From NCBI RefSeq assembly GCF_028435365.1, contig NZ_JAGTJJ010000028.1, forward strand, positions 85,444-149,443: 64,000 nucleotides of DNA, read 5' to 3'. Source of the DNA: Polyangium jinanense (lineage in GTDB: Bacteria; Myxococcota; Polyangia; Polyangiales; Polyangiaceae). Under the pieces are notes generated by a model, which was not told where the DNA came from, did no database searches, and was given only the letters and a program-made list of their open reading frames with translations. Each line of letters starts with the position of its first letter. Position 1 is the stretch's first letter. The translations under genes were made by a program, and so were the position numbers. This document shows positions 1 through 64,000 of this stretch, piece after piece.

Positions 1-130
1 CGCCCTCCCCGGGGACACCAATCTCGCAGTCGTCGCCGTCGTCGTAGCGGCGGTCGTCGCCGCACGAAGCAGCCACGAGGAGCGGGAGGAAAACCAGGGC
101 GGCAACGCGGTAGACCGTTTTTCGAATCAT
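1..130 (-). CDS. Small lipoprotein, 3' end beyond window
   Basis: The reading frame begins at the ATG ending at 130 and runs off the left edge, so only 43 residues are visible. They form a basic N-terminus, a hydrophobic stretch and a lipobox-like Cys at about residue 23, followed by Asp-rich sequence. This looks like an exported lipoprotein. A strong AAAGGAGA ribosome site lies 5-6 bases ahead of the start. The gene follows the Cys-rich lipoprotein by 27 bases on the same strand, so it is probably the last visible member of the sigma/FecR operon. No function can be given. Confidence 0.6.
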   Translation of the reverse strand, partial: MIRKTVYRVAALVFLPLLVAASCGDDRRYDDGDDCEIGVPGEG

Positions 131-157
131 CTTCGTTTCTCCTTTGGACTCAGCCGT

Positions 158-1477
158 TCACAACGTGCAGACCCCACCCGTACACGCGAGCCCGGAGCAG
201 CACTCCGCCCCGCTCGCGCACGACGTACCCACGGACTTGCACCCCGACGGCTTGCAGCTCGGGAACTCCCCGCCACCGCAGAGGCCGGAGCAGCACTCGC
301 CGTTGCTCCCGCAGAGCGTACCTTCGGGCACGCACGTCGGGCTGCCGCCGAAGGTGCCGCATTTCAGCGCGCCGCCGTCGTCTGGATCCGGCGAGCATAG
401 CTTGCCGCAACAATCGTCCGGCGTCTGACACGGCTCGCCGTTCGGCTTGCACGTGCAATCGGTACACGTGCCGCCGCTGCACGTCGAGCTACAGCACTCA
501 GCGTTGCTCACGCAGGTATCGCCGACGACCTTGCACGCGAAGCCGTCCTCGCAGGTCTTGCTGTTCACGTTGCATTTCCTTGAACAGCAATCGACGTCCG
601 CCTGACACGCGACGCCGCTCAGTGAGCAGCACGGCCCCTGGCAACGCGTGACGCCGTAGGAGCCATCGAGGCAAAGCAGCGCGCCTTGCGGCATGCCCGG
701 GCAACACTCGCCGAAGGACGAATCGCAGATCTCGCCGGGCGGGCGGCAGTTCGCGGGCTGCCCGCATTTCGTGACGCCGCTTCCGTCGGCCTGACAGTTG
801 CTCGTGCAACATTGTGCGTCCGTGGAGCAAAGCTCGCCGATGGGCTTGCAGCCGCCGATCGACTGGCAGAAAGCAGCTCCCGCCAGAAGCTCCACGCACG
901 CGTTGGAGCAGCACTGGCTCGGGCCATTGCACGCCTCGCCGACGGCCTTGCATGCGCCGAGGGACGTACACTGCTTGATCCCGCTTCCGCTGTCCTCGCA
1001 GAGGTTTCCACAGCAATCCGCGTTCGTGTTGCAGAGCTCGCCCGTGACGCGGCAGCCGCCGAGCGAGATGCCACACGTCTTCACCCCGCCGCCCTTGTCC
1101 AGGCAAATGCCGCTGCAGCATTCGCTCCCCCCGATCGCGCAGTCCTCGCCGGGCTGGAGGCATCCGCCGCCCTGCGCACACACGCCGCCCTGGCACAGGT
1201 TCGAGCAGCAATCGGAGCTCACGGCGCATGCATCGCCGAGCTGCGTGCAGGGCGCCGTGGCGTCGCAGACGCCATTTTCGCAGCCAAGGCCGCAACATTC
1301 GATGGCAGCGCTGCAAGCCTCGCCCTCGCTCTTGCACGAGACCCCACCGGCGGTCGACCCGCCACCGATGCCACCCGCGCCGCCGTCGCCGCTCGGAAGC
1401 AGCACGCCGTCGAGATACGTTTGCCCACAAGCGAATCCCCACACGCCGAGCGCCAACAGGAAGTACGAGCGCTTCAA
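158..1477 (-). CDS. Cys-rich repeat lipoprotein (copy A)
   Basis: A 439-residue protein with a signal peptide and lipobox Cys near residue 17, a short Gly-rich linker, then about ten degenerate repeats of the form CxxxGxxCxxxxxCCSxxC. The spacing recalls small disulphide-knot modules, so a rigid, oxidised surface protein is likely. It is a close paralogue of the plus-strand gene at 4551-5990; the Cys positions and most intervening residues are the same. The start overlaps the stop of the upstream gene by 4 bases (ATGA), which implies translational coupling within the sigma/FecR operon. The function is unknown. Adhesion, signalling or a predation-related surface role is speculation. Confidence 0.85.
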   Translation of the reverse strand: MKRSYFLLALGVWGFACGQTYLDGVLLPSGDGGAGGIGGGSTAGGVSCKSEGEACSAAIECCGLGCENGVCDATAPCTQLGDACAVSSDCCSNLCQGGVCAQGGGCLQPGEDCAIGGSECCSGICLDKGGGVKTCGISLGGCRVTGELCNTNADCCGNLCEDSGSGIKQCTSLGACKAVGEACNGPSQCCSNACVELLAGAAFCQSIGGCKPIGELCSTDAQCCTSNCQADGSGVTKCGQPANCRPPGEICDSSFGECCPGMPQGALLCLDGSYGVTRCQGPCCSLSGVACQADVDCCSRKCNVNSKTCEDGFACKVVGDTCVSNAECCSSTCSGGTCTDCTCKPNGEPCQTPDDCCGKLCSPDPDDGGALKCGTFGGSPTCVPEGTLCGSNGECCSGLCGGGEFPSCKPSGCKSVGTSCASGAECCSGLACTGGVCTL

Positions 1478-2511
1478 GGCATCACCTCCGCGCCAAGCAC
1501 GAAGAACACCGCGGGGCGACCGAACGAGGCCACCTCGCGGCCGACGATACGGAGCACGGGTTCCGGGAACACGGGGCCGACGAAACCATCAAAACGGAGA
1601 CGGACGCGGGGATGAATACGATAACCGATGCCCGCGCGTCCGTATGCGAGCGCCGCCCACCGGGTACCGGAGGCTGCGATCCTCGGCGGTTCGGCTTCTC
1701 CCTCGAACCAGAGGAGCATCGGCCCCACGCCGGCCCCGACGGATCCGAAAAAGGGTTCGTCGGGGGACGTGACGCGGACGCCGACGCCAGCGCCGAGGAA
1801 AAATGCACGCAGCGCCACCTCGCCGTCGGCATTCTGGACAAACCCAGGCGAGAGGGGGAGAAAGGACCACGCTTCGGCCGAGACGCGGCTCCAGAGAGAC
1901 AAACGGCCCGAGAGCGCGAGGTTTGGGGAGATGGAGACGCCGCCCGGGCTCGCGAGGAGCGCGGGGCCCGCGAGCAGGGAGACGCGGGGTTCTCGGGGCG
2001 GAGGAGGATCCGCAAGCGGCGGAGCGCTGCTCGCGGCAGGCGGTGAGGTCGATGGGGCGGACGGCGCGACCGGAGGCGCCGCGCCGGGCGCCGCCGTGGG
2101 GGAACCTGCGGGGACGGGCAGGAGACGACCACGCAAGAGCTCGATGGCGCGGAGCGCGAGCAGCTCCGGCTCCACAGGGCCGGCGAGCGACTCGCTCACC
2201 CGCAGCTCTCCCGCGTCCTTCGCGCCCTCGCCCACCCACACGAGGATTTCCGGCGGCCAGCGCTCCACGCGCGCCGCGGCTGCCGCTCTTTCGGCGCGCG
2301 CCACGTCTGCGAGGTTTTCCCCTGCGACGCCGGCTCTCACGACGACGTCGAAGCCGAGCACGGAAAGCTCGTCACGCATGCGTTGCGCCGTCGGATCCCC
2401 GAGCGACGGGGCCACGATCACCACCCGCGCTCCGGCGTCGGCGAGCACAAGAGACGCGGTGACGAGCCCCGCAAGGAGCACCGCGAGCGCCATCGTTCGT
2501 CGTCCGCTCAA
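1474..2511 (-). CDS. Exported protein of unknown function
   Basis: A 345-residue protein with an N-terminal signal-type hydrophobic segment (about residues 7-24). An alpha/beta-looking N-terminal half follows, beginning with a VVIVAPSLGD stretch. Then come a Pro/Ala-rich linker (around residues 140-175) and a Gly-rich C-terminal half with alternating hydrophobic residues, compatible with a beta-barrel or beta-sandwich. I recognise no family. It overlaps both neighbours by 4 bases (ATGA junctions), so it is coupled to the FecR-like gene upstream and the Cys-rich lipoprotein downstream. It probably belongs to the same envelope-signalling unit. Confidence 0.75.
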   Translation of the reverse strand: MSGRRTMALAVLLAGLVTASLVLADAGARVVIVAPSLGDPTAQRMRDELSVLGFDVVVRAGVAGENLADVARAERAAAAARVERWPPEILVWVGEGAKDAGELRVSESLAGPVEPELLALRAIELLRGRLLPVPAGSPTAAPGAAPPVAPSAPSTSPPAASSAPPLADPPPPREPRVSLLAGPALLASPGGVSISPNLALSGRLSLWSRVSAEAWSFLPLSPGFVQNADGEVALRAFFLGAGVGVRVTSPDEPFFGSVGAGVGPMLLWFEGEAEPPRIAASGTRWAALAYGRAGIGYRIHPRVRLRFDGFVGPVFPEPVLRIVGREVASFGRPAVFFVLGAEVMP

Positions 2512-3758
2512 GGCTCGAGTACGCTCCTCGCGAGCGCAGCGTACGCGCCCTGCGGATACCGCGCGAGGTACCGCTTCGCGATCGCACGCGCGGCGGCCGG
2601 ATCGCCACGCCGCCGGATCTCCAGCAAGCGGCCGAGGGCCTGCTCGGCAAGCTGTCCGCCGGGCTCCTCACGCAGGTACGTCTCGAACCACGTGGCCGCT
2701 TCTCCCGGCGACCGTTGTTGATCCGCCGCGATCTTGCCTATTAGAAAGGCGCTGCGCCCGCGGTCCCCAAACCGGCGGCGCGCGGCCATCAGAGCCTCGC
2801 GAGCGCGCGCAGGGCTGCCGGCGAAGCGCGCGGCGTCCGCGAGCGCGAAGAGGTCCGCGGCAGAAGCGCGCTCGACCTCCTGCGAGAAGCCCGCGCGTTC
2901 CGCCGCGGCGAGCGCATCCTTGTACTTGCCTGCGGACGCGAGCTCCCGCCAGCCGGGTTGCGCGGAGCTCTCCTCCGGGACGGGCGCCACGGGCATCGCC
3001 GCGGAGGCGCTTGGCGAGAGGATCGGCGCCGAGGGGTTCGTCTGGACCGACGACGGACCGGGTGGCGCGGGCTCGTTCGTCGACTTCGTCGCGGTCCGGG
3101 CTTCCTGGATCTCGAGCTTGCTCTCACGAACGGAGACGCGCAGGCGCTCGCCGGGAACGAGCGCACGCCCCTCCCGCAGGAGCGGCCCCGTAGCGATGAC
3201 CGAACCTTCCATCATCGCGACCTCGAACGTCTCCGTCGCGGGGTCCCACCGCGCATCGAACGCAGTCCCGGTGATCCGCACCTCGAACGGGCCCGCGCGC
3301 AGCGCCCAGCGCGTGTCGTCGTGCGCGTGCGTGATTTCGGCGTGCACGGCGCCGCTCTCGATGAGCACCGCAGCTCCTCGGGGGTTCGTCTCGGTCACGC
3401 GCACCCGCGCGCCCGGCGCAAGCGTCAACGCGCTCCCCTCCGAGAAGCGCAGGCCGAGCGACGTCTCCCCAGCAGCGATCCAGTCGCCTGCCACGCCCTG
3501 GACCGGCGACGCGCCCACGGTGAACGAGAGAGCTGGCGTCCGCGTCGCCACGTACAAGGCAAAGGCACCTGCGCAAGCGGCTGCAAGGGCGAGGCCCGCG
3601 ACGATGCCCTTGCGCCTCGCGCTCTCCGGGGCCTGCGGCGTGGGCGCGAGGAACCGGGATCGTGCGGCATCGAGGGCGCCGCGATCGGCCGACGCGTCCG
3701 AGACATCCGCCACCGCACGGCCGAGCCGTTCGAGGCGCTGCTTCATCTCGTCGTCCAT
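2508..3758 (-). CDS. FecR-domain anti-sigma/regulator protein
   Basis: A 416-residue single-pass membrane protein. A short cytoplasmic N-terminus (about 1-48) is followed by a transmembrane segment (about 51-70). A FecR-like beta-rich domain (about 75-215) has the typical run of sensing-domain features, including a glycine-flanked ITGTAF motif. After an Ala/Pro linker the C-terminal third is helical with TPR/tol-pal-like spacing. FecR proteins transmit outer-membrane signals to a partner ECF sigma factor. The gene directly follows the sigma gene with a 16-base overlap, which supports that pairing. The N-terminus is shorter than a classical zinc-binding anti-sigma domain. Confidence 0.85.
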   Translation of the reverse strand: MDDEMKQRLERLGRAVADVSDASADRGALDAARSRFLAPTPQAPESARRKGIVAGLALAAACAGAFALYVATRTPALSFTVGASPVQGVAGDWIAAGETSLGLRFSEGSALTLAPGARVRVTETNPRGAAVLIESGAVHAEITHAHDDTRWALRAGPFEVRITGTAFDARWDPATETFEVAMMEGSVIATGPLLREGRALVPGERLRVSVRESKLEIQEARTATKSTNEPAPPGPSSVQTNPSAPILSPSASAAMPVAPVPEESSAQPGWRELASAGKYKDALAAAERAGFSQEVERASAADLFALADAARFAGSPARAREALMAARRRFGDRGRSAFLIGKIAADQQRSPGEAATWFETYLREEPGGQLAEQALGRLLEIRRRGDPAAARAIAKRYLARYPQGAYAALARSVLEP

Positions 3759-4414
3759 CGCCCACCTTCCTCGAGCCAGCCGCGGAGCACCTCGTCTCCA
3801 CGAGCGATGGCCGCGAACCGCGTCTCCGCCCGGTCGAGACGCCGCTTGATCGTCGAGAGCGACACCTCACACAGGGCCGCCACACGCTCGACTTCGAGCC
3901 CCTCGACGTACCGGAGCACGAAGGCCACGCGTTCGTCGGCGGGGAGTTTGTCGAGCGCGGCGTACGTCCTCCGGAACGCCTCGGCGACGCTGGAATCGAC
4001 GTCCTCGACCATCGGCTCGGGCAGCTCCGCGGGCGCCCAGAACAGGAGCCAGCGACGGGCGCGGCGCGCCCGGATCGCCTTGTAGACCGTATGCGTCGCG
4101 ACCATCTGCATCCAGCCCACGAGCGCATCCGGATCGCGTAGCTTGTCGAGCGAGGCCATCGCCTGCACGAACACCTCGTGCACGAGCTCAGCGATCTGAT
4201 CGCGGTCGCAGCGGCCCAGGATACGCCGGACGATCCGCTCGACCGAGGGGCCGCACCGATCGAAGAGCGCTGCGCGCGCCCATGGCTCGCCCGCGCGGAG
4301 CCCGCGCACGATGGCCATGTCGTCCCGCATGACCGGCAAGGTTCGCACGACCGGGCTCGCGTTCCCCTGGGGGACGCTGTCGCGGGGTCGGCTGGCTTGG
4401 GGCGCGGGCGGCAT
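3743..4414 (-). CDS. ECF-family RNA polymerase sigma factor
   Basis: A 223-residue sigma-70 family protein of the extracytoplasmic-function type. Region 2 is visible at about residues 36-105 (including a QIAELVHEVFVQA stretch and the WMQMVATHTV segment). Region 4 lies at about 160-215, with a helix-turn-helix reading VAALCEVSLSTIKRRLDRAE. The frame stays open far upstream, but that part overlaps the divergent gene. I chose the ATG at 4414; an ATG at 4330 would shorten the N-terminus by 28 residues. The gene overlaps the FecR-like gene, the usual arrangement for a sigma/regulator pair. Confidence 0.85.
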   Translation of the reverse strand: MPPAPQASRPRDSVPQGNASPVVRTLPVMRDDMAIVRGLRAGEPWARAALFDRCGPSVERIVRRILGRCDRDQIAELVHEVFVQAMASLDKLRDPDALVGWMQMVATHTVYKAIRARRARRWLLFWAPAELPEPMVEDVDSSVAEAFRRTYAALDKLPADERVAFVLRYVEGLEVERVAALCEVSLSTIKRRLDRAETRFAAIARGDEVLRGWLEEGGRWTTR

Positions 4415-4474
4415 CGAGGGCTCGATCGTGGAGGTACCCCGAAGCTGCGCCCACGGTTCACCGAAATCATCTTC

Positions 4475-4501
4475 GTGAACTGCAACACGCAAAAAACGTG
4501 A
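4475..4501 (+). promoter_or_regulatory. Candidate ECF-type promoter
   Basis: GTGAAC at 4475-4480 and CGTGA at 4497-4501 are separated by 16 bases. This matches the GAAC / CGT(x)A pattern common for ECF sigma factors. It lies between the divergent sigma gene and the Cys-rich paralogue, about 50 bases before the latter's ATG and ahead of a strong TGGAGGAG ribosome site (4539-4546). The pattern suggests that the adjacent sigma factor drives the plus-strand lipoprotein cluster. This is inferred from pattern only. Confidence 0.45.
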
Positions 4502-4550
4502 ACCGCCCTGGGTCCCTCTCGGTACCTCCCTCCAAGCCTGGAGGAGACCC

Positions 4551-5990
4551 ATGCGATCACACCGTCTCTTGTTCCTTGCCGCGTCCCTGTCCTCCGTCGT
4601 TGGCGCTGGCTTCGTGCTTGGTGCTGGGTGCAGCGACGATCCGTCCATGGGTGGCACCGCGGGCGCCGGCGCGGCGCCGGGGACGGGGGGCAGCGCGGGC
4701 GCGGGTGGTGGCACGGGCGGCATGGCAGGCGCGGGCGGCTCGGGGACCGGCGGCGCTTCGTGCAAGGGCGAGGGCGAGGCTTGCGGCGCAGCGATCGAGT
4801 GTTGTGGCCTCGGATGCAAGAACGGCGTCTGCGACGCCACGGCGCAATGCACGCAGCTCGGCAACGCGTGTACGGCGAACTCCGACTGCTGCTCGAACCT
4901 GTGCCAAGGCGGCGTGTGTGCCCAGGGCGGCGGATGCCTCCAGCCCGGCGAGGATTGCGCAACCGGCGGCAGCGTTTGCTGTAGCGGGGTTTGCCTGGAC
5001 AAGGGCGGCGGGGTGAAAACGTGTGGACTCTCGCTCGGCGGGTGTCACGTCACCGGCGAGGTTTGCAACACCAACGCCGATTGCTGCGGCAACCTCTGCG
5101 AGGACAGCGGAAACGGGATCAAGCAGTGTACATCCCTCGGCGCGTGCAAGGCCGTCGGGGAGGCGTGTAACGGGCCGAGTCAGTGCTGTTCCAATGCGTG
5201 CGTGGAGCTCCTGCCGGGTTCGTCGTTTTGCCAGTCGATCGGCGGCTGCAAGCCCATCGGCGAGCTCTGCGGGGCGAACGCCCAATGCTGCACGAGCAAC
5301 TGCCAAGCGGATGGGAGCGGCGTCAAGAAGTGCGGGCAGCCGCCGAACTGCCGCCCGCCGGGCGAGATCTGCGATCCGTCCTTCGGCGAGTGTTGTCCGG
5401 GCATGCCGCAAGGCGCGTTCCTTTGCCTCGAAGGCTCCTACGGCGTGACGCGTTGCCAGGGGCCGTGCTGCTCGCTCAGCGGCGTGGCCTGCCAGACGGA
5501 CGCCGATTGCTGCTCGAAGAAGTGCAACGCGAACAGCAAGACATGCGAGAACGGCTTCGCATGCAAGGTCGTCGGCGACACCTGCGCGACCAACGCCGAT
5601 TGTTGCAGCTCGATGTGCAACAACGGCACGTGCGCCGATTGCATGTGCAAGCCCGATGGTGCCGCGTGCCAGACGCCGGACGATTGCTGCGGCGGGCTCT
5701 GCTCGCCGGATCCGAACGACGGCAACAAACTGAAATGCGGCAGCTTCAACGTCCCCCCCGAGCCCGACGGCGGTGTGCCCGAGGGCGGCACGCCGGACGG
5801 CGGCGGCCCGACGTGCGCGCTGGACGGGGCTTTGTGCTCCAACAACGGCGAGTGCTGCTCGGGCCTTTGCGGCGGCGGCGAGTTCCCCGAGTGCGTGCCT
5901 TCGCCCTGCAAGTCCGTGGGTGCGTCCTGCGCGGCCCAGGCCAATTGCTGCTCCGGTCTCTCGTGCACCGGCGGGGTCTGCACGTTGTAA
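4551..5990 (+). CDS. Cys-rich repeat lipoprotein (copy B)
   Basis: A 479-residue lipoprotein (lipobox LGAGC, Cys 27) with a Gly/Ala/Thr linker and about ten CxxxGxxC...CC..C repeats. It is nearly the same protein as copy A on the other strand. It differs mainly in a longer Gly-rich linker and an added Pro/Asp/Gly spacer near residues 400-420. It is the first gene of a plus-strand run of five lipoproteins and lies just downstream of the candidate ECF promoter. It is probably surface-exposed and disulphide-rich. The function is unknown. Confidence 0.85.
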   Translation: MRSHRLLFLAASLSSVVGAGFVLGAGCSDDPSMGGTAGAGAAPGTGGSAGAGGGTGGMAGAGGSGTGGASCKGEGEACGAAIECCGLGCKNGVCDATAQCTQLGNACTANSDCCSNLCQGGVCAQGGGCLQPGEDCATGGSVCCSGVCLDKGGGVKTCGLSLGGCHVTGEVCNTNADCCGNLCEDSGNGIKQCTSLGACKAVGEACNGPSQCCSNACVELLPGSSFCQSIGGCKPIGELCGANAQCCTSNCQADGSGVKKCGQPPNCRPPGEICDPSFGECCPGMPQGAFLCLEGSYGVTRCQGPCCSLSGVACQTDADCCSKKCNANSKTCENGFACKVVGDTCATNADCCSSMCNNGTCADCMCKPDGAACQTPDDCCGGLCSPDPNDGNKLKCGSFNVPPEPDGGVPEGGTPDGGGPTCALDGALCSNNGECCSGLCGGGEFPECVPSPCKSVGASCAAQANCCSGLSCTGGVCTL

Positions 5991-6035
5991 ACGTTACCCT
6001 TGGTCAACAACGAATTGCTTCGTCCTGGAGGAACC

Positions 6036-6914
6036 ATGCTGAAGAAAACACCGACCTTCCTTTCCCTGGGCGTGTGGATGCTCGCATTCGCGGGCCTCGT
6101 CGGCTGCGGAGGCGACGAAGGCAATGGCGGGAGCGGCAACAATGGGCCCGACGATGTCGATGTTCCCGCCGGGAGCACGGCGTTCGTCGCCGTGATCAAC
6201 CCCGTCGCCAACACGGGCCACACGACGGGCACGCCCGCCGTGACGGGCGACGAACGGGACCTCATCCCCGTCGACGCCTTCCCAGGAAGCGCCGATACGA
6301 GTGAATCGGGGATCGCGGTGGTAGGCACGGGGGTCGGCGAGGTGGATGTACGCATCGGAGACGCGTTGCTGAAGCACACGGTGCTCGCCGAGGGCGACGT
6401 GTACGACGCCCCGCTCGGGTTCGACGGAGCGAACGCCGAGACTTACCCGAACACACCGATCCGATATCCAGTCGGCGCCAACTCGGGCGGTTTTTTCTTC
6501 GGCCCCGCGGACATCCTGGCTGACGTCGAGGCAAAGCTCGGCGTGGATGACGCGGTCGTGGTTCTGCGCGGCGGCACGTACACCGGCAACCTGACGATCA
6601 CCGGCAAGGGCGTGCTCCTCTTCGGCGAGAATTTCCTGGAAAACGCCGTGGTCATCAACGGATCGGTCACGGTCAACGGCGAGGCGGTCCGGCTACGTGG
6701 GCTGACCATCACGGGGGATCTCGCGTCGAAGGGCAACAACTTCGGGATCAGCTTTTCCAGGGTGTTCGGAAATACGAGCATCACCGGCAATGCCGGCGCA
6801 TTCGTGCGGAACGTATTCTGCGGGACGACCGTAGTGCCTTCGAGCAATGCCACGCTGCTCGACAACTTCGGGGTCGAACCGATCGTCACCCCGCCGATGG
6901 GCACTTGTGATTGA
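6036..6914 (+). CDS. Lipoprotein, beta-helix-like C-terminal part
   Basis: A 292-residue lipoprotein (lipobox LVGC, Cys 24). I chose the ATG at 6036 because TGGAGGA precedes it by 4-10 bases. The N-terminal part is Gly/Asn/Asp-rich. From about residue 175 the sequence shows short strands with regular hydrophobic spacing and Asn/Gly turns (LTITGKGVLLFGENF, then ITGDLASKGNNFGI). This is typical of a small right-handed parallel beta-helix. No catalytic motif is visible. The gene follows copy B by 45 bases and is likely co-transcribed. Confidence 0.7.
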   Translation: MLKKTPTFLSLGVWMLAFAGLVGCGGDEGNGGSGNNGPDDVDVPAGSTAFVAVINPVANTGHTTGTPAVTGDERDLIPVDAFPGSADTSESGIAVVGTGVGEVDVRIGDALLKHTVLAEGDVYDAPLGFDGANAETYPNTPIRYPVGANSGGFFFGPADILADVEAKLGVDDAVVVLRGGTYTGNLTITGKGVLLFGENFLENAVVINGSVTVNGEAVRLRGLTITGDLASKGNNFGISFSRVFGNTSITGNAGAFVRNVFCGTTVVPSSNATLLDNFGVEPIVTPPMGTCD

Positions 6915-6937
6915 ATGGGGCGAGAAGGAACCACCGC

Positions 6938-7882
6938 ATGAAGTCCACCATGATCTTGCGAACGACGTTCGTTGCTCTCGTCCTCGGCTCGATGGCTACG
7001 CTGCCGGCGTGCAGCAAGAAGTCCGACGCCTCCGCGGAGGTCACCGCCGAGAACCTCTCGGCGGACGACACGATCACGGAGCAACACGACCCCGCCACGA
7101 TCTCGTGGTCGGTCACGCCCGACGGTAAGGTGCGGGCGCGGGTCAAGACGCCCGACGGTCAACCCGTCGAGAAAGACGTCTCCGGCAAGCTGACCGTCAA
7201 GCCCCTGCAGAAGGGCGCGCAGCCGGTAAAGGCGACGCTCGTGTTCGACGCGAAGACGGGCTTGCACACGGCGGACATCCCCAAGCTCGACGCTGATTTG
7301 ACCGAGGTGGATTACGAGCTCCAGGTCAACGGCAAGCCGGTCGAGGGCGCGCTGCATCTCCCGAAGGGCGGCACGAAGGAGCTCGTCGCGACGGCCAAGG
7401 TCACGGCCGGAGTCGAAATCCCCAAAGGCAAGAAGGGACCGAATGGCGGGATTCTCCAGGTAGCGGGTGACGACCTTCTCGAAGTTGTCGCGGACCAGAA
7501 GACGGGCGAGACGCGCGTTTACCTGCTCGACGACGACCTGAAGCCGATGCCCGTGGGCAAACACAAGGTCAAGATCGGCGTCGTCGCGGGCAGCCCCGAG
7601 ATGATCGAGCTCACCCCCGAGCCCAAGGCCATGTATTTCACGGGCAAACTGACCGTGAAGGCGAACCCGTCGAAGCTCACGGTCGTGTTCTACGACGAGA
7701 GCGACATCGAGCCCATCGTGGTGCTCTGCGGCTGGAGCCCCGGCGTGGTGATCGTCGTCGGGACTGTCGTCCTTCCCCTGTTCGTCGCCGTGAACTGGGT
7801 CCCGGTGGTCGTCGTTCAGCCTCCCGTCATCGTCATCGGGAAGGGCAAAGGCAAAGGCAAGGGCAAGTGGAAGTGGCATTGA
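6938..7882 (+). CDS. Lipoprotein with hydrophobic C-terminus and basic KG tail
   Basis: A 314-residue lipoprotein (lipobox LPAC, Cys 25); the start at 6938 follows AGAAGGAA. The body consists of Lys/Asp-rich beta-like segments. The last 55 residues are strikingly different: two Val/Ile/Pro-rich hydrophobic stretches, then a (KG)n tail ending in KWKWH. Such a tail on a lipoprotein is unusual and could insert into or bind a polyanionic surface. The gene is 23 bases after the previous one and 14 before the next. I recognise no family. Confidence 0.7.
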   Translation: MKSTMILRTTFVALVLGSMATLPACSKKSDASAEVTAENLSADDTITEQHDPATISWSVTPDGKVRARVKTPDGQPVEKDVSGKLTVKPLQKGAQPVKATLVFDAKTGLHTADIPKLDADLTEVDYELQVNGKPVEGALHLPKGGTKELVATAKVTAGVEIPKGKKGPNGGILQVAGDDLLEVVADQKTGETRVYLLDDDLKPMPVGKHKVKIGVVAGSPEMIELTPEPKAMYFTGKLTVKANPSKLTVVFYDESDIEPIVVLCGWSPGVVIVVGTVVLPLFVAVNWVPVVVVQPPVIVIGKGKGKGKGKWKWH

Positions 7883-7896
7883 ACCGGAAGGGAGAC

Positions 7897-9525
7897 ATGC
7901 TCATGCGGAAATCGTCCAAGGTAACGCACAAGCTCCTCACGCTCGCTTCCGTCGCGCTTTTTGCCTTCGTGGCGAGCGTCTCCGGCTGCGGCGACGACGA
8001 GAACAGGAACGACGGTTGCGACCCCACGAAGGGTGACCGCTGCTCCTGCGACATCGCCAATGCAGCGAGCTGCCCGGGAGGTTTCCTCTGTCGCCCTTCG
8101 GGGGACGGCAACGTCTGCGAGCCCGAAGGGACTGCGGGGCGCATTCCGAGCTGCCTGGATCCCAAGGGGCTCGACGTGTTCGCCGCAGAGGCCGATGGCG
8201 CCCTCAGCGTAAGCTGGAAGGTGAACGGCATGATCGACTCCTCGGGCGGCTTCGAGGTGCGATATGGGCCCGGGCCGGCCACGCTCGATCAGAAGATCAC
8301 GGTCGGTCCCGAGGCGCGCCGCGCCACGCTCGCGCCGCTGGACAACGGCAAGGGTACCTTCGTCGTCGTGGCCCCGCTCGGCGCGAATGGGATGTCGAGC
8401 TTCGTCTCGTGCCAGGTCGCGGGCATCCCGCACGTGCTCGCGTTCGGTGGAGACGTCATCGTCAATGCGGCCATGGACGGTGATCAAGCGGATCCCGACC
8501 TCGCCTCGAACATCACGGGCACGCGGCTCTACCTCGCGATGGAGGACGGCGCAGCCGTGACGCTCTCGATTTCGAGCGATTTCGGCGATACCTGGCCGAC
8601 AGCGGCGCGCGTCACGATGAGCGGGCAAAACCCCGCCATCGTGGTCCGTAACGCGGTCGTCGACGAAGCCGGGATGCTCGTCCTGCCCGAGGTCCTGTTC
8701 CTGACGTGGGAGGAGGGTGGCAACGTCCTGTTTGCCGCGTTCGACCCCGCTGCGGGCACGTTCTCCACGCCAGTGACGATCGGGAAAGGCACGAACCCCG
8801 ATATCGCGCTCGGGATCGACGGCATTCACGTGGCGTTCGTCGACGGCACCACGATCCAGCAGGCTGCCTCGACGGACGGCGGCAAGACCTTCGGCGCGCC
8901 CGTCGCGGTGAGCGGCTCGCTCAACAATTCCAAGGCGCCGAGCGTCGGTGTTCATCCGACGACCGGCGACGTACTCGTGGCCTGGGATGCGCTCGAAGGA
9001 GGCGGCGACAGCAATATCTATTCGGCCGCCTCCACCGACGGGGGCAAGACATTCGGGGCGCCCGTGCGCATCGATGACGACATGCAGGGGCAAAACCAGC
9101 TCAACGTTTCCGTGGCCGTCGATCCGCAGACCGGCGAGTATTTCGCCACGTGGGAGGACCGCCGTGGCGGCGCGAACGTCTTCTTCGCGACGTCGAAGGA
9201 CGGGGGAATGACGTGGTCCCCCAACATCGACGTGGGCGCGGGGCTCGGCGGCGATCAGTTCCACCCGCAGGCGGTCGTGGACGTGGCGGGCAATGTGTAC
9301 GTCGCGTTCTTCGATACGACCGACGGGCAGAGGACCGTTTTCTCGCGCTTCAACGAGGATGGCACGTTCGATCCGCCGCTCGCGCCGAGCACCGTCGCCG
9401 GCAAGGAGGGCGTCGTGGGCGACTATCCTTCGGTCGCGACGGACGTTTTTGGTACCGTATACGTCGCGTGGGAGGAGAACCGCGGCGGACCGGATCTCGA
9501 GGTCTTTTTCGCCCGCGCCGATTGA
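7897..9525 (+). CDS. BNR/Asp-box sialidase-fold lipoprotein
   Basis: A 542-residue lipoprotein (Cys 31; ATG at 7897, with an alternative ATG two codons later). After a Cys-rich N-terminal segment and a fibronectin-like stretch (about 90-180), the rest shows repeated beta-propeller blades. Several Asp-boxes (S-x-D-G-G-x-T-F/W) are present, for example STDGGKTFGAPV twice and SKDGGMTWSP. The fold resembles sialidase or VPS10-type propellers. I see no sialidase Arg triad with confidence, so enzyme activity should not be assumed. It is probably an extracellular binding protein in the same lipoprotein operon. Confidence 0.75.
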   Translation: MLMRKSSKVTHKLLTLASVALFAFVASVSGCGDDENRNDGCDPTKGDRCSCDIANAASCPGGFLCRPSGDGNVCEPEGTAGRIPSCLDPKGLDVFAAEADGALSVSWKVNGMIDSSGGFEVRYGPGPATLDQKITVGPEARRATLAPLDNGKGTFVVVAPLGANGMSSFVSCQVAGIPHVLAFGGDVIVNAAMDGDQADPDLASNITGTRLYLAMEDGAAVTLSISSDFGDTWPTAARVTMSGQNPAIVVRNAVVDEAGMLVLPEVLFLTWEEGGNVLFAAFDPAAGTFSTPVTIGKGTNPDIALGIDGIHVAFVDGTTIQQAASTDGGKTFGAPVAVSGSLNNSKAPSVGVHPTTGDVLVAWDALEGGGDSNIYSAASTDGGKTFGAPVRIDDDMQGQNQLNVSVAVDPQTGEYFATWEDRRGGANVFFATSKDGGMTWSPNIDVGAGLGGDQFHPQAVVDVAGNVYVAFFDTTDGQRTVFSRFNEDGTFDPPLAPSTVAGKEGVVGDYPSVATDVFGTVYVAWEENRGGPDLEVFFARAD

Positions 9526-9654
9526 CCTCGGGCGTTCCCTGCCGCTCGTGCGGATCTCGCTACATCACCGGCATGGGCACGAGCCGCCAAGGCGGATTTG
9601 GTGACCTACTTCGACGATCTGCACGTCGCATCGCTGTGAAAGGGGTTGGGTACC

Positions 9655-10626
9655 ATGATGAAAAAGGTTGTCATCGGAATGGCTCTGCTCTTGGCGTCCG
9701 CCTGTGATAAGGGCACGCCGCCTCCGTCCCCCGATACTCCGTCTTCCCCCACGGCCGGCTCCACAGCCCCCCCGCCGGCGCCCGCGGCGATGGATCCCGC
9801 AGCCGTGGAGGCGGCCACGGGCCTCAAGCCGGAGGTGACCGACGGCGTCGTCCGCGTCTCCTTCCCCCGCAACGAAGTCAAGGTGGAGGTGGACCGGTGG
9901 ACCATGCCGCCCTTCATGGGCCTCACGTCCTGGGCCGGCTTCACCCCGGGGAAGGCGCCCGGCGTCGAGGCGATGGTCATGGGCGATCTCGTGCTCTTCG
10001 AGGACGAAGTGAGCGACGCGATGAGCGCGGCTCTCGGCAGCGGGCTCCAAGTCACCGCGCTGCACAACCACTTCTTTTTCGACAAACCCAAGGTCTACTT
10101 CATGCACATCGAGGGCGAAGGCAGCGTGGACACCCTTGGCAAGGGCGTAAAGGGCGCGCTCGATGCCGCAAAGACGATTCGCGCGAAGTCTCCCGAGCCC
10201 GCTCCTGGATTCGCAGGCGCGCCGCTCCCGGCCACGAACTCCATCGACGGCGCCAAAGTGGAGGCTGTCTTCGGCGTGAAGGGCGCGGCGAAGGATGGGA
10301 TGTACAAGGTCACGATCGGGCGCCCGGCGACGAACGCTGCCTGCGGATGCCAGATCGGCAAGGCGATGGGCGTCAACACCTGGGCAGCTTTTGCGGGGGC
10401 CGACGACAATGCAGTCGTCGACGGCGACTTCGCCGTGACCGAGGACGAGCTACAGCCGGTGCTGAAATCGCTGCGAGGCGACGGGATCCACGTGGTCGCC
10501 ATCCATCACCACATGGTCGGCGAGCAGCCGCGGATCCTGTTCCTGCACTACTGGGGCCGCGGCACCGCCGCTGCCCTCGCGACGAGCGTGAAGAAGGCGT
10601 TGAACCTGACGAAAGCCGGGGGATGA
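9655..10626 (+). CDS. DUF1259 (LppY/LpqO-like) lipoprotein
   Basis: A 323-residue lipoprotein (lipobox ASAC, Cys 17), starting at the first of two ATG codons after an AAAGGGG site. Two homologous halves of about 130 residues are visible. Each contains the DUF1259 signature: a core ending in VTALHNHFFFDKPKVYFMH in the first and VVAIHHHMVGEQPRILFLH in the second. The HNH/HHH clusters suggest metal binding, but the family's biochemical role is not established. This is the last gene of the plus-strand lipoprotein cluster, after a 129-base gap. Confidence 0.85.
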   Translation: MMKKVVIGMALLLASACDKGTPPPSPDTPSSPTAGSTAPPPAPAAMDPAAVEAATGLKPEVTDGVVRVSFPRNEVKVEVDRWTMPPFMGLTSWAGFTPGKAPGVEAMVMGDLVLFEDEVSDAMSAALGSGLQVTALHNHFFFDKPKVYFMHIEGEGSVDTLGKGVKGALDAAKTIRAKSPEPAPGFAGAPLPATNSIDGAKVEAVFGVKGAAKDGMYKVTIGRPATNAACGCQIGKAMGVNTWAAFAGADDNAVVDGDFAVTEDELQPVLKSLRGDGIHVVAIHHHMVGEQPRILFLHYWGRGTAAALATSVKKALNLTKAGG

Positions 10627-10643
10627 GCGCACCTGCGGTTGCT

Positions 10644-10661
10644 GGCGCAGGGGTCTGCGCC
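10644..10661. terminator. Hairpin between convergent genes
   Basis: GGCGCAG and CTGCGCC form a perfect 7-bp stem around a GGGT loop in the 35-base gap between two converging genes. There is no T-tract, so it can only be called a possible bidirectional transcription barrier. Confidence 0.35.
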
Positions 10662-11546
10662 TCAGCCGGGCGGCGGCTGGCGATCGAAGGAGCGCAGCTT
10701 CCTGTTCTCGAACTTCGTGCTGTCGGCGAACGTCACCGTCGGCACCGTGCCCGCCACGATCTTGGCCTCGGGCGGGACCTTGAAGTCCTCGACCTCGAGC
10801 GTGAAGTCTCGGGTTTCGCCCGGCTTGAGGCCCACATCGTCGAGGCCCGCCGATATCGTGTCGAGTTTGCGCTTATTCTTGTCGTCCCAGTAATAGAGCA
10901 TCACCTCGCACCGCTTCACCTCTTTATCGGACTCGTTCTTGAGCCGCACCTTGAACGAATCGAGGGCGTAGACGTCGACCGTGACCTTTTCGCCCGCGTG
11001 CGCTTTGAGCTCGTCCGCGGGCACGCCGCCCTTGGGGCGCGAGGGCGAGTTGGGGACGAGGTCGTCGTTGTACCAGTTCGAGCCGTCGTCGAAGTCGATG
11101 CGCGAGAGCTCGACCTCGTAGGTCGTGGCCTCCTTGTTGATCTCCTTCTTCTTGCGGCCGAGCGGCACCTCGGCCGTATCGCCGTCCTTCAGGTCCCTGA
11201 TGATCGAGTGCGGATAGCGGTCGAGGTACTTGCCATCCTTGTCGTAGTAGAAGATCCAGGTCTGGGCGCTCTTCATCCGCTTGCCGGACTTGTTCGTGAT
11301 CGCGAAAACGGGCATGGCGTCGTCGCCGGTTCCCTCCATCTTCACGAACTTCGTCTCGACCTTGCGGCCGGCTTCGTCATTGATGGGATCCTTCTTGTGC
11401 ACGAACTTCGGCGTCCCTGTCGGCCCCGCCGTCTTCGTGCTCGGCGCCGCCGCCGAGTTGCTCGCGGCCGTGTCCCCCGCAGTCTTTTCTCCCTGACAGG
11501 CAACAAGCGACAGCCCGAGCCCGAGAATTCCGATCATCCGCTGCAT
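10662..11546 (-). CDS. Lipoprotein of unknown function
   Basis: A 294-residue lipoprotein (lipobox LVAC, Cys 17) preceded by GGAGG at the right distance. The mature protein has two similar halves. Each reads like a beta-sandwich domain for protein-protein contact: KSGKRMKSAQTWIFYYDKDGK in the first, then KEVKRCEVMLYYWDDKNKRK in the second. Both continue into a conserved pattern of polar strands. This internal duplication is visible directly. No enzyme motif is present and the family is unknown to me. It is transcribed alone and convergent with the DUF1259 gene. Confidence 0.75.
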   Translation of the reverse strand: MQRMIGILGLGLSLVACQGEKTAGDTAASNSAAAPSTKTAGPTGTPKFVHKKDPINDEAGRKVETKFVKMEGTGDDAMPVFAITNKSGKRMKSAQTWIFYYDKDGKYLDRYPHSIIRDLKDGDTAEVPLGRKKKEINKEATTYEVELSRIDFDDGSNWYNDDLVPNSPSRPKGGVPADELKAHAGEKVTVDVYALDSFKVRLKNESDKEVKRCEVMLYYWDDKNKRKLDTISAGLDDVGLKPGETRDFTLEVEDFKVPPEAKIVAGTVPTVTFADSTKFENRKLRSFDRQPPPG

Positions 11547-11635
11547 GAAACCTCCGTGCGCGCCCGAACCGAGCGGGCGGACGGCTCATACACCGGATTC
11601 CCGAGGTCCGGCAAGCTCACGACAGACGCGCAAGA

Positions 11636-12553
11636 TCAGCCGTGTTTCCGCGTCTTGGAAGGACTCGTCGCGTAGCGAACGTGGCTCACCAGCGCGCGGA
11701 GCTTGGGCGCCAGGTTTCTTCGATCAGGAAAGTACAGGTAGAACCCGGCAAACGGCGGGCAGTAGCGTTCCAGGAGCGGCACCAGTTCGCCGCGCTGGAG
11801 ATAGGGCCGAAACGTCTCCTCCATGCCGAACGTGAGCCCACCGCCGGCAACTGCCGTGCGAACCATCACCCACATATCGTTCGTCGTGATGCGCGGATGC
11901 ACCGCCACGTCGAATTCCCGCCCATCTTCTTCGAACTCCCAGCGATAAGGCTCGGCGCGCGGCGAGGGGCGCCAGCCAATGCAGCAGTGCCGAGACAACT
12001 CCGTCGGATGTTTCGGCGCGCGATGGCGTGCGAGGTAGGAGGGCGCGCCCACGACGAGCTGGCGCTGATGGGCTGAAACCGGCACGGCGACCATGTCCTG
12101 CTCGATGACTTCTCCGAGGCGAACGCCTGCGTCGTAGCCCTCCGCCACGATGTCGAACTCTTCATCCGTGATGGTGATGTCGAGCTGAATGCCGGGATGG
12201 CTCTCGACGAAGCTCGCAAGCAGGGCACCCGAGATGAAGCGCTCTGCGATAGAGGACACCGCAAGCCGCAGAAGGCCCGAAGGGGCAGCGTCGCGATCGC
12301 GCGTGGCATCGAGCGCAAGGCCGACTTCGCTGACTGCGGGCGCGACCCGCCGGTAGAGCTCTTCGCCGGCCTCCGTAAGGCTCACGCTGCGCGTCGTGCG
12401 CTGGACCAATGCGATACCGAGGCGGTCTTCCATCCGCCGGATCGCCTGGCTGACGGCGGAGCGGGTGACGCCAAGGTGCCGAGAGGCCGTGGTGAAGCTC
12501 TTCGCCTCGGCAACCGCCAGGAACACCGCGACACCATTCAGATCGACTGCCAT
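11636..12553 (-). CDS. LysR-family transcriptional regulator
   Basis: A 305-residue LysR-type regulator. The N-terminal winged helix-turn-helix (about residues 5-65) includes the typical SFTTASRHLGVTRSAVSQAIR recognition stretch. The substrate-binding domain occupies about 90-295. It is closest in style to the single-domain regulators that sit opposite oxidoreductase genes. It is divergent from the aldo-keto reductase at 12669, and a 10-bp inverted repeat lies in the shared promoter region. It therefore probably controls that gene and itself. The effector is unknown. Confidence 0.9.
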   Translation of the reverse strand: MAVDLNGVAVFLAVAEAKSFTTASRHLGVTRSAVSQAIRRMEDRLGIALVQRTTRSVSLTEAGEELYRRVAPAVSEVGLALDATRDRDAAPSGLLRLAVSSIAERFISGALLASFVESHPGIQLDITITDEEFDIVAEGYDAGVRLGEVIEQDMVAVPVSAHQRQLVVGAPSYLARHRAPKHPTELSRHCCIGWRPSPRAEPYRWEFEEDGREFDVAVHPRITTNDMWVMVRTAVAGGGLTFGMEETFRPYLQRGELVPLLERYCPPFAGFYLYFPDRRNLAPKLRALVSHVRYATSPSKTRKHG

Positions 12554-12562
12554 TGGTTAGAG

Positions 12563-12596
12563 GAACTTACCGAGGCGTCCAGAACGCGGCAAGTTC
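12563..12596. promoter_or_regulatory. Inverted repeat, candidate LysR operator
   Basis: GAACTTACCG (12563-12572) and CGGCAAGTTC (12587-12596) form a 10-bp inverted repeat with one mismatch and a 14-base spacer. It begins 9 bases upstream of the LysR start codon. It lies in the 115-base region shared with the divergent aldo-keto reductase, the usual place for a LysR binding site. Confidence 0.45.
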
Positions 12597-12668
12597 TCTT
12601 TCCGGCGCGCGCGGCCTAGCTTGTTCGCACACAGGGCGGGATGACCCCGCTCATCGGAGGACCACACG

Positions 12669-13730
12669 ATGACTTCACTCGACCAATACCGCCTGCTGGG
12701 CCGCTCCGGGTTGCGCGTCTCACCGCTCGCATTGGGCACCATGACGTTCGGTCAGGACTGGGGCTGGGGCGCGGACGCGACAGAGTCGCGCCGCATCTTC
12801 GACCTCTACATCGACCGCGGGGGCAACTTCGTGGACACCGCCGTCAACTACACGGACGGCGCCTCCGAGCGTCTGCTCGGCGAGTTTCTGCGCGACAAGC
12901 GCGAGCGCGTGGTGCTCGCCACCAAGTTCACGATGGCGCGCGAACCGGGCAACCCCAATTCGGGCGGCAACCATCGGCTCAACATGCAGCGCTCGGTGGA
13001 GCAGAGCCTGCGACAGCTCGGCACCGACCGCATCGATCTCTTCTATTTGCATACCTGGGACTCCACCACCCAGCCGGAAGAGGTGATGCGCGGACTCGAC
13101 GATCTCGTGCGGGCGGGCAAGATCGTCTACGCCGGCATCTGCAACACGCCCGCCTGGCGCATCGCGCAGATGCAGACGCTCGCGGAGCTGTTCGGCTGGG
13201 CGCCCTTCGTCGCGCTCCAGATCGAATACAGCCTCGTCGAGCGCACGGTGGAGCACGAGCTCATTCCGATGGCCGCGGCGCTGGGCATGGGCGTGCTGCC
13301 CTGGTCGCCGCTTGGCGGTGGCGTGCTCACGGGCAAGTACACGCGTGCGGACGTCGCGGACTCGCGCGAAGCGGGGGTGGCGGCGACGCGTAAAGGCGTC
13401 ATGGCTTCCTCGGGTCAACTGAGCTCGCGCGCGCTGGGCATCGCCGACGTCGTGCGCTCGGTGGCGCAGGAGATCCGCGCAACAGCTTCGCAGGTGGCGC
13501 TCGCGTGGACGCTCTCGAACCCGGCGGTGACCGCGCCGGTGATGGGTGCGCGCACGCTCGCGCAGGCGGAGGACAACCTTGGCGCGCTCGGCGTGGTGCT
13601 CTCCGACGAGCAGCGCGCGCGGCTCGACGCGGCGAGCGCACCCGAGCCTATCTTTCCGGCCCGTTTCGTCAGGCGGCCGCTGGTCCAGCAGCTCATCTTC
13701 GGCGGTTCGAACGTCGCGCGCCGCATCTGA
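12669..13730 (+). CDS. Aldo/keto reductase
   Basis: A 353-residue NADPH-dependent oxidoreductase of the aldo/keto reductase superfamily, likely cytoplasmic. The catalytic tetrad is in place: Asp56, Tyr61, Lys86 and His128 in a (beta/alpha)8 barrel. Length and the N-terminal YRLLGRSGLRVSPLALGTM motif fit the YajO/YghZ-like branch. A GGAGGA site precedes the ATG. It is paired with the divergent LysR regulator. The substrate cannot be told; a small aldehyde or ketone is likely. Confidence 0.9.
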   Translation: MTSLDQYRLLGRSGLRVSPLALGTMTFGQDWGWGADATESRRIFDLYIDRGGNFVDTAVNYTDGASERLLGEFLRDKRERVVLATKFTMAREPGNPNSGGNHRLNMQRSVEQSLRQLGTDRIDLFYLHTWDSTTQPEEVMRGLDDLVRAGKIVYAGICNTPAWRIAQMQTLAELFGWAPFVALQIEYSLVERTVEHELIPMAAALGMGVLPWSPLGGGVLTGKYTRADVADSREAGVAATRKGVMASSGQLSSRALGIADVVRSVAQEIRATASQVALAWTLSNPAVTAPVMGARTLAQAEDNLGALGVVLSDEQRARLDAASAPEPIFPARFVRRPLVQQLIFGGSNVARRI

Positions 13731-13747
13731 TACGACACATCCTGGAA

Positions 13748-14060
13748 CCGTTTCGCTGGGGCGTTGCCCCAGGCCCCACCGGGGCTGTCCGCCCCTGGAC
13801 CCGGACCAGCGCAAGCGCTGGACCCGGGGTCGATGAACTGCGCGATGCGCAGTTCATCGAACGGGCCGAGGCAAGGTCAGCTACGACCCTGCCAACCAAG
13901 ACAGCCGCGCTGCCCTTTCGATGGGTGATGGGGTCCAACCGGCCCGTTGGAAGAACTGCGCGGAGCGCAGTTCTTCCACCTTCGGTCCAGGCCGTGCCTG
14001 GTCCGGGTCGAGGGGCGGATAGCCCCCGCGGGGTCCGGGGCAGCGCCCCGGCGCGGCGGC
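13748..14060. repeat. Multi-hairpin inverted-arm element, copy 1
   Basis: A 313-bp intergenic element filling the gap between two convergent genes. The left arm carries hairpins CTGGGGC/GCCCCAG, GGGGC/GCCCC and CCAGCG/CGCTGG, then a 12-bp stem GATGAACTGCGC/GCGCAGTTCATC with a 3-base loop. The right arm is the same series in inverted order. It begins with GAAGAACTGCGC/GCGCAGTTCTTC and ends with CCGGGGC/GCCCCGG. An 80-base core separates the arms. Copy 1 is inverted relative to copies 2-4. Confidence 0.85.
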
Positions 14061-14076
14061 CTCGGGTGGGAGTTTT

Positions 14077-14880
14077 TCAGCCCTCGGCGGGTCCTGCCGG
14101 GGCTGGCTCGGGCTTCTTCTTGCTTCGGCCGCCTGCGCGGGAGCGGATCACGCTGTACAGGGAGGGGAAGGTCTTCTCCGGGGTCGGCTCGTGGCGCAGG
14201 AGCCATCGGCCCGTCGCGGCGACTTCCTCGTAGGTATCGAGCAAGACCGTGAAGGCGCGGGCGAGGTGCTCTCCGGCCACGCGCGCCTCGGGGCTGAGCC
14301 GAGCGCCGAGGCTCGCGAGGATCTCCTCGGCGGCCTTCACGGCGTCGTCGGCGTCGGTCGCGCGGAAGTGCTTCTTGTCGTCCTTGAGGGTGTCATAATG
14401 GTCTCGATACACGGTGGCATACCCGAGCAAATCGGCGGCGAGGTCGCGGTGGCCGGTGCCTGCGCGCAGCATGGCGAGGTAGGGGCCGACCTCGGGGTGG
14501 TCATTCAAATGATACTCGCAGAGGGCCTGCATGCGTGCCTCGATGCCGAGGGCCTTCTGCACGAGCTCGGCCGGGAGTTTTCCCTCGGTGGAGAGGGCGC
14601 GGGCCTTCTGGTCCTCCGTCGCGGCATACCAGCACGCCCAGGCGGCGGTGGGGAGCAGCTCGACGAGGGCGGCGTCGAACTCGCTCGGAGGCAGGCTCTT
14701 GTAGCGGGCCAAGAGCTTCGGCTCGCTCGCGCGCGCGGCGAGGCCGAGCGCGGCGACGGCGGCGAGGCCCGCGTCGGCATTGACGACGGCCAGGGATTCC
14801 ACGGGCATTGTCTTATAGTGAGGGAAGAGCACGTCGAAGGCTTGCTTGCCCTTGACGGGATCGAATTGGGGACTGGTCAT
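14077..14880 (-). CDS. Helical protein of unknown function, KKKPEP tail
   Basis: A 267-residue, Ala/Leu-rich, apparently all-helical cytoplasmic protein with no signal peptide or membrane segment. It ends in a low-complexity basic/proline tail (RSKKKPEPAPAGPAEG). I chose the ATG at 14880 (MTSPQFDP); an in-frame ATG lies at 14895. I do not recognise a family. The last roughly 85 bases of this gene, including the tail and stop, are found again at 17005-17092 without the rest of the gene. A paralogue was therefore probably lost there. Confidence 0.7.
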   Translation of the reverse strand: MTSPQFDPVKGKQAFDVLFPHYKTMPVESLAVVNADAGLAAVAALGLAARASEPKLLARYKSLPPSEFDAALVELLPTAAWACWYAATEDQKARALSTEGKLPAELVQKALGIEARMQALCEYHLNDHPEVGPYLAMLRAGTGHRDLAADLLGYATVYRDHYDTLKDDKKHFRATDADDAVKAAEEILASLGARLSPEARVAGEHLARAFTVLLDTYEEVAATGRWLLRHEPTPEKTFPSLYSVIRSRAGGRSKKKPEPAPAGPAEG

Positions 14881-15059
14881 GGCGCGGGATGGAATCATGG
14901 GGAGAGGCGCGCGGGCAAGTGTGGAGGGCATCGCGGAGGCGGAGCTCGCCTCCGCGGGGGGCTCTGCGTGGGGACGAGGGGGCTTGCCGGGGCCTCACGG
15001 CGGGAGGACGGCGGGAGGCGGTGGGTGGCCTTGTTCGCAGGAGGCGACAGGCCGGTCCG

Positions 15060-16651
15060 TCAGACGGGCACGATCCTCCACTTCTGGTTGTCACTACCGA
15101 GCCAATGATGTTGAATGATCTCGGCCCCATTTGCCGTGGTCCCACCGGCCACGTCCAGATTCTTCCCGCTGTGTTCCGCGGCGATTGCATAGAGCCCGCC
15201 ACCCAGGGGACCCAGACGGAACTTCTGGTTGTTGTTTCCGGTCAAGTTGTACTGGATGAGCGGAACCCCGGAGTCGCGAGAGCTGCTGGGGACGTCCAGG
15301 ACCTTCCCGCTGTGCACTGCGACGATCTTGAATAGCCCCCCGCCCAGCCACTCGAGGCGGAACTGCCGGTACGTGTTCCAGGTCGCGTCCCACTCCCATT
15401 GAAGGACCCGAGCGCCGTTCGCGGTTTCCGCGTTGTCGATGCAGATGAGCTTTCCGCTCCTCTGCGATACGAGCTTCACGAGCGTCCCCGTGGGGATCGT
15501 CTTGAACCTGAGGTAGAGATCCTGGATGCCCCCGCCGTGATCGGATTCGCCGTCGAAGCGGAAGCTGAGCTCTCGGTCGTCGAGCCCCAGGAGGGCAGCC
15601 CTGTCCCAGCCGAAGCGGAGACCTTTCACGAAATCGTCCTCGTTCTTGAAGAGGTCCAAGATCTCTGCCACGAGGCTGAGGGTGATGGAGCAGAGAGCAG
15701 CCCAGCCGGCGGCGTTGGTCTCGGGATCGCCCTGGAGCTCCTGGCAAGCCCTCAGGCAATGGTCGGCCGCCTTGCGCAGGTACTCCGACGTGTTGCCGAA
15801 GATCGTTCCGGAGTCTTCTTCCCAGCAATCGATGGTCATGGCGAGCGAATCGCTCACCCGTCCGATGAAGGCCAAATGGCCATAATCGAAGCGATCGTCC
15901 CAGTCCCCGTCGTCGCAGCTATCGAATACCCTGGACTGGAACGTACATGTATCTTCGTCGCTCCCGGCGCTGAAGCACCAGAAGATCTCGTCGGATGGGT
16001 CGGTAACGGTATCGCCCGACCTTTTGATGGTCCGAAACTTGAACGGCTGGATGATGAAAACCTCGCTCGGGCCGTCCGAGCTCTCGGCGGACGTCGGAGC
16101 GGGCTCCGGCTGCGGCGCGCTGCTCGTGAGGTAGACGAAGCTCGAGCCGTACTCTCTCGCGGCGGCGAGGAATGCCTCGTCCCTCTGATCGAGCTCCTGG
16201 TCCGGCGCGAGCTTGGCGATGTCCACGACGCGCACGTTCCCCTGGGCCTTCACCGCTTCGACCTGCGCGGGCAGAGCGTCGGCCAGGTCCCTCATGGTGA
16301 AGGGTTGGTCGATCGGCCGATCGGCGATCACGTCGGGCAAGATCTCCCTCGTGCGGGCGCCCTTGGTCTCGCGGTGCGCCTTGCCCCACGCCTTGATCTC
16401 CTCCTGGCTGATCCCTTGCTCGAGGGCATCGACGAGGGTTCGCTCGAGATCGCTGAGCTCGTGGCCCACCTCGAGGCGCGCCGCGGCATGAAGGGCCGCC
16501 CCGAAGAGGGGGTTGCCGCGCGGTTCTTCTGCATCCTCCGGGCCCCAAGGGAGTCGGCGCGCGCGCCCGACAGCTTCTCGCGAAGCTTGTTCGCGCGCTC
16601 GGTCGCTTTCTTGCTCAAAGGCCGCTCTTTTTTCGTCGTCGTCTCGGTCAT
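15060..16651 (-). CDS. Ricin-lectin domain protein, apparent frameshift near 5' end
   Basis: The long frame (to 16469, GTG) encodes 469 residues. An acidic, partly helical region is followed at about 340-469 by a ricin-type beta-trefoil lectin domain with QxW-like motifs (NNNQKFRL, SDNQKWRI), which suggests carbohydrate binding. A better start exists in another frame: ATG at 16651 behind GGAGGT, giving MTETTTKKERPLSKK and 35-37 plausible codons. The two frames join cleanly if one base is added to the four-C run at 16543-16546. The joined product would then read SLGGPEDAEEPRGNP into the main frame. The gene may be broken, mis-assembled, or use frameshifting. No signal peptide is evident. Confidence 0.65.
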
Positions 16652-16823
16652 GAGGTACCTCCGGTGCAGGGTGAGGGAAGCGTTCGGGGAGCCCTCTCTG
16701 GCCCCGCGCGACACACAGTAGCCGGAGGCGGGGCGCGTCCCGGTATGGGACTTTGGTCCCATGCTGCGGTCGTCGACCCAGACCCTGAGGGGTTTCTCAG
16801 CCTCCGGAAGCCGTCCGCAGCCC

Positions 16824-17004
16824 GTCCGGGGGGGTTTTTCAGCCCTCCGGCGCCTGCTGCCGGGCTGGGAAGGGGGGTTTGGGAGCCCTGAGACGCCTGT
16901 CGACAGCCCGTCCGGGGGGGTTTTTCAGCCCTCCGGCGCCTGTTCACGGGGCGGGGAGGGGGGTTTGGGAGCCCCGAGGCGCCTGTCGACGGCCTGCCGG
17001 GGGG
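16824..17004. repeat. 86-bp tandem repeats with G-run/T-run core
   Basis: Two full 86-bp units start at 16824 and 16910, and a partial third starts at 16996. A degenerate earlier piece lies from about 16788. Each unit begins with a run of six to eight G followed by TTTTTCAGCC. On the minus strand this reads as the end of a coding tail (APEG-stop) followed by AAAAACCCCCC. It resembles the 3' end of the gene at 14077. The stretch 16652-17168 contains no convincing gene; outside the repeats I see nothing in it. Confidence 0.75.
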
Positions 17005-17092
17005 GGTTTTTCAGCCTCCGGCGGGTCCTGCCGGGGGCGGCTCGGGCTTCTTCTTGCCTCGGCCGCCTGCGCGGGAGCGGATCACGCTGTGC
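17005..17092 (-). pseudogene. Remnant of the 3' end of a KKKPEP-tail gene
   Basis: The minus strand encodes HSVIRSRAGGRGKKKPEPPP and the stop. It matches the last roughly 28 codons of the gene at 14077-14880 almost base for base. Upstream of 17092 the similarity ends abruptly and no matching body is present. This is a decayed or partly duplicated gene end, probably linked to the adjacent tandem repeats. Confidence 0.65.
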
Positions 17093-17168
17093 GTCACCCA
17101 CCCAACAAGCCGCTGCTGTCGACGCGCACGGATTGAATCTTCGTCTGAAATCCACGTCAGGGGACGAC

Positions 17169-17651
17169 GTGAGCACGAATCTTTGCCCATCGTCCTTCGG
17201 CCTCGCAACTTTGCTGATTGGCTGTACGTCACCACGTTCAGCACACGAGTCGGCAAACGCGGCCACGTTGACGTCGCCCCCTGTGCACATGTGCTTCGCT
17301 GAGGAAAAGGGGGCGCCGCTCGTGGGAGCACGCGTGACCTCCGAAGCCTTGCACACCGTCCCCGGTTCCGTATACAAATGGGAAGCAGGCATGCCCGCCG
17401 GACCTGCTCTCCCTGAGGTCATCACCGGGCCCGACGGATGTGGTGAGATCCAATGGCTGTCGCAGCTCGGCTCCGGTCCGACATGGAGTCAGCTGACCGT
17501 GAGGCCCGCGGATCAGGGGGCCGGTGGATGGGGAGCCATCTGCTCGAGGCCACGGACGCCTCCACCTCACCCGGGCGAGGTCGAGGAAGGCAAATCGCTT
17601 CGCTGGCAGGTCACGCCGCAGCATTGTGTTTTGGTGCCTGCACTCGAATGA
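17169..17651 (+). CDS. Small lipoprotein of unknown function
   Basis: A 160-residue protein if read from the GTG at 17169 (AGGGGA seven bases before). It has a short hydrophobic N-terminus with a lipobox-like LLIGC (Cys 19). The mature part contains PLVGARVTSEAL and GPDGCGEIQW, which recalls carboxypeptidase-regulatory or Cna-B-like beta domains. No hit can be claimed. It lies between the tandem repeats and the hairpin cluster. Moderate confidence because of the GTG start and short length. Confidence 0.5.
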   Translation: MSTNLCPSSFGLATLLIGCTSPRSAHESANAATLTSPPVHMCFAEEKGAPLVGARVTSEALHTVPGSVYKWEAGMPAGPALPEVITGPDGCGEIQWLSQLGSGPTWSQLTVRPADQGAGGWGAICSRPRTPPPHPGEVEEGKSLRWQVTPQHCVLVPALE

Positions 17652-17655
17652 GCTT

Positions 17656-17824
17656 TCGATGTTCTAGAGCATCGACCGGTTCGATGCTCGGAAGATCGCG
17701 AAGCGATCTTCCCTCGGGGGGTGAATCGGCCGGGCTTTGCCCGGACGAGAGGGGGACGCGAGGCGTCCCCCTCGGGACAAAAGAGCTAGGACATCGAGCG
17801 GTTGCAAACCGATCGATGTTCTAG
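17656..17824. repeat. Five-hairpin cluster bounded by 12-bp direct repeats
   Basis: TCGATGTTCTAG occurs at 17656-17667 and again at 17813-17824. Between them lie five stem-loops: 17667-17689 (9 bp), 17690-17712 (10 bp, GAA loop), 17730-17744 (6 bp, TTT loop), 17749-17773 (11 bp, GAG loop) and 17786-17824. The last pairs CTAG, a G-T, seven bases, one mismatch and five bases around GCA. The cluster starts 5 bases after a stop codon. The IS element is inserted at the CTAG closing the last stem. Confidence 0.7.
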
Positions 17825-19629
17825 GTGGCTGGTGTTTTTCTCTCCTAAACCATCGCGCGATGGTGTAAGGCGGTGCCATGTCCCGTGGACAAACCCCGAA
17901 GCAGGGCGAGATGTGGAGGTCGACGTCGGCGTACTGCGGAGCGAAGCTGTCGCCGACGTCGATCTACAGCCTGTTGCACCGCGAGTGCCATCGGCTCTTC
18001 CCGGATGAGGCGTTCGCGGACCTGTTCCGGGACATCGGTCGACGCTCGATCCCGCCGCGCATCGTCGCGGTGGTGATGGTGCTGCAGCGGCTGGAGGGGC
18101 TCTCGGACCGGGAAGCGGTCGAGCGGTTCAGCTTCGACATCCGCTGGAAGTACGCGGCCGGCGGGCTCGACTTCGAGTATCCCGGCTTCGTTCATACGGT
18201 CCTGGTCGACATGCGCGAGAGATTGCGGCAGTCGAAGGATCCCGACCGGATCTTTCGCACGGTCCTCGAAGTGGCCAAAGCGGCCGGGCTCGTGGGCCGT
18301 CGACGCGTGCTGGATTCGACGCCGCTGTACGACGCAGTGGCCACGCAGGACACTGTCACGATGATCCGCGCAGCCATTCGTGCCCTGCTTCGCGTGGCTG
18401 GAAATGAGCTTGCTGCGCAGCTGCGCGGGGTTCTGGGGCGGGACGACGATTACAGCACCGCCGGCAAGCCTGCGTGCGATTGGGAGGAGCGAGCCGCACG
18501 CGAGGCGCTGGTGGATGCGCTGGCGCGCGATGCATATGCATTGCTCGCACACCTGGATGGTCGCTCGCTCGCGGTGCCGGTATGCGAGGCGGCGGCGCTC
18601 TTGGCCACGGTCGTGGGACAGGACCTGGAGCAGACCGAAGGCGGCTTCTTCCGCATTGCCCGGCGCGTGGCGCCCGAGCGCGTCATCTCGACGGTCGACC
18701 CGCAGGCGCGCCACGGGCACAAGACGCAGGCTCGCGGCTTCGATGGCTACAAGGGTCATATCGCAATCGACCCGGACTCGGAGATCATCACGTCTTCGAT
18801 CGCCACGCCGGGCAATGCCGCCGATGGCAGCGTGGCCAAAGAGTTGCTGAAGGAAGCGTTGGAGACCGAGACGCGAAAGCAGCACGAGAAGCAAATCGCC
18901 GTTTACGGCGATAGCTCCTACGGCACGGGCGAGGTGCTCGAGCATCTCGAGAGCGCAGGTGCTGCGGCCCATGTGAAGGTGCAGGCCCCTACATCGCCTG
19001 ATGGCCAATTCACCAAGGACGCGTTTCACATGGATCTTGCGAGCGATACGGTCACCTGTCCGGCTGGGCAGCTCGTCCAGATACGCCGCCGAAAGGATGG
19101 CTCAGGGGTAGCGTCTTTCGGTGCGCACTGCGGGAAGTGCCCGCTCGCGGCGTCATGCACGAAATCCAAGCAAGGCCGCAACGTCGCGGTGAATCAGCGA
19201 GAGCATCTGCTGCAGCACGCGCGCACGGAGCAGAAGAGCCCCGCGTGGCGCGCTGGCTATAAAGCCACGCGCCCGAAGGTCGAGCGCAAGCTCGCACATC
19301 TGATGAGACGAAGGCACGGCGGACGTCGAGTACGCGTACGCGGCACCGAGCGAGTCACGCGCGACTTCACGATGCTCTGCGCCGCGGAGAACCTCCGACG
19401 GCTCGCCGCGCTGGGGCTGCGGCACGACAAGCGGTCGAGAACGCGCTGGGCCGTGTGACCGGGGGCAGGGGGCGCCCCGCACACCCCCGCCCCCGCCACG
19501 GAAGACCAGAAGACGATCCGAACCATTATCAGCCGTCAGGTGACCTGTCCGATATGCACCCTGGCGGCCATGGGAACACGAGCGGCCACGACCTCTTCGA
19601 CGGGCTCGCGATCGACACCAGCCACCTAG
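17821..19629 (+). mobile_element. IS1182-family-like insertion sequence
   Basis: CTAGGTGGCTGGTGT at 17821-17835 is exactly inverted at 19615-19629, giving 15-bp terminal inverted repeats. The outer CTAG on each side is itself a palindrome and can be read as a 4-bp target duplication, leaving an element of about 1.8 kb. A single intact transposase fills it. The left target is the base of a hairpin, in line with a preference for palindromic sites. Ends and gene are intact, so the insertion looks recent. Confidence 0.8.
17878..19458 (+). CDS. IS1182-like DDE transposase
   Basis: A 526-residue transposase. The N-terminal part (about 1-110) has the DUF772-like dimerisation/DNA-binding region (QRLEGLSDREAVERFSFDIRWK). 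The RNase H-like catalytic domain shows VLDSTPLYDA (first Asp), then DPQARHGHK...GYKGHIAID and VYGDSSYGTGEVLEHLE (second Asp region). A Cys-containing segment (CGKCPLAASC) and HR..RKVER-type end follow, as in the IS1182 group. It is full length with no interruptions and probably functional. It lies inside 15-bp terminal repeats. Confidence 0.9.
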   Translation: MSRGQTPKQGEMWRSTSAYCGAKLSPTSIYSLLHRECHRLFPDEAFADLFRDIGRRSIPPRIVAVVMVLQRLEGLSDREAVERFSFDIRWKYAAGGLDFEYPGFVHTVLVDMRERLRQSKDPDRIFRTVLEVAKAAGLVGRRRVLDSTPLYDAVATQDTVTMIRAAIRALLRVAGNELAAQLRGVLGRDDDYSTAGKPACDWEERAAREALVDALARDAYALLAHLDGRSLAVPVCEAAALLATVVGQDLEQTEGGFFRIARRVAPERVISTVDPQARHGHKTQARGFDGYKGHIAIDPDSEIITSSIATPGNAADGSVAKELLKEALETETRKQHEKQIAVYGDSSYGTGEVLEHLESAGAAAHVKVQAPTSPDGQFTKDAFHMDLASDTVTCPAGQLVQIRRRKDGSGVASFGAHCGKCPLAASCTKSKQGRNVAVNQREHLLQHARTEQKSPAWRAGYKATRPKVERKLAHLMRRRHGGRRVRVRGTERVTRDFTMLCAAENLRRLAALGLRHDKRSRTRWAV

Positions 19630-19660
19630 GTCGCGTTCAGGTCCACGAAGCGGAGGAAGA

Positions 19661-20266
19661 TCACGGGCTCGACCATCGAACGTCGGCCGGTAGCTCCACG
19701 CAACTCGTGCTCGGCGGCAAACCCTGACGGGCCCCCGGCGCCGCCGTCTCGCCTGCATACGCCCTGCAGAGCACGTGTCGCTCCTTCCAGACCAGCTCGC
19801 ACGAGGGCCTGATCTCGCGCGCGCCGGTCTCGGGGGCGGGGTCGCCGCAACGGTACCGTGCGATCGACCGATCGCCATAGGAATCGAGGCGCGCGTCTTC
19901 GTAATAACGAACCTCGCACCCAGCCTTGTCGGCATCCGTGGTGACGACCGCTGACCAATAAAACGGCCCGCTATCGACGCCGTCGTACGAGCCATCCACG
20001 CGCGCGGGTCGGCAGGTGCGGAACGCATGGGCGAGGCAGCGCCGGGGCTCGCTGTCGTGCTGGACGAGCTCGTCGTACGAGCTCGCGACCTCACCGCAGT
20101 CGAGCACCGGCGACGTCACCGCCCCGCCGAGATCCTCAGCCACGGTTTGCCGAAACGAGCGCAACACCTGTTCCCGTCGGGATGGCGTCCCCGCGCACGC
20201 CGCCGCCAGCGCGAGCGCCACGCCGGTGCCAGCGAGTAGGGTCGCGCTGCGAGGTCCGGATGCCAT
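19661..20266 (-). CDS. Lipoprotein of unknown function
   Basis: A 201-residue lipoprotein (Cys 24 after an Ala/Leu-rich segment). I used the ATG at 20266; a GTG two codons earlier is possible. The mature part contains seven further Cys and a WSAVVTTDADKAGCEVRYYED segment, suggesting a small disulphide-stabilised domain. The family is not recognised. Its 3' end is only 32 bases from the right end of the insertion sequence, and the C-terminus appears complete. A perfect AT-rich palindrome lies 64 bases upstream of the start. Confidence 0.65.
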   Translation of the reverse strand: MASGPRSATLLAGTGVALALAAACAGTPSRREQVLRSFRQTVAEDLGGAVTSPVLDCGEVASSYDELVQHDSEPRRCLAHAFRTCRPARVDGSYDGVDSGPFYWSAVVTTDADKAGCEVRYYEDARLDSYGDRSIARYRCGDPAPETGAREIRPSCELVWKERHVLCRAYAGETAAPGARQGLPPSTSCVELPADVRWSSP

Positions 20267-20329
20267 GACCACCTGTTACCGCACCGCCGTCTGGCGCGGC
20301 AGTTGAAAAACGCGGCGCGGGTGACGATT

Positions 20330-20348
20330 ATGTTTTCAATGAAAACAT
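20330..20348. promoter_or_regulatory. AT-rich perfect palindrome
   Basis: ATGTTTTC and GAAAACAT form 8-bp arms around AAT in otherwise very GC-rich DNA. The stop codon of the PLP-enzyme gene lies inside it. It is 64 bases upstream of the minus-strand lipoprotein gene at 20266 and could be an operator or promoter element for that gene. There is no T-tract, so it is not a normal terminator. Confidence 0.35.
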
Positions 20349-21553
20349 TCCCCTGCGCCGCGGTAGGTGAGCGCGTGGGCCTCGACGCGGTCGCCGCGGA
20401 CGAGGAGGTAGTCGCGGAAAAACGTGGCGAGCTCGCCGGCCTTGGCGTGGCGGAAGAAGACGGGATCGCCGGGCGCGAGTTTTACGTGAGGCGGGACGGC
20501 GAGCGGGGTCTGGACCTCGCCGGCGCCTTCGAGATCGAGCAAGGAGAGGCCTTCGGGTAGGTACGGAATCGGGAGGCGATCCGGGCCGGCGGCGCCCGAG
20601 GCGACGAGGCCACCGCCCTGGCACGTGACGAAGCCGGGCGCAGGTTTCCGTGTCACCTGGAGGGCGAAGAAGGCGGCCGGCTCGGGGCGGAAATCGTCGT
20701 AATGGTCGAAGAGGTGGCTGCCGAGGAAGCCGGAGCCGACGGTGATTTCGGTGAGGGAAGGGTCGGCGAGGGACGAGGCGGCGCTGCCGGTGCCGCCGCC
20801 GTTGAAGAGGGGAATCGGGAGGCGGCGGCGCTCGAATTCGGCGGTGATTTCGTGCCTCAGCGTGGTGACGGCGGCGCAGGCGATTCGCTTCAGGGCGCGT
20901 TTGGCACCGGGCGGGAGAGGGCCGAGCGGGGTCTGGTCGGGCGTCCCGGCGATGTGCGCCTCGTAGCCGAGCAGGCCCGCGAATTCGAGGTGGCGGGACG
21001 AGGCCACGCGCTCGGCGAAATCGGCGACGCCGCGGGCCTCGTGGAGGGGGCTGCGGCGGACGCCGAGATGCACGCGGCCGCCGAGGCGGCGGAGGGAGAC
21101 GTCGATGTCGACGACGACCGGAATGCGGACGCCGTAGGGCGCGGCGGCGGCTTCGAGGACGTCGAGGTGGATGGGCTCCTCGACGGCGATGGAGACACGT
21201 TTTCCTTCGCGGTTCGTCTCGGCGAGCAGGCGCGCGTCGGCGGGCTGGGCCGTGGGGTATGCGACGAGTATGTCGTCGAAGCCCTGCGCCGCGAGGTAAC
21301 GTGCCTCGGCAGGAGCATACGCCATGAGGCCGCGGAACGAGGGGCCGCCGCGGTGCAGGATGTGGCGGACGAGATCGACGGATCGAACGGATTTCGTGCC
21401 GATCCGGAGCGTTTTTCCGGGGCTTTCGCGCACGAGCGAAAGGACGGCGTCGACATTCGCGTCGACGGCGTCGAGATCCACGAGCGCGACGGGCAAGGCC
21501 TCGCCGGCGAGGGTTTTTCGGTAACGATCGTAGCGGTGCTGGTGGGTTTCCAT
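20336..21553 (-). CDS. PLP-dependent amino acid deaminase/aldolase (alanine-racemase fold)
   Basis: A 405-residue fold-type III PLP enzyme. The cofactor lysine is Lys54 in RIGTKSVRS, in the position expected for D-threonine aldolase and D-serine dehydratase relatives. A TIM-barrel N-terminal part (about 20-260) is followed by the C-terminal beta domain. That domain contains FVTCQGGGLVAS and GDPVFFRHAKAGEL, the latter probably including metal/PLP ligands. The ATG at 21553 begins METHQH. The gene lies 4 bases after a lipoprotein hydrolase on the same strand. The substrate is not known; D-amino acids are likely. Confidence 0.85.
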   Translation of the reverse strand: METHQHRYDRYRKTLAGEALPVALVDLDAVDANVDAVLSLVRESPGKTLRIGTKSVRSVDLVRHILHRGGPSFRGLMAYAPAEARYLAAQGFDDILVAYPTAQPADARLLAETNREGKRVSIAVEEPIHLDVLEAAAAPYGVRIPVVVDIDVSLRRLGGRVHLGVRRSPLHEARGVADFAERVASSRHLEFAGLLGYEAHIAGTPDQTPLGPLPPGAKRALKRIACAAVTTLRHEITAEFERRRLPIPLFNGGGTGSAASSLADPSLTEITVGSGFLGSHLFDHYDDFRPEPAAFFALQVTRKPAPGFVTCQGGGLVASGAAGPDRLPIPYLPEGLSLLDLEGAGEVQTPLAVPPHVKLAPGDPVFFRHAKAGELATFFRDYLLVRGDRVEAHALTYRGAGECFH

Positions 21554-21557
21554 GGCG

Positions 21558-23618
21558 TCAATCACAAGCCGCGCTGACGGGCGCCGCCGTCGGGACACGC
21601 GGGGTGCCCTTCGCAAAACTTTCGAGGAAACATTGCATCTGGTGTTTCGGGGGCTCGGTCTGGAAGACGACCTCGTGCCCGTCCTCGACGCCGTCTTCCG
21701 GATGTTGCACGACGACCGCGGTGGCCCCGTCGACGTTGCCCGACGCGGGCAGGGGGATTTCCGCGCGGCCGCCGAGCGAGAGGAGCGCGGAGAGCGGGGG
21801 GTAGACGGCGAGCTCGGGGTGCGAGGCGTCGAGTGGCGAGCCGGCGAGGTCGAGGCCGAGCGAGAGGCTCATCGGGTTCGCGATGGGCGGCAGGATGTAA
21901 TGGTCGACGATGCCCTGCATCATGAGGACATGCCGCGGCGGGCCCTCGCTCTCGCGCAGGATCCGCGAGGCGTACGGCTGCACGTCGGCGGGCTCGCCGG
22001 CCCATTGCAGGAGGTTCAGGAGCGGATCGACCTCGGTGAGCGTGTACCCCGTGCCGCTGACGCCGACGAGGGACTCGGCGAGCGGGCGCGTGGCGAGCGG
22101 TTTTTGCTTGTGAACGATGTTCGCGAGGAAGCTCGCGCCCGCGCCGCTCAGGAGCAAGGCACGGACGCGTGGCTCGAAGGCCGCGGTGAGCGGGACGATC
22201 GAGGCGCCCATCGAATGGCCCATGAGGGCGAGGGTCTCCGTGTCGAAACGAGCTTTTCCGCCGGCCGCGTCCGCGCCGGGGCAATCGGCGACGTCGATTT
22301 CGAGCGCGCCGAGGATATGCGTGAGCAGGCCGAGCTCGGCGGCGGATTGGCGGATGTTGTCGCGGAGGGCGACGGGGTTTCCCACGTTGAAGACGAGGAA
22401 CTGCTCGTCGCCGCCGGTCTTGTTGCGCAGGCCGCCGTGAGGGCCGTCGGCGCTGGCGCCCGCGAAGCCAGCGCGGGCGAAGGTGAGCGCGGGGCCGGTG
22501 CCAGGCTCGAGCGCAGGTCCGCCCGGTTCGGCGCGGACGCCGCGATCGACGAGGGGACGCTCGCCGCCCGCGCCCGTGCGCGAGAAAAGGACGATGGGGT
22601 ATCCGGCCGGCGGCATGGGGCGGCGCGGGACGGTGACGACGAAGTTTGCGTCTTCGTACCGCTGGAGCATGGGGTTGCCCGCGGTGTCGAAGACCCAGTT
22701 GCCGCCCGCCGAGGTATACGGGGGTTCCCCGCTTTGATATACGGGCAAACCCATCGTGGTTTCGTACACGCAATACGCGTCGAAGACCTCGTTCCGTACG
22801 AACGGTGAAGACGGCGCGGGGAGCGGCTCCGCGAGCATGGCCTCGGCGACACGCGCATAATCGTCGATTGGCGTGGCCGTGGTGAAAACCGTGAGCGCGG
22901 CGATCTCGTCCGCCGGAATGCCCGCCTCGGCGAGGGCCGTGAGCGCCTTCGTGTAGGTCGCGAGTGCCTCCTCGGACATGCCGGCCGGGGCTTTGCCGGC
23001 GCGCAAATCCGCCATCGCCGGGGAGACGCCGAGCGGGGCGCCATCGCGATCCGCGAGAGATGTCCGGACGACGGCCGCATACGTGGTGTTCGGCCGCAGC
23101 GGGACCCCTTGCACGGGGAGGAGGGCGAGCAGGTTGGGCGCGCCGTACGGGCCACCGTCTTCGAGGAAATGGGCGGAGATGGGGGAACGGCGAAGGGAAT
23201 CGGGACCGGACGCGGAGACGTCGAGGAGGAGGGCAGGGGCCTCGGGCGCGAGGCTGTCCACGGGCGCGAGGAGCTCGCCCGCGGGCAAGGGTCCGTCGAG
23301 GCCGAAGTAGACGGCCGTGGTGGTGCCGAAGCCGCGGACGTCGCCGGCGAGGTCGATCATCTGCGCGGCGATGCCGTTGTTCGAGGGGTTCGGGAAGGCC
23401 GAGAGGTCGGCCGTGCCGCTCGCCGTGAGGCGCGCGTCGCTCGGGAAGGGCGCGCCGAAGAAGCCGCTCTCGCCGGTGAAGTCGAGGGCGATGCGGGTGC
23501 GCCGCGGGGCCGGAGGGTTCGTCCCCGAGGGGCCGCAGCCAAGGCCCGTTGCGGCGAGGACCAAGGCGGCGGCCGAGAGGTGTGCGGAGACGCGTGGGCG
23601 GGCGAACGCGCGCGGCAT
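21558..23618 (-). CDS. Lipoprotein alpha/beta-hydrolase
   Basis: A 686-residue lipoprotein (Cys 28, GLGCG). The N-terminal half resembles the beta-rich region of secreted bacterial lipases that precedes the hydrolase fold (SADARL-like start, FPSDARL and SGTADLS segments). The second half contains the nucleophile elbow LMGHSMGASIV (G-x-S-x-G). A likely acid/His region lies near DHYILPPIANP. It is probably an envelope-bound esterase or lipase. The frame is open further upstream, but the lipobox fixes the start at 23618. It is followed 4 bases later by the PLP enzyme. Confidence 0.8.
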   Translation of the reverse strand: MPRAFARPRVSAHLSAAALVLAATGLGCGPSGTNPPAPRRTRIALDFTGESGFFGAPFPSDARLTASGTADLSAFPNPSNNGIAAQMIDLAGDVRGFGTTTAVYFGLDGPLPAGELLAPVDSLAPEAPALLLDVSASGPDSLRRSPISAHFLEDGGPYGAPNLLALLPVQGVPLRPNTTYAAVVRTSLADRDGAPLGVSPAMADLRAGKAPAGMSEEALATYTKALTALAEAGIPADEIAALTVFTTATPIDDYARVAEAMLAEPLPAPSSPFVRNEVFDAYCVYETTMGLPVYQSGEPPYTSAGGNWVFDTAGNPMLQRYEDANFVVTVPRRPMPPAGYPIVLFSRTGAGGERPLVDRGVRAEPGGPALEPGTGPALTFARAGFAGASADGPHGGLRNKTGGDEQFLVFNVGNPVALRDNIRQSAAELGLLTHILGALEIDVADCPGADAAGGKARFDTETLALMGHSMGASIVPLTAAFEPRVRALLLSGAGASFLANIVHKQKPLATRPLAESLVGVSGTGYTLTEVDPLLNLLQWAGEPADVQPYASRILRESEGPPRHVLMMQGIVDHYILPPIANPMSLSLGLDLAGSPLDASHPELAVYPPLSALLSLGGRAEIPLPASGNVDGATAVVVQHPEDGVEDGHEVVFQTEPPKHQMQCFLESFAKGTPRVPTAAPVSAACD

Positions 23619-23658
23619 GAAGGCCACTTTCGCCGTGGCCGGCGCGCGTGTCCAGGCT

Positions 23659-25416
23659 TCAGCGCGTGAGGAAATGGTTGCGGAAGCGGCGCGGGGGCTC
23701 GTCGCCGCCGAGCGGACCACGGCCGCGGGGCCGAGGCGCCGGGCGTGCGTGCGTGTCGCCGTTCGATTCGGGCATGGGCCGGATGCGGACGCGCGGATCC
23801 CGTTCGTCCGGACGCGCCGCCGAGCGGGCGAAGTCCGAGGCGACGGGCGTCGCGACCTCGACGCTCGACGAGAAGTCGCCGACGTGAATGGCGCCAACCT
23901 GATCGCTGCGAATGCCGCCACGCCGGCACACGAGCGCGAGGAGCCGGCGCGCATCGGCGCCGTGCCGGCCGCCCCAGCTCACCTGGAACGGGACGAACGC
24001 GCCAGCGTTCGGCGCGTTTCGCGGGGAACGAGGCTCCGGGGGGCGGCGCGGGAGCGGCTCGTGCGGGACGAGCGGCGTGACGGGCAGCGGCGCCGCAGGG
24101 CCGGTGTGGCGCGAGCGGGCGAGCAGCGTGGTGACGAGCACGGCCGGATCCATGTCGGCGAGCAAGGACGCCGCGAGGGCCTGGAGCCGCGGATCGGCAG
24201 GCTCGGCCGCGGGGGCGCGGAGCTCGGCGGCGAGACGCACGTCAGCCTCGCGAAGAACGTCCTCGGGCGAGGGCGCGGCCGACCAGGTGGCGCGGATGCC
24301 GGCGCCGCGGAAGAGGCGAGCCACGTAGTCGCGGGCCTGCGGCGGGACGAGCATCACGCTCGTGCCCTTGCGCCCGGCCCGGCCGGTGCGGCCGCTCCGA
24401 TGGGTGAAGGTCTCCGGATCGCTCGGAGGATCGGCGTGGATGACGCGGCCGACGTCGGGGATGTCGAGCCCACGCGCAGCCACGTCGGTCGCGACGAGCG
24501 TGGTCACGGCGCCCGAGCGGAAGGCCGCGAGGGTGCGGGTGCGCTCGCGCTGCTCGAGCTCGCCGCTCAGCGCGCGCGCCGAAAAACCGGCCTGCCCGAG
24601 CCGCTCGGCGAGCTCGGAGGCGCCCTCGCGGGTGCGGACGAAGACGAGCGCGCGCTCCGTGGGCGCGAGGAGGAGCAGGTTCACGACTGCGGCGTCGCGG
24701 TCATCGGGTTTGACGAGGTGCGCGACGTGCGTGATGTCCTGGTTCGCCTCGCCGAGGCTCGTGCCCTCGACAGCGACGGCGTCCTTCTGGTAGCGGTTCG
24801 CCAGGGCCGAGACCTCGCGCGAAAATGTGGCCGCGACGAGGTGGGTGCGGCGCTCCTCGGGCATCTTGCCGAGGATGGTCTCGAGCTCCTCGCGGAAGCC
24901 CATGTCGAGCATCTGATCGGCCTCGTCGAGCACGGCCGCGCAGACGCGCGAGGGATCGATCGCGCCACGCTCGAGGTGGTCGACGAGACGACCGGGCGTG
25001 CCCACGACGACGAGCGGGCCCTGCCGGAGGTTGTAGAGCTCCTGCGGGATGCTGGTCCCGCCGGTGACGGCGCAGACGGTGGCGCCGAGGGGCCGGAAGA
25101 GCCACGAGAGCTCACGGGCGAGCTGGGCGGCGAGCTCGCGCGTCGGAGCGATCACGATCGTGGCAGGCGTGGCCGCGCCAGACGGTGCGGACGCCGGGGC
25201 CGCGCTCGCCCGCTCGGCCAGGATGCGCTCGAGGTCGGGGGCGAGGACGAGGCCGATGGCGACAGTCTTGCCCGAGCCGGTCTGCGAGAAGAGGCGCAGG
25301 TCGCGCCCCGCGTGGGCCGGGTCGAGGACGGCTTGCTGAATCGGGGTGAGGGTCGTGTAACCGCGGCTCTGGAAGGCAGCCGCGAGTGCAGGGGAAAGGG
25401 TGTCGATTTCGGTCAT
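23659..25416 (-). CDS. DEAD-box RNA helicase with DbpA-type RNA-binding domain
   Basis: A 585-residue ATP-dependent RNA helicase. Motifs: TPIQ (24-27), SQTGSGKT (44-51), PTRELA (91-96), TPGR, DEAD (164-167), ATFS in place of the usual SAT (about 196-199), ATDVAARGLD and HRSGRTGR (339-346). A C-terminal domain at about 475-545 (VPFQVSWGGRHGADARRLL ...) matches the DbpA/CsdA RNA-recognition fold, followed by an Arg/Pro-rich tail. It likely acts in rRNA maturation or cold-shock RNA unwinding. It lies 40 bases upstream of the hydrolase gene on the same strand. Confidence 0.9.
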   Translation of the reverse strand: MTEIDTLSPALAAAFQSRGYTTLTPIQQAVLDPAHAGRDLRLFSQTGSGKTVAIGLVLAPDLERILAERASAAPASAPSGAATPATIVIAPTRELAAQLARELSWLFRPLGATVCAVTGGTSIPQELYNLRQGPLVVVGTPGRLVDHLERGAIDPSRVCAAVLDEADQMLDMGFREELETILGKMPEERRTHLVAATFSREVSALANRYQKDAVAVEGTSLGEANQDITHVAHLVKPDDRDAAVVNLLLLAPTERALVFVRTREGASELAERLGQAGFSARALSGELEQRERTRTLAAFRSGAVTTLVATDVAARGLDIPDVGRVIHADPPSDPETFTHRSGRTGRAGRKGTSVMLVPPQARDYVARLFRGAGIRATWSAAPSPEDVLREADVRLAAELRAPAAEPADPRLQALAASLLADMDPAVLVTTLLARSRHTGPAAPLPVTPLVPHEPLPRRPPEPRSPRNAPNAGAFVPFQVSWGGRHGADARRLLALVCRRGGIRSDQVGAIHVGDFSSSVEVATPVASDFARSAARPDERDPRVRIRPMPESNGDTHARPAPRPRGRGPLGGDEPPRRFRNHFLTR

Positions 25417-25627
25417 CGGATGCGAGCGGGGCAAGGAGCTCGGTTCGTCCGAGCGGCGCCCCCATGTAGAAAGGCGCGCACCGTAGCAGGTCGGACGACC
25501 GATTGCCCGGAGTTTCGTCCGCCACACCGCGTCGAACCCCCGGGCCGAGAGCGTCCGGCCGCTCGGACGTGGCACTTGTGATGCAATCCGCGGCTCTCTC
25601 CGGGTGCACGACGCGGAAGGAGAGACC

Positions 25628-26815
25628 ATGCGAGCAATCGTGAGGCGAGGATTGTGGACGGGCGCCGCGCTGACGGCGGCGACCGCGACGGCCATGATGA
25701 GCTCTTCGACGATCGAGCGAGGCTCACCGTGGGCCGGGCTCAACGCGATGGCCACGGCGGCTGTGCCGACGCGGCGGGTCGGCATCCGGTTCCAGCGCGG
25801 CGTCACGCCCCTCGGCTTCCTGCTACTCACCGGGGGCCTCCTCGGCTGGGGGCTCGCGTACCAGGGCGTGCTGGCGCGGGCCCGTCCCGAGCGGCCCCGG
25901 GACATCCTGCTCGCCAGCTCGCTCTCGGCGCTCGGCGGGTACGCCTTCGACGCGCTGGTCCTGCCCGACCGCCTCGTCCCGAACTTCCGCCGCGCGATGG
26001 GCAACTCGGGTACGCTCGCCAAGTACCTCGCCCTCGGGATCGCGAGCTTCTTCGCGGCGCGACCGTCGCGGCGCAAGCGGCTCGCGGGCCGGAAGATCGC
26101 GGTGCTCGCGGCGGACGGGTTCGAACAAGTCGAGCTCTTCGGCCCGGCGCGGGCGATCGGCGACGAGGGCGGAGAGGTCGAGGTGCTGTCGCTAAGGCCC
26201 GGGAAGATCGTCGGGATGAACGTCGACGTCCCGGGACGGCGGGTGCGCGTGCAGCGGACGATCCGGGAGGCGGATCCGGGCGAGTACGACGCGCTCTTCG
26301 TGCCGGGCGGGTTCATCGGGCCGGATTTTCTGCGGCAGAGCCAGGAGGTGCGCGAGTTCGTCCGGGCCTTCGACGCGGCGGGCAAACCCATCGGCGCGAT
26401 CTGTCACGGGCCGTGGGTGCTCGCCTCAGCGGGCATTCTGCGCGGGCGGCACATCACGTCGTGGCCCGGGATCCGGGATGACCTGGTGAACGCGGGGGCG
26501 ACCTGGCGAGACGAGGCGGTCGTGCGCGACGGCAACATCATTTCGAGCCGCGGACCGCAGGATCTGCCGGTGTTCACGAAGTCGCTTGTGGACTTCTTCA
26601 CGGGTACGAAGCCGACGCCCGAGCGGCCGTGGGCGCCGGCTGCGTCGTCGCCGCAGCGGAGCGCGCCGCCGGCGCTGGCCCTCGCCGGCGCGGCGCTCCT
26701 GCCGAAGGTGGCCAAGGCGCGCAGCGTCCTCGGCCTCACGGCGGCGTTTGCCGCGGGTCTTGTGATGCTACCCGCGCTCCGCGCGCTCGCGGCCTTCACC
26801 GGTCGGCGCGGTTAG
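25628..26815 (+). CDS. Membrane domain fused to DJ-1/PfpI domain
   Basis: A 395-residue protein with an unusual layout. An N-terminal region (about 1-145) has two or three hydrophobic segments. A complete DJ-1/PfpI domain (about 154-330) contains the nucleophile elbow AICHGPW with Cys259-His260. A final hydrophobic segment lies at about 355-385. PfpI domains act as deglycases, chaperones or proteases; here the domain would sit at a membrane face. GGAAGGAGAG precedes the ATG. The 3' end overlaps the convergent ferritin-like gene by 48 bases. Confidence 0.8.
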   Translation: MRAIVRRGLWTGAALTAATATAMMSSSTIERGSPWAGLNAMATAAVPTRRVGIRFQRGVTPLGFLLLTGGLLGWGLAYQGVLARARPERPRDILLASSLSALGGYAFDALVLPDRLVPNFRRAMGNSGTLAKYLALGIASFFAARPSRRKRLAGRKIAVLAADGFEQVELFGPARAIGDEGGEVEVLSLRPGKIVGMNVDVPGRRVRVQRTIREADPGEYDALFVPGGFIGPDFLRQSQEVREFVRAFDAAGKPIGAICHGPWVLASAGILRGRHITSWPGIRDDLVNAGATWRDEAVVRDGNIISSRGPQDLPVFTKSLVDFFTGTKPTPERPWAPAASSPQRSAPPALALAGAALLPKVAKARSVLGLTAAFAAGLVMLPALRALAAFTGRRG

Positions 26816-28036
26816 GAGCGCCGTTGCGGCCGGCCGCACCACCTCCTCGAGCGCGCGCGCCATCGAGGCTCGCAGCACGGCCGCTTCCGGCCGCCCATGC
26901 GCCTCGAGCGCGCCCGCCCCGCCCGCTCGCACCTCCAGCGTGACGCCCGCGGCGAGCGCCTCCGCGAAGGCCGCCCGGACGGCCCGCGCGACGGACGCAT
27001 CCCCGCTCCGAAGCGCCCACGCCACCGCCCGCCACGCGAGCTCCGCGTGCCTGGCTTCGTCCTCGGCGATGGCCAGGAGCGCCTCCTGCACGGCCGGATC
27101 CGTCGCCCGCGCGGCTTGCTCGGCCGCGAGCAGGCTGGCGAGCGTCTCGCCGATGCAGCCTTCCCGCACCGCGCGCGCGGCGATGTCCGCGAGATTCGCG
27201 CTCACGTCCACCGCGCCCCCGGCAAACGGGAACGCGCCCGGCCCGATCGGCTCCCCGGCGTAGGCCGACGCCAGCGCGAAGGCGAGGCGCGCGTGCCGGA
27301 CCTCGTCGAGCGCCGCCTCGTGCGCGCGTGCCACGAGATCGGCCGGCGCCCCCACGGCGAGCAGCTCCAGCGCGAAACGACCGAAGGACGCGATCGAGGC
27401 ATGTTCGAGCAGGCCGTCGTGGGTCCAGGCGACGGCGAGCTGGGCGCGCTCGTCCGGGGACAAACCGGCGAGGTTGGGCGAGGGGAGGGGGCTCTCCATC
27501 CAGTTGGATCGGCCCGCTGTGCGCGTCGCCGCGCGGGCCCGGCCTTCCACGAGGTAGGGCCGACCGACGGCGCCGCAGGTCTCGTACGTCACCTCGTAGC
27601 AGCACTGGCCGTCCTCGAAGGCCCCCTCGGTATTCACGACGGCGCTGCAGTACGTTGCGGGGGAGCCGCTCGGCAGGTGCATCAACGCCGCGTCCTTGGG
27701 CGGGCAGGGGGGGACCATCGAGCCGCCCGCGCCGCCTGCGCCGCCGCTCCCGCCTGCGCCGCCTGCGCCGCCGACGCCGACGCCGCTCGAGCCGCCGCTC
27801 CCGGCGTCTCCCTCGGGCCAGGCGAAGCACTCCGTTTTCGTCTCGAAGGTGGAGCCTGAGCCGATGAGCCCGGTACCGCCGGCGCCGCCTTGACCTCCCT
27901 GGCCTCCCTGGCCTCCCTGGCCTCCCGAGTCGACGTCACTGCCACAACCCTGCGTGGCCGCCACGCCCATCCCTGCGAGTGCAACGCCGAGCAACTGCGC
28001 CGCGATCCGGCGCCGGAAAAGGAAAGAACGATCCAT
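26768..28036 (-). CDS. Lipoprotein with ferritin-like domain
   Basis: A 422-residue lipoprotein (Cys 31, TQGC). Two Gly-rich linkers follow (GGQ repeats, then GAGG repeats), with a Cys-containing region between about 110 and 190. The C-terminal half is a four-helix ferritin-like domain with paired metal-ligand motifs: EHASIASF, then EVRHARLAF, and later EDEARHAELAW. A di-iron or related metal site on the periplasmic or surface side is likely. The start was chosen at the ATG ahead of the signal peptide. The role is unknown; oxidant or metal handling is an inference. Confidence 0.8.
   Translation of the reverse strand: MDRSFLFRRRIAAQLLGVALAGMGVAATQGCGSDVDSGGQGGQGGQGGQGGAGGTGLIGSGSTFETKTECFAWPEGDAGSGGSSGVGVGGAGGAGGSGGAGGAGGSMVPPCPPKDAALMHLPSGSPATYCSAVVNTEGAFEDGQCCYEVTYETCGAVGRPYLVEGRARAATRTAGRSNWMESPLPSPNLAGLSPDERAQLAVAWTHDGLLEHASIASFGRFALELLAVGAPADLVARAHEAALDEVRHARLAFALASAYAGEPIGPGAFPFAGGAVDVSANLADIAARAVREGCIGETLASLLAAEQAARATDPAVQEALLAIAEDEARHAELAWRAVAWALRSGDASVARAVRAAFAEALAAGVTLEVRAGGAGALEAHGRPEAAVLRASMARALEEVVRPAATALLTAPTGEGRERAERG
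27894..27929. repeat. 9-bp tandem repeat coding for GGQ
   Basis: Four copies of CCTCCCTGG (the last degenerate) encode the Gly-Gly-Gln linker of the ferritin-like lipoprotein on the minus strand. Such repeats are prone to copy-number change. Confidence 0.75.
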
Positions 28037-28136
28037 GACTCCTCCGTCCGCGCGCCAATCCGGACGCGGCTCCGTCTGGGTATCACGAGTCTTCGTCTGG
28101 ACGGGTACGTCAAATCTGCGAGATAAGATCGCATCC

Positions 28137-28616
28137 ATGCGAATTCCCTTCGTCGCCCGTGCCACGGCCCTCCTCGCGCTCGTCGCCGCGCCCGTTCTTG
28201 GCTGCAGCTCGCTCCCGGACTCCGCGGTGGCCGTGCTCGAAGGGGCCGATTCGTTCCAGGTCCTCGCGCTCGATCCCGACCGCGGGGAAGAGCCGCCGCC
28301 GGGCGTCGAGACGTTCCACGGACATCAGGTCCTCGCGAAGGGCGACGTCGAAGGCCCCGAGGCGCGCGAGCGTATCGCCGGCATCGTCAATGCCGGCGTG
28401 CGCAAGGGCGGCACGCAGGCGAAATGCTTCAACCCGCGCCATGGCGTGCATGCCGTGCAGGGAGGCCGCACCGTCGATCTCGTCATCTGTTACGAATGCT
28501 CGGCGCTCGAGGTCGTGGAGGACGGTCGATCCACGACGCTCCCCACGGGCGACGTCCAGGCGGACCTCGACGAAGCCTTCCGCGCCGCAGGCGTGATCCG
28601 CCCCACCGATCGCTGA
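28137..28616 (+). CDS. Small lipoprotein of unknown function
   Basis: A 159-residue lipoprotein (lipobox VLGC, Cys 23). The mature part has mixed alpha/beta character, with FNPRHGVHAVQGGRTVDLVI and a CYEC-like pair (ICYECSALEV). This resembles the short lipoproteins common in Polyangiales that carry a single conserved ...HG...R.G..VD...CY.C pattern. No biochemical role is known to me. It is divergent from the ferritin-like lipoprotein and 82 bases upstream of the imelysin gene. Confidence 0.7.
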   Translation: MRIPFVARATALLALVAAPVLGCSSLPDSAVAVLEGADSFQVLALDPDRGEEPPPGVETFHGHQVLAKGDVEGPEARERIAGIVNAGVRKGGTQAKCFNPRHGVHAVQGGRTVDLVICYECSALEVVEDGRSTTLPTGDVQADLDEAFRAAGVIRPTDR

Positions 28617-28664
28617 ACACGAAGGCCCCGTTCCGCTTGACAGGGCTCGGTCGTCTGTGACAAG

Positions 28665-28679
28665 TGAAAGTCACTTTCA
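28665..28679. promoter_or_regulatory. 7-1-7 palindrome, candidate Fur-type operator
   Basis: TGAAAGT C ACTTTCA is a perfect 7-1-7 inverted repeat 19 bases before the first imelysin start codon. Its TGA...TCA ends and spacing match the Fur 7-1-7 layout (TGATAAT n ATTATCA) at five of seven positions in each arm. A TTGACA sequence lies at 28637-28642. Iron-dependent repression of the operon is the likely meaning. Confidence 0.5.
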
Positions 28680-28698
28680 ATTTCTGGAGTACCGAGAC

Positions 28699-29889
28699 AT
28701 GACCAAGCCTGCGAAACGAATCTTGAAATCCGCGGCCTTCGTGACGGCCGTGGCCGGGCTGCTCACCGGCTGCGGGTCGGAGGAGCCCGCGTCGGGCACG
28801 AAGCCCCTCTCCGAGACCGCGCCGCCCATCATCGAGGCGTACGCGTCCCTCGTGCACGACTCGTACGCCGAAGCCATGGACGAATCCGCTTCGCTCAATG
28901 CCTCGCTCGCCCAGTTCGTGGCCGAGCCCTCGCAGGCGAAGCTCGATGCCGCCCGCGAGCAGTGGCTCCTCGCGCGTGATCCGTACGGCCTGACCGAGGC
29001 CTTCCGCTTTTATGGCGGTCCCATCGACGACGACGACGGCCCCGAGGGCCGCATCAACGCTTGGCCGATGGATGAGGCCTACGTCGATTACGTGGACGGC
29101 AATGCCAATGCGGGCATCATCAACGATGCGGCCACGTACCCGACGATCGACGAGTCCACGATCGCCGAACTGAACGAGAAGGACGGCGAGAAGAACATCG
29201 CGACCGGGTATCACGCGATCGAGTTCTTGCTCTGGGGGCAGGACCTCTCCGCCGACGGCCCCGGGCAGCGCCCGTACACCGATTACGTGGTCGACATGGG
29301 CACGGCCGCGAACCAGGAGCGGCGCGGGCAGTACCTCCTCGCGGCAGGAAAACTCCTGCTCTCGGATCTCGGCTCGGTCTCGGCGGAATGGGCGCCCGAG
29401 GGCGGCGCGTATCGGGCGTCGTTCGTCGCGCTCCCGCCCGAGGAGGCGCTGCGCCGCATTCTGCTCGGTCTCGGCAGCCTGAGCGGCGCCGAGCTCGCCG
29501 GCGAGCGGATGCAGGTCGCGTGGGACACGAAGGAGCAGGAAGACGAGCACTCCTGCTTCAGCGACAACACGCACAAGGATCTGCTCAACAACGCGCGCGG
29601 CATTCAGAACGTCTACCTCGGCCGCTTCGGCCAGGTCGACCGGCCCGGCCTCGACGAGCTCGTGCGCGAGCGTGATCCGGCGCTCGACGCGCGCCTCCAG
29701 GAGGAGATGGAGGCCAGCATCGCCGCGATCGAGGCCATTGGAAATCCGTTCGATCAGGCGATTCTCGGCGACGACACGGCGCCCGGGCGGCAGAAGGTGA
29801 AGGCGGCGATCGACGCGCTCCGCAAGCAGACGACGTCGATCATCGAGGTCGCGACGTTGCTCGGCATCGAGCTCAACATCGAGGAGTGA
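28699..29889 (+). CDS. Imelysin-family lipoprotein (IrpA-like)
   Basis: A 396-residue lipoprotein (lipobox LTGC, Cys 25) of the imelysin family. The diagnostic GxHxxE motif is present as GYHAIEFLLWG at residues 170-180. A helical fold with internal pseudo-symmetry fits the family length. Imelysins are envelope proteins linked to iron uptake. They are known in iron-regulated operons, and the His/Glu of the motif are thought to form a functional site. It is the first gene of a four-gene operon preceded by a Fur-like palindrome. Confidence 0.9.
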   Translation: MTKPAKRILKSAAFVTAVAGLLTGCGSEEPASGTKPLSETAPPIIEAYASLVHDSYAEAMDESASLNASLAQFVAEPSQAKLDAAREQWLLARDPYGLTEAFRFYGGPIDDDDGPEGRINAWPMDEAYVDYVDGNANAGIINDAATYPTIDESTIAELNEKDGEKNIATGYHAIEFLLWGQDLSADGPGQRPYTDYVVDMGTAANQERRGQYLLAAGKLLLSDLGSVSAEWAPEGGAYRASFVALPPEEALRRILLGLGSLSGAELAGERMQVAWDTKEQEDEHSCFSDNTHKDLLNNARGIQNVYLGRFGQVDRPGLDELVRERDPALDARLQEEMEASIAAIEAIGNPFDQAILGDDTAPGRQKVKAAIDALRKQTTSIIEVATLLGIELNIEE

Positions 29890-29894
29890 TCGCC

Positions 29895-31286
29895 ATGCGA
29901 TGGCCCGTGTTTCCTTTGGTCTTCGTGGTCCTCGGCTGCGGCGCGGAGGCCCCGCCCGGGGAAACCGGGCTCTCGGCCGAGCCGGGGGAAGAGCTCTCCG
30001 GCGGCGAGACCACGGTGCACGACACCTCGAAAAACGCCTACTCGCTCTCGGCCCGCAACATGACGCCGGAGCGGCGCAGCGCGTTCTTCGTGGGAAACTC
30101 GTTTTTCAAGGAAAACTGGGTCATCGCTCCTGCCTCCACCGAAGGACGGGACGGGCTCGGGCCGCTCTTCAATGCGCGCTCGTGCTCGTCCTGTCACCTC
30201 CTCGACGGCCGCGGCAGCCCGCCGGACGATCCGGCCGAACCCCTCGTCTCGGTCCTCCTCCGTCTCAGCATCCCCGGCGTGGACGCGCACGGCGGCCCCG
30301 CTCCCGAGCCCGTCTACGGCGGCCAGCTCCAGCCGCGCGCGATCCCCAACGTCGGGCCGGAGGGCGACGCGTTCGTCGCCTATGAAGAAATGCCGGGCTC
30401 GTTCCCGGACGGCGAGACGTACAGCCTCCGCAAACCCGTCTACACGACCGCCGCGGCCCGCGGCGACATGCAGCCGGACACGTTGATCTCCGCGCGCGTC
30501 GCGCCCGCGATGATCGGCCTCGGCCTGCTCGAAGCCATCGCTGAGGAGGACCTCCTGAAGGCCGAGGATCCGGACGATGCCGACGGCGACGGCATCTCGG
30601 GGCGGGCGAACCACGTATGGGACGTGGCGCGCGGGGCCGTTGCGCTCGGTCGATTCGGCTGGAAGGCGAACCAGCCGACGCTCATGCAGCAGACGGCGGG
30701 CGCGTTCCTCGGGGACATGGGCATCACCACGTCGATGTTCCTGACCCAGGAGTGCACGGACGTGCAGGCCGATTGCAAGGCCGCCCCGACCGGCGGCAGC
30801 CCCGAGGCGAGCGAAAAGATCCTCGGGGACGTCGCGTTTTACTCGACCACCCTGGCCGTCCCTGCGCGCCGCGACGTGGGCGACGCCGTGGTCCTCGCCG
30901 GCAAGCAACAGTTCCTGAAGCTCGGCTGCGGCAACTGCCACACGCCCGTGTTTCGCACCGGCACCTTCGACGGCTACCCGGAGCTCTCGGGCCAGACGAT
31001 CCGGCCCTTCACGGACCTGCTCCTCCACGACATGGGCGAGGCGCTCGCGGACGGCCGGCCCGATTTCGAGGCGGACGGGCGCGAGTGGCGGACGCCGCCT
31101 CTCTGGGGCCTCGGGCTCCTCGAGACCGTCAATGGCCACCAAAATCTGCTACATGATGGCCGCGCGCGCGGCTTCGTCGAGGCCGTGCTCTGGCACGGCG
31201 GCGAGGCGGAAGCCTCCCGCGAGGCGTTCCGCGCCCTGCCGGCCGAGGAGCGCCGCGCGCTCGTTCGGTTCCTGGAGTCGTTATGA
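29895..31286 (+). CDS. Di-haem DUF1111 (thiol oxidoreductase-like) lipoprotein
   Basis: A 463-residue lipoprotein (LGCG, Cys 14). Two c-type haem sites are visible: CSSCH at 97-101 and CGNCH at 345-349. The spacing and the ending (GRARGFVEAVLWHGGEAE) are typical of DUF1111 di-haem oxidoreductases, which are distant relatives of MauG/cytochrome c peroxidases. The ATG at 29895 follows GAGGAG and is 5 bases after the imelysin stop. DUF1111 genes are repeatedly found between imelysin genes. A redox role in periplasmic iron handling is inferred. Confidence 0.9.
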   Translation: MRWPVFPLVFVVLGCGAEAPPGETGLSAEPGEELSGGETTVHDTSKNAYSLSARNMTPERRSAFFVGNSFFKENWVIAPASTEGRDGLGPLFNARSCSSCHLLDGRGSPPDDPAEPLVSVLLRLSIPGVDAHGGPAPEPVYGGQLQPRAIPNVGPEGDAFVAYEEMPGSFPDGETYSLRKPVYTTAAARGDMQPDTLISARVAPAMIGLGLLEAIAEEDLLKAEDPDDADGDGISGRANHVWDVARGAVALGRFGWKANQPTLMQQTAGAFLGDMGITTSMFLTQECTDVQADCKAAPTGGSPEASEKILGDVAFYSTTLAVPARRDVGDAVVLAGKQQFLKLGCGNCHTPVFRTGTFDGYPELSGQTIRPFTDLLLHDMGEALADGRPDFEADGREWRTPPLWGLGLLETVNGHQNLLHDGRARGFVEAVLWHGGEAEASREAFRALPAEERRALVRFLESL

Positions 31287-32422
31287 GCTTGTCCCCGCCC
31301 GCCTTTCCTTCCCGATCCGCGCTCGCCCTCACCATGACGCTCGCCCTCGCGGCAGCCTCGTGCGAGACGCCCACCGCTGACGACACGGCGCAACGCGCGG
31401 TGATGCACGACCTCGCCTACGAGGTCATGCTGCCGATCTACGACGAGCTCGAAAAAGAGGCGCTCCCACTACCTCCCGCCGTCGCGGCGTTCTGCGACGC
31501 GCCGACGGAAGACACGCTGAAAGCCGCGCAGGCGGCGTGGCGCGCGGCGCGCGTGCCGTGGAAGCATGCCGAGGCGTTCCGGTTCGGCCCGGTGGAAGAC
31601 CTCCGCCTCGGCACCGCCCTCGACTTCTGGCCTGCGCGTCCCGACTCGATCGAGTCCGCGATCACGGCCGCGCCCGAGCCCGTCACCGCCACGCACATCG
31701 CCTCGCTCGGCGTGGCCACGAAGGGCCTGCCGGCGCTCGAATACATGCTCTTCGATCCGGCGGGCGGCAATGCCGCGGTCCTCGCGTCCCTCGGGGCCGC
31801 GGATGCGGCGGGGAAGAAGCGCTGTGCGTATGCACGCGCCCTCGCCGAGACGATCGCCGCGGACGCGACGACAGCGCAGGAAGCGTGGAGCCTGGAAGGC
31901 GGCGCGTTCGTGGATCAGGTCGCGAAAGCGGGGTCGGGCAGCACGCTCTTCCTCACGGGGCAGGACGGCATCGCGCGGGTCGTCAACCTGCTCGTCTTCG
32001 CCATGCAGGCGGTGGCCGAGAACCGGGTCTCGGGCCCGCTCGGCGCGGTGAGCGGCGCCGGGCCGGATCCGACGCTCGTCGAATCACGCTTCAGCGACAA
32101 CTCCATCGAAGACCTGCTCGGCACGCTCCGCGGCATCGAGGACGTCTACCTCGGCCGCCACGGCGACCAAAGCGGGCGTGGTGTCACGGAGCTCGTGGCC
32201 GCGCGTAGCCCGGCCATCGATTCCTCCGTTCGAAAGGCCCTCACGGACGCGATGGCCGCGACCTCGGCGATCCCCGGACCTCTGCGCACCGCGATCACGA
32301 GTGATCCTGCGGCTGTCACCAAGGCGCACGACGCGCTCCGGGTCTTGCGGCGTGTGCTCTCCACCGACGTCGCCAGCGTCCTCGGCGTCAGCGTCACCTT
32401 GAGTGACAATGACGGTGACTGA
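31283..32422 (+). CDS. Second imelysin-family lipoprotein
   Basis: A 379-residue lipoprotein (AASC, Cys 27) that starts within the stop of the DUF1111 gene (ATGA overlap). It matches the imelysin family along its length. The motif reads GLPALEYMLF instead of GxHxxE, so the His is replaced by Pro. This variant is typical of the second imelysin in such operons. The Glu is kept. It probably works together with the first imelysin and the di-haem protein at the periplasmic side of the envelope. Confidence 0.88.
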   Translation: MSLSPPAFPSRSALALTMTLALAAASCETPTADDTAQRAVMHDLAYEVMLPIYDELEKEALPLPPAVAAFCDAPTEDTLKAAQAAWRAARVPWKHAEAFRFGPVEDLRLGTALDFWPARPDSIESAITAAPEPVTATHIASLGVATKGLPALEYMLFDPAGGNAAVLASLGAADAAGKKRCAYARALAETIAADATTAQEAWSLEGGAFVDQVAKAGSGSTLFLTGQDGIARVVNLLVFAMQAVAENRVSGPLGAVSGAGPDPTLVESRFSDNSIEDLLGTLRGIEDVYLGRHGDQSGRGVTELVAARSPAIDSSVRKALTDAMAATSAIPGPLRTAITSDPAAVTKAHDALRVLRRVLSTDVASVLGVSVTLSDNDGD

Positions 32423-33818
32423 GACATCGCCACGGGAGAGCCTCGTCGAGAGGCTCTTCCGCCCCGTCGACATCGCGTCCCTCGCCGCGTTCCGTATCCT
32501 CTTCGGCGCGCTCATGCTGATGAGCATCGTCCGGTTCTGGGCGAACGGCTGGATCCGCGATTTTTACATCGCCCCCCCGTTCCACTTCCATTACTTCGGT
32601 TTTTCGTGGGTCTCGCCCTGGCCGAGCTGGGGCATGTACGCCCATTTCGTGGTCCTCGGTCTCGCGAGCGCCCTCGTGATGGTTGGTCTCTTCTACCGCG
32701 CCGCCGCGGCCGTCCTGTTCGTCGCCTTCACGTACGTCGAGCTCCTGGAGAAGGCGACCTATCTCAATCACTATTACCTCATCAGCATCCTCTCCTTCCT
32801 GATGATCTTCCTGCCGCTCCACCGGGCGGCGTCGATCGACGCATGGAGAAACCCGGCGCTCGCGAGCCGCACCGCGCCGGCCTGGGCGCTCCTGCTGTTG
32901 CGCTTCCAGATCGGAGTCGTGTACGTATTCGCCGGGATCGCGAAGCTCGGCTCGGATTGGCTCCTGCGCGGCGAACCGCTCGGCATTTGGCTCTCGGCGC
33001 ACACGGACATCCCGCTCGTCGGACCCTTGCTCGCCGAGCACTGGGTCGCGCGCGCCGCGAGCTTCGCGGGCGCCGCGTTCGACCTCACCGTGGTGTTTTT
33101 CCTGCTGCGCGATCGCACGCGGCGTTTCGCGTATGCCGCGGTGATCGGCTTTCATTTCATCACGGGCATGCTCTTTCCGATCGGCGTCTTTCCGTGGATC
33201 ATGTCCGCGTCCGCGCTGATCTTTTTCCCGCCGAGCTGGCCGCGTCCGCTCCTCGCGCGGCTCTCGCGCCGGTTTGCCTGTTCGATTCCCGAGGATCTCA
33301 CAGCCCCAGAGCCGCCGCGTACGCTCGGCGCGTGGCAGCGGATGGGGCTCGCGCTCCTCGCGGTGCATGCGATCGTGCAGATTGCGCTCCCGCTCCGCCA
33401 TTTCCTTTACCCTGGGAACACGGCCTGGAGCGAGGAGGGATTCAGGTTTGCCTGGAGGGTCATGCTCGTGGAAAAACTCGGCTATGTCGAGCTCCGCATC
33501 CACGACCACGCCACGGGCCGGACGATCCGCGCCGAGCCTTCCCGGTGGCTCACGCCGCTCCAGACGAAGATGATGGCGCAGAGCCCGGACATGATCCTCG
33601 AGCTCGCGCACCACGTCGCGGACGACTACACGCGCCGGGGCAAACACGTGGCCGTGTACGCGGATGCGTGGGTGACCATGAATGGTCGACCGAGCCGGCG
33701 GATCATCGATCCCAGCGTCGACCTCACGACCGTCCAGGATTCCTTGCTGCCCAAACCGTGGATCCTGCCGCTCGACGACAACGCCGAGGCATCCGCCACG
33801 GCCTCCTCGCAACCTTGA
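32409..33818 (+). CDS. HTTM / vitamin K gamma-carboxylase-like membrane protein
   Basis: A 469-residue integral membrane protein with several hydrophobic helices in the first 300 residues. The HTTM-type signature includes RILFGALMLMSIVRF at the start and YLNHYYLISILSFLMIFLPL. The soluble C-terminal part (about 345-455) resembles the gamma-carboxylase-like lumenal domain. It overlaps the second imelysin gene by 14 bases. HTTM proteins occur next to imelysin genes in other phyla too, which supports a shared system. The reaction it carries out in bacteria is not established. Confidence 0.85.
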   Translation: MTVTETSPRESLVERLFRPVDIASLAAFRILFGALMLMSIVRFWANGWIRDFYIAPPFHFHYFGFSWVSPWPSWGMYAHFVVLGLASALVMVGLFYRAAAAVLFVAFTYVELLEKATYLNHYYLISILSFLMIFLPLHRAASIDAWRNPALASRTAPAWALLLLRFQIGVVYVFAGIAKLGSDWLLRGEPLGIWLSAHTDIPLVGPLLAEHWVARAASFAGAAFDLTVVFFLLRDRTRRFAYAAVIGFHFITGMLFPIGVFPWIMSASALIFFPPSWPRPLLARLSRRFACSIPEDLTAPEPPRTLGAWQRMGLALLAVHAIVQIALPLRHFLYPGNTAWSEEGFRFAWRVMLVEKLGYVELRIHDHATGRTIRAEPSRWLTPLQTKMMAQSPDMILELAHHVADDYTRRGKHVAVYADAWVTMNGRPSRRIIDPSVDLTTVQDSLLPKPWILPLDDNAEASATASSQP

Positions 33819-33857
33819 TCTGGTGAATCGGCCTCGGCCCGGCGTACCCTCTCGCCG

Positions 33858-34925
33858 ATGCCGCGCTTCCCGCTCGCCCTCTCGCTCGTCCTCGCCGCGT
33901 GTGGCGCTCCGGCTGCGCCCCCCACGGCCCCGCCCGCGCCTCCCGCGCTGATGGCGGCTTCCGCGCCTCCGTCCGCCTTGCCTCCGCCCATCCAGCCCGC
34001 TTGCGCCGTCGCGGCCGATCTCCCGCCGCTCTCGGCGCCACGCCTCGACCTCCGCGCGCCCGAGCCCTCCCGGGAAAACCTCCGTGCGTGGGTCCATCTC
34101 CTCGCGGATCCCGCCCTCCACGGCCGCGCGGCCGGTTCCTCCGAGAACCGCCGCGTCGCCGATCTGCTCGCGCGCGCCTTCCTCTCGTTCGGTTTTTCAC
34201 CGCCCGAGGGCCACGACCCTTGTGTCCCCTTCGAGCGCAGCGGCGTCCGCGACCAGAACGTCATCGCCCATCTCCGCGGCAAGACCCGTCCCGACAGCCT
34301 TGCCGTCCTCGTCGGTGCCCATTACGATGCGCAGGGCGAACGCGACGACGAAGCATATCCCGGCGCTGATGACAATGCCTCCGGCGTCGCAGCTTTGCTC
34401 GAAATTGCCCGCCTGAACGCTTTGCGTGGGATGGATCTCGACCTCGTCGTCGTCGCGTTTGGCGCCGAGGAGCGCGGCGTGCTCGGGGCGAAGGCTTACG
34501 TCGAGGCGCCGACGGTGCCTCTCTCGCGCCTCGCGCTCATGGTGAATCTGGACATGGTCGGCCGGCCCCTGCTCGACGGATCGCCGCTCCGGCTCGTCGT
34601 TCCGCGCGCATCCGAGGCGCTCGGGTTCGTCGTGGGGACACGGGATCGAGAAAGGACCCGCGCGCTGCTCGATCGTGCGGCGGCACGCGAGGATCGACCT
34701 CTGTTTGGCATTCCTGAGGCGGCGATGACACGGCTCGGGTACGCCTCCGACAGCGTCCCGTTTGGCCCGCACACCCCCACGATTTTCCTCTCCGATGCCG
34801 CGCTCGCCGATTACCATCAGCCCACGGACACGCCCGATCTGGTCGAAATCGACCAGATCGAGCGCGCCGTGCGCCTCACGTTGACGGTGATCGACGAAGT
34901 GCGGAAGGAGCGGTCTGGGCGATAG
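33858..34925 (+). CDS. M28-family zinc aminopeptidase lipoprotein
   Basis: A 355-residue lipoprotein (LAAC, Cys 15) with a Pro/Ala linker and an M28 peptidase domain from about residue 70. The metal and catalytic residues are in order: His155-x-Asp157, Asp171 in GADDNASG, the Glu204-Glu205 pair, Asp in NLDMVGRP, and a final His in ADYHQPTDT. It should bind two zinc ions and remove N-terminal residues from peptides outside the inner membrane, fitting a proteolytic lifestyle. It is 39 bases after the HTTM gene and may be separately transcribed. Confidence 0.9.
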   Translation: MPRFPLALSLVLAACGAPAAPPTAPPAPPALMAASAPPSALPPPIQPACAVAADLPPLSAPRLDLRAPEPSRENLRAWVHLLADPALHGRAAGSSENRRVADLLARAFLSFGFSPPEGHDPCVPFERSGVRDQNVIAHLRGKTRPDSLAVLVGAHYDAQGERDDEAYPGADDNASGVAALLEIARLNALRGMDLDLVVVAFGAEERGVLGAKAYVEAPTVPLSRLALMVNLDMVGRPLLDGSPLRLVVPRASEALGFVVGTRDRERTRALLDRAAAREDRPLFGIPEAAMTRLGYASDSVPFGPHTPTIFLSDAALADYHQPTDTPDLVEIDQIERAVRLTLTVIDEVRKERSGR

Positions 34926-34930
34926 AGCGC

Positions 34931-35662
34931 CTACGTTCCGCCCTGACCTCCGCAGGCGGGATTGAACGGCAAGGACTCGCCATCTCCCGCATTGTTCAAT
35001 GCGTCGAGAACCGCGCCCAGAACCAGGCGGCGCTCGTCGCTGCCCTCGTCGAACGCAACGTCCCCGAGGGCGAGGAGCTCGTCCACCGTCTCGAGATCCC
35101 CATCGGCGTCGACGTCCGCGAAGACGTAGTTACCGATACCGAATGCCTTGGCGTTGAACTTCGCCGCGAGGAGCTGGTGGCCCAGGATGATCTGCGCGTC
35201 GCCCTTGGGCGGCGTCTGGAAATACGCCTGTACCTCAGCCGACGAATCGAATGTCACGGTCGCGCCGAGCGAGACCGGCAAGAGCGAGAGCCCACCCACG
35301 ACGCCATCGATGACGCAGGTGTGGTTCTTCCAGAAACCCTGCGTCCGCGTGAGGAGCGGAACGTCGCATTCGTCGGGCGGATCCGTCGGATCCGGAGGCG
35401 GATCCGTGGGCGGATCGGTCGGATCCGGCGGCTCCGTGGGAGGCGGCTCCGTGGGAGGCGGCTCCGTGGGAGGCGGTTCCGTGGACGGCGGGGCAACGAT
35501 CGAGGGCAGCTCACTCGCAGGAGCACACGGCTCCGGCGCGGGAACAATCGCGAATTTGACGCCACGCAGCGGGTCGAATGACGCCTGCTCGGAAGAAGCC
35601 TGCTCGCAACCGAGCAGGAGGAAGAGGGAGGCTACCGCAACGGCAAATGACGAGTTGCGCAT
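34931..35662 (-). CDS. Lipoprotein with Pro-rich spacer and TQGFWKNH domain
   Basis: A 243-residue lipoprotein (LLGC, Cys 19). A TEPPP repeat spacer runs from about residue 57 to 95. The following domain begins LLTRTQGFWKNHTCVID, a motif seen in many secreted bacterial and archaeal surface proteins. It ends with Asp/Leu-rich sequence and a Cys-Gly tail. The Pro-rich stalk suggests display away from the membrane. The function is unknown. It is convergent with the M28 peptidase, with only a 5-base gap. Confidence 0.75.
   Translation of the reverse strand: MRNSSFAVAVASLFLLLGCEQASSEQASFDPLRGVKFAIVPAPEPCAPASELPSIVAPPSTEPPPTEPPPTEPPPTEPPDPTDPPTDPPPDPTDPPDECDVPLLTRTQGFWKNHTCVIDGVVGGLSLLPVSLGATVTFDSSAEVQAYFQTPPKGDAQIILGHQLLAAKFNAKAFGIGNYVFADVDADGDLETVDELLALGDVAFDEGSDERRLVLGAVLDALNNAGDGESLPFNPACGGQGGT
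35427..35486. repeat. 15-bp tandem repeat coding for TEPPP
   Basis: Four tandem copies of GGCGGCTCCGTGGGA (the last with three differences) encode the proline-rich stalk of the overlapping lipoprotein. Exact copies make the stalk length likely to vary between strains. Confidence 0.8.
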
Positions 35663-35745
35663 GACGGAAGTATACACTCCGCACGCACCATTGAAAGGAC
35701 GAATCGAGACGAAATCGATGGTCAATGCAGTGACCATCTCCTGCG

Positions 35746-37083
35746 TCAGGGAGCGTGCCAATGCAGCGCTGCGCGCACCCTCGCACTGCTGCCGTCGTCC
35801 GTGCAGGTGAACGTGCCGCGGCCGAGGTTTCTCTCGATGCACGCGGAAAGCTCACGATCGGTCGTCCCGACGACCACCTTGCCCGCGGCGGGCACGCCGT
35901 CCTCGCGGATGTCGAGATCGACCACGATCACGCTGCCGGCAGGGGCCGCGCAACGCGCGAGCGGCGCTTGCAACGAATCGACGTTGTCGACCACGAGCCG
36001 CTTGACGGACGTGTATCGCTTCTTCCCGTCGACCACCTGATCCATCGAATGCCAGTCGTCCTCGACGTGGATGTTCGTGCTCGCCTCGATCACACGGAGC
36101 TCCGGCCGCGGCTTTCCGGCGAGATCCGGCGCCTCGTATCGGACGCGGATCGTGCGCCGCCCGGGCCGCTTGCTGATCGCCGTCGAACCCACGAGCGCCT
36201 GGCACACGCAAGCCTCGCGCGCGCCCTCGCGGCCGTCCCGCAGGTCGAGGTTTTCCATTTCGCAATACCGCCCGCCCGCATCGCCCTGCACGAGAAAATC
36301 GCGGGTCACGTCGTCATCGTTCGCAAAACATGCGGCGAGGCTGCCCGCGCGATCTTTCCAGTCGATGCTCCCGGGGTCACACCGACCGAAGTTTTGATAC
36401 TCGCAGAGCGTGAGGGGACCTTCGCGGAGGGCGCTGCTATCAGCCCACACCAGGAGGCCGGCGACGCCACCGATGAGGCCGCCCGCGCCGTCGTTGCGGA
36501 CGAGCGACGCGAACGCCGCGCGATATCGATCCACGATCCCGAGCTTCCGATCCCAGGGCGCCTGGAACGTGACCTCGGGGCCGCCCGTGCGCGGAAGAAT
36601 GTTGACCCAGAGCTCCTCGCCCTTGCCCCCCGCGACCCCGGAGACGTGGATGACGTCCGTCGTCAACCACCCCTCGTCGTGGGCGCGCCGCGACAGGGGT
36701 TCGCCCTCGTAGGCGCATCGATGCCCGGTTTTCTGGGAGACGGGCCGCAATTTCGGATCGACCATGGCCGGCCCGAGAATCAGGTAATCGGGCGCGACCC
36801 GGGCGAGGTGCGCCGCGAGCTCGGCGCGGAGGGCCGCTCGTTCGGCGCGGAAGAGCCGGTCGTCCTCGATCGGGATCACCGCGACCTCGGGCCGCTGGGC
36901 CGAGGCCGGCGGCTGCGCGGCCGCCTGCGCCGGCGGCTGCGGCGCGGGCGCGGCCGTTTGCGGATCCGACACGATGGTCGCTTGAAGCGGAGATTGGACG
37001 ACGCAGGATGCGCCGAGGAGCGCGCTCCCGAGGGTCAGGAGCGTGGCGCGCGCAGGAGCCGGGGTTTGCATGGCAAAACGCAT
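35746..37083 (-). CDS. Large lipoprotein of unknown function
   Basis: A 445-residue lipoprotein (GASC, Cys 27) with an Ala/Pro/Gln linker to about residue 65. The region after it (VAVIPIEDDRLFRAERAALRAEL) looks like the start of a domain that sets up a curli/TolB-like sensor fold. The mature part contains about ten Cys and a TonB-like end. The last 90 residues (VVDLDIREDGVPAAGKVVV ... CIERNLGRGTF) resemble the AgmX/PglI C-terminal domain of myxobacterial envelope proteins. The start overlaps the stop of the upstream gene in a TGATG junction. Confidence 0.7.
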   Translation of the reverse strand: MRFAMQTPAPARATLLTLGSALLGASCVVQSPLQATIVSDPQTAAPAPQPPAQAAAQPPASAQRPEVAVIPIEDDRLFRAERAALRAELAAHLARVAPDYLILGPAMVDPKLRPVSQKTGHRCAYEGEPLSRRAHDEGWLTTDVIHVSGVAGGKGEELWVNILPRTGGPEVTFQAPWDRKLGIVDRYRAAFASLVRNDGAGGLIGGVAGLLVWADSSALREGPLTLCEYQNFGRCDPGSIDWKDRAGSLAACFANDDDVTRDFLVQGDAGGRYCEMENLDLRDGREGAREACVCQALVGSTAISKRPGRRTIRVRYEAPDLAGKPRPELRVIEASTNIHVEDDWHSMDQVVDGKKRYTSVKRLVVDNVDSLQAPLARCAAPAGSVIVVDLDIREDGVPAAGKVVVGTTDRELSACIERNLGRGTFTCTDDGSSARVRAALHWHAP

Positions 37084-37430
37084 CAATCGATGGTGATCGT
37101 CAAAGCCTGGCCGATGACGTGGCATTCATCGGAGGTCACCGTGACATTCGCGGTCTTCGTCGCCATGTCGCGCGTTGCGGTAATGACGAAGTCGCCCGCC
37201 TCTTCCACGCCGCAATCGTAGGTGTTCTCGATGACCTGCTCGCACGGCTTCGCGGCGCCGCCGTTCACCGTATACGTGAGCTCGGCGTCGGTGACGGCCG
37301 TTTCGGTGCTGTCGACGACGGTGACCGTCACGGAGACCGCGGCGATCGTGGTGCATTGGACCTCGTCGGAGCTACAGGCCGCGAGCGGGAGGAGGCAAAA
37401 CGGGAGGAGGGACGCGAGGAGCAAGCGCAT
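37083..37430 (-). CDS. Small lipoprotein, regulatory beta-domain type
   Basis: A 115-residue lipoprotein (LAAC, Cys 19). The mature part is about 95 residues of beta-strand pattern (VSVTVTVVDSTETAVTDAEL ...), like a single carboxypeptidase-regulatory or Cna-B domain. It has five Cys in the mature form. It is coupled to the larger lipoprotein downstream by a 1-base overlap, so the two products probably act together at the envelope. Confidence 0.7.
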   Translation of the reverse strand: MRLLLASLLPFCLLPLAACSSDEVQCTTIAAVSVTVTVVDSTETAVTDAELTYTVNGGAAKPCEQVIENTYDCGVEEAGDFVITATRDMATKTANVTVTSDECHVIGQALTITID

Positions 37431-37531
37431 GCCCGAGGGCTTTACCGAGCGCTCGCCGGCCGGGCAAATTCTCGGCGGAGACCGCGCGCCGCCCGCCGCC
37501 TGGCCTGGCTTCTGCACGCACTCGGGGGCCG

Positions 37532-38929
37532 ATGCGACGCTTTTTCGACACCCTCCGGATCCGAGCGACTTCGTCCGCGGGGCGAGCCTCCGAACGCGAC
37601 GCGCGGGGGCTCTCGGTCAGCGACGGCGTCTATTTCGTGGTCGGCATCGTGATCGGCGCGGGCATCTTCAAGACGCCCTCGCTCGTCGCGGCGAACGTGA
37701 CGAGCGCGAGGAGCGCCATGCTCGCCTGGGTGCTCGGAGGTGTGGCCTCCTTGCTCGGCGCGCTCTGTTATGCCGAGCTCGCCTCGACGTACCCCCACAA
37801 AGGCGGCGATTACCACTACCTCACGCGAGCGTTCGGCGGCACGGTGGGGTTTCTCTTCGCCTGGTCGCGCATGACCGTCATCCAGACGGGATCCATCACC
37901 ATGCAGGCCTTTCTCATCGGGGATTACGCCTCCCGGGTGGCCTCGTTCGGCCCGCACTCCGCGTCGGTCTGGGCTGCCCTCGTCATCGCCCTCCTGACCG
38001 GCGCGAACATCGCCGGCCTGAAGCAATGCCGCGTCCTGCAGCGTGCGCTCACGGCCGCGCTCGTCCTTGGCCTCGTGCTCGTGGTCGTCGCTGGCCTCGT
38101 CCTCACGCCCGCGCCGGCTCCGGCCACTGCGGCGACGGCGACCGCGGCGAACCCGGCGTTTGGCCTGGCGATGGTCTTCGTGCTCCTCACGTACGGCGGA
38201 TGGAACGAGGCGGCCTACCTCTCGGCCGAGCTGCGCGGCGGCCGGCGCGCTGTCGTGCGGGTGCTGGTCATTGGCATTGGCCTCATCACGGCGATTTACT
38301 TGGCCGTCAACCTGATCTTCCTCCGTGGCCTCGGGTTCCAGGCCATTGCCGGTTCCGACGCCGTCGCGGCCGATCTCATGCGCCGGGCCATCGGTCCCGT
38401 GGGCGTCCCGCTCATCAGCATTCTCGTCTCGCTCGCTGCGCTGAGCACGATGAACGCGACCATCTTCACGGGAGCGCGCACGACGTTCGCGCTCGGCCAG
38501 AGCTTCGCGCCCTTCCGGCGCCTCGGCCGGTGGCACGACGGGGCCGACACCCCGCGGAGCGCGCTCGTCGTCCAGGGCGCCATTGCGCTCGCGCTGGTCC
38601 TCCTCGGCGACGTCACGCGCGGCGGATTCGTGACCATGGTCGAATACACGGCTCCCGTCTTCTGGGGGTTTCTCCTGCTCGTGGGCCTGTCGCTCTTCGT
38701 GCTCCGCAAAAAGGACCCCGACGCCGCGCGTCCCTTCCGCGTGCCGCTGTATCCCCTCGTGCCGGTGCTCTTTTGCGGCGTCTGCCTGCACATGCTCCGG
38801 TCGAGCCTGGCGTACACGGGCATTGGCGCGCTCGTGGGCGTGGGTGTGCTCCTTGCTGGTGTGCCGGTGCTGCTCCTTCCGCGCGCGCGAGGTCTCGCGC
38901 GGCGGCGGGCGGCGGAGGCTCGTCGCTAA
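37532..38929 (+). CDS. APC-superfamily amino acid permease
   Basis: A 465-residue transporter with about twelve transmembrane segments. The first helix has the APC signature GVYFVVGIVIGAGIFKTP, with the unwound Gly-rich turn that binds the substrate amine and carboxylate. A second broken helix (LLTYGGWNEAAYLSAEL) sits at about residue 215. The layout fits the LAT/YfnA-like branch. It likely imports amino acids by proton coupling. It begins at the ATG at 37532 and is followed 28 bases later by an exported methyltransferase gene. Confidence 0.88.
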   Translation: MRRFFDTLRIRATSSAGRASERDARGLSVSDGVYFVVGIVIGAGIFKTPSLVAANVTSARSAMLAWVLGGVASLLGALCYAELASTYPHKGGDYHYLTRAFGGTVGFLFAWSRMTVIQTGSITMQAFLIGDYASRVASFGPHSASVWAALVIALLTGANIAGLKQCRVLQRALTAALVLGLVLVVVAGLVLTPAPAPATAATATAANPAFGLAMVFVLLTYGGWNEAAYLSAELRGGRRAVVRVLVIGIGLITAIYLAVNLIFLRGLGFQAIAGSDAVAADLMRRAIGPVGVPLISILVSLAALSTMNATIFTGARTTFALGQSFAPFRRLGRWHDGADTPRSALVVQGAIALALVLLGDVTRGGFVTMVEYTAPVFWGFLLLVGLSLFVLRKKDPDAARPFRVPLYPLVPVLFCGVCLHMLRSSLAYTGIGALVGVGVLLAGVPVLLLPRARGLARRRAAEARR

Positions 38930-38957
38930 CGCAATCGATCACGAGGAGAGAGGGCCC

Positions 38958-39821
38958 ATGCCGAAGCGAATGCTCGTTCCGTACCTCGCACTTTGCCTCC
39001 TGCCGGCGACTGCACACGCCGAGGGCGCGCGCAAGCCCCAGGTGACGCGGGTCGCGCAAGGACAGGAGACCGTCCAGAAAGACGTGCCCTTCGTGCCCAC
39101 GCGCGAGGAGACCGTGACGCGAATGCTCGGCATCGCCGGCGTGACGAAAGATGACGTCGTCTACGACCTCGGCAGTGGCGACGGCCGCATCGTGGTCATG
39201 GCCGCGCAAAAGCTCGGCGCGCGCGCCGTCGGCGTCGAGATCGATCCGGTGCGCATCCAGGAGGCGAACACCAATGCCAAGGCGGCCGGCGTCACCAATC
39301 GCGTAGAGTTCCGGCAGCAGAGCCTCTTCGACGCGGACATCAAGGACGCGACCGTCGTCACGCTTTACCTCCTGCCCTCGGTCAACCTGAAGATCCGCAA
39401 CAAATTGCTCACCGAGCTCAAGCCCGGCGCGCGGATCGTCTCGCACGACTTCGACATGGGGGAATGGCGGCCCGACCGGAAAGAAAACGTCGGCGACGAC
39501 AAGGTGTATCTGTGGATCGTCCCCGCTAGCGTGCAGGGCACGTACCGTTTGTCGGTCCCCACGGCGCAGGGCGAGGCGCCGGCCACGCTCACGCTCAAGC
39601 AGGAGTTCCAGGACGTGAGCGGCACGCTCCAGATCGGCAATCGGCGCTTGCCGCTCGCGGAGGTGGTCCTGCAGGGCGACGCGTTGAGCTTCCGCACGGC
39701 CGAGGGCCCCGAGATGCATTTCCGCGGCCGTGTCGAGGGGACACGCATTCACGGGAACGTCATGCCGGCCGGCGGGCAATCGCGGGCATTCACGGCGCAG
39801 CGGGAGGGGACGAGCCCGTGA
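38958..39821 (+). CDS. Exported SAM-methyltransferase-fold protein
   Basis: A 287-residue protein with a clear signal peptide (cleavage probably after AHA, residue 21). It has a class I methyltransferase core: motif I VVYDLGSGDGRIV (about 68-80), an acidic VGVEIDP, and VTLYLLPSVN. A beta-rich extension of about 90 residues follows. The export signal on an enzyme fold that needs cytosolic S-adenosylmethionine is odd. GAGGAGAG precedes the ATG at 38958. It may bind another ligand, or methylate during export. Confidence 0.8.
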   Translation: MPKRMLVPYLALCLLPATAHAEGARKPQVTRVAQGQETVQKDVPFVPTREETVTRMLGIAGVTKDDVVYDLGSGDGRIVVMAAQKLGARAVGVEIDPVRIQEANTNAKAAGVTNRVEFRQQSLFDADIKDATVVTLYLLPSVNLKIRNKLLTELKPGARIVSHDFDMGEWRPDRKENVGDDKVYLWIVPASVQGTYRLSVPTAQGEAPATLTLKQEFQDVSGTLQIGNRRLPLAEVVLQGDALSFRTAEGPEMHFRGRVEGTRIHGNVMPAGGQSRAFTAQREGTSP

Positions 39822-39890
39822 GGGCGCTCGACGTGGACGGCGCCTGGGCCCATGGACCTCGTGCGCGGCCGCGCGGAAAGGAAAGGGGAC

Positions 39891-40142
39891 ATGGCCAAAC
39901 AGGGGGCGGGCAAGCGTGACGAGGCGGGCGCCGAGCGGATCGAGCCCGGGCAATCGACGCGGACCGTGAATCCGGACGCGAGCGGATCCATCGCCGACAT
40001 CGCTCGGCAGCAGGGAGCGAGCCAGCGCGGCTATACCGCCGACAATCCGCATCAATACGACGAACCAGCCCCGCCGGGCGCCAAGATCACGGGAGATCCG
40101 GGCCGCGCGATGGGAGGCCCGCGAAAAGGAGGAAACGCATGA
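39891..40142 (+). CDS. Small hydrophilic, likely disordered protein
   Basis: An 83-residue protein rich in Gly, Ala, Asp, Gln and Lys, with no hydrophobic core. The frame begins at the ATG after GAAAGGGGA. It overlaps the next gene by 4 bases (ATGA). Composition is like desiccation or stress-protective proteins, but no LEA or KGG motif can be named with confidence. The pair with the following gene is a compact dicistron. Confidence 0.6.
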   Translation: MAKQGAGKRDEAGAERIEPGQSTRTVNPDASGSIADIARQQGASQRGYTADNPHQYDEPAPPGAKITGDPGRAMGGPRKGGNA

Positions 40143-40399
40143 GCCAATCGAACCAGCGTGGAGCGCCGCTCGGAGAAGCGCCGGGATACGGCGATCTCAC
40201 CGAGGGCAATGTCGGCAACCAGGGCGCGGTCGATCCCGGCCGGCAAAACGTCCCGCAGGACAAACAGGACCGCGACGAGCCCCCCGGCACGTCTGAGCCC
40301 CCGCTCGGCACGAATGTCGGCGGCGAGCAGAGCCAAGGAGCCACGCGCCACGTGGGTCGGGACCCAGGCAAAGGCTCGCAGGGCTTCGGCAACGAATAA
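40139..40399 (+). CDS. Small hydrophilic, likely disordered protein
   Basis: An 86-residue, Gly/Gln/Asn/Asp-rich protein without hydrophobic segments, translationally coupled to the previous gene. Motif-like pieces such as GDLTEGNVGNQG and HVGRDPGKGSQGFGNE suggest an extended conformation. The function is unknown. Its similarity in composition to the upstream partner suggests a joint structural or stress role. Confidence 0.6.
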   Translation: MSQSNQRGAPLGEAPGYGDLTEGNVGNQGAVDPGRQNVPQDKQDRDEPPGTSEPPLGTNVGGEQSQGATRHVGRDPGKGSQGFGNE

Positions 40400-40518
40400 C
40401 TCCATCCCTGTACCTCGCCCGCGGCGCACCCCCGCGGCTGCGCCTGTCTCTCCGTTGGCACCTCATTTGCTCAGTCTCGCCGTCGGGCTTTCCCCCTGGC
40501 GACGACGAGAGGTGCCTT

Positions 40519-41742
40519 GTGCGCAAGACGACGACGATGGCTTTGATCTCCTTGACCTGCATGGCTGCCCTTGCCGCTTGCGAGGGCCCCGCTTCCGAGA
40601 CGCCCGATCCCATCGATCCGCCGGATCCCCCAGTGGCGACCGACGACGGGCTTGATCTCCCCGCGACGCCCTACAACTACGCCGAGATCGATTTGCCGCA
40701 GCATTTCCAGGGCCCGCTCGCGCAGGATCAGGACAACACGCCTCTGGCAAACCCCATCACCAACGACGGCGCGACCCTCGGCCGCGTGCTCTTCTACGAC
40801 ACAACCCTTTCGAAAAACGGCGCCGTCGCCTGCGCTTCCTGCCATCAGCAGAAGGACGCCTTCGCCGACACGACGCGACTGAGCCTCGGCTTCGAGGGCG
40901 GCGAGACCGGGCGCAACTCGATGAGCGTCGAAGGCGCCCGCTACTATCGCAACGGCCGCTTCTTCTGGGACGAACGCGCCGCCACGCTCGAAGATCAGGT
41001 GCTCGGGCCGATCCAGGATCCCGTCGAGATGGGCCTCACCCTCGAGGAGCTCGTCGCGAACGTCTCCGCGAAGAGCTACTACCCGGCGCTCTTCGAAAAA
41101 GCGTTCGGCGACCCTGCGATCACCTCGGATCGCATCTCGCGCGCCCTCGCGCAGTTCGTCCGATCGATCGTCTCGTACCGCTCGCGCTTCGACGAGGGCA
41201 TCGAGGCCGCGGGCGGCAACATCGCTGCCGACTTCCCGAACTTCACGCCCGAGGAGAACGCGGGCAAGGCTCTCTTCCTCGGCCCCGCGGGCGGCTGCGC
41301 GGCGTGTCACCTCGACGACGGCCCGCCTCACCCGCCGCCGCGCCGGAACAACGCGTTTTTCTTCATCGCCATCCCCACGAACAACGGCCTCGACGCGACC
41401 ACCGACATCGATGACAACGGCCTCGGCGAGATCACGGGCAACCCCGAGGACAATGGCCGGTTCAAGTCGTCCTCGCTCCGCAACGTGGCGCTCACCGCGC
41501 CTTACATGCACGACGGCCGCTTCGAGACCCTCGCCGAGGTCGTCGAGCATTACAACTCCGGCGTGAAGCCGCACCCGAACCTCGACCCGCGCCTGCGCGT
41601 CCAGGGCTCGACCGAGCCCCGCAAGTTGAACCTCACGCCCGAGCAAAAGGCCTCGCTCGTCGCTTTCTTGAAGACGCTCACCGACGAGGAGTTGCTCGTC
41701 GATCCGATGTACGCGGACCCGTTCGAAAAGGCCTCCCCCTGA
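40519..41742 (+). CDS. Di-haem cytochrome c peroxidase (MauG/CcpA type) lipoprotein
   Basis: A 407-residue exported protein, probably a lipoprotein (LAAC, Cys 21). Two haem c sites are present: CASCH (105-109) and CAACH (260-264). The usual peroxidase residues lie between and after them (RNGRFFWDERA, LRNVALTAPYMHDGRF). It should reduce hydrogen peroxide with electrons from small cytochromes, or act in MauG-like oxidation. The start is a GTG behind GAGAGGTG. It stands alone between the small hydrophilic proteins and the cyclase. Confidence 0.9.
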   Translation: MRKTTTMALISLTCMAALAACEGPASETPDPIDPPDPPVATDDGLDLPATPYNYAEIDLPQHFQGPLAQDQDNTPLANPITNDGATLGRVLFYDTTLSKNGAVACASCHQQKDAFADTTRLSLGFEGGETGRNSMSVEGARYYRNGRFFWDERAATLEDQVLGPIQDPVEMGLTLEELVANVSAKSYYPALFEKAFGDPAITSDRISRALAQFVRSIVSYRSRFDEGIEAAGGNIAADFPNFTPEENAGKALFLGPAGGCAACHLDDGPPHPPPRRNNAFFFIAIPTNNGLDATTDIDDNGLGEITGNPEDNGRFKSSSLRNVALTAPYMHDGRFETLAEVVEHYNSGVKPHPNLDPRLRVQGSTEPRKLNLTPEQKASLVAFLKTLTDEELLVDPMYADPFEKASP

Positions 41743-41782
41743 ACGCTCGCGCAGCCGTGGGGAGCTGGTAGGATCGAGCGGC

Positions 41783-43231
41783 ATGACGCCCTCCGACCTC
41801 TCCCTTCGGCTCGACGTCCTCCGCGGCAAGAACCGCTTTTCGGCGCGCACCCTCGACGATTTCGCGGCGTACGTCACGAGCGCGCCGGACGAGGCCCTCT
41901 TCCGCATGAGCCCTCTCCGGTATGCGGCGAGCCACGGCCTCGACGAGCAAGAGGGCATCGAGTTCTTCCTCCATGCCACGCACGTCGGCATCCTCGATTT
42001 CGCCTGGGGCATGCTTTGCCCCGGCTGCATGGCTTTCCTCACGACCTCCGGCGGATTGCGCGCGCTCCAGTCGAAGCACTGCAACTTCTGCAACCTCCAC
42101 CTCGAGGGATCCATCGACGACCGCGTCGAGGTCGCGTTCACCGTGGCCCCCTCGGCGCGCCGCATCCGCTTTCATTCGCCCGACAGCGTCGATCCGCGCG
42201 AGGACGCCATCCGGCTCTACTTCTCGTCGAGCGTCGCGCCTGCATCGAGCCCGCACCGCGCGCTTGGCGAGAGCATCCTCGCCGCGGGACGCGCGCTCCC
42301 CGGCGAGGCCCACGTCGCGGCCGTCGACTTTACCGAAGCCGGGCAGTTCGTCCTGCTCGCGCCCGCGGGCCACGTTGCCGTGTACGTCCGCGTGAAGGCG
42401 GGCGGCCCGCGCGAGGCCTCGTTCGAGCTGCTCGACGGCCGTGCGATCCCGGCCCGCGTCGACGTCGGCACGGGCCGCGTCGAGCTCCGCATGTTGAACC
42501 GCACGACCCATGCCGTCGGGTATTTCGTCGCGCCTGTCGGCGGCACCTGGCCCGATCCGGCCGAGCCCGGAAAACCCCTCACACACCCGCTGCTCCCGTA
42601 CCTCACCGGGGCGCGGCTCGTCTCGTCGCAGTCGTTCCGCGACCTCTTTCGCGCCGAAAGCATCCCCTCCGAGGGCGGGCTCGAGCTCAAGCGCGTCACC
42701 GTCCTCTTTACCGACCTCACGGGCTCCACGGCCCTTTACGAGCGCGTCGGCGATCTCCGCGCCTATGACCTCGTCCGCAAGCATTTTTCCGTCCTCCGCT
42801 CGATCGCCGCGGCGCAGGGCGGGGCCATCGTGAAGACCATCGGCGACGCGGTCATGGCGAGCTTTGCCGAGCCGATCCACGCGATGCGCGCTGCGATCCT
42901 CATGAACCGGGCGATCGCCGAGCTGAAAGAGGTGGACCTTCTGCTCAAGATCGGCCTGCACACGGGGCCTTGCATCGCGGTCGAGCTCAACGAGCGCCTC
43001 GATTACTTTGGCCGCACCGTCAACATCGCGGCGCGCGTGCAGGGCCTTGCGAGGGCCGGGGAGATCGTGTGCACGAGCGAGGTGTTCGAGGCGCCCGGGG
43101 TCGAAGGCGCCGTGCACGCGGCCGAGCTCGTCGCGACGCGCGCCACGGCGCCGCTCAAGGGCATCGCGGGCGAGGTGCCCGTCGTGCGTATGGTCCGCGC
43201 GGGGGCGGAAGCGCCTCTGTCCATCCCGTAA
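41783..43231 (+). CDS. Class III adenylate/guanylate cyclase with Cys4 N-terminal region
   Basis: A 482-residue soluble cyclase. The C-terminal catalytic domain (about 303-475) has the first metal Asp311 (LFTDLTGST) and second Asp355 (KTIGDAVMA). Lys351 and Asp408 fit adenine selectivity, and Asn/Arg transition-state residues appear in NIAARV. The N-terminal 290 residues resemble the DUF5939 region and contain CPGC (79-82) and CNFC (100-103). These could bind zinc. It likely makes cAMP in response to an intracellular signal. No membrane segment is present. Confidence 0.85.
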   Translation: MTPSDLSLRLDVLRGKNRFSARTLDDFAAYVTSAPDEALFRMSPLRYAASHGLDEQEGIEFFLHATHVGILDFAWGMLCPGCMAFLTTSGGLRALQSKHCNFCNLHLEGSIDDRVEVAFTVAPSARRIRFHSPDSVDPREDAIRLYFSSSVAPASSPHRALGESILAAGRALPGEAHVAAVDFTEAGQFVLLAPAGHVAVYVRVKAGGPREASFELLDGRAIPARVDVGTGRVELRMLNRTTHAVGYFVAPVGGTWPDPAEPGKPLTHPLLPYLTGARLVSSQSFRDLFRAESIPSEGGLELKRVTVLFTDLTGSTALYERVGDLRAYDLVRKHFSVLRSIAAAQGGAIVKTIGDAVMASFAEPIHAMRAAILMNRAIAELKEVDLLLKIGLHTGPCIAVELNERLDYFGRTVNIAARVQGLARAGEIVCTSEVFEAPGVEGAVHAAELVATRATAPLKGIAGEVPVVRMVRAGAEAPLSIP

Positions 43232-43240
43232 CGGCGCCTC

Positions 43241-43282
43241 GGATGGAGGTTTCAGCCTCCATCCCTGGAGGCGCGAACCTCC
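43241..43282 (+). terminator. Two hairpins after the cyclase gene
   Basis: GGATGGAGG and CCTCCATCC (9-bp stem, TTTCAG loop), then GGAGG and CCTCC around CGCGAA, lie 10 bases after the cyclase stop. The T-tract is absent, but position and stem strength suggest a transcription end or an mRNA-stabilising structure. Confidence 0.4.
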
Positions 43283-43335
43283 ATCTCCATCGTACCGCTT
43301 GCGGGTAGGATGACGCGCTCGAACGAGGCACGCGA

Positions 43336-44529
43336 ATGCACCGATCTCTCACGCGCTTGTTTCCCTGGGCCGCTGCGCCGGCGACCCTCCTCGCGGTCGC
43401 CTGCGGCGGCGGGAGTTCTACCGGACCTGCGCCCGCCGCGGCGCCCGTCGAATCCGCGCCCGTGGCCCTGGTTCCTCCGACCACGACGACCGAAGAGAAG
43501 CCGCCCGCACCCGCGGCGATCGAAGAGAAGCCCGCGGCGCCCGAACCTTCGCCCGGGCCTCCGCCCGAGGGCAAACCGTACCGCGAGATGGCTTTGGCCC
43601 TGCTCGACGGCCCGCCCGGCACGTGGACCGGCGAGCACGGCAACTACCATTCCCCGGTGCGGGAGGTATGGGGCGCCGGGGACCTCCTCTTTGCCGCCAC
43701 CGCCGACGAATTTTTGCAGTCGAACGATCGCGGCCTCACGTGGCGCCTCGTAAAACTCCCGCCATCGGCCCAGGCTCTCAGCGTCTGGGGCACCTCGCCC
43801 GACGAGGTCTGGGTGGGCTCGAAAAACGTCATCTATCGCTCGACGGATCGCGGTGTCACGTGGAAAACCACCTCGGTCCCGGCGAATGCATATTACAATG
43901 GGTTCTGGGCCGACGAGAAGGACGTCTACGCCGTCGGCTCGGACGGCGTGATCCTGCACTCCACGAATCGCGGCGAGACGTGGGAACGGCAAGGGGAAAC
44001 GCTGGGCCTTCGCTGGCTCTACGGCGTCTGGGGCAAAGGTCGCGACGTCTGGGCTTTCGGCGACGCCGCCCCGAAGGACGGCTCGTGGCAGAGCACGACC
44101 GCGCTCGTGCACACGACGGACCGCGGAAAGACCTGGACGCTCGTGAACATCAACGCCGCGCCCCTCCGCGGCATTTGCGGCACCGGCGACGGCGTGATGC
44201 ACATCATCGACTCCAGCGGCTCGATCCATCAGTCGAAGGATCGCGGCAAGACCTGGGCGAAGGCGCATACCTTCGGCCCGATGGAGCTCAGCGCGCTCGC
44301 TTGTCGCGGTAAAAGTGAAATCTTCGTGGGTGGCCGCAATCGAACGTTCCAGCATTCCGAGGACGGCGGAAAAACGTGGACCGACGAGCTCGCCGCGCAA
44401 AACATGTGGACGAAGCTCGCCTACAGCATGGTGGATACGATTTTCGCCTTACCGAGCGGCGAGGTCTTCGTGGGTGGCGAGGGTGTTTATTCGCCGCGCC
44501 CCACGGGCACCTTGTTTCGCCGCCGTTGA
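43336..44529 (+). CDS. Ycf48/VPS10-like beta-propeller lipoprotein
   Basis: A 397-residue lipoprotein (AVAC, Cys 23) with a Pro/Ala/Glu linker to about residue 80. The rest is a repeated propeller with blades ending in S-x-D/N-R-G-x-T-W (LQSNDRGLTWRL, YRSTDRGVTWKT, HSTNRGETWERQ, HTTDRGKTWTL). This is the photosystem-assembly Ycf48/BNR pattern, common in myxobacterial surface proteins. It most likely binds protein or glycan ligands. It is transcribed in the same direction as the cyclase. Confidence 0.82.
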   Translation: MHRSLTRLFPWAAAPATLLAVACGGGSSTGPAPAAAPVESAPVALVPPTTTTEEKPPAPAAIEEKPAAPEPSPGPPPEGKPYREMALALLDGPPGTWTGEHGNYHSPVREVWGAGDLLFAATADEFLQSNDRGLTWRLVKLPPSAQALSVWGTSPDEVWVGSKNVIYRSTDRGVTWKTTSVPANAYYNGFWADEKDVYAVGSDGVILHSTNRGETWERQGETLGLRWLYGVWGKGRDVWAFGDAAPKDGSWQSTTALVHTTDRGKTWTLVNINAAPLRGICGTGDGVMHIIDSSGSIHQSKDRGKTWAKAHTFGPMELSALACRGKSEIFVGGRNRTFQHSEDGGKTWTDELAAQNMWTKLAYSMVDTIFALPSGEVFVGGEGVYSPRPTGTLFRRR

Positions 44530-44547
44530 TACCGTTAGCATGTGGGC

Positions 44548-48209
<3,662 letters not shown>

Positions 48210-48316
48210 GCTCACGACAGACAGAAAAAAGCATTTCCCCCTGTGGACGTTCGGCCGTCCGGGCACGACGTACAGCTTGCCTGTCCGGGGCGTCCCGGGC
48301 GCAGGGGGGATGTACG

Positions 48317-48763
48317 ATGAACGCTATCAAGTCGTTGCTTTTGGCCGTGATGTCGATGGGTCTCGTCGGGACCGCCAGCGTGGCCCGCGCCGAGCAGCCG
48401 GTGGAGGAAGGGATCGTCGCCGAGACCGAGGGCGCGCTCATGGACAATGAGGCCACCGAGGAGCGCAACATCACGTCCTCCGACGAAGCGCTGTCGAGCC
48501 AGCCGCCGCCGTTCGACAATTTCGATCGCGGCCGCCGGGGCTGGTATGGCCGCTGCATGAGGCGCTGCCAGCGCAACTACTTCCGCTGCGAGCGGTTCGA
48601 AGATCGGTTCGGCCCCAGGCACCACTTCCGCCCTGGTCGGTGCGAGAGCGAGTACAGGTACTGCGTGAGGCGTGTTTGCGGCTTCTATCGCTTCGACGAC
48701 GACCGCTTCGACAACGACCGCTTCGACAACGACCGCTTCGACGACGACCGCTTCGGTCGTTAG
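48317..48763 (+). CDS. Small secreted Cys-containing protein with DDDRF repeats
   Basis: A 148-residue protein with a signal peptide ending at ARA (about residue 25). An acidic segment is followed by a basic Cys region (CMRRCQRNYFRC ... CESEYRYCVRRVC) and a C-terminal run of DDDRF/DNDRF pentapeptides. Charge segregation and paired Cys suggest a small structured secreted protein with a flexible charged tail. No family is recognised. Confidence 0.65.
   Translation: MNAIKSLLLAVMSMGLVGTASVARAEQPVEEGIVAETEGALMDNEATEERNITSSDEALSSQPPPFDNFDRGRRGWYGRCMRRCQRNYFRCERFEDRFGPRHHFRPGRCESEYRYCVRRVCGFYRFDDDRFDNDRFDNDRFDDDRFGR
48691..48750. repeat. 15-bp tandem repeat coding for FDDDR
   Basis: Four tandem copies of CTTCGACGACGACCG, two of them with AAC in place of the first GAC, encode the DDDRF/DNDRF tail of the small secreted protein. 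Confidence 0.8.
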
Positions 48764-48895
48764 GTCGAGCCGGGACGCAGGCGTTTCGAGCTTGGGATTC
48801 GTGAGATCGCCCGGCCCTCACTCCCCACGTCCGGGGAGCGGGGGCCAGGCCCTATTCGGTCCGTGGGGCGCGGGTCTTGCCGGAGTGGAATCGAT

Positions 48896-49819
48896 ATGGT
48901 GGGTTCGAGCGGGATCAAGGGATCGGTCGTCGTCATCACCGGCGGATCGAGCGGCATCGGTCTCGCGACGGCCGAGGCATTCGCCCGGCGCGGGGCACGG
49001 GTCGTGCTCGCAGCGCGGCAGGCGGACGCCCTCGCGGAGGCGGCGCGCGCGTGCGAGGCGCTCGGCGCAGAGGCGCTCGCGGTACCGACCGACGTGACCG
49101 ACGAAGCCGCGGTGGAAGCGCTCGCGCAAGCGGCGATCGCCCGCTTCGGCCGCATCGACGTGTGGATCAACAATGCGGCGCTTCTGCTCTTCGGCACGCT
49201 GCTCGACACGCCGAGCGCTGCCTGGAAGCGGGTCGTCGAGACGAACCTTTACGGCTACCTGCACGGGGCGCGGGCCGTGCTCCCGGTATTCCTCGCGCAG
49301 CGCCGGGGAATACTCATCAACAACGTTTCTGGCTGGGGGCTCGTGGGCGCGCCGCTCGTGAGCTCGTACGTATCGAGCAAGTTCGCGGTCCTCGGCCTCT
49401 CGGAGTGCCTGCGCCTCGAGCTCGCGCGTTTTCCCGACATCCACGTATGCTCGGTGCTCCCGCCTTCGGTGGACACGCCCATTTACGAGCGCGCCGGCAA
49501 CCTCACGGGCCACGAGGTCGGGCCGGTACTTCCGGTCTCCTCGGCGAACGAAGTGGCCGAGATCCTCGTCGGGCTCGCCGAACGGCCGCGCCCGCGGCGT
49601 CCCATCGGTGTCGCAGGCGCCTTCGTTTACATCTTGAGCCGGCTCTCTCCAGCACTCTCAGCGCGTTTCATGAGCTCGGTCACGTGCCGCTTTTCGATCC
49701 GCGCCGAACACGCGACGCCGACACTCGGCAACCTCTTCGAACCGAAGGACCCGCACGCGAAGAGCGGCGGATTCGGCTGGCTCGGCATGCGCCGCGGGGG
49801 GAAGGGGACACTCTACTGA
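48896..49819 (+). CDS. Short-chain dehydrogenase/reductase
   Basis: A 307-residue classical SDR. The cofactor motif TGGSSGIG is at 15-22 and NNAA at 92-95. The catalytic Ser145, Tyr158 and Lys162 (YVSSK) are all in place. The C-terminal 60 residues are longer than in minimal SDRs. The residues after the first strand (AARQ) favour NADP. The substrate cannot be told. Copy 2 of the multi-hairpin element begins 4 bases after the stop. Confidence 0.9.
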   Translation: MVGSSGIKGSVVVITGGSSGIGLATAEAFARRGARVVLAARQADALAEAARACEALGAEALAVPTDVTDEAAVEALAQAAIARFGRIDVWINNAALLLFGTLLDTPSAAWKRVVETNLYGYLHGARAVLPVFLAQRRGILINNVSGWGLVGAPLVSSYVSSKFAVLGLSECLRLELARFPDIHVCSVLPPSVDTPIYERAGNLTGHEVGPVLPVSSANEVAEILVGLAERPRPRRPIGVAGAFVYILSRLSPALSARFMSSVTCRFSIRAEHATPTLGNLFEPKDPHAKSGGFGWLGMRRGGKGTLY

Positions 49820-49822
49820 AAG

Positions 49823-50135
49823 CCGCCGCGCCGGGGCGCAGCCCCGGGCCCCGCGGGGGCTGTTCGCCCCTCGACCCGAACCAGGGCAAGCCCTGGACCA
49901 TTTGTGGAAGAACTGCGCGATGCGCAGTTCTTCCAACGGGCCGGTGGGACAACGTTGCCGTTCGAAATGGCAGCGCGGCTCTTGATTGGCAGGATCGTTC
50001 CTGGTCTTGCCTCGGCCTGTTCGATGAACTGCGCATCGCGCAGTTCATCGACCCCGGGTCCAGCGCTTGCGCTGGTCCAGGTCCAGGGGCGGATAGCCCC
50101 TGGTGGGGCCTGGGGCAACGCCCCAGCGAAGCGGC
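49823..50135. repeat. Multi-hairpin inverted-arm element, copy 2
   Basis: A 313-bp copy filling the gap between two convergent genes. The left arm ends in GAAGAACTGCGC/GCGCAGTTCTTC (GAT loop). The right arm starts with CGATGAACTGCGC/GCGCAGTTCATCG. The outer parts hold CCGGGGC/GCCCCGG, CCAGGGC/GCCCTGG, CCAGCGC/GCGCTGG, CAGGGGC/GCCCCTG and TGGGGC/GCCCCA stems. Same orientation as copies 3 and 4. Confidence 0.85.
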
Positions 50136-50140
50136 TTCAG

Positions 50141-50689
50141 CTACTCGCGCCGATCTTCCGAGATGCGCCCGACGCCTGCACCATAATGATACGAGAGCTC
50201 CCCGCCGAGCCAGGCGCCGACCCCGAGAATCAGGAAACCGAGCAACGACACTGCGATCCCCGCGCCGCGGAGCCCCATTGCCCGCAGGATCACCGAGCCC
50301 ACCAGGAGCATCGTGCTCGCCGCGGCTGACAACGCGTGCACGAACGTCACGCGCCGCGCCTTTCCTTCGATGTAACCGAAGTCCGTGATCCCCGTGAGCA
50401 CCGAGGGCACGAGCGCCACGAGCCCGAACAGGAATGCGAGATCCGCCCCGCGCGCCGCCCACGTGCACCCGAGCAGCGTCGCGACATCGAGGACGAGGCC
50501 CGTCGTGAAGGCACCGATGGGCACGGAGACCAGCGCTGCATGCAGCGGATGCCCGAGCCAGGTTCCATCGAGCGCCCTTCGAATGCGGGGATGCCGCGTG
50601 AAGAAACCACGCACGGGCGCGTGAAACACTTCGACGATCTCATCGAGCTGTAGCCGCTCGACGACACGCAGGAGCCACGGAACTCTCAT
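50141..50689 (-). CDS. DUF2231-type membrane protein
   Basis: A 182-residue protein with four hydrophobic segments. It carries the DUF2231 signature GHPLHAALVSVPIGAF near the first membrane helix. GAGGTGG precedes the ATG. DUF2231 proteins are small membrane proteins, sometimes linked to haem or cytochrome functions, but no activity is established. It sits directly beside multi-hairpin copy 2, convergent with the SDR. Confidence 0.8.
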   Translation of the reverse strand: MRVPWLLRVVERLQLDEIVEVFHAPVRGFFTRHPRIRRALDGTWLGHPLHAALVSVPIGAFTTGLVLDVATLLGCTWAARGADLAFLFGLVALVPSVLTGITDFGYIEGKARRVTFVHALSAAASTMLLVGSVILRAMGLRGAGIAVSLLGFLILGVGAWLGGELSYHYGAGVGRISEDRRE

Positions 50690-50841
50690 GCTGCCACCTC
50701 GCAATGCCGGCCAAGCAACGCTCGGGCCGCCTGCCTTCGGATCGTCCCCTCTGGAATCGCGGGAGGCGCACGAAAAGCGGGTTTTCAATCGTGCGGCGCC
50801 CGTGGTTCCATGGCTCCTGTCACCTGGAGGGGAGGTATTTC

Positions 50842-51399
50842 ATGGCCACGACGACGACTGCGAACGGCACGACATCCCGCGGCGAGGGTGCCGCGCTCGT
50901 GCGAAACCTGGACGATCTTGCGAAGCTCTCGAGCGCGGAGCTCGATCGACTCTACCGCGCCGCCCCCGCGCCCATGAGCGTCGAGCGCCTCGTGGGTACA
51001 CCGAAGGGCCGCATGCTCGCTGTCCGCGGCACCGACGGCACGCCGCTCTTTTCAGCGCTCAAGTTCCTCGCGTCCCGCCGGCGTTTTCCCTGGGATGGCA
51101 AGAGCTTCGGCGCGCTCGACCGGAGCGAGGGCACGGGTATCAACCGCGTAAAACTCCTGCCGTTCCGGTTCGACTGGTTCCCGTTCCGCACGCGGATCGA
51201 GCCCTCTGCGGTCGACGACCGCCCTTGCGTCTACCTCGACTACGAGCAACCCGGAAACCCCTTCTTCATCGCTCGCATCCGCGACGAGATCCGCGAGGTC
51301 GCGCCCGACGTCTGGCTCGGCCCGGCCATGGTGAAGACGAAGAAGGGCGCGGTCCATGTGCTCTGGTTCGCCGTCGACTTCGGGAAGCCCTCGGCCTGA
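50842..51399 (+). CDS. Cytoplasmic protein of unknown function
   Basis: A 185-residue protein without signal or membrane segments. GGAGGGGAGG precedes the ATG. The central and C-terminal parts (about 60-180) contain strands with conserved-looking aromatic residues (PFRFDWFPFRTRI, then CVYLDYEQPGNPFFIARI). This suggests a small ligand-binding barrel. I do not recognise the family. It lies between the DUF2231 gene (divergent) and the antiporter gene on the same strand. Confidence 0.65.
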   Translation: MATTTTANGTTSRGEGAALVRNLDDLAKLSSAELDRLYRAAPAPMSVERLVGTPKGRMLAVRGTDGTPLFSALKFLASRRRFPWDGKSFGALDRSEGTGINRVKLLPFRFDWFPFRTRIEPSAVDDRPCVYLDYEQPGNPFFIARIRDEIREVAPDVWLGPAMVKTKKGAVHVLWFAVDFGKPSA

Positions 51400-51507
51400 C
51401 GACGCCACGCGCGAAGTGGCTTGCTTCGGCACGCGGATGGGGTGACGATCGAGCGCGCCGTTCGTTTGTCTTCAAAAGAACCCCGTTCGACGTTATCTTC
51501 CACTCCG

Positions 51508-53553
<2,046 letters not shown>

Positions 53554-53707
53554 CGCGGATTCGCGAATCTGCTCCCTCGTCGTCGCGCGCCTCGGCAGCG
53601 AGGCGCGACATTTTCTCCGGCCAGGCTCCCGCCCGTGCGCTCGCGGTCCCAGGATTCAGCCAGGACAGCCGGCGCTCCGTGAGGAGCCGGGGAGGGGGAA
53701 TGTCATC

Positions 53708-54247
53708 ATGAACAAATTTTTCATGGCGATCATGCTCGCCACGATGGGGATGTCGTCCGTGGCCCTTGCGGAGACGCCGGAAGAGGAAGCGGCGGCCGAG
53801 CTCGCGGTCGCGTACGACGACGCGCAATTCGTGAAGGCGGCGGCGAGCAGCAATCTCTGGTCGGTGAAGGCCGCGCGGCTCGCCGTGCGTTTGGCGAAGA
53901 ACTCCAAGGTCGAGGCGCTCGCGCTGCAGGATCTCGCCGAGCACGTGAACGTGACCGAGGGGATCGAGGCGCTCGCGGGCAAATTCGGCGTCGAGATGCC
54001 GACGGAGCTCGAGCCTCTGGGTGAGAGCCTCTTCCAGCGTCTCTCGAACCTCCAGGGAAATCGCTTCGACCGAGCGTACTTGCACACGGTCATCGAGTCG
54101 CACCGGTACGACGTGGCCATCCTGTCGCTTGCGCTGTCCTCCTCCCGGGACGCGGACGTGAAGGCGTTCGCCGAGAAGAACCTGCCCATTCTGCGGGGGC
54201 ACCTGGACGCGGCGCAGGAGATCCTCCGGACGTTGCCCCAAGAATGA
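53708..54247 (+). CDS. DUF4142 periplasmic protein
   Basis: A 179-residue exported protein with a signal peptide ending near ALA (about 21). Helical DUF4142 features are present. NLWSVKAARLAVRLAKNSKVEALA is followed by DLAEHVNV, FDRAYLHTVIESHRYDV and VKAFAEKNLPILRGHLDAA. These His and Glu positions resemble a ferritin-like bundle. The exact role in the envelope is unknown. It may share a transcript with the following lipoprotein gene. Confidence 0.85.
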   Translation: MNKFFMAIMLATMGMSSVALAETPEEEAAAELAVAYDDAQFVKAAASSNLWSVKAARLAVRLAKNSKVEALALQDLAEHVNVTEGIEALAGKFGVEMPTELEPLGESLFQRLSNLQGNRFDRAYLHTVIESHRYDVAILSLALSSSRDADVKAFAEKNLPILRGHLDAAQEILRTLPQE

Positions 54248-54311
54248 CGCCCGAGGGCGAACCACGACAAAGGTGACGGCGCGCCTCCGATGCGGCTACC
54301 CTCGTCGGCCG

Positions 54312-55952
54312 ATGGCGACGAAGCGCATGCATCGGCAGGGGACATGGATCACGGCACGTCGCGGCGTGCGCTCGGCGCTGCTCGCCGCGACGCTCGCCGC
54401 AGGCTGCGCGGGGCCGGCGAACGAAAAACCTCCGATCTCGGCGGGCGCGCCGCCGCCCCGCGCCGAGGCCTCCGCGTCCCGATCGTCCGAGTCCGCCGCG
54501 CAGGTGCTCCTGCGCGAGGAGGTCGTGCCGGGGAAGCTCTCCGTCACGGTGTATTCGCACGCGATCTCGACGCCCGCGGGACCGCTGCACTTCTGGACGT
54601 ACGTGAGCGAGGGCCTCTGGCCGCTCGGGCAACGCGAGATCCGGTTCTCCATCAAGCGCGAGCCCGGAGATGCCGAGGGCACGTTCGATCGTCAGCTCTT
54701 CAAGCTCTACGGGCTCATCTACGAGCTCGCGGAGCAGGGGCAGCTCGTCGACGTCCATGGCCGCTCGCAGCTCGATGGTCCACCGCTCCTCGGGCGCGAC
54801 GGGTTTCATTGCATCATCTATGGTCCGCCGCAGCCGCTGGAGGGAATCGCGGCGAACGTGCCGTACCTCTCCGCCGTGATGGTCACGTGCGAAGAGGAGA
54901 ACGTGGGGGGGCAGGCCGGTTATGCGCGGATCCTGGCCCGGCTCGGCGCCGCGGCGATGGCGTATCCGACGCCGTTCTGGACCGACCGCAAGCGCCCTTC
55001 CGTGGCCAGGCCCGGGGAGGCTGACCAGACCATGATCACGAAGGGCCCGCGGACACACGTCCGCGGCGCGTCGGTGCGCATGGAGCGAAAGGGCGGCCTC
55101 AAGAACGGCGCCCCGGCGAAGAGCTTTTTCCTTCCGGGGGATCGTGTCGTCCTGCGCGTGCTTCCCCGCGGGCTCGACAATCTGAAGGCGGCCATAGCGA
55201 AGGGGGACAAGGACGCGCTTATCCTGATGCTCGAAATGGATCCGAGCTCGAACACGGGCCTGTTCTGGTATCCTGGACAAACCGGGATCTCCGCCATCAC
55301 GAGCCCGGTGGGAATGAACGATCGGATCACGGCCAACTTCCTCGTCCTCGCCGGCGACAAAGACGCGTCCAAGGCCGGGGTGGCCGAGGACGGGTTCTTC
55401 CTGATGTTCCCCGTGGCCACGTGGAAACGGATTCGCGAGGCGCTCATCTCGGGCAAAGAGATCACGATTCCCGGCCAGGGCGACATGCCGGCGTTTGCCG
55501 TGGAACACGTCGAGACGACCTACGTGAATCCCATCGACGGCAAACGGTACGAATCCGAATGGGGCTGGGATACGGCCCAGCCCGAGGGCGGCGCCGCGGC
55601 GCAGAAGCGGAACGACAAGGTCGAAACCTCGCTGGTGCTCCTGACGAGCGAGCAAGACATCGCGAAGCGGACCACGGTCGACGACCTGAGCGAGTTCGCC
55701 AAGCAGATCATCACCATCGTCGAGACGCAAGTGGGCACGTCGAAGGGGCCGGGCACCGATCTGCTCGTCGAATGCGAGCTCCTGCCCGGGAAGAAGAAGA
55801 AATTGGAGATGGCCCAGCGGCCGACCGTGGATCAGCCGTTCGCGCAGGCCATCTACGACAAACTCGAGAAGATCGTGGCCCCGGAGGTGAAGGGCTCCGT
55901 GAAGTTTCAGGTGCTCTTCAAGATCCGGGGCGGCAGCCCTCCGGGGCCGTGA
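54312..55952 (+). CDS. Large lipoprotein of unknown function
   Basis: A 546-residue lipoprotein (LAAGC, Cys 32). The ATG at 54312 is preferred to an upstream start because of the signal-peptide position. Residues 90-250 form a mixed alpha/beta domain (FHCIIYGPPQPLEGIAANVPY, then VTCEEENVGGQAGYARILARLG). Residues 250-400 form a second domain, and the tail is Lys/Glu-rich. The overall pattern recalls suppressor-of-fused-like domains, but only weakly. No motif supports an enzyme. It converges with the VOC gene. Confidence 0.7.
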   Translation: MATKRMHRQGTWITARRGVRSALLAATLAAGCAGPANEKPPISAGAPPPRAEASASRSSESAAQVLLREEVVPGKLSVTVYSHAISTPAGPLHFWTYVSEGLWPLGQREIRFSIKREPGDAEGTFDRQLFKLYGLIYELAEQGQLVDVHGRSQLDGPPLLGRDGFHCIIYGPPQPLEGIAANVPYLSAVMVTCEEENVGGQAGYARILARLGAAAMAYPTPFWTDRKRPSVARPGEADQTMITKGPRTHVRGASVRMERKGGLKNGAPAKSFFLPGDRVVLRVLPRGLDNLKAAIAKGDKDALILMLEMDPSSNTGLFWYPGQTGISAITSPVGMNDRITANFLVLAGDKDASKAGVAEDGFFLMFPVATWKRIREALISGKEITIPGQGDMPAFAVEHVETTYVNPIDGKRYESEWGWDTAQPEGGAAAQKRNDKVETSLVLLTSEQDIAKRTTVDDLSEFAKQIITIVETQVGTSKGPGTDLLVECELLPGKKKKLEMAQRPTVDQPFAQAIYDKLEKIVAPEVKGSVKFQVLFKIRGGSPPGP

Positions 55953-55959
55953 AGGGCAG

Positions 55960-56730
55960 TCAGCGGCGCTTTTCCTCGTACACCGAGAACACCGCGCCCT
56001 GCGGATCCGAGAGCACGGCGAACCGACCGCCACCACCGATCTCCTTCGGCGGCATGTAGACCTTTGCGCCAAGCCCGCGCGCCTTCGCCACCGTGTCGTC
56101 CGCGTTCTCGACCGTGAAATACGCGCCCCAGTTCGGCGGCACCGGGCCCCAGCTCGGGTCGATCTTCAGCATCCCGCCGACGTGTTCGCCGCGCACGATC
56201 CACTCCGTATACGTCGCGTCGCCGCCGGTCGACCAGCCGAAGAGCGCCGTGTAAAACGCTTTGGCTTTCTCCGGGTCGGTGGTCTGGAGCTCGAACCAAG
56301 AGGGCGCGCCCGGTTCGCCCCACAAGGTCGCGCCGATGTGCTTTTGCGGCTGCCAGAGGAAAAACACGGCACCCGTGGGATCCGCGAGGATCGCCATGCG
56401 CCCCGACTCCATCACATCGAACGCGGGCGCAAGGATGTTCCCTCCCAGCGTGGCAGCCTTGGCCGACACGGCATTGATGTCGTCCACGGAGACGTAGACG
56501 TTCCAATGCGGCGGGATCCCGCGCGACTGTTCCTCAGGCGGTTGCCCGCCGAGCCCCGCCACGTCATGCTCGCGTTTCCGGAACATCGTGTACGTCCCGC
56601 CGGGAAACGGCATCTCCTCGGCCGTCCAGCCGAACAGCGTCGTGTAGAACGCCTTGGCAGCCGCGGGATCCGTGGTCATCAGGTCCGCCCAGCAAAACTG
56701 GCCGGGTGCATACGAGCTCTTCACCGTCAT
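55960..56730 (-). CDS. Two-domain VOC (glyoxalase-fold) protein
   Basis: A 256-residue protein with two VOC modules, residues about 9-125 and 135-250. Each starts with a motif like FCWADLMTTDPAAAKAFYTTLFGW / WFELQTTDPEKAKAFYTALFGW. It is cytoplasmic. Candidate metal residues lie at the ends of the first and last strands. The family includes hydroxylases and antibiotic-binding proteins, and the substrate is unknown. GGAGGAG precedes the ATG. It is convergent with the unknown lipoprotein and divergent from the Rieske gene. Confidence 0.85.
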   Translation of the reverse strand: MTVKSSYAPGQFCWADLMTTDPAAAKAFYTTLFGWTAEEMPFPGGTYTMFRKREHDVAGLGGQPPEEQSRGIPPHWNVYVSVDDINAVSAKAATLGGNILAPAFDVMESGRMAILADPTGAVFFLWQPQKHIGATLWGEPGAPSWFELQTTDPEKAKAFYTALFGWSTGGDATYTEWIVRGEHVGGMLKIDPSWGPVPPNWGAYFTVENADDTVAKARGLGAKVYMPPKEIGGGGRFAVLSDPQGAVFSVYEEKRR

Positions 56731-56841
56731 AGACTCCTCCCTTCGTGGCGGGGCCCATTCTACACAGCGAGGCCTTCGTGTCACCTGAAGAGTTTGGCAC
56801 AGCGAATGTGCAAATGACACATCGATGGGTCTCATCTGGAA

Positions 56842-57154
56842 CCGTGGAGCCGGGGCGCTGCCCCGGACCCCGCGGGGGCTGTTCGCCGCTCGACCCGAAC
56901 CAGGGCAAGCCCTGGACCATTTGGGGAAGAACTGCGCGATGCGCAGTTCTTCCCACAGGCCGGTGGCAAGACCAGGGACAGCGTTGCCAGTCACGGCGGT
57001 CTTGGTTGGCAGGGCCTTCGCCGGTCTTGCCTCGGCCTGTTCGATGAACTGCGCATCGCGCAGTTCATCGACCCCGAGTCCAGCGCTTGCGCTGGTCCGG
57101 GTGCAGGGGCGGACAGCCCCTGCTGGGGTCTGGGGCAAAGCCCCAGCGAAACGG
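56842..57154. repeat. Multi-hairpin inverted-arm element, copy 3
   Basis: A 313-bp copy in the 528-base region between two divergent genes, so it cannot serve only as a shared terminator. It has the same hairpins and orientation as copy 2, with CCAGGGC/GCCCTGG, GAAGAACTGCGC/GCGCAGTTCTTC, CGATGAACTGCGC/GCGCAGTTCATCG and CCAGCGC/GCGCTGG. Outside it, 56731-56841 and 57155-57258 show no gene. Confidence 0.85.
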
Positions 57155-57258
57155 CCCCCCGCGTTGCTTGACACGCGCCTTGGCGGTCCCGTCTACTCGA
57201 AGCGCGGCATTCCCGCATTGAATCGGCCATCACGGACGAAGGACGGAGACGACGTACG

Positions 57259-58281
57259 ATGGAGACCAAGAGCCATGGGGGACCGGGCCTGGCGGTCGGC
57301 GCGAGGAGGAGACTCCTCGGCAAACCGATCCCGGCCGAAGGGGAGGGCGGGGTATTCACGCAATCGTGGTATCCCGTCTGCATGTCGAGCGAGCTTTCAC
57401 CGGGGACGATTCTCGGCACGAGCTTCCTCGACGGGCGCATCGTGGTGTTTCGCGGCGAGAGCGGCACGGTGCAAGCGCTCAGCGCCTACTGCCCGCACCT
57501 TGGCGCTGATCTCGCCGCGGGATCGGTCGTCGGGGACGCCATCCGCTGCGCGTTTCACCACTGGGAGTACAGCCAGGAGGGAACCTGCCTGAAGACCGGC
57601 CCCGGCGACCCGCCGCCGCCCGGCGCTTGCCTCTTCCGCTTCCCGACGGTGGAGAGGTACGGGATGATCTGGGTCTTCAACGGCGAAACCCCGCTCTTCG
57701 ATCTCCCGGATTTCCCTTATCCCGACGACGATCTCGTCTTCCGGGTCGAGGCGCACGACGAGGTCTTTCCGGTCGATCCTTGGGTCGTCTGCTGCAATAC
57801 GCCGGATGTGCAGCACATCCGCGTCGTGCACGGCTTCAAGTTCGACAAGGGCGAGCCCGCCGAGAACATGGTCCTCACCGACCACTCGATGATGTACGAC
57901 TTCGACGGCATCCACCCTGCGGGCCCGCGGGTCACGTTCCGCGTGGGGATCTTCGGGACGACGATCTTTTATCAGAGCAGCTTCTTCAACGGCCGCTGGT
58001 ATGGATACATCGCCCCGTTCGGGATGCCGGCGCCGGGGCGCACGAAGGTGTATTACGTCCTGGCCACGAGGAAATCCGAGGGCGATGCGGCGTCGCAGAA
58101 GGAGCTGCTCGACTTCGCGATGGGCGTGCAGCGGCAAATCCTCGCGGACGACGCTCCCATCCTCCGGGGCGTCCACTTCCGGCCTGGCGCCCTGACGAAG
58201 AGCGACACGGCGCTCGCGCGTTTCTTCGAATACCTGCGCAAATTCCCGCGGGCACACCCCTCGGCCGAGTTCATTCGCTGA
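57259..58281 (+). CDS. Rieske-type oxygenase, large subunit-like
   Basis: A 340-residue soluble protein with an N-terminal Rieske domain. Its 2Fe-2S ligands are Cys78-x-His80 and Cys97-x-x-His100. The C-terminal catalytic domain carries a mononuclear iron motif with Asp183, His186 and His191 (NTPDVQHIRVVHGF). Length fits a single-component-type oxygenase. It should hydroxylate or demethylate an organic substrate with electrons from a separate reductase. The substrate is unknown. The ATG at 57259 lies downstream of repeat copy 3. Confidence 0.88.
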   Translation: METKSHGGPGLAVGARRRLLGKPIPAEGEGGVFTQSWYPVCMSSELSPGTILGTSFLDGRIVVFRGESGTVQALSAYCPHLGADLAAGSVVGDAIRCAFHHWEYSQEGTCLKTGPGDPPPPGACLFRFPTVERYGMIWVFNGETPLFDLPDFPYPDDDLVFRVEAHDEVFPVDPWVVCCNTPDVQHIRVVHGFKFDKGEPAENMVLTDHSMMYDFDGIHPAGPRVTFRVGIFGTTIFYQSSFFNGRWYGYIAPFGMPAPGRTKVYYVLATRKSEGDAASQKELLDFAMGVQRQILADDAPILRGVHFRPGALTKSDTALARFFEYLRKFPRAHPSAEFIR

Positions 58282-58520
58282 AGCGCCTGCCCGCGCGCCC
58301 CGAGGTTGCGCCCTGTGGCCCTGCTGCGCGGCGGGTTCGTCGCCAAAGAACCGCTTACGTTCCCGCGAACGGCGTCGAGGGCCGCTGAGGCCCCGGGGTT
58401 CGCGTGGCCGGACTCACCCAAACGTGTCCTTCGTGCGTCGAGTACCTGAAGGGTTGTCAGCGAGGGCGTTTTTCGGCGATGCTCTGCGTCAGTTCGGAGA
58501 ACAACGACAGGAGCCCGGCC

Positions 58521-59621
58521 ATGTCCCAGCAGCTTGCCAGGGAAAGCATCGCGAAGGGGGCCGAGGAGCGCGCGGCGGGGGAGCACGCTGCTCGAAGATC
58601 ATTCGGTCCGGAGGACGAGGAGGTCCAAGGGCCGCCCATCTCGATGGATTGCGAGCGGCGGCTCGCCCAGCTCGCTGCATGGTGCAGGGAGCTCGAGGCG
58701 TCGCCGCGGAGCGCGCTACCCCCGTCGCCGGAGGACTGTGCCCGGCTCGGGGAGATGCTACGCGGCATCTGGGAGGCGAGCGACGCACTCGGGCCTTCCG
58801 GCCTCCTGCGTAACTCTCCGGCCCAGCGCCGCTTCCAGGAGGTCCTGGGCACTTATTTCTGGCAGAGCCCCATCATCCATCGCTGCTTCGCCAAACCTCG
58901 GGGCTACGCCGGCGACTTCTTGATGATGGACGACGTGTATAAGAACGTCCCCAAGGGCGAGACGACCCTCGGCCGCTGGATGGACCGATGGGTGCTCGAG
59001 CAGCCCGGCTTCGTCGCGGTCCGGAACCGCCGGGAGAAGCTCAAGTCACTGCTCCACGACGAGTGGAACCGGGGCGCTCGCTACGTCATGAACGTGGCAT
59101 CGGGCGCGGCCTCGGAGCTCTCCGAAGTGGTGCCAACGACGCCGTTCGACGGCGTCACGCTGCTCGACCAGGACCAGGGGGCCCTGTATGCGGCCGTCAC
59201 GGCGCTCGGCAAGCGGATGAATCCTGCCCACGTGCGCACCTGGTCCGGCTCGGTCTTCACGCTCATCCGCGGCAAGGCCACCCTCGTCCCCGGCGACCAG
59301 GACTTCATTTATTCGATCGGCTTGTACGACTACCTCTCGCCCCGGTTCGCGACGGCGCTCACGGCGCGGCTCTGGCTCAACCTCGCGCCGGGGGGCCTCT
59401 TGGCGCTGGGGAACTTCAACGGCCACGATCCCATGCGCCGCTTCATCGAGGCGGCGATGGACTGGTACCTCATTTACAGGGATGTGCCGGACATGCTGGG
59501 GCTGGCCTCGGGGCTGCCGAACGTCGAGGATGCGGAGGTCTGGACGGACCCCACCGGCTGCCTCCACCTCCTCTTGGTCCGCAAGCGTGGCGACCGCCCG
59601 AGCATGGAATCACCACCGTGA
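58521..59621 (+). CDS. PhcB-like SAM methyltransferase
   Basis: A 366-residue class I methyltransferase-like protein. The N-terminal half (about 30-170) contains KPRGYAGDFLMMDDVYKNVP and RNRREKLKSLL. This pattern is typical of the family named after the 3-hydroxypalmitate methyl ester synthase PhcB. The SAM-binding core follows (YVMNVASGAASELSEV, LLDQDQGAL, IYSIGLYDYLS). The product could be a fatty-acid methyl ester signal, but relatives are broad and this is inference. CAGGAG precedes the ATG. The gene converges with the next one with a 12-base overlap. Confidence 0.75.
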   Translation: MSQQLARESIAKGAEERAAGEHAARRSFGPEDEEVQGPPISMDCERRLAQLAAWCRELEASPRSALPPSPEDCARLGEMLRGIWEASDALGPSGLLRNSPAQRRFQEVLGTYFWQSPIIHRCFAKPRGYAGDFLMMDDVYKNVPKGETTLGRWMDRWVLEQPGFVAVRNRREKLKSLLHDEWNRGARYVMNVASGAASELSEVVPTTPFDGVTLLDQDQGALYAAVTALGKRMNPAHVRTWSGSVFTLIRGKATLVPGDQDFIYSIGLYDYLSPRFATALTARLWLNLAPGGLLALGNFNGHDPMRRFIEAAMDWYLIYRDVPDMLGLASGLPNVEDAEVWTDPTGCLHLLLVRKRGDRPSMESPP

Positions 59622-60194
59622 GTGGACGGTGAAGTCGGTCCCGGCGTCGTTGGAGATGGTCGCGGTGACGGTGGCGTCCACGTTGCTCACGAGCTTGTAC
59701 GCCACCTTGTAGACGGCGACGGTGAAGGCGGGGCCGAAGAGGTCGCGCGTGAAGACCACGTCGGCCGAGCGCTCGCCCGTCTTCGAGTACTCGCGCTCGC
59801 CGAAGCTCACGGCCAGGGTGTAGGCATAGGGGCCGTTCGCGACGAGGGCTTGCGGGTTGCCCTGGCCGAACCGGGCCAGCATCTTCCCCACGGGCGACTC
59901 GAGCAGGGAGCTGAAGGCGTGCTGGCCACAGCCGGTCATGACCTCGTCACAGGTCAGGCCGAGGCTCGGGTCGTCGACCAGGCGCCGCGCGACCTTGAGG
60001 AGCGAGGTGACCGGGTACCAGAAGAACGAGCGGATGGTCTTGTCCCCCATCACCTGCGTGCGGATGGTGTTCACCTTCGCGACCCCGTAGGCCTGGCCGA
60101 GGTGGGTGAGCGCGCCGTCGAGCACCATGCCGAGCATGTTGTCGGTGCTCGTTGCCAGCACGATCCGTTTGTCAAGCATCTCCTTGGAGTCCAT
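59610..60194 (-). CDS. TIGR02265/DUF2378-like myxobacterial protein
   Basis: A 194-residue soluble protein. Residues 85-195 follow the layout of the TIGR02265 (DUF2378) family: a helical start, a GKMLARFGQGNPQALVANGPY segment, then FGEREYSKTGERSADVVFTRD and a beta-rich end. That family is largely limited to myxobacteria and is of unknown role. The ATG at 60194 has GGAAAGGACC upstream. It overlaps the PhcB-like gene at its 3' end by 12 bases. Confidence 0.65.
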   Translation of the reverse strand: MDSKEMLDKRIVLATSTDNMLGMVLDGALTHLGQAYGVAKVNTIRTQVMGDKTIRSFFWYPVTSLLKVARRLVDDPSLGLTCDEVMTGCGQHAFSSLLESPVGKMLARFGQGNPQALVANGPYAYTLAVSFGEREYSKTGERSADVVFTRDLFGPAFTVAVYKVAYKLVSNVDATVTATISNDAGTDFTVHSRW

Positions 60195-60531
60195 CGCCCG
60201 TCCAGGTCCTTTCCCAGGAACGAAGTGCTCGCAGCTTACACGAACCTTCCCGTCCGTCACCATCCCCGATGAGGACGTTCGTGCTGCCCATCGAGGCGGC
60301 CGAGCCGTTATCGGTTCTTCGCGCCCAAAGTTCCCCCGTTCTTCCCCCCGCGTTCTACATGGCATGTTCTACATGACAGGTTCGGCGCGGCACGCGCATA
60401 GCACGCGCGCGAGAATCGTGCGTCCGTCATTGCCAGAATGACATGGGAATCGTCCCGCGCTCCACCGCTTCGCGTTTCGGCGTCCGCGTCCGGATTTCAC
60501 TCCGCCTCGGGATCCATGATAGCCTCCTGTC
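60195..60531. other. Divergent intergenic region
   Basis: A 337-base stretch without a convincing gene, between the DUF2378-like gene and the AhpD-like gene. It contains a direct repeat TTCTACATG and a small hairpin GTCATT/AATGAC at 60426-60442. Promoters for both genes must lie here, but no clear consensus is seen. Confidence 0.6.
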
Positions 60532-61560
60532 ATGCCCCACATCCGGATCGTCGAGGCCCACGAAGCGGACGCACCCCTCCGCGCCGTCTACGATGCCGTG
60601 CTGTCGCGCCCGATCCCCGCGGTCTACCGTGCGCCGCACGGCGGACCGGCCGGCATCCACCGCGCGCACAGTCTCGACCCGGATCTCCTCCGGATCACCT
60701 TCGCCGCGACCGGCACGTTCCACCGGGGCGACGGGCTCTCCTGGGCGGAGCGTGAGCTCATCGCCACGTCCGCCTCGCGGACGAACCAGTGCTTTTACTG
60801 AACGTCAGCTCACGCAGAGTTTCTGCGTGCCGCTTCTCAGGATGAGGCCCTCGCCGCGGACGTCGTGACGGGAACCGACCTCCCGCGCGCTTCCCCGCGG
60901 CAGCGCGCCCTGGCCGGGTTCGCGGTCGTCATGACCGAGGCGCCGTGGTCCATCGACGCCGCCGATCTCGACCACCTCCGCGCCGTGGGGTTGTCCGAGG
61001 ACGGCGTCGAGCAGGCCATCTGCGTCGCCGCGTTCTTCAACTACTACACGCGTGTCGCGGACGGCACGGGCATCACGTTCGATTACGAGTCGCCGCTGCC
61101 GCGCCTCACCATCGATCCCACGCGCGAGGCCCTGCCGCGTCCGCCGCCGAGCGACTGGAATCCCGCCGTCGACGGCTCGCGCGTGCCCGTGTTCCCCCGC
61201 CGCGCGTTTGCCCAGGGGCTGCTCGAAGAGTGGCACGCGTATCACTTCGAGCGCGACGTGCTGCTCTCGCGCCACGAGCGTCGGCTCCTCGCCCGCGCCG
61301 CTGCCGCCGAGCTGTGTGATGCCGGCGCGGTCGCCCGCTACGAGGACGCGCTCGCGCGGGATCCTCGCGAGCGCGCCCTCGCGGCGTACGCAACGAAGCT
61401 CACGCGCACGCCGTGGGCCGCCTCCGCCGCGGATGCGGCAGCGCTCCACGCGCACGGCCTCGACGATCCCGCGATCCTCGCGGCCATCACGCTGGTTGCG
61501 CACCAGAACACTTTTTCCCGCATGCACCATGGCCTCGCAGCGCTCGCGACCTCCGGATGA
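60532..61560 (+). CDS. Selenocysteine-containing AhpD-like/CMD-family peroxidase-related protein
   Basis: One frame from 60532 to 61560 is interrupted only by TGA at 60799-60801. With Sec there the product has 342 residues. Around it the sequence is SASRTNQCFY-U-TSAHAEFLR, where relatives have RxNxCxYCxxxH; the TGA replaces the second Cys of the CxxC redox site (Cys87, Sec90, His94). Downstream codons continue the AhpD/carboxymuconolactone-decarboxylase pattern (LSPRQRALAGF-like RASPRQRALAGFAVVMTEAP, then AAFFNYYTRVADG). A second related helical half lies at about 230-340. Reduction of peroxides by a CxxU site is expected. Standard gene calling would give two separate genes. Confidence 0.85.
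60811..60829 (+). promoter_or_regulatory. Candidate bacterial SECIS hairpin
   Basis: CACGCAGA (60811-60818) and TCTGCGTG (60822-60829) form a perfect 8-bp stem with the loop GTT. The loop starts 17 bases after the in-frame TGA. A small apical loop opening with G, set 16-37 bases after UGA, is the established layout for bacterial SECIS elements read by SelB. Confidence 0.75.
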
Positions 61561-61585
61561 CGAGCGCCTCCCCGTCACCGTGGGG

Positions 61586-61934
61586 CCGCCGCGCCGGGGC
61601 GCTGCCCCGGACCCCGCGGGGGCTGTTCGCCCCTCGACCCGAACCAGGGCAAGCCCTGGACTCGGGGTGGAAGAACTGCGCGATGCGCAGTTCTTCCAAC
61701 AGGTCGGTGGCAAGACCATGGAGGTGCGTTCCACGATGGCGACGGGCACGTTGCCTGTTGAATCGTCAACGCCGCGGTTTTGATGGGCAGGGTCGTCGCG
61801 GGTCTTGACCTGGCCTGTTCGATGAACTGCGCATCGCGCAGTTCATCGACCCCGGGTCCAGCGCTTGCGCTGGTCCAGGGTCCAGGGGCGGATAGCCCCG
61901 GTGGGGCCTGGGGCAAAGCCCCAGCGCAGCGCCT
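61586..61934. repeat. Multi-hairpin inverted-arm element, copy 4
   Basis: A 349-bp copy between two same-strand genes. The arms match copies 2 and 3; the core between the two 12-13 bp stems is longer (about 120 bases) and contains unrelated sequence. It includes CCAGGGC/GCCCTGG, GAAGAACTGCGC/GCGCAGTTCTTC, CGATGAACTGCGC/GCGCAGTTCATCG and TGGGGC/GCCCCA stems. No gene is visible in 61561-62042. Confidence 0.85.
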
Positions 61935-62042
61935 CCCAAGAGGCGGCACCGTAGCCGAATACGTCGATTCCCCGACTTCGATCCAGGATCCTCGTCGGCG
62001 CACGGCCCTCGAAAACCCGTTTATACCGGGCCTTGGCCGATC

Positions 62043-63239
62043 ATGCTGGACCTGTTCACCGATGACACGCGCCGCAATCCATTTTCCTTGTACGCAGAGA
62101 TGCGCGCGAAGGCGCCGGTGCTCCACGTCCCGCCGCTCGACCTGTGGATGATCTTCGACTACGAGGGCGTCAAGCGCGCGCTCCACGATCACGACACGTG
62201 GAGCTCCATCGTCACCACGCAGACCGGGCCGACCCCCGATTGGCTCGTCTTCTCGGATCCGCCGCGACACACGTTGCTCCGGAACATCATCCAGCGCGCG
62301 TTCACTCCGCGCTCGATCGCGAACCTCGAGCCCCGCATCCGCGAGCTCTCGCGCGAGCTCGTCGACGGGGTGATCGAGCGGGGCGAGATGGATCTCGTGA
62401 AGGACTACGCCGAGCCCCTGCCGACGATGGTGATCGCGGAGATGATCGGCATTCCGGTCGCCGATCGGCCGCGCTTCGTGCGCTGGAGCGAGATCATCCT
62501 GAACCTCAGCTACACCATGTCGGGCGGCGAGGCTGCGACGCGCGCGGTCGCGGAGCACGCCGCGCTCAAGGAGGAGATGCACGCCTACGTCGACGACCTC
62601 TGCACGGCGCGGAAAAAGGCGCCGAAGGGCGATCTCTTGACGCGGCTCGTGGAGGCGGAGGTGGACGGGGAACGATTGACGGGCGAGGAGATCCTCGGCT
62701 TCTTCCAGCTCCTGCTCGTGGCCGGCACCGAGACGACCACGAACCTCCTCGGCAATACGATCCTCTCGTTCTTCGAGCACCCCGACGAGCTTGCGCGCCT
62801 CGAGGCCGATCCCGCGCGCCTCTTGCCCACGACGATCGAGGAGGTTTTGAGGTACCGCACGCCCGTGTCGATGGTGTTCCGCGCGGCGAAGCGCGACGTG
62901 ATGATCCACGGACAGACGATCCCGGCCGGGAAGTTCGTGCTCTTGCTGATGGGCTCCGCGAACCGGGATCCGAAGCAGTTCCAGGACCCCGACACCTTCG
63001 ACGTCGGCCGCGACCCGAACCCGCACATCGCCTTCGGCCACGGGATCCACTTCTGCCTCGGCGCCTCGTTGTCCCGGCTCGAAGCGAAGGTCGCGATCCC
63101 GGATCTTCTCTCGCGCCTGCGCGGCCTCGCGCCCGCGAGCGATGCGCCATGGCAGCCCCGCAAGGCGCTCCACGTGCACGGCCCGGCGCGCTTGCCCGTG
63201 CGCTTCGAGCCGGGCAAACAGCTCGCCGTGGCGATCTGA
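62043..63239 (+). CDS. Cytochrome P450
   Basis: A 398-residue soluble bacterial P450. It has the I-helix AGTETTTN, the ExxR motif EVLR, the haem-binding loop FGHGIHFCLG with Cys338, and typical length. It inserts one oxygen atom into an organic substrate with electrons from a ferredoxin partner not seen here. There are no polyketide or peptide synthase genes nearby, so a biosynthetic cluster is not supported. It is convergent with the GNAT gene without overlap. Confidence 0.93.
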   Translation: MLDLFTDDTRRNPFSLYAEMRAKAPVLHVPPLDLWMIFDYEGVKRALHDHDTWSSIVTTQTGPTPDWLVFSDPPRHTLLRNIIQRAFTPRSIANLEPRIRELSRELVDGVIERGEMDLVKDYAEPLPTMVIAEMIGIPVADRPRFVRWSEIILNLSYTMSGGEAATRAVAEHAALKEEMHAYVDDLCTARKKAPKGDLLTRLVEAEVDGERLTGEEILGFFQLLLVAGTETTTNLLGNTILSFFEHPDELARLEADPARLLPTTIEEVLRYRTPVSMVFRAAKRDVMIHGQTIPAGKFVLLLMGSANRDPKQFQDPDTFDVGRDPNPHIAFGHGIHFCLGASLSRLEAKVAIPDLLSRLRGLAPASDAPWQPRKALHVHGPARLPVRFEPGKQLAVAI

Positions 63240-63830
63240 TCAGCCGCCGAGCCTCGCGACGAGCCGCTCTTTCACGGCAGGCCACTCGTCGTCGATGATG
63301 CTGAACATCACCGTATCGCGGAGGAAGTCGCCGCGCGTCTTCTGGTACTTGCGCAGCACACCCTCGCGCACGCCGCCGATGCGCGCGATCGCGGCCTGCG
63401 ATTGCAGATTCCGCGCGTCGGTCTTGAGCTGCACGCGCGCGGCGCCGAGCACCTCGAACGCGTGTCGCAAGAGGAGGAACTTCGCCTCCGTGTTGATCGC
63501 CGTGCGTTGCCAGCGCTTGCCGATCCAGGTCCAGCCGATCTCGAGACCACGATCGGTCCGGCTGATGTTGAGGTACCGCGTCGCGCCGCAAGCGCGCCCA
63601 TCCGCGAGGCTGACCTGCACGAACGCGACCTGCCCACCGGAGGCCTGCGCGTCCAGCGCCGATCTGATGTGCGTCTCCATCGCTTCGAGCGAGAGCGGCG
63701 GCTCGATCGACATCCACTGCCAGATGGACGCGTCCTCCGCGAGCGCAGCGAGCAACGCAGGCGCATGCGCAAGCGTGAGGGGCTCCAGGCGGACGTGGCG
63801 TCCTTCGAGGGGAATGGGTCGCGGATCCAT
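63240..63830 (-). CDS. GNAT acetyltransferase (RimJ/RimL type)
   Basis: A 196-residue acetyltransferase. The RimJ/RimL-like N-terminus (LEGRHVRLEPLTLAHAPALL) is followed by the acetyl-CoA-binding core (IGWTWIGKRWQRTAINTEAK) and the end motif NLQSQAAIARIGGVREGVLR. It acetylates a protein N-terminus or small amine. The ATG at 63830 is used; the frame is open further upstream, but that part overlaps repeat copy 5. Confidence 0.85.
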   Translation of the reverse strand: MDPRPIPLEGRHVRLEPLTLAHAPALLAALAEDASIWQWMSIEPPLSLEAMETHIRSALDAQASGGQVAFVQVSLADGRACGATRYLNISRTDRGLEIGWTWIGKRWQRTAINTEAKFLLLRHAFEVLGAARVQLKTDARNLQSQAAIARIGGVREGVLRKYQKTRGDFLRDTVMFSIIDDEWPAVKERLVARLGG

Positions 63831-63841
63831 GCCGCCTTGTA

Positions 63842-64000
63842 CCGCGCGGGGCGTTGCCCCGCACCCCAGAAGGGGGCTGTCCGCCCCCTTCACCCCGGAC
63901 CAGGCACGGCCTGGACCGAGGGCCGAGAAACCGCGCGATGCGCGGTTTCTCGGACGGGCCCGTGGCAAGACCATTCGGCCTGTTCGATGAACTGCGCATC
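63842..64000. repeat. Multi-hairpin inverted-arm element, copy 5 (cut by window end)
   Basis: The left arm has GCGGGGC/GCCCCGC, GGGGGC/GCCCCC and CCAGGC/GCCTGG stems. Its main stem is changed to GAGAAACCGCGC/GCGCGGTTTCTC; both sides changed together. The right arm starts with GATGAACTGCGC and is cut at 64000. It lies just upstream of the GNAT start. Confidence 0.8.

Follow-up and report, generated by a model that had tools for sequence, protein, structure and literature searches.

The 64-kb window (the whole stretch of Polyangium jinanense DNA analysed here, to which coordinates refer unless a contig is named) carries on its forward strand a reading frame of 342 codons (60532..61560) with a single internal TGA at codon 90 (60799..60801) and a terminal stop that is also TGA (61558-61560). 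With the internal codon read as selenocysteine (Sec90), the frame encodes a fused AhpD-like protein of 342 residues that scores 147.7 bits against the TIGR01926 peroxidase-related enzyme model (cut-off 81.8) and also matches PF02627. The translation around the TGA is N-Q-C87-F-Y-(TGA)-T-S-A-H94-A-E-F-L-R. AhpD and PA0269 are described as having five proton-relay residues, Glu, Cys, Tyr/His, Cys and His (PMC3141380), and E75, C87, Y89, U90 and H94 match the AhpD spacing of these residues with the second Cys replaced by Sec. A preliminary description of this DNA had placed a single in-frame TGA at the second Cys of an AhpD-type CxxC site, followed four residues on by a His. Both points are confirmed: codon 90 lies in C87-F-Y-U90-T-S-A-H94, and H94, together with E75, C87 and Y89, is invariant in an alignment of 12 two-half proteins.

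The protein consists of two AhpD-like halves. The N-terminal AhpD/CMD half (approximately residues 44-182; 60661..61077, forward strand) contains the TIGR01926 match at residues 44-177 and the relay residues E75, C87, Y89, Sec90 and H94 in their proper spacing, and is assigned as the active half. The C-terminal half (approximately residues 216-342; 61177..61557, forward strand) repeats the AhpD fold in diverged form and lacks a CxxC or CxxU pair. The two halves align to each other by hhalign with a probability of 98.9 (E 1.4e-17), and an AF2 model of the chain is all-helical (pLDDT 90.1, pTM 0.91) with helices repeated between the halves. Among the 12 two-half proteins the C half retains a single Cys in eight and a CxxC pair in none. 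All 12 members of set A2 match the TIGR01926 model at E up to 1.

The same frame and the same ATG start are present in all five of the closest genomes found (G001-G004 and G152, 89-94% identity). In the 12 two-half proteins the residues ahead of the TGA are conserved, as is the region between the TGA and the GTG at which database entries restart (residues 91-111), where T91, H94-R99 and V111 are invariant. Translation, the relatives' frame and these conserved residues bear out the earlier observation that a frame of the same family is preserved on either side of the TGA. Each of the five closest genomes keeps a divergent DUF2378 gene and a methyltransferase gene upstream and has a GNAT gene downstream; a P450 gene is seen in two of the five within the DNA examined. 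No redox partner gene was seen adjoining the selenoprotein gene in these surroundings. The window also contains a near-perfect palindrome, GAACTGCGC-NNN-GCGCAGTTC, in four pairs (13835-13973, 49910-50046, 56929-57066 and 61673-61844). The members of a pair are 116-151 bases apart and sit within imperfect repeats of greater length (102-164 nt at 56.8-57.2 kb and 61.6-61.9 kb); our guess is that they belong to the REP/BIME kind of paired elements dispersed between genes.

After nine bases from the TGA begins a SECIS-like hairpin, CACGCAGA-GTT-TCTGCGTG (60811..60829, forward strand), and folding upheld the perfect 8-bp stem, GTT loop and correct placement that had been reported for it. Bacterial SECIS elements are characterised as a stem-loop soon past the UGA with a small apical loop containing a G (PMC1088965), and the hairpin, with its 8 bp and GUU loop just past the UGA, has this form. 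Allowing up to three mismatches, the motif occurs at one place in the window, on both strands of the same 19 bases, against 0.02 expected. Its fold has a z score of -2.29 relative to dinucleotide shuffles, and three of its six codons are uncommon (GCA, TTT and CGT, used for 0.05, 0.17 and 0.09 of their amino acid, respectively). When codons were resampled synonymously with the codon usage of the window, a stem at least as long arose in 678 of 20000 resamplings (3.4%), and the fold energy was matched or undercut in 1069 of 2000, so the energy is not unusual for the codon usage. No Rfam family reached its gathering score in the window, and the seven Rfam matches within the gene at E up to 10 all fell far under theirs. 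The hairpin on its own is weak evidence for Sec decoding, and the earlier argument that such a hairpin is not to be expected beside a random nonsense mutation is overstated for the hairpin alone, given the 3.4% expected by chance. It is the conservation of the hairpin, not its existence, that decides the selenoprotein reading.

The TGA occupies the corresponding codon in the five closest genomes, where the GTDB contig loci at 89-94% identity belong to Polyangium sp. 15x6, Polyangium sp. 6x1, P. fumosum and Polyangium sp. y55x31, and in five further two-half relatives at 36-49% identity. Nine of these ten relatives have exactly the same 19-base hairpin, and in the tenth a single base is changed. 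All eight tblastn loci at 43% identity or above (L005-L008 and L027-L030) have TGA at the codon and the identical 19-mer, and in the three of them at 43-57% the other codons for shared residues agree with the window in only 50-53% of cases. This codon agreement is taken from a comparison of 16 genes (ten from the protein search and six from the hairpin pattern), in which the invariance of the hairpin codons is by construction, because the exact 19-mer was the entry criterion. The hairpin column of that comparison is displaced by one codon, omitting H94 and including residue 100, and the agreement of the other codons is the one result used from it.

More widely, 18 genomes within the order have TGA at this codon, and other genomes of the phylum have it as well. 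The protein search found 33 such loci, some genes having been fetched twice, which give 28 distinct stretches over 36 bases. The identical 19-mer occurs in ten of the 28, including all those at 43% identity or above, and it persists even where the proteins share 32-33% identity with the window protein (L112 and L036). G-C replaces C-G at stem pair 5 in five of the 28. One TGA gene with this change (L101, genome G298) again has a perfect stem, with the loop GGA, and two others (L031 and L032, genomes G009 and G011) have a six-pair stem shifted by one base, with the loop TTT. With pattern-fetched loci included, there are 32 distinct TGA stretches, six of which have no good hairpin in this register, and stems are longer in these 32 than in 15 distinct Cys genes (p 1e-5, some loci being pattern-fetched). 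A search of 377 genomes of the phylum with the TGA-N9-hairpin pattern gave one match in each of ten genomes, all in AhpD-like genes (three assigned by position inside genes of the protein search, the others by translation) and one of them truncated; a reversed control pattern gave no match in the same genomes. The truncated copy (L030, complement of 1146-1517 in G113) keeps the TGA and hairpin and is cut off 37 residues past the TGA, after which the sequence is unrelated; it is either a decayed gene or an assembly join. Because the 19-mer stays constant down to about 32% protein identity, it can be used to look for further members. Among plasmids, 287 records match the protein, all at less than 60% identity and none covering 80% of the query.

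The window contains no tRNA gene, and the Sec machinery was examined in the genomes of relatives. A tRNA-Sec gene (selC, 71.3 bits, cut-off 47) and an above-cut-off SelB are present in all five closest genomes. The two genes lie side by side there; in G004, for example, selC (C24:169824-169917, forward strand) adjoins selB (168599-169765, reverse strand). SelA and SelD exceed their cut-offs in 13 of 14 TGA-bearing genomes tested, the five closest included, the exception being the 2.8-Mb genome G041, which also lacks selB. Among 183 genomes of the order, a tRNA-Sec of at least 59 bits was found in 16 of the 18 with the TGA form, compared with two of 12 having only the Cys form (p 1.2e-4) and 37 of the other 165 (p 3.7e-8). 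The 59-bit threshold is our own and counts matches of 47-58 bits and about 84-90 nt as other tRNAs; with G175 counted, the Cys-only genomes with tRNA-Sec become three of 12 (p 6.4e-4). These classes come from the 30 genomes fetched and classed out of 50 with a protein match, the 20 with weaker matches being left unclassed. No tRNA-Sec was found in the TGA genomes G041 and G008 of the order or in G418 outside it, no SelB in G489 at E 1e-55, and none over the cut-off in G427 and G308. The selD genes of G009, G011, G054, G134 and G113 each contain one in-frame TGA, and judging from their sequences SelD is probably a selenoprotein in these genomes; the selD genes of the five closest relatives contain none.

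Database entries present the gene differently. The P. jinanense protein P0003 is a fragment of 231 residues (60865..61560, forward strand), beginning at a GTG that corresponds to residue 112 and 98.7% identical over the 231 residues to the translation from the window; we regard it as a mis-annotation. A first protein search returned 61 proteins, of which nine were distant and had Cys at the site and 52 shared at least 49% identity. In 51 of these 52 close homologues the listed start lies past the TGA. Such listings are what would be expected if the TGA were a true stop, leaving either a pseudogene with a nonsense mutation or a protein of 231 residues that restarts at GTG 60865, and the truncated relative L030 points the same way. 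However, the listed start shifts among the homologues, projecting anywhere from residue 101 to residue 152, and a stop would have to be reconciled with the same TGA in ten two-half relatives, with conserved residues both before the TGA and between it and the GTG, and with the identity of the hairpin and the presence of Sec machinery. On these grounds the stop codon with a GTG restart was rejected, and we consider it very improbable.

The one close homologue that is not listed as a fragment, P0010, runs through the site with Trp in its database translation, as it would if the UGA were read as Trp or by ordinary suppression instead of as Sec; we guess that a gene-calling code with TGA as Trp would yield the same residue from a TGA. 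Against this reading, the gene ends on a TGA of its own, the five closest genomes have tRNA-Sec, SelA, SelB and SelD, and the site in further full-length two-half proteins is Cys in 12 of 16, Ser or Ala in four and Trp in none. Read-through as Trp was thus rejected as well, and its probability is in our view minimal. A selenoprotein gene, by contrast with both alternatives, accommodates the shared TGA, the conserved flanks, the hairpin and the machinery, and the sequence evidence makes it very probable that the gene is a real one. The observations are the sequence parts, their conservation and the Sec machinery of the nearest relatives, and from them we infer the decoding. We hold with high confidence that the locus is a genuine AhpD-like/TIGR01926 selenoprotein in a fused two-half form, for which Sec decoding, a pseudo-dimer fold and Sec-Cys chemistry are proposed below.

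The 16 further proteins were retrieved with a profile of 12 full-length two-half proteins and comprise four CxxC, eight SxxC, three CxxS and one CxxA form. They rule out an initial supposition that no Cys counterpart of the two-half form exists, and with the 12 Cys-only genomes of the order they supply the homologues with Cys at the TGA position that the preliminary description had proposed to look for. Twelve of the two-half relatives (P0066-P0070, P0072 and P0074-P0079) have one active-site Cys (CxxA, CxxS or SxxC), which suggests, from the sequences, that some family members have altered their chemistry. A quick tree of 65 rows, with SH-aLRT support only, unites the two-half proteins in a single group of 28 rows (SH-aLRT 99), the truncated L030 included; after a misplaced cut, rows P0078 and P0079 show a false site letter in this tree and are Cys by alignment. 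Sec and the other states are interleaved within this group, and at least eight changes between Sec and not-Sec are required over the whole tree.

AhpD-like selenoproteins were already held to be known in principle, and this is correct. AhpD-like CXXU proteins, with 27 sequences, are given in PMC1088965; an AhpD-like protein (TIGR01926, CxxU) and an AhpD-related protein (NF041238, CxxU) are listed in PMC13188914; and NCBIfam holds NF041238 as AhpD_rel_CFYUT. The window protein resembles the TIGR01926 CxxU selenoprotein of these two papers in family model, CxxU site, post-UGA hairpin and a G in the small apical loop, but the TIGR01926 model is a single AhpD domain of 178 positions, whereas the window protein has a second, degenerate half fused behind it. 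It shares the CFYUT motif with NF041238, and its residues 66-185 match positions 215-337 of that model locally. However, that model, 357 positions long, has its CxxU domain in the C-terminal part and the window protein has it in the N half, and membership of NF041238 was rejected at 79.8 bits against a cut-off of 175. The single-domain peroxidase-related AhpD structures 6k40, 2oyo, 2prr, 2pfx and 3c1l have one domain and no fused C half, and those of them that are described have a Cys dyad (PMC3141380, PMC4674687) in contrast to the Cys-Sec pair here. Fused AhpD proteins of Corynebacterium and Comamonas (PMC11429811) likewise have two AhpD-like halves, one of them without cysteines, but their active half is C-terminal and no Sec enters the parts of that paper in which they are described. 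The suggestion of a new selenoprotein therefore stands for the gene, with its AhpD-type CxxU, and fails for the family, which these sources already contain. What is new is the fused form with an active N half and a degenerate C half, its presence in Myxococcota, and the recognition that its homologues stand in the databases as fragments. Among the papers listed in our literature search, which judged by title and lay outside most subscription papers, none was on selenoproteins of myxobacteria.

An active N half and an inactive C half in one chain is also the domain order of sestrins, and in both of its halves the predicted fold can be superposed on Sestrin2. This order is not specific to the comparison: a fused AhpD control with the opposite order superposes on Sestrin2 as well (control model pLDDT 79 versus about 90 for the window protein), so the architecture is similar, from which kinship does not follow. 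Sestrin2 has Cys125 and Leu128 where the window protein has C87 and Sec90. The two-half clade has the forms CxxU, CxxC, SxxC, CxxS and CxxA; in CxxS and CxxA, as in Sestrin2, the site has one Cys. The window protein gave no match to PA26 (PF04636) at E up to 10, one of 12 members matched at E 0.0025, and none of 377 genomes of the phylum had a match above the cut-off. The first part of PF04636 matches AhpD-like genes in G344, G307, G117, G418 and G485 (best E 9.5e-7), under the cut-off. The sestrin motif DDYDY, which binds GATOR2 and lies on the hinge of the C half (PMC11429811), is absent from the translation of the window protein. Membership of the sestrins was rejected on the PA26 cut-off and the missing DDYDY, and no title on a Sec-bearing sestrin appeared among the matches listed in the literature search. 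Descent of the two-half protein and the sestrins from one fused ancestor, which would make it a bacterial sestrin and is compatible with its being a selenoprotein, seems to us decidedly unlikely. Still unlikely, and offered as a conjecture, is that the myxobacterial fused AhpD proteins (with a Sec, Cys or one-Cys N half and a dead C half) are counterparts of sestrins in domain order and preserve a state like the one that gave rise to sestrins, their C half already being a module that binds a ligand or partner and links the reduction of hydroperoxides to a signal.

For the selenoprotein itself we propose the following mechanism. The hairpin at 60811-60829 would recruit SelB-GTP-Sec-tRNA(Sec), so that Sec is inserted at the UGA of 60799-60801. 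For the chain, the predicted fold is an intramolecular pseudo-dimer, in which the N half would carry the AhpD relay of E75, C87, Y89, Sec90 and H94 and the C half would keep the fold without the catalytic pair, standing in for the second subunit of the AhpD homodimer and perhaps binding something of its own. The substrate is most likely organic hydroperoxides or a peroxiredoxin-type partner, which would be reduced by a Sec-Cys cycle. Sec90, beside H94, would be oxidised, form a selenenylsulfide with C87 and be reset by a thiol reductant, with H94, Y89 and E75 presumably assisting the Sec90-C87 redox cycle.

On this reading, large-genome soil myxobacteria use Sec in a fused redox protein, and the database entries for this protein are fragments that begin beyond the Sec codon. 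With its sestrin-like domain order, the protein allows the proposal that sestrins originated from fused AhpD proteins to be tested from the bacterial side. Within one clade, Sec, Cys, Ser and Ala interchange at a single active-site position, and the family thus offers a natural series on what Sec is good for.
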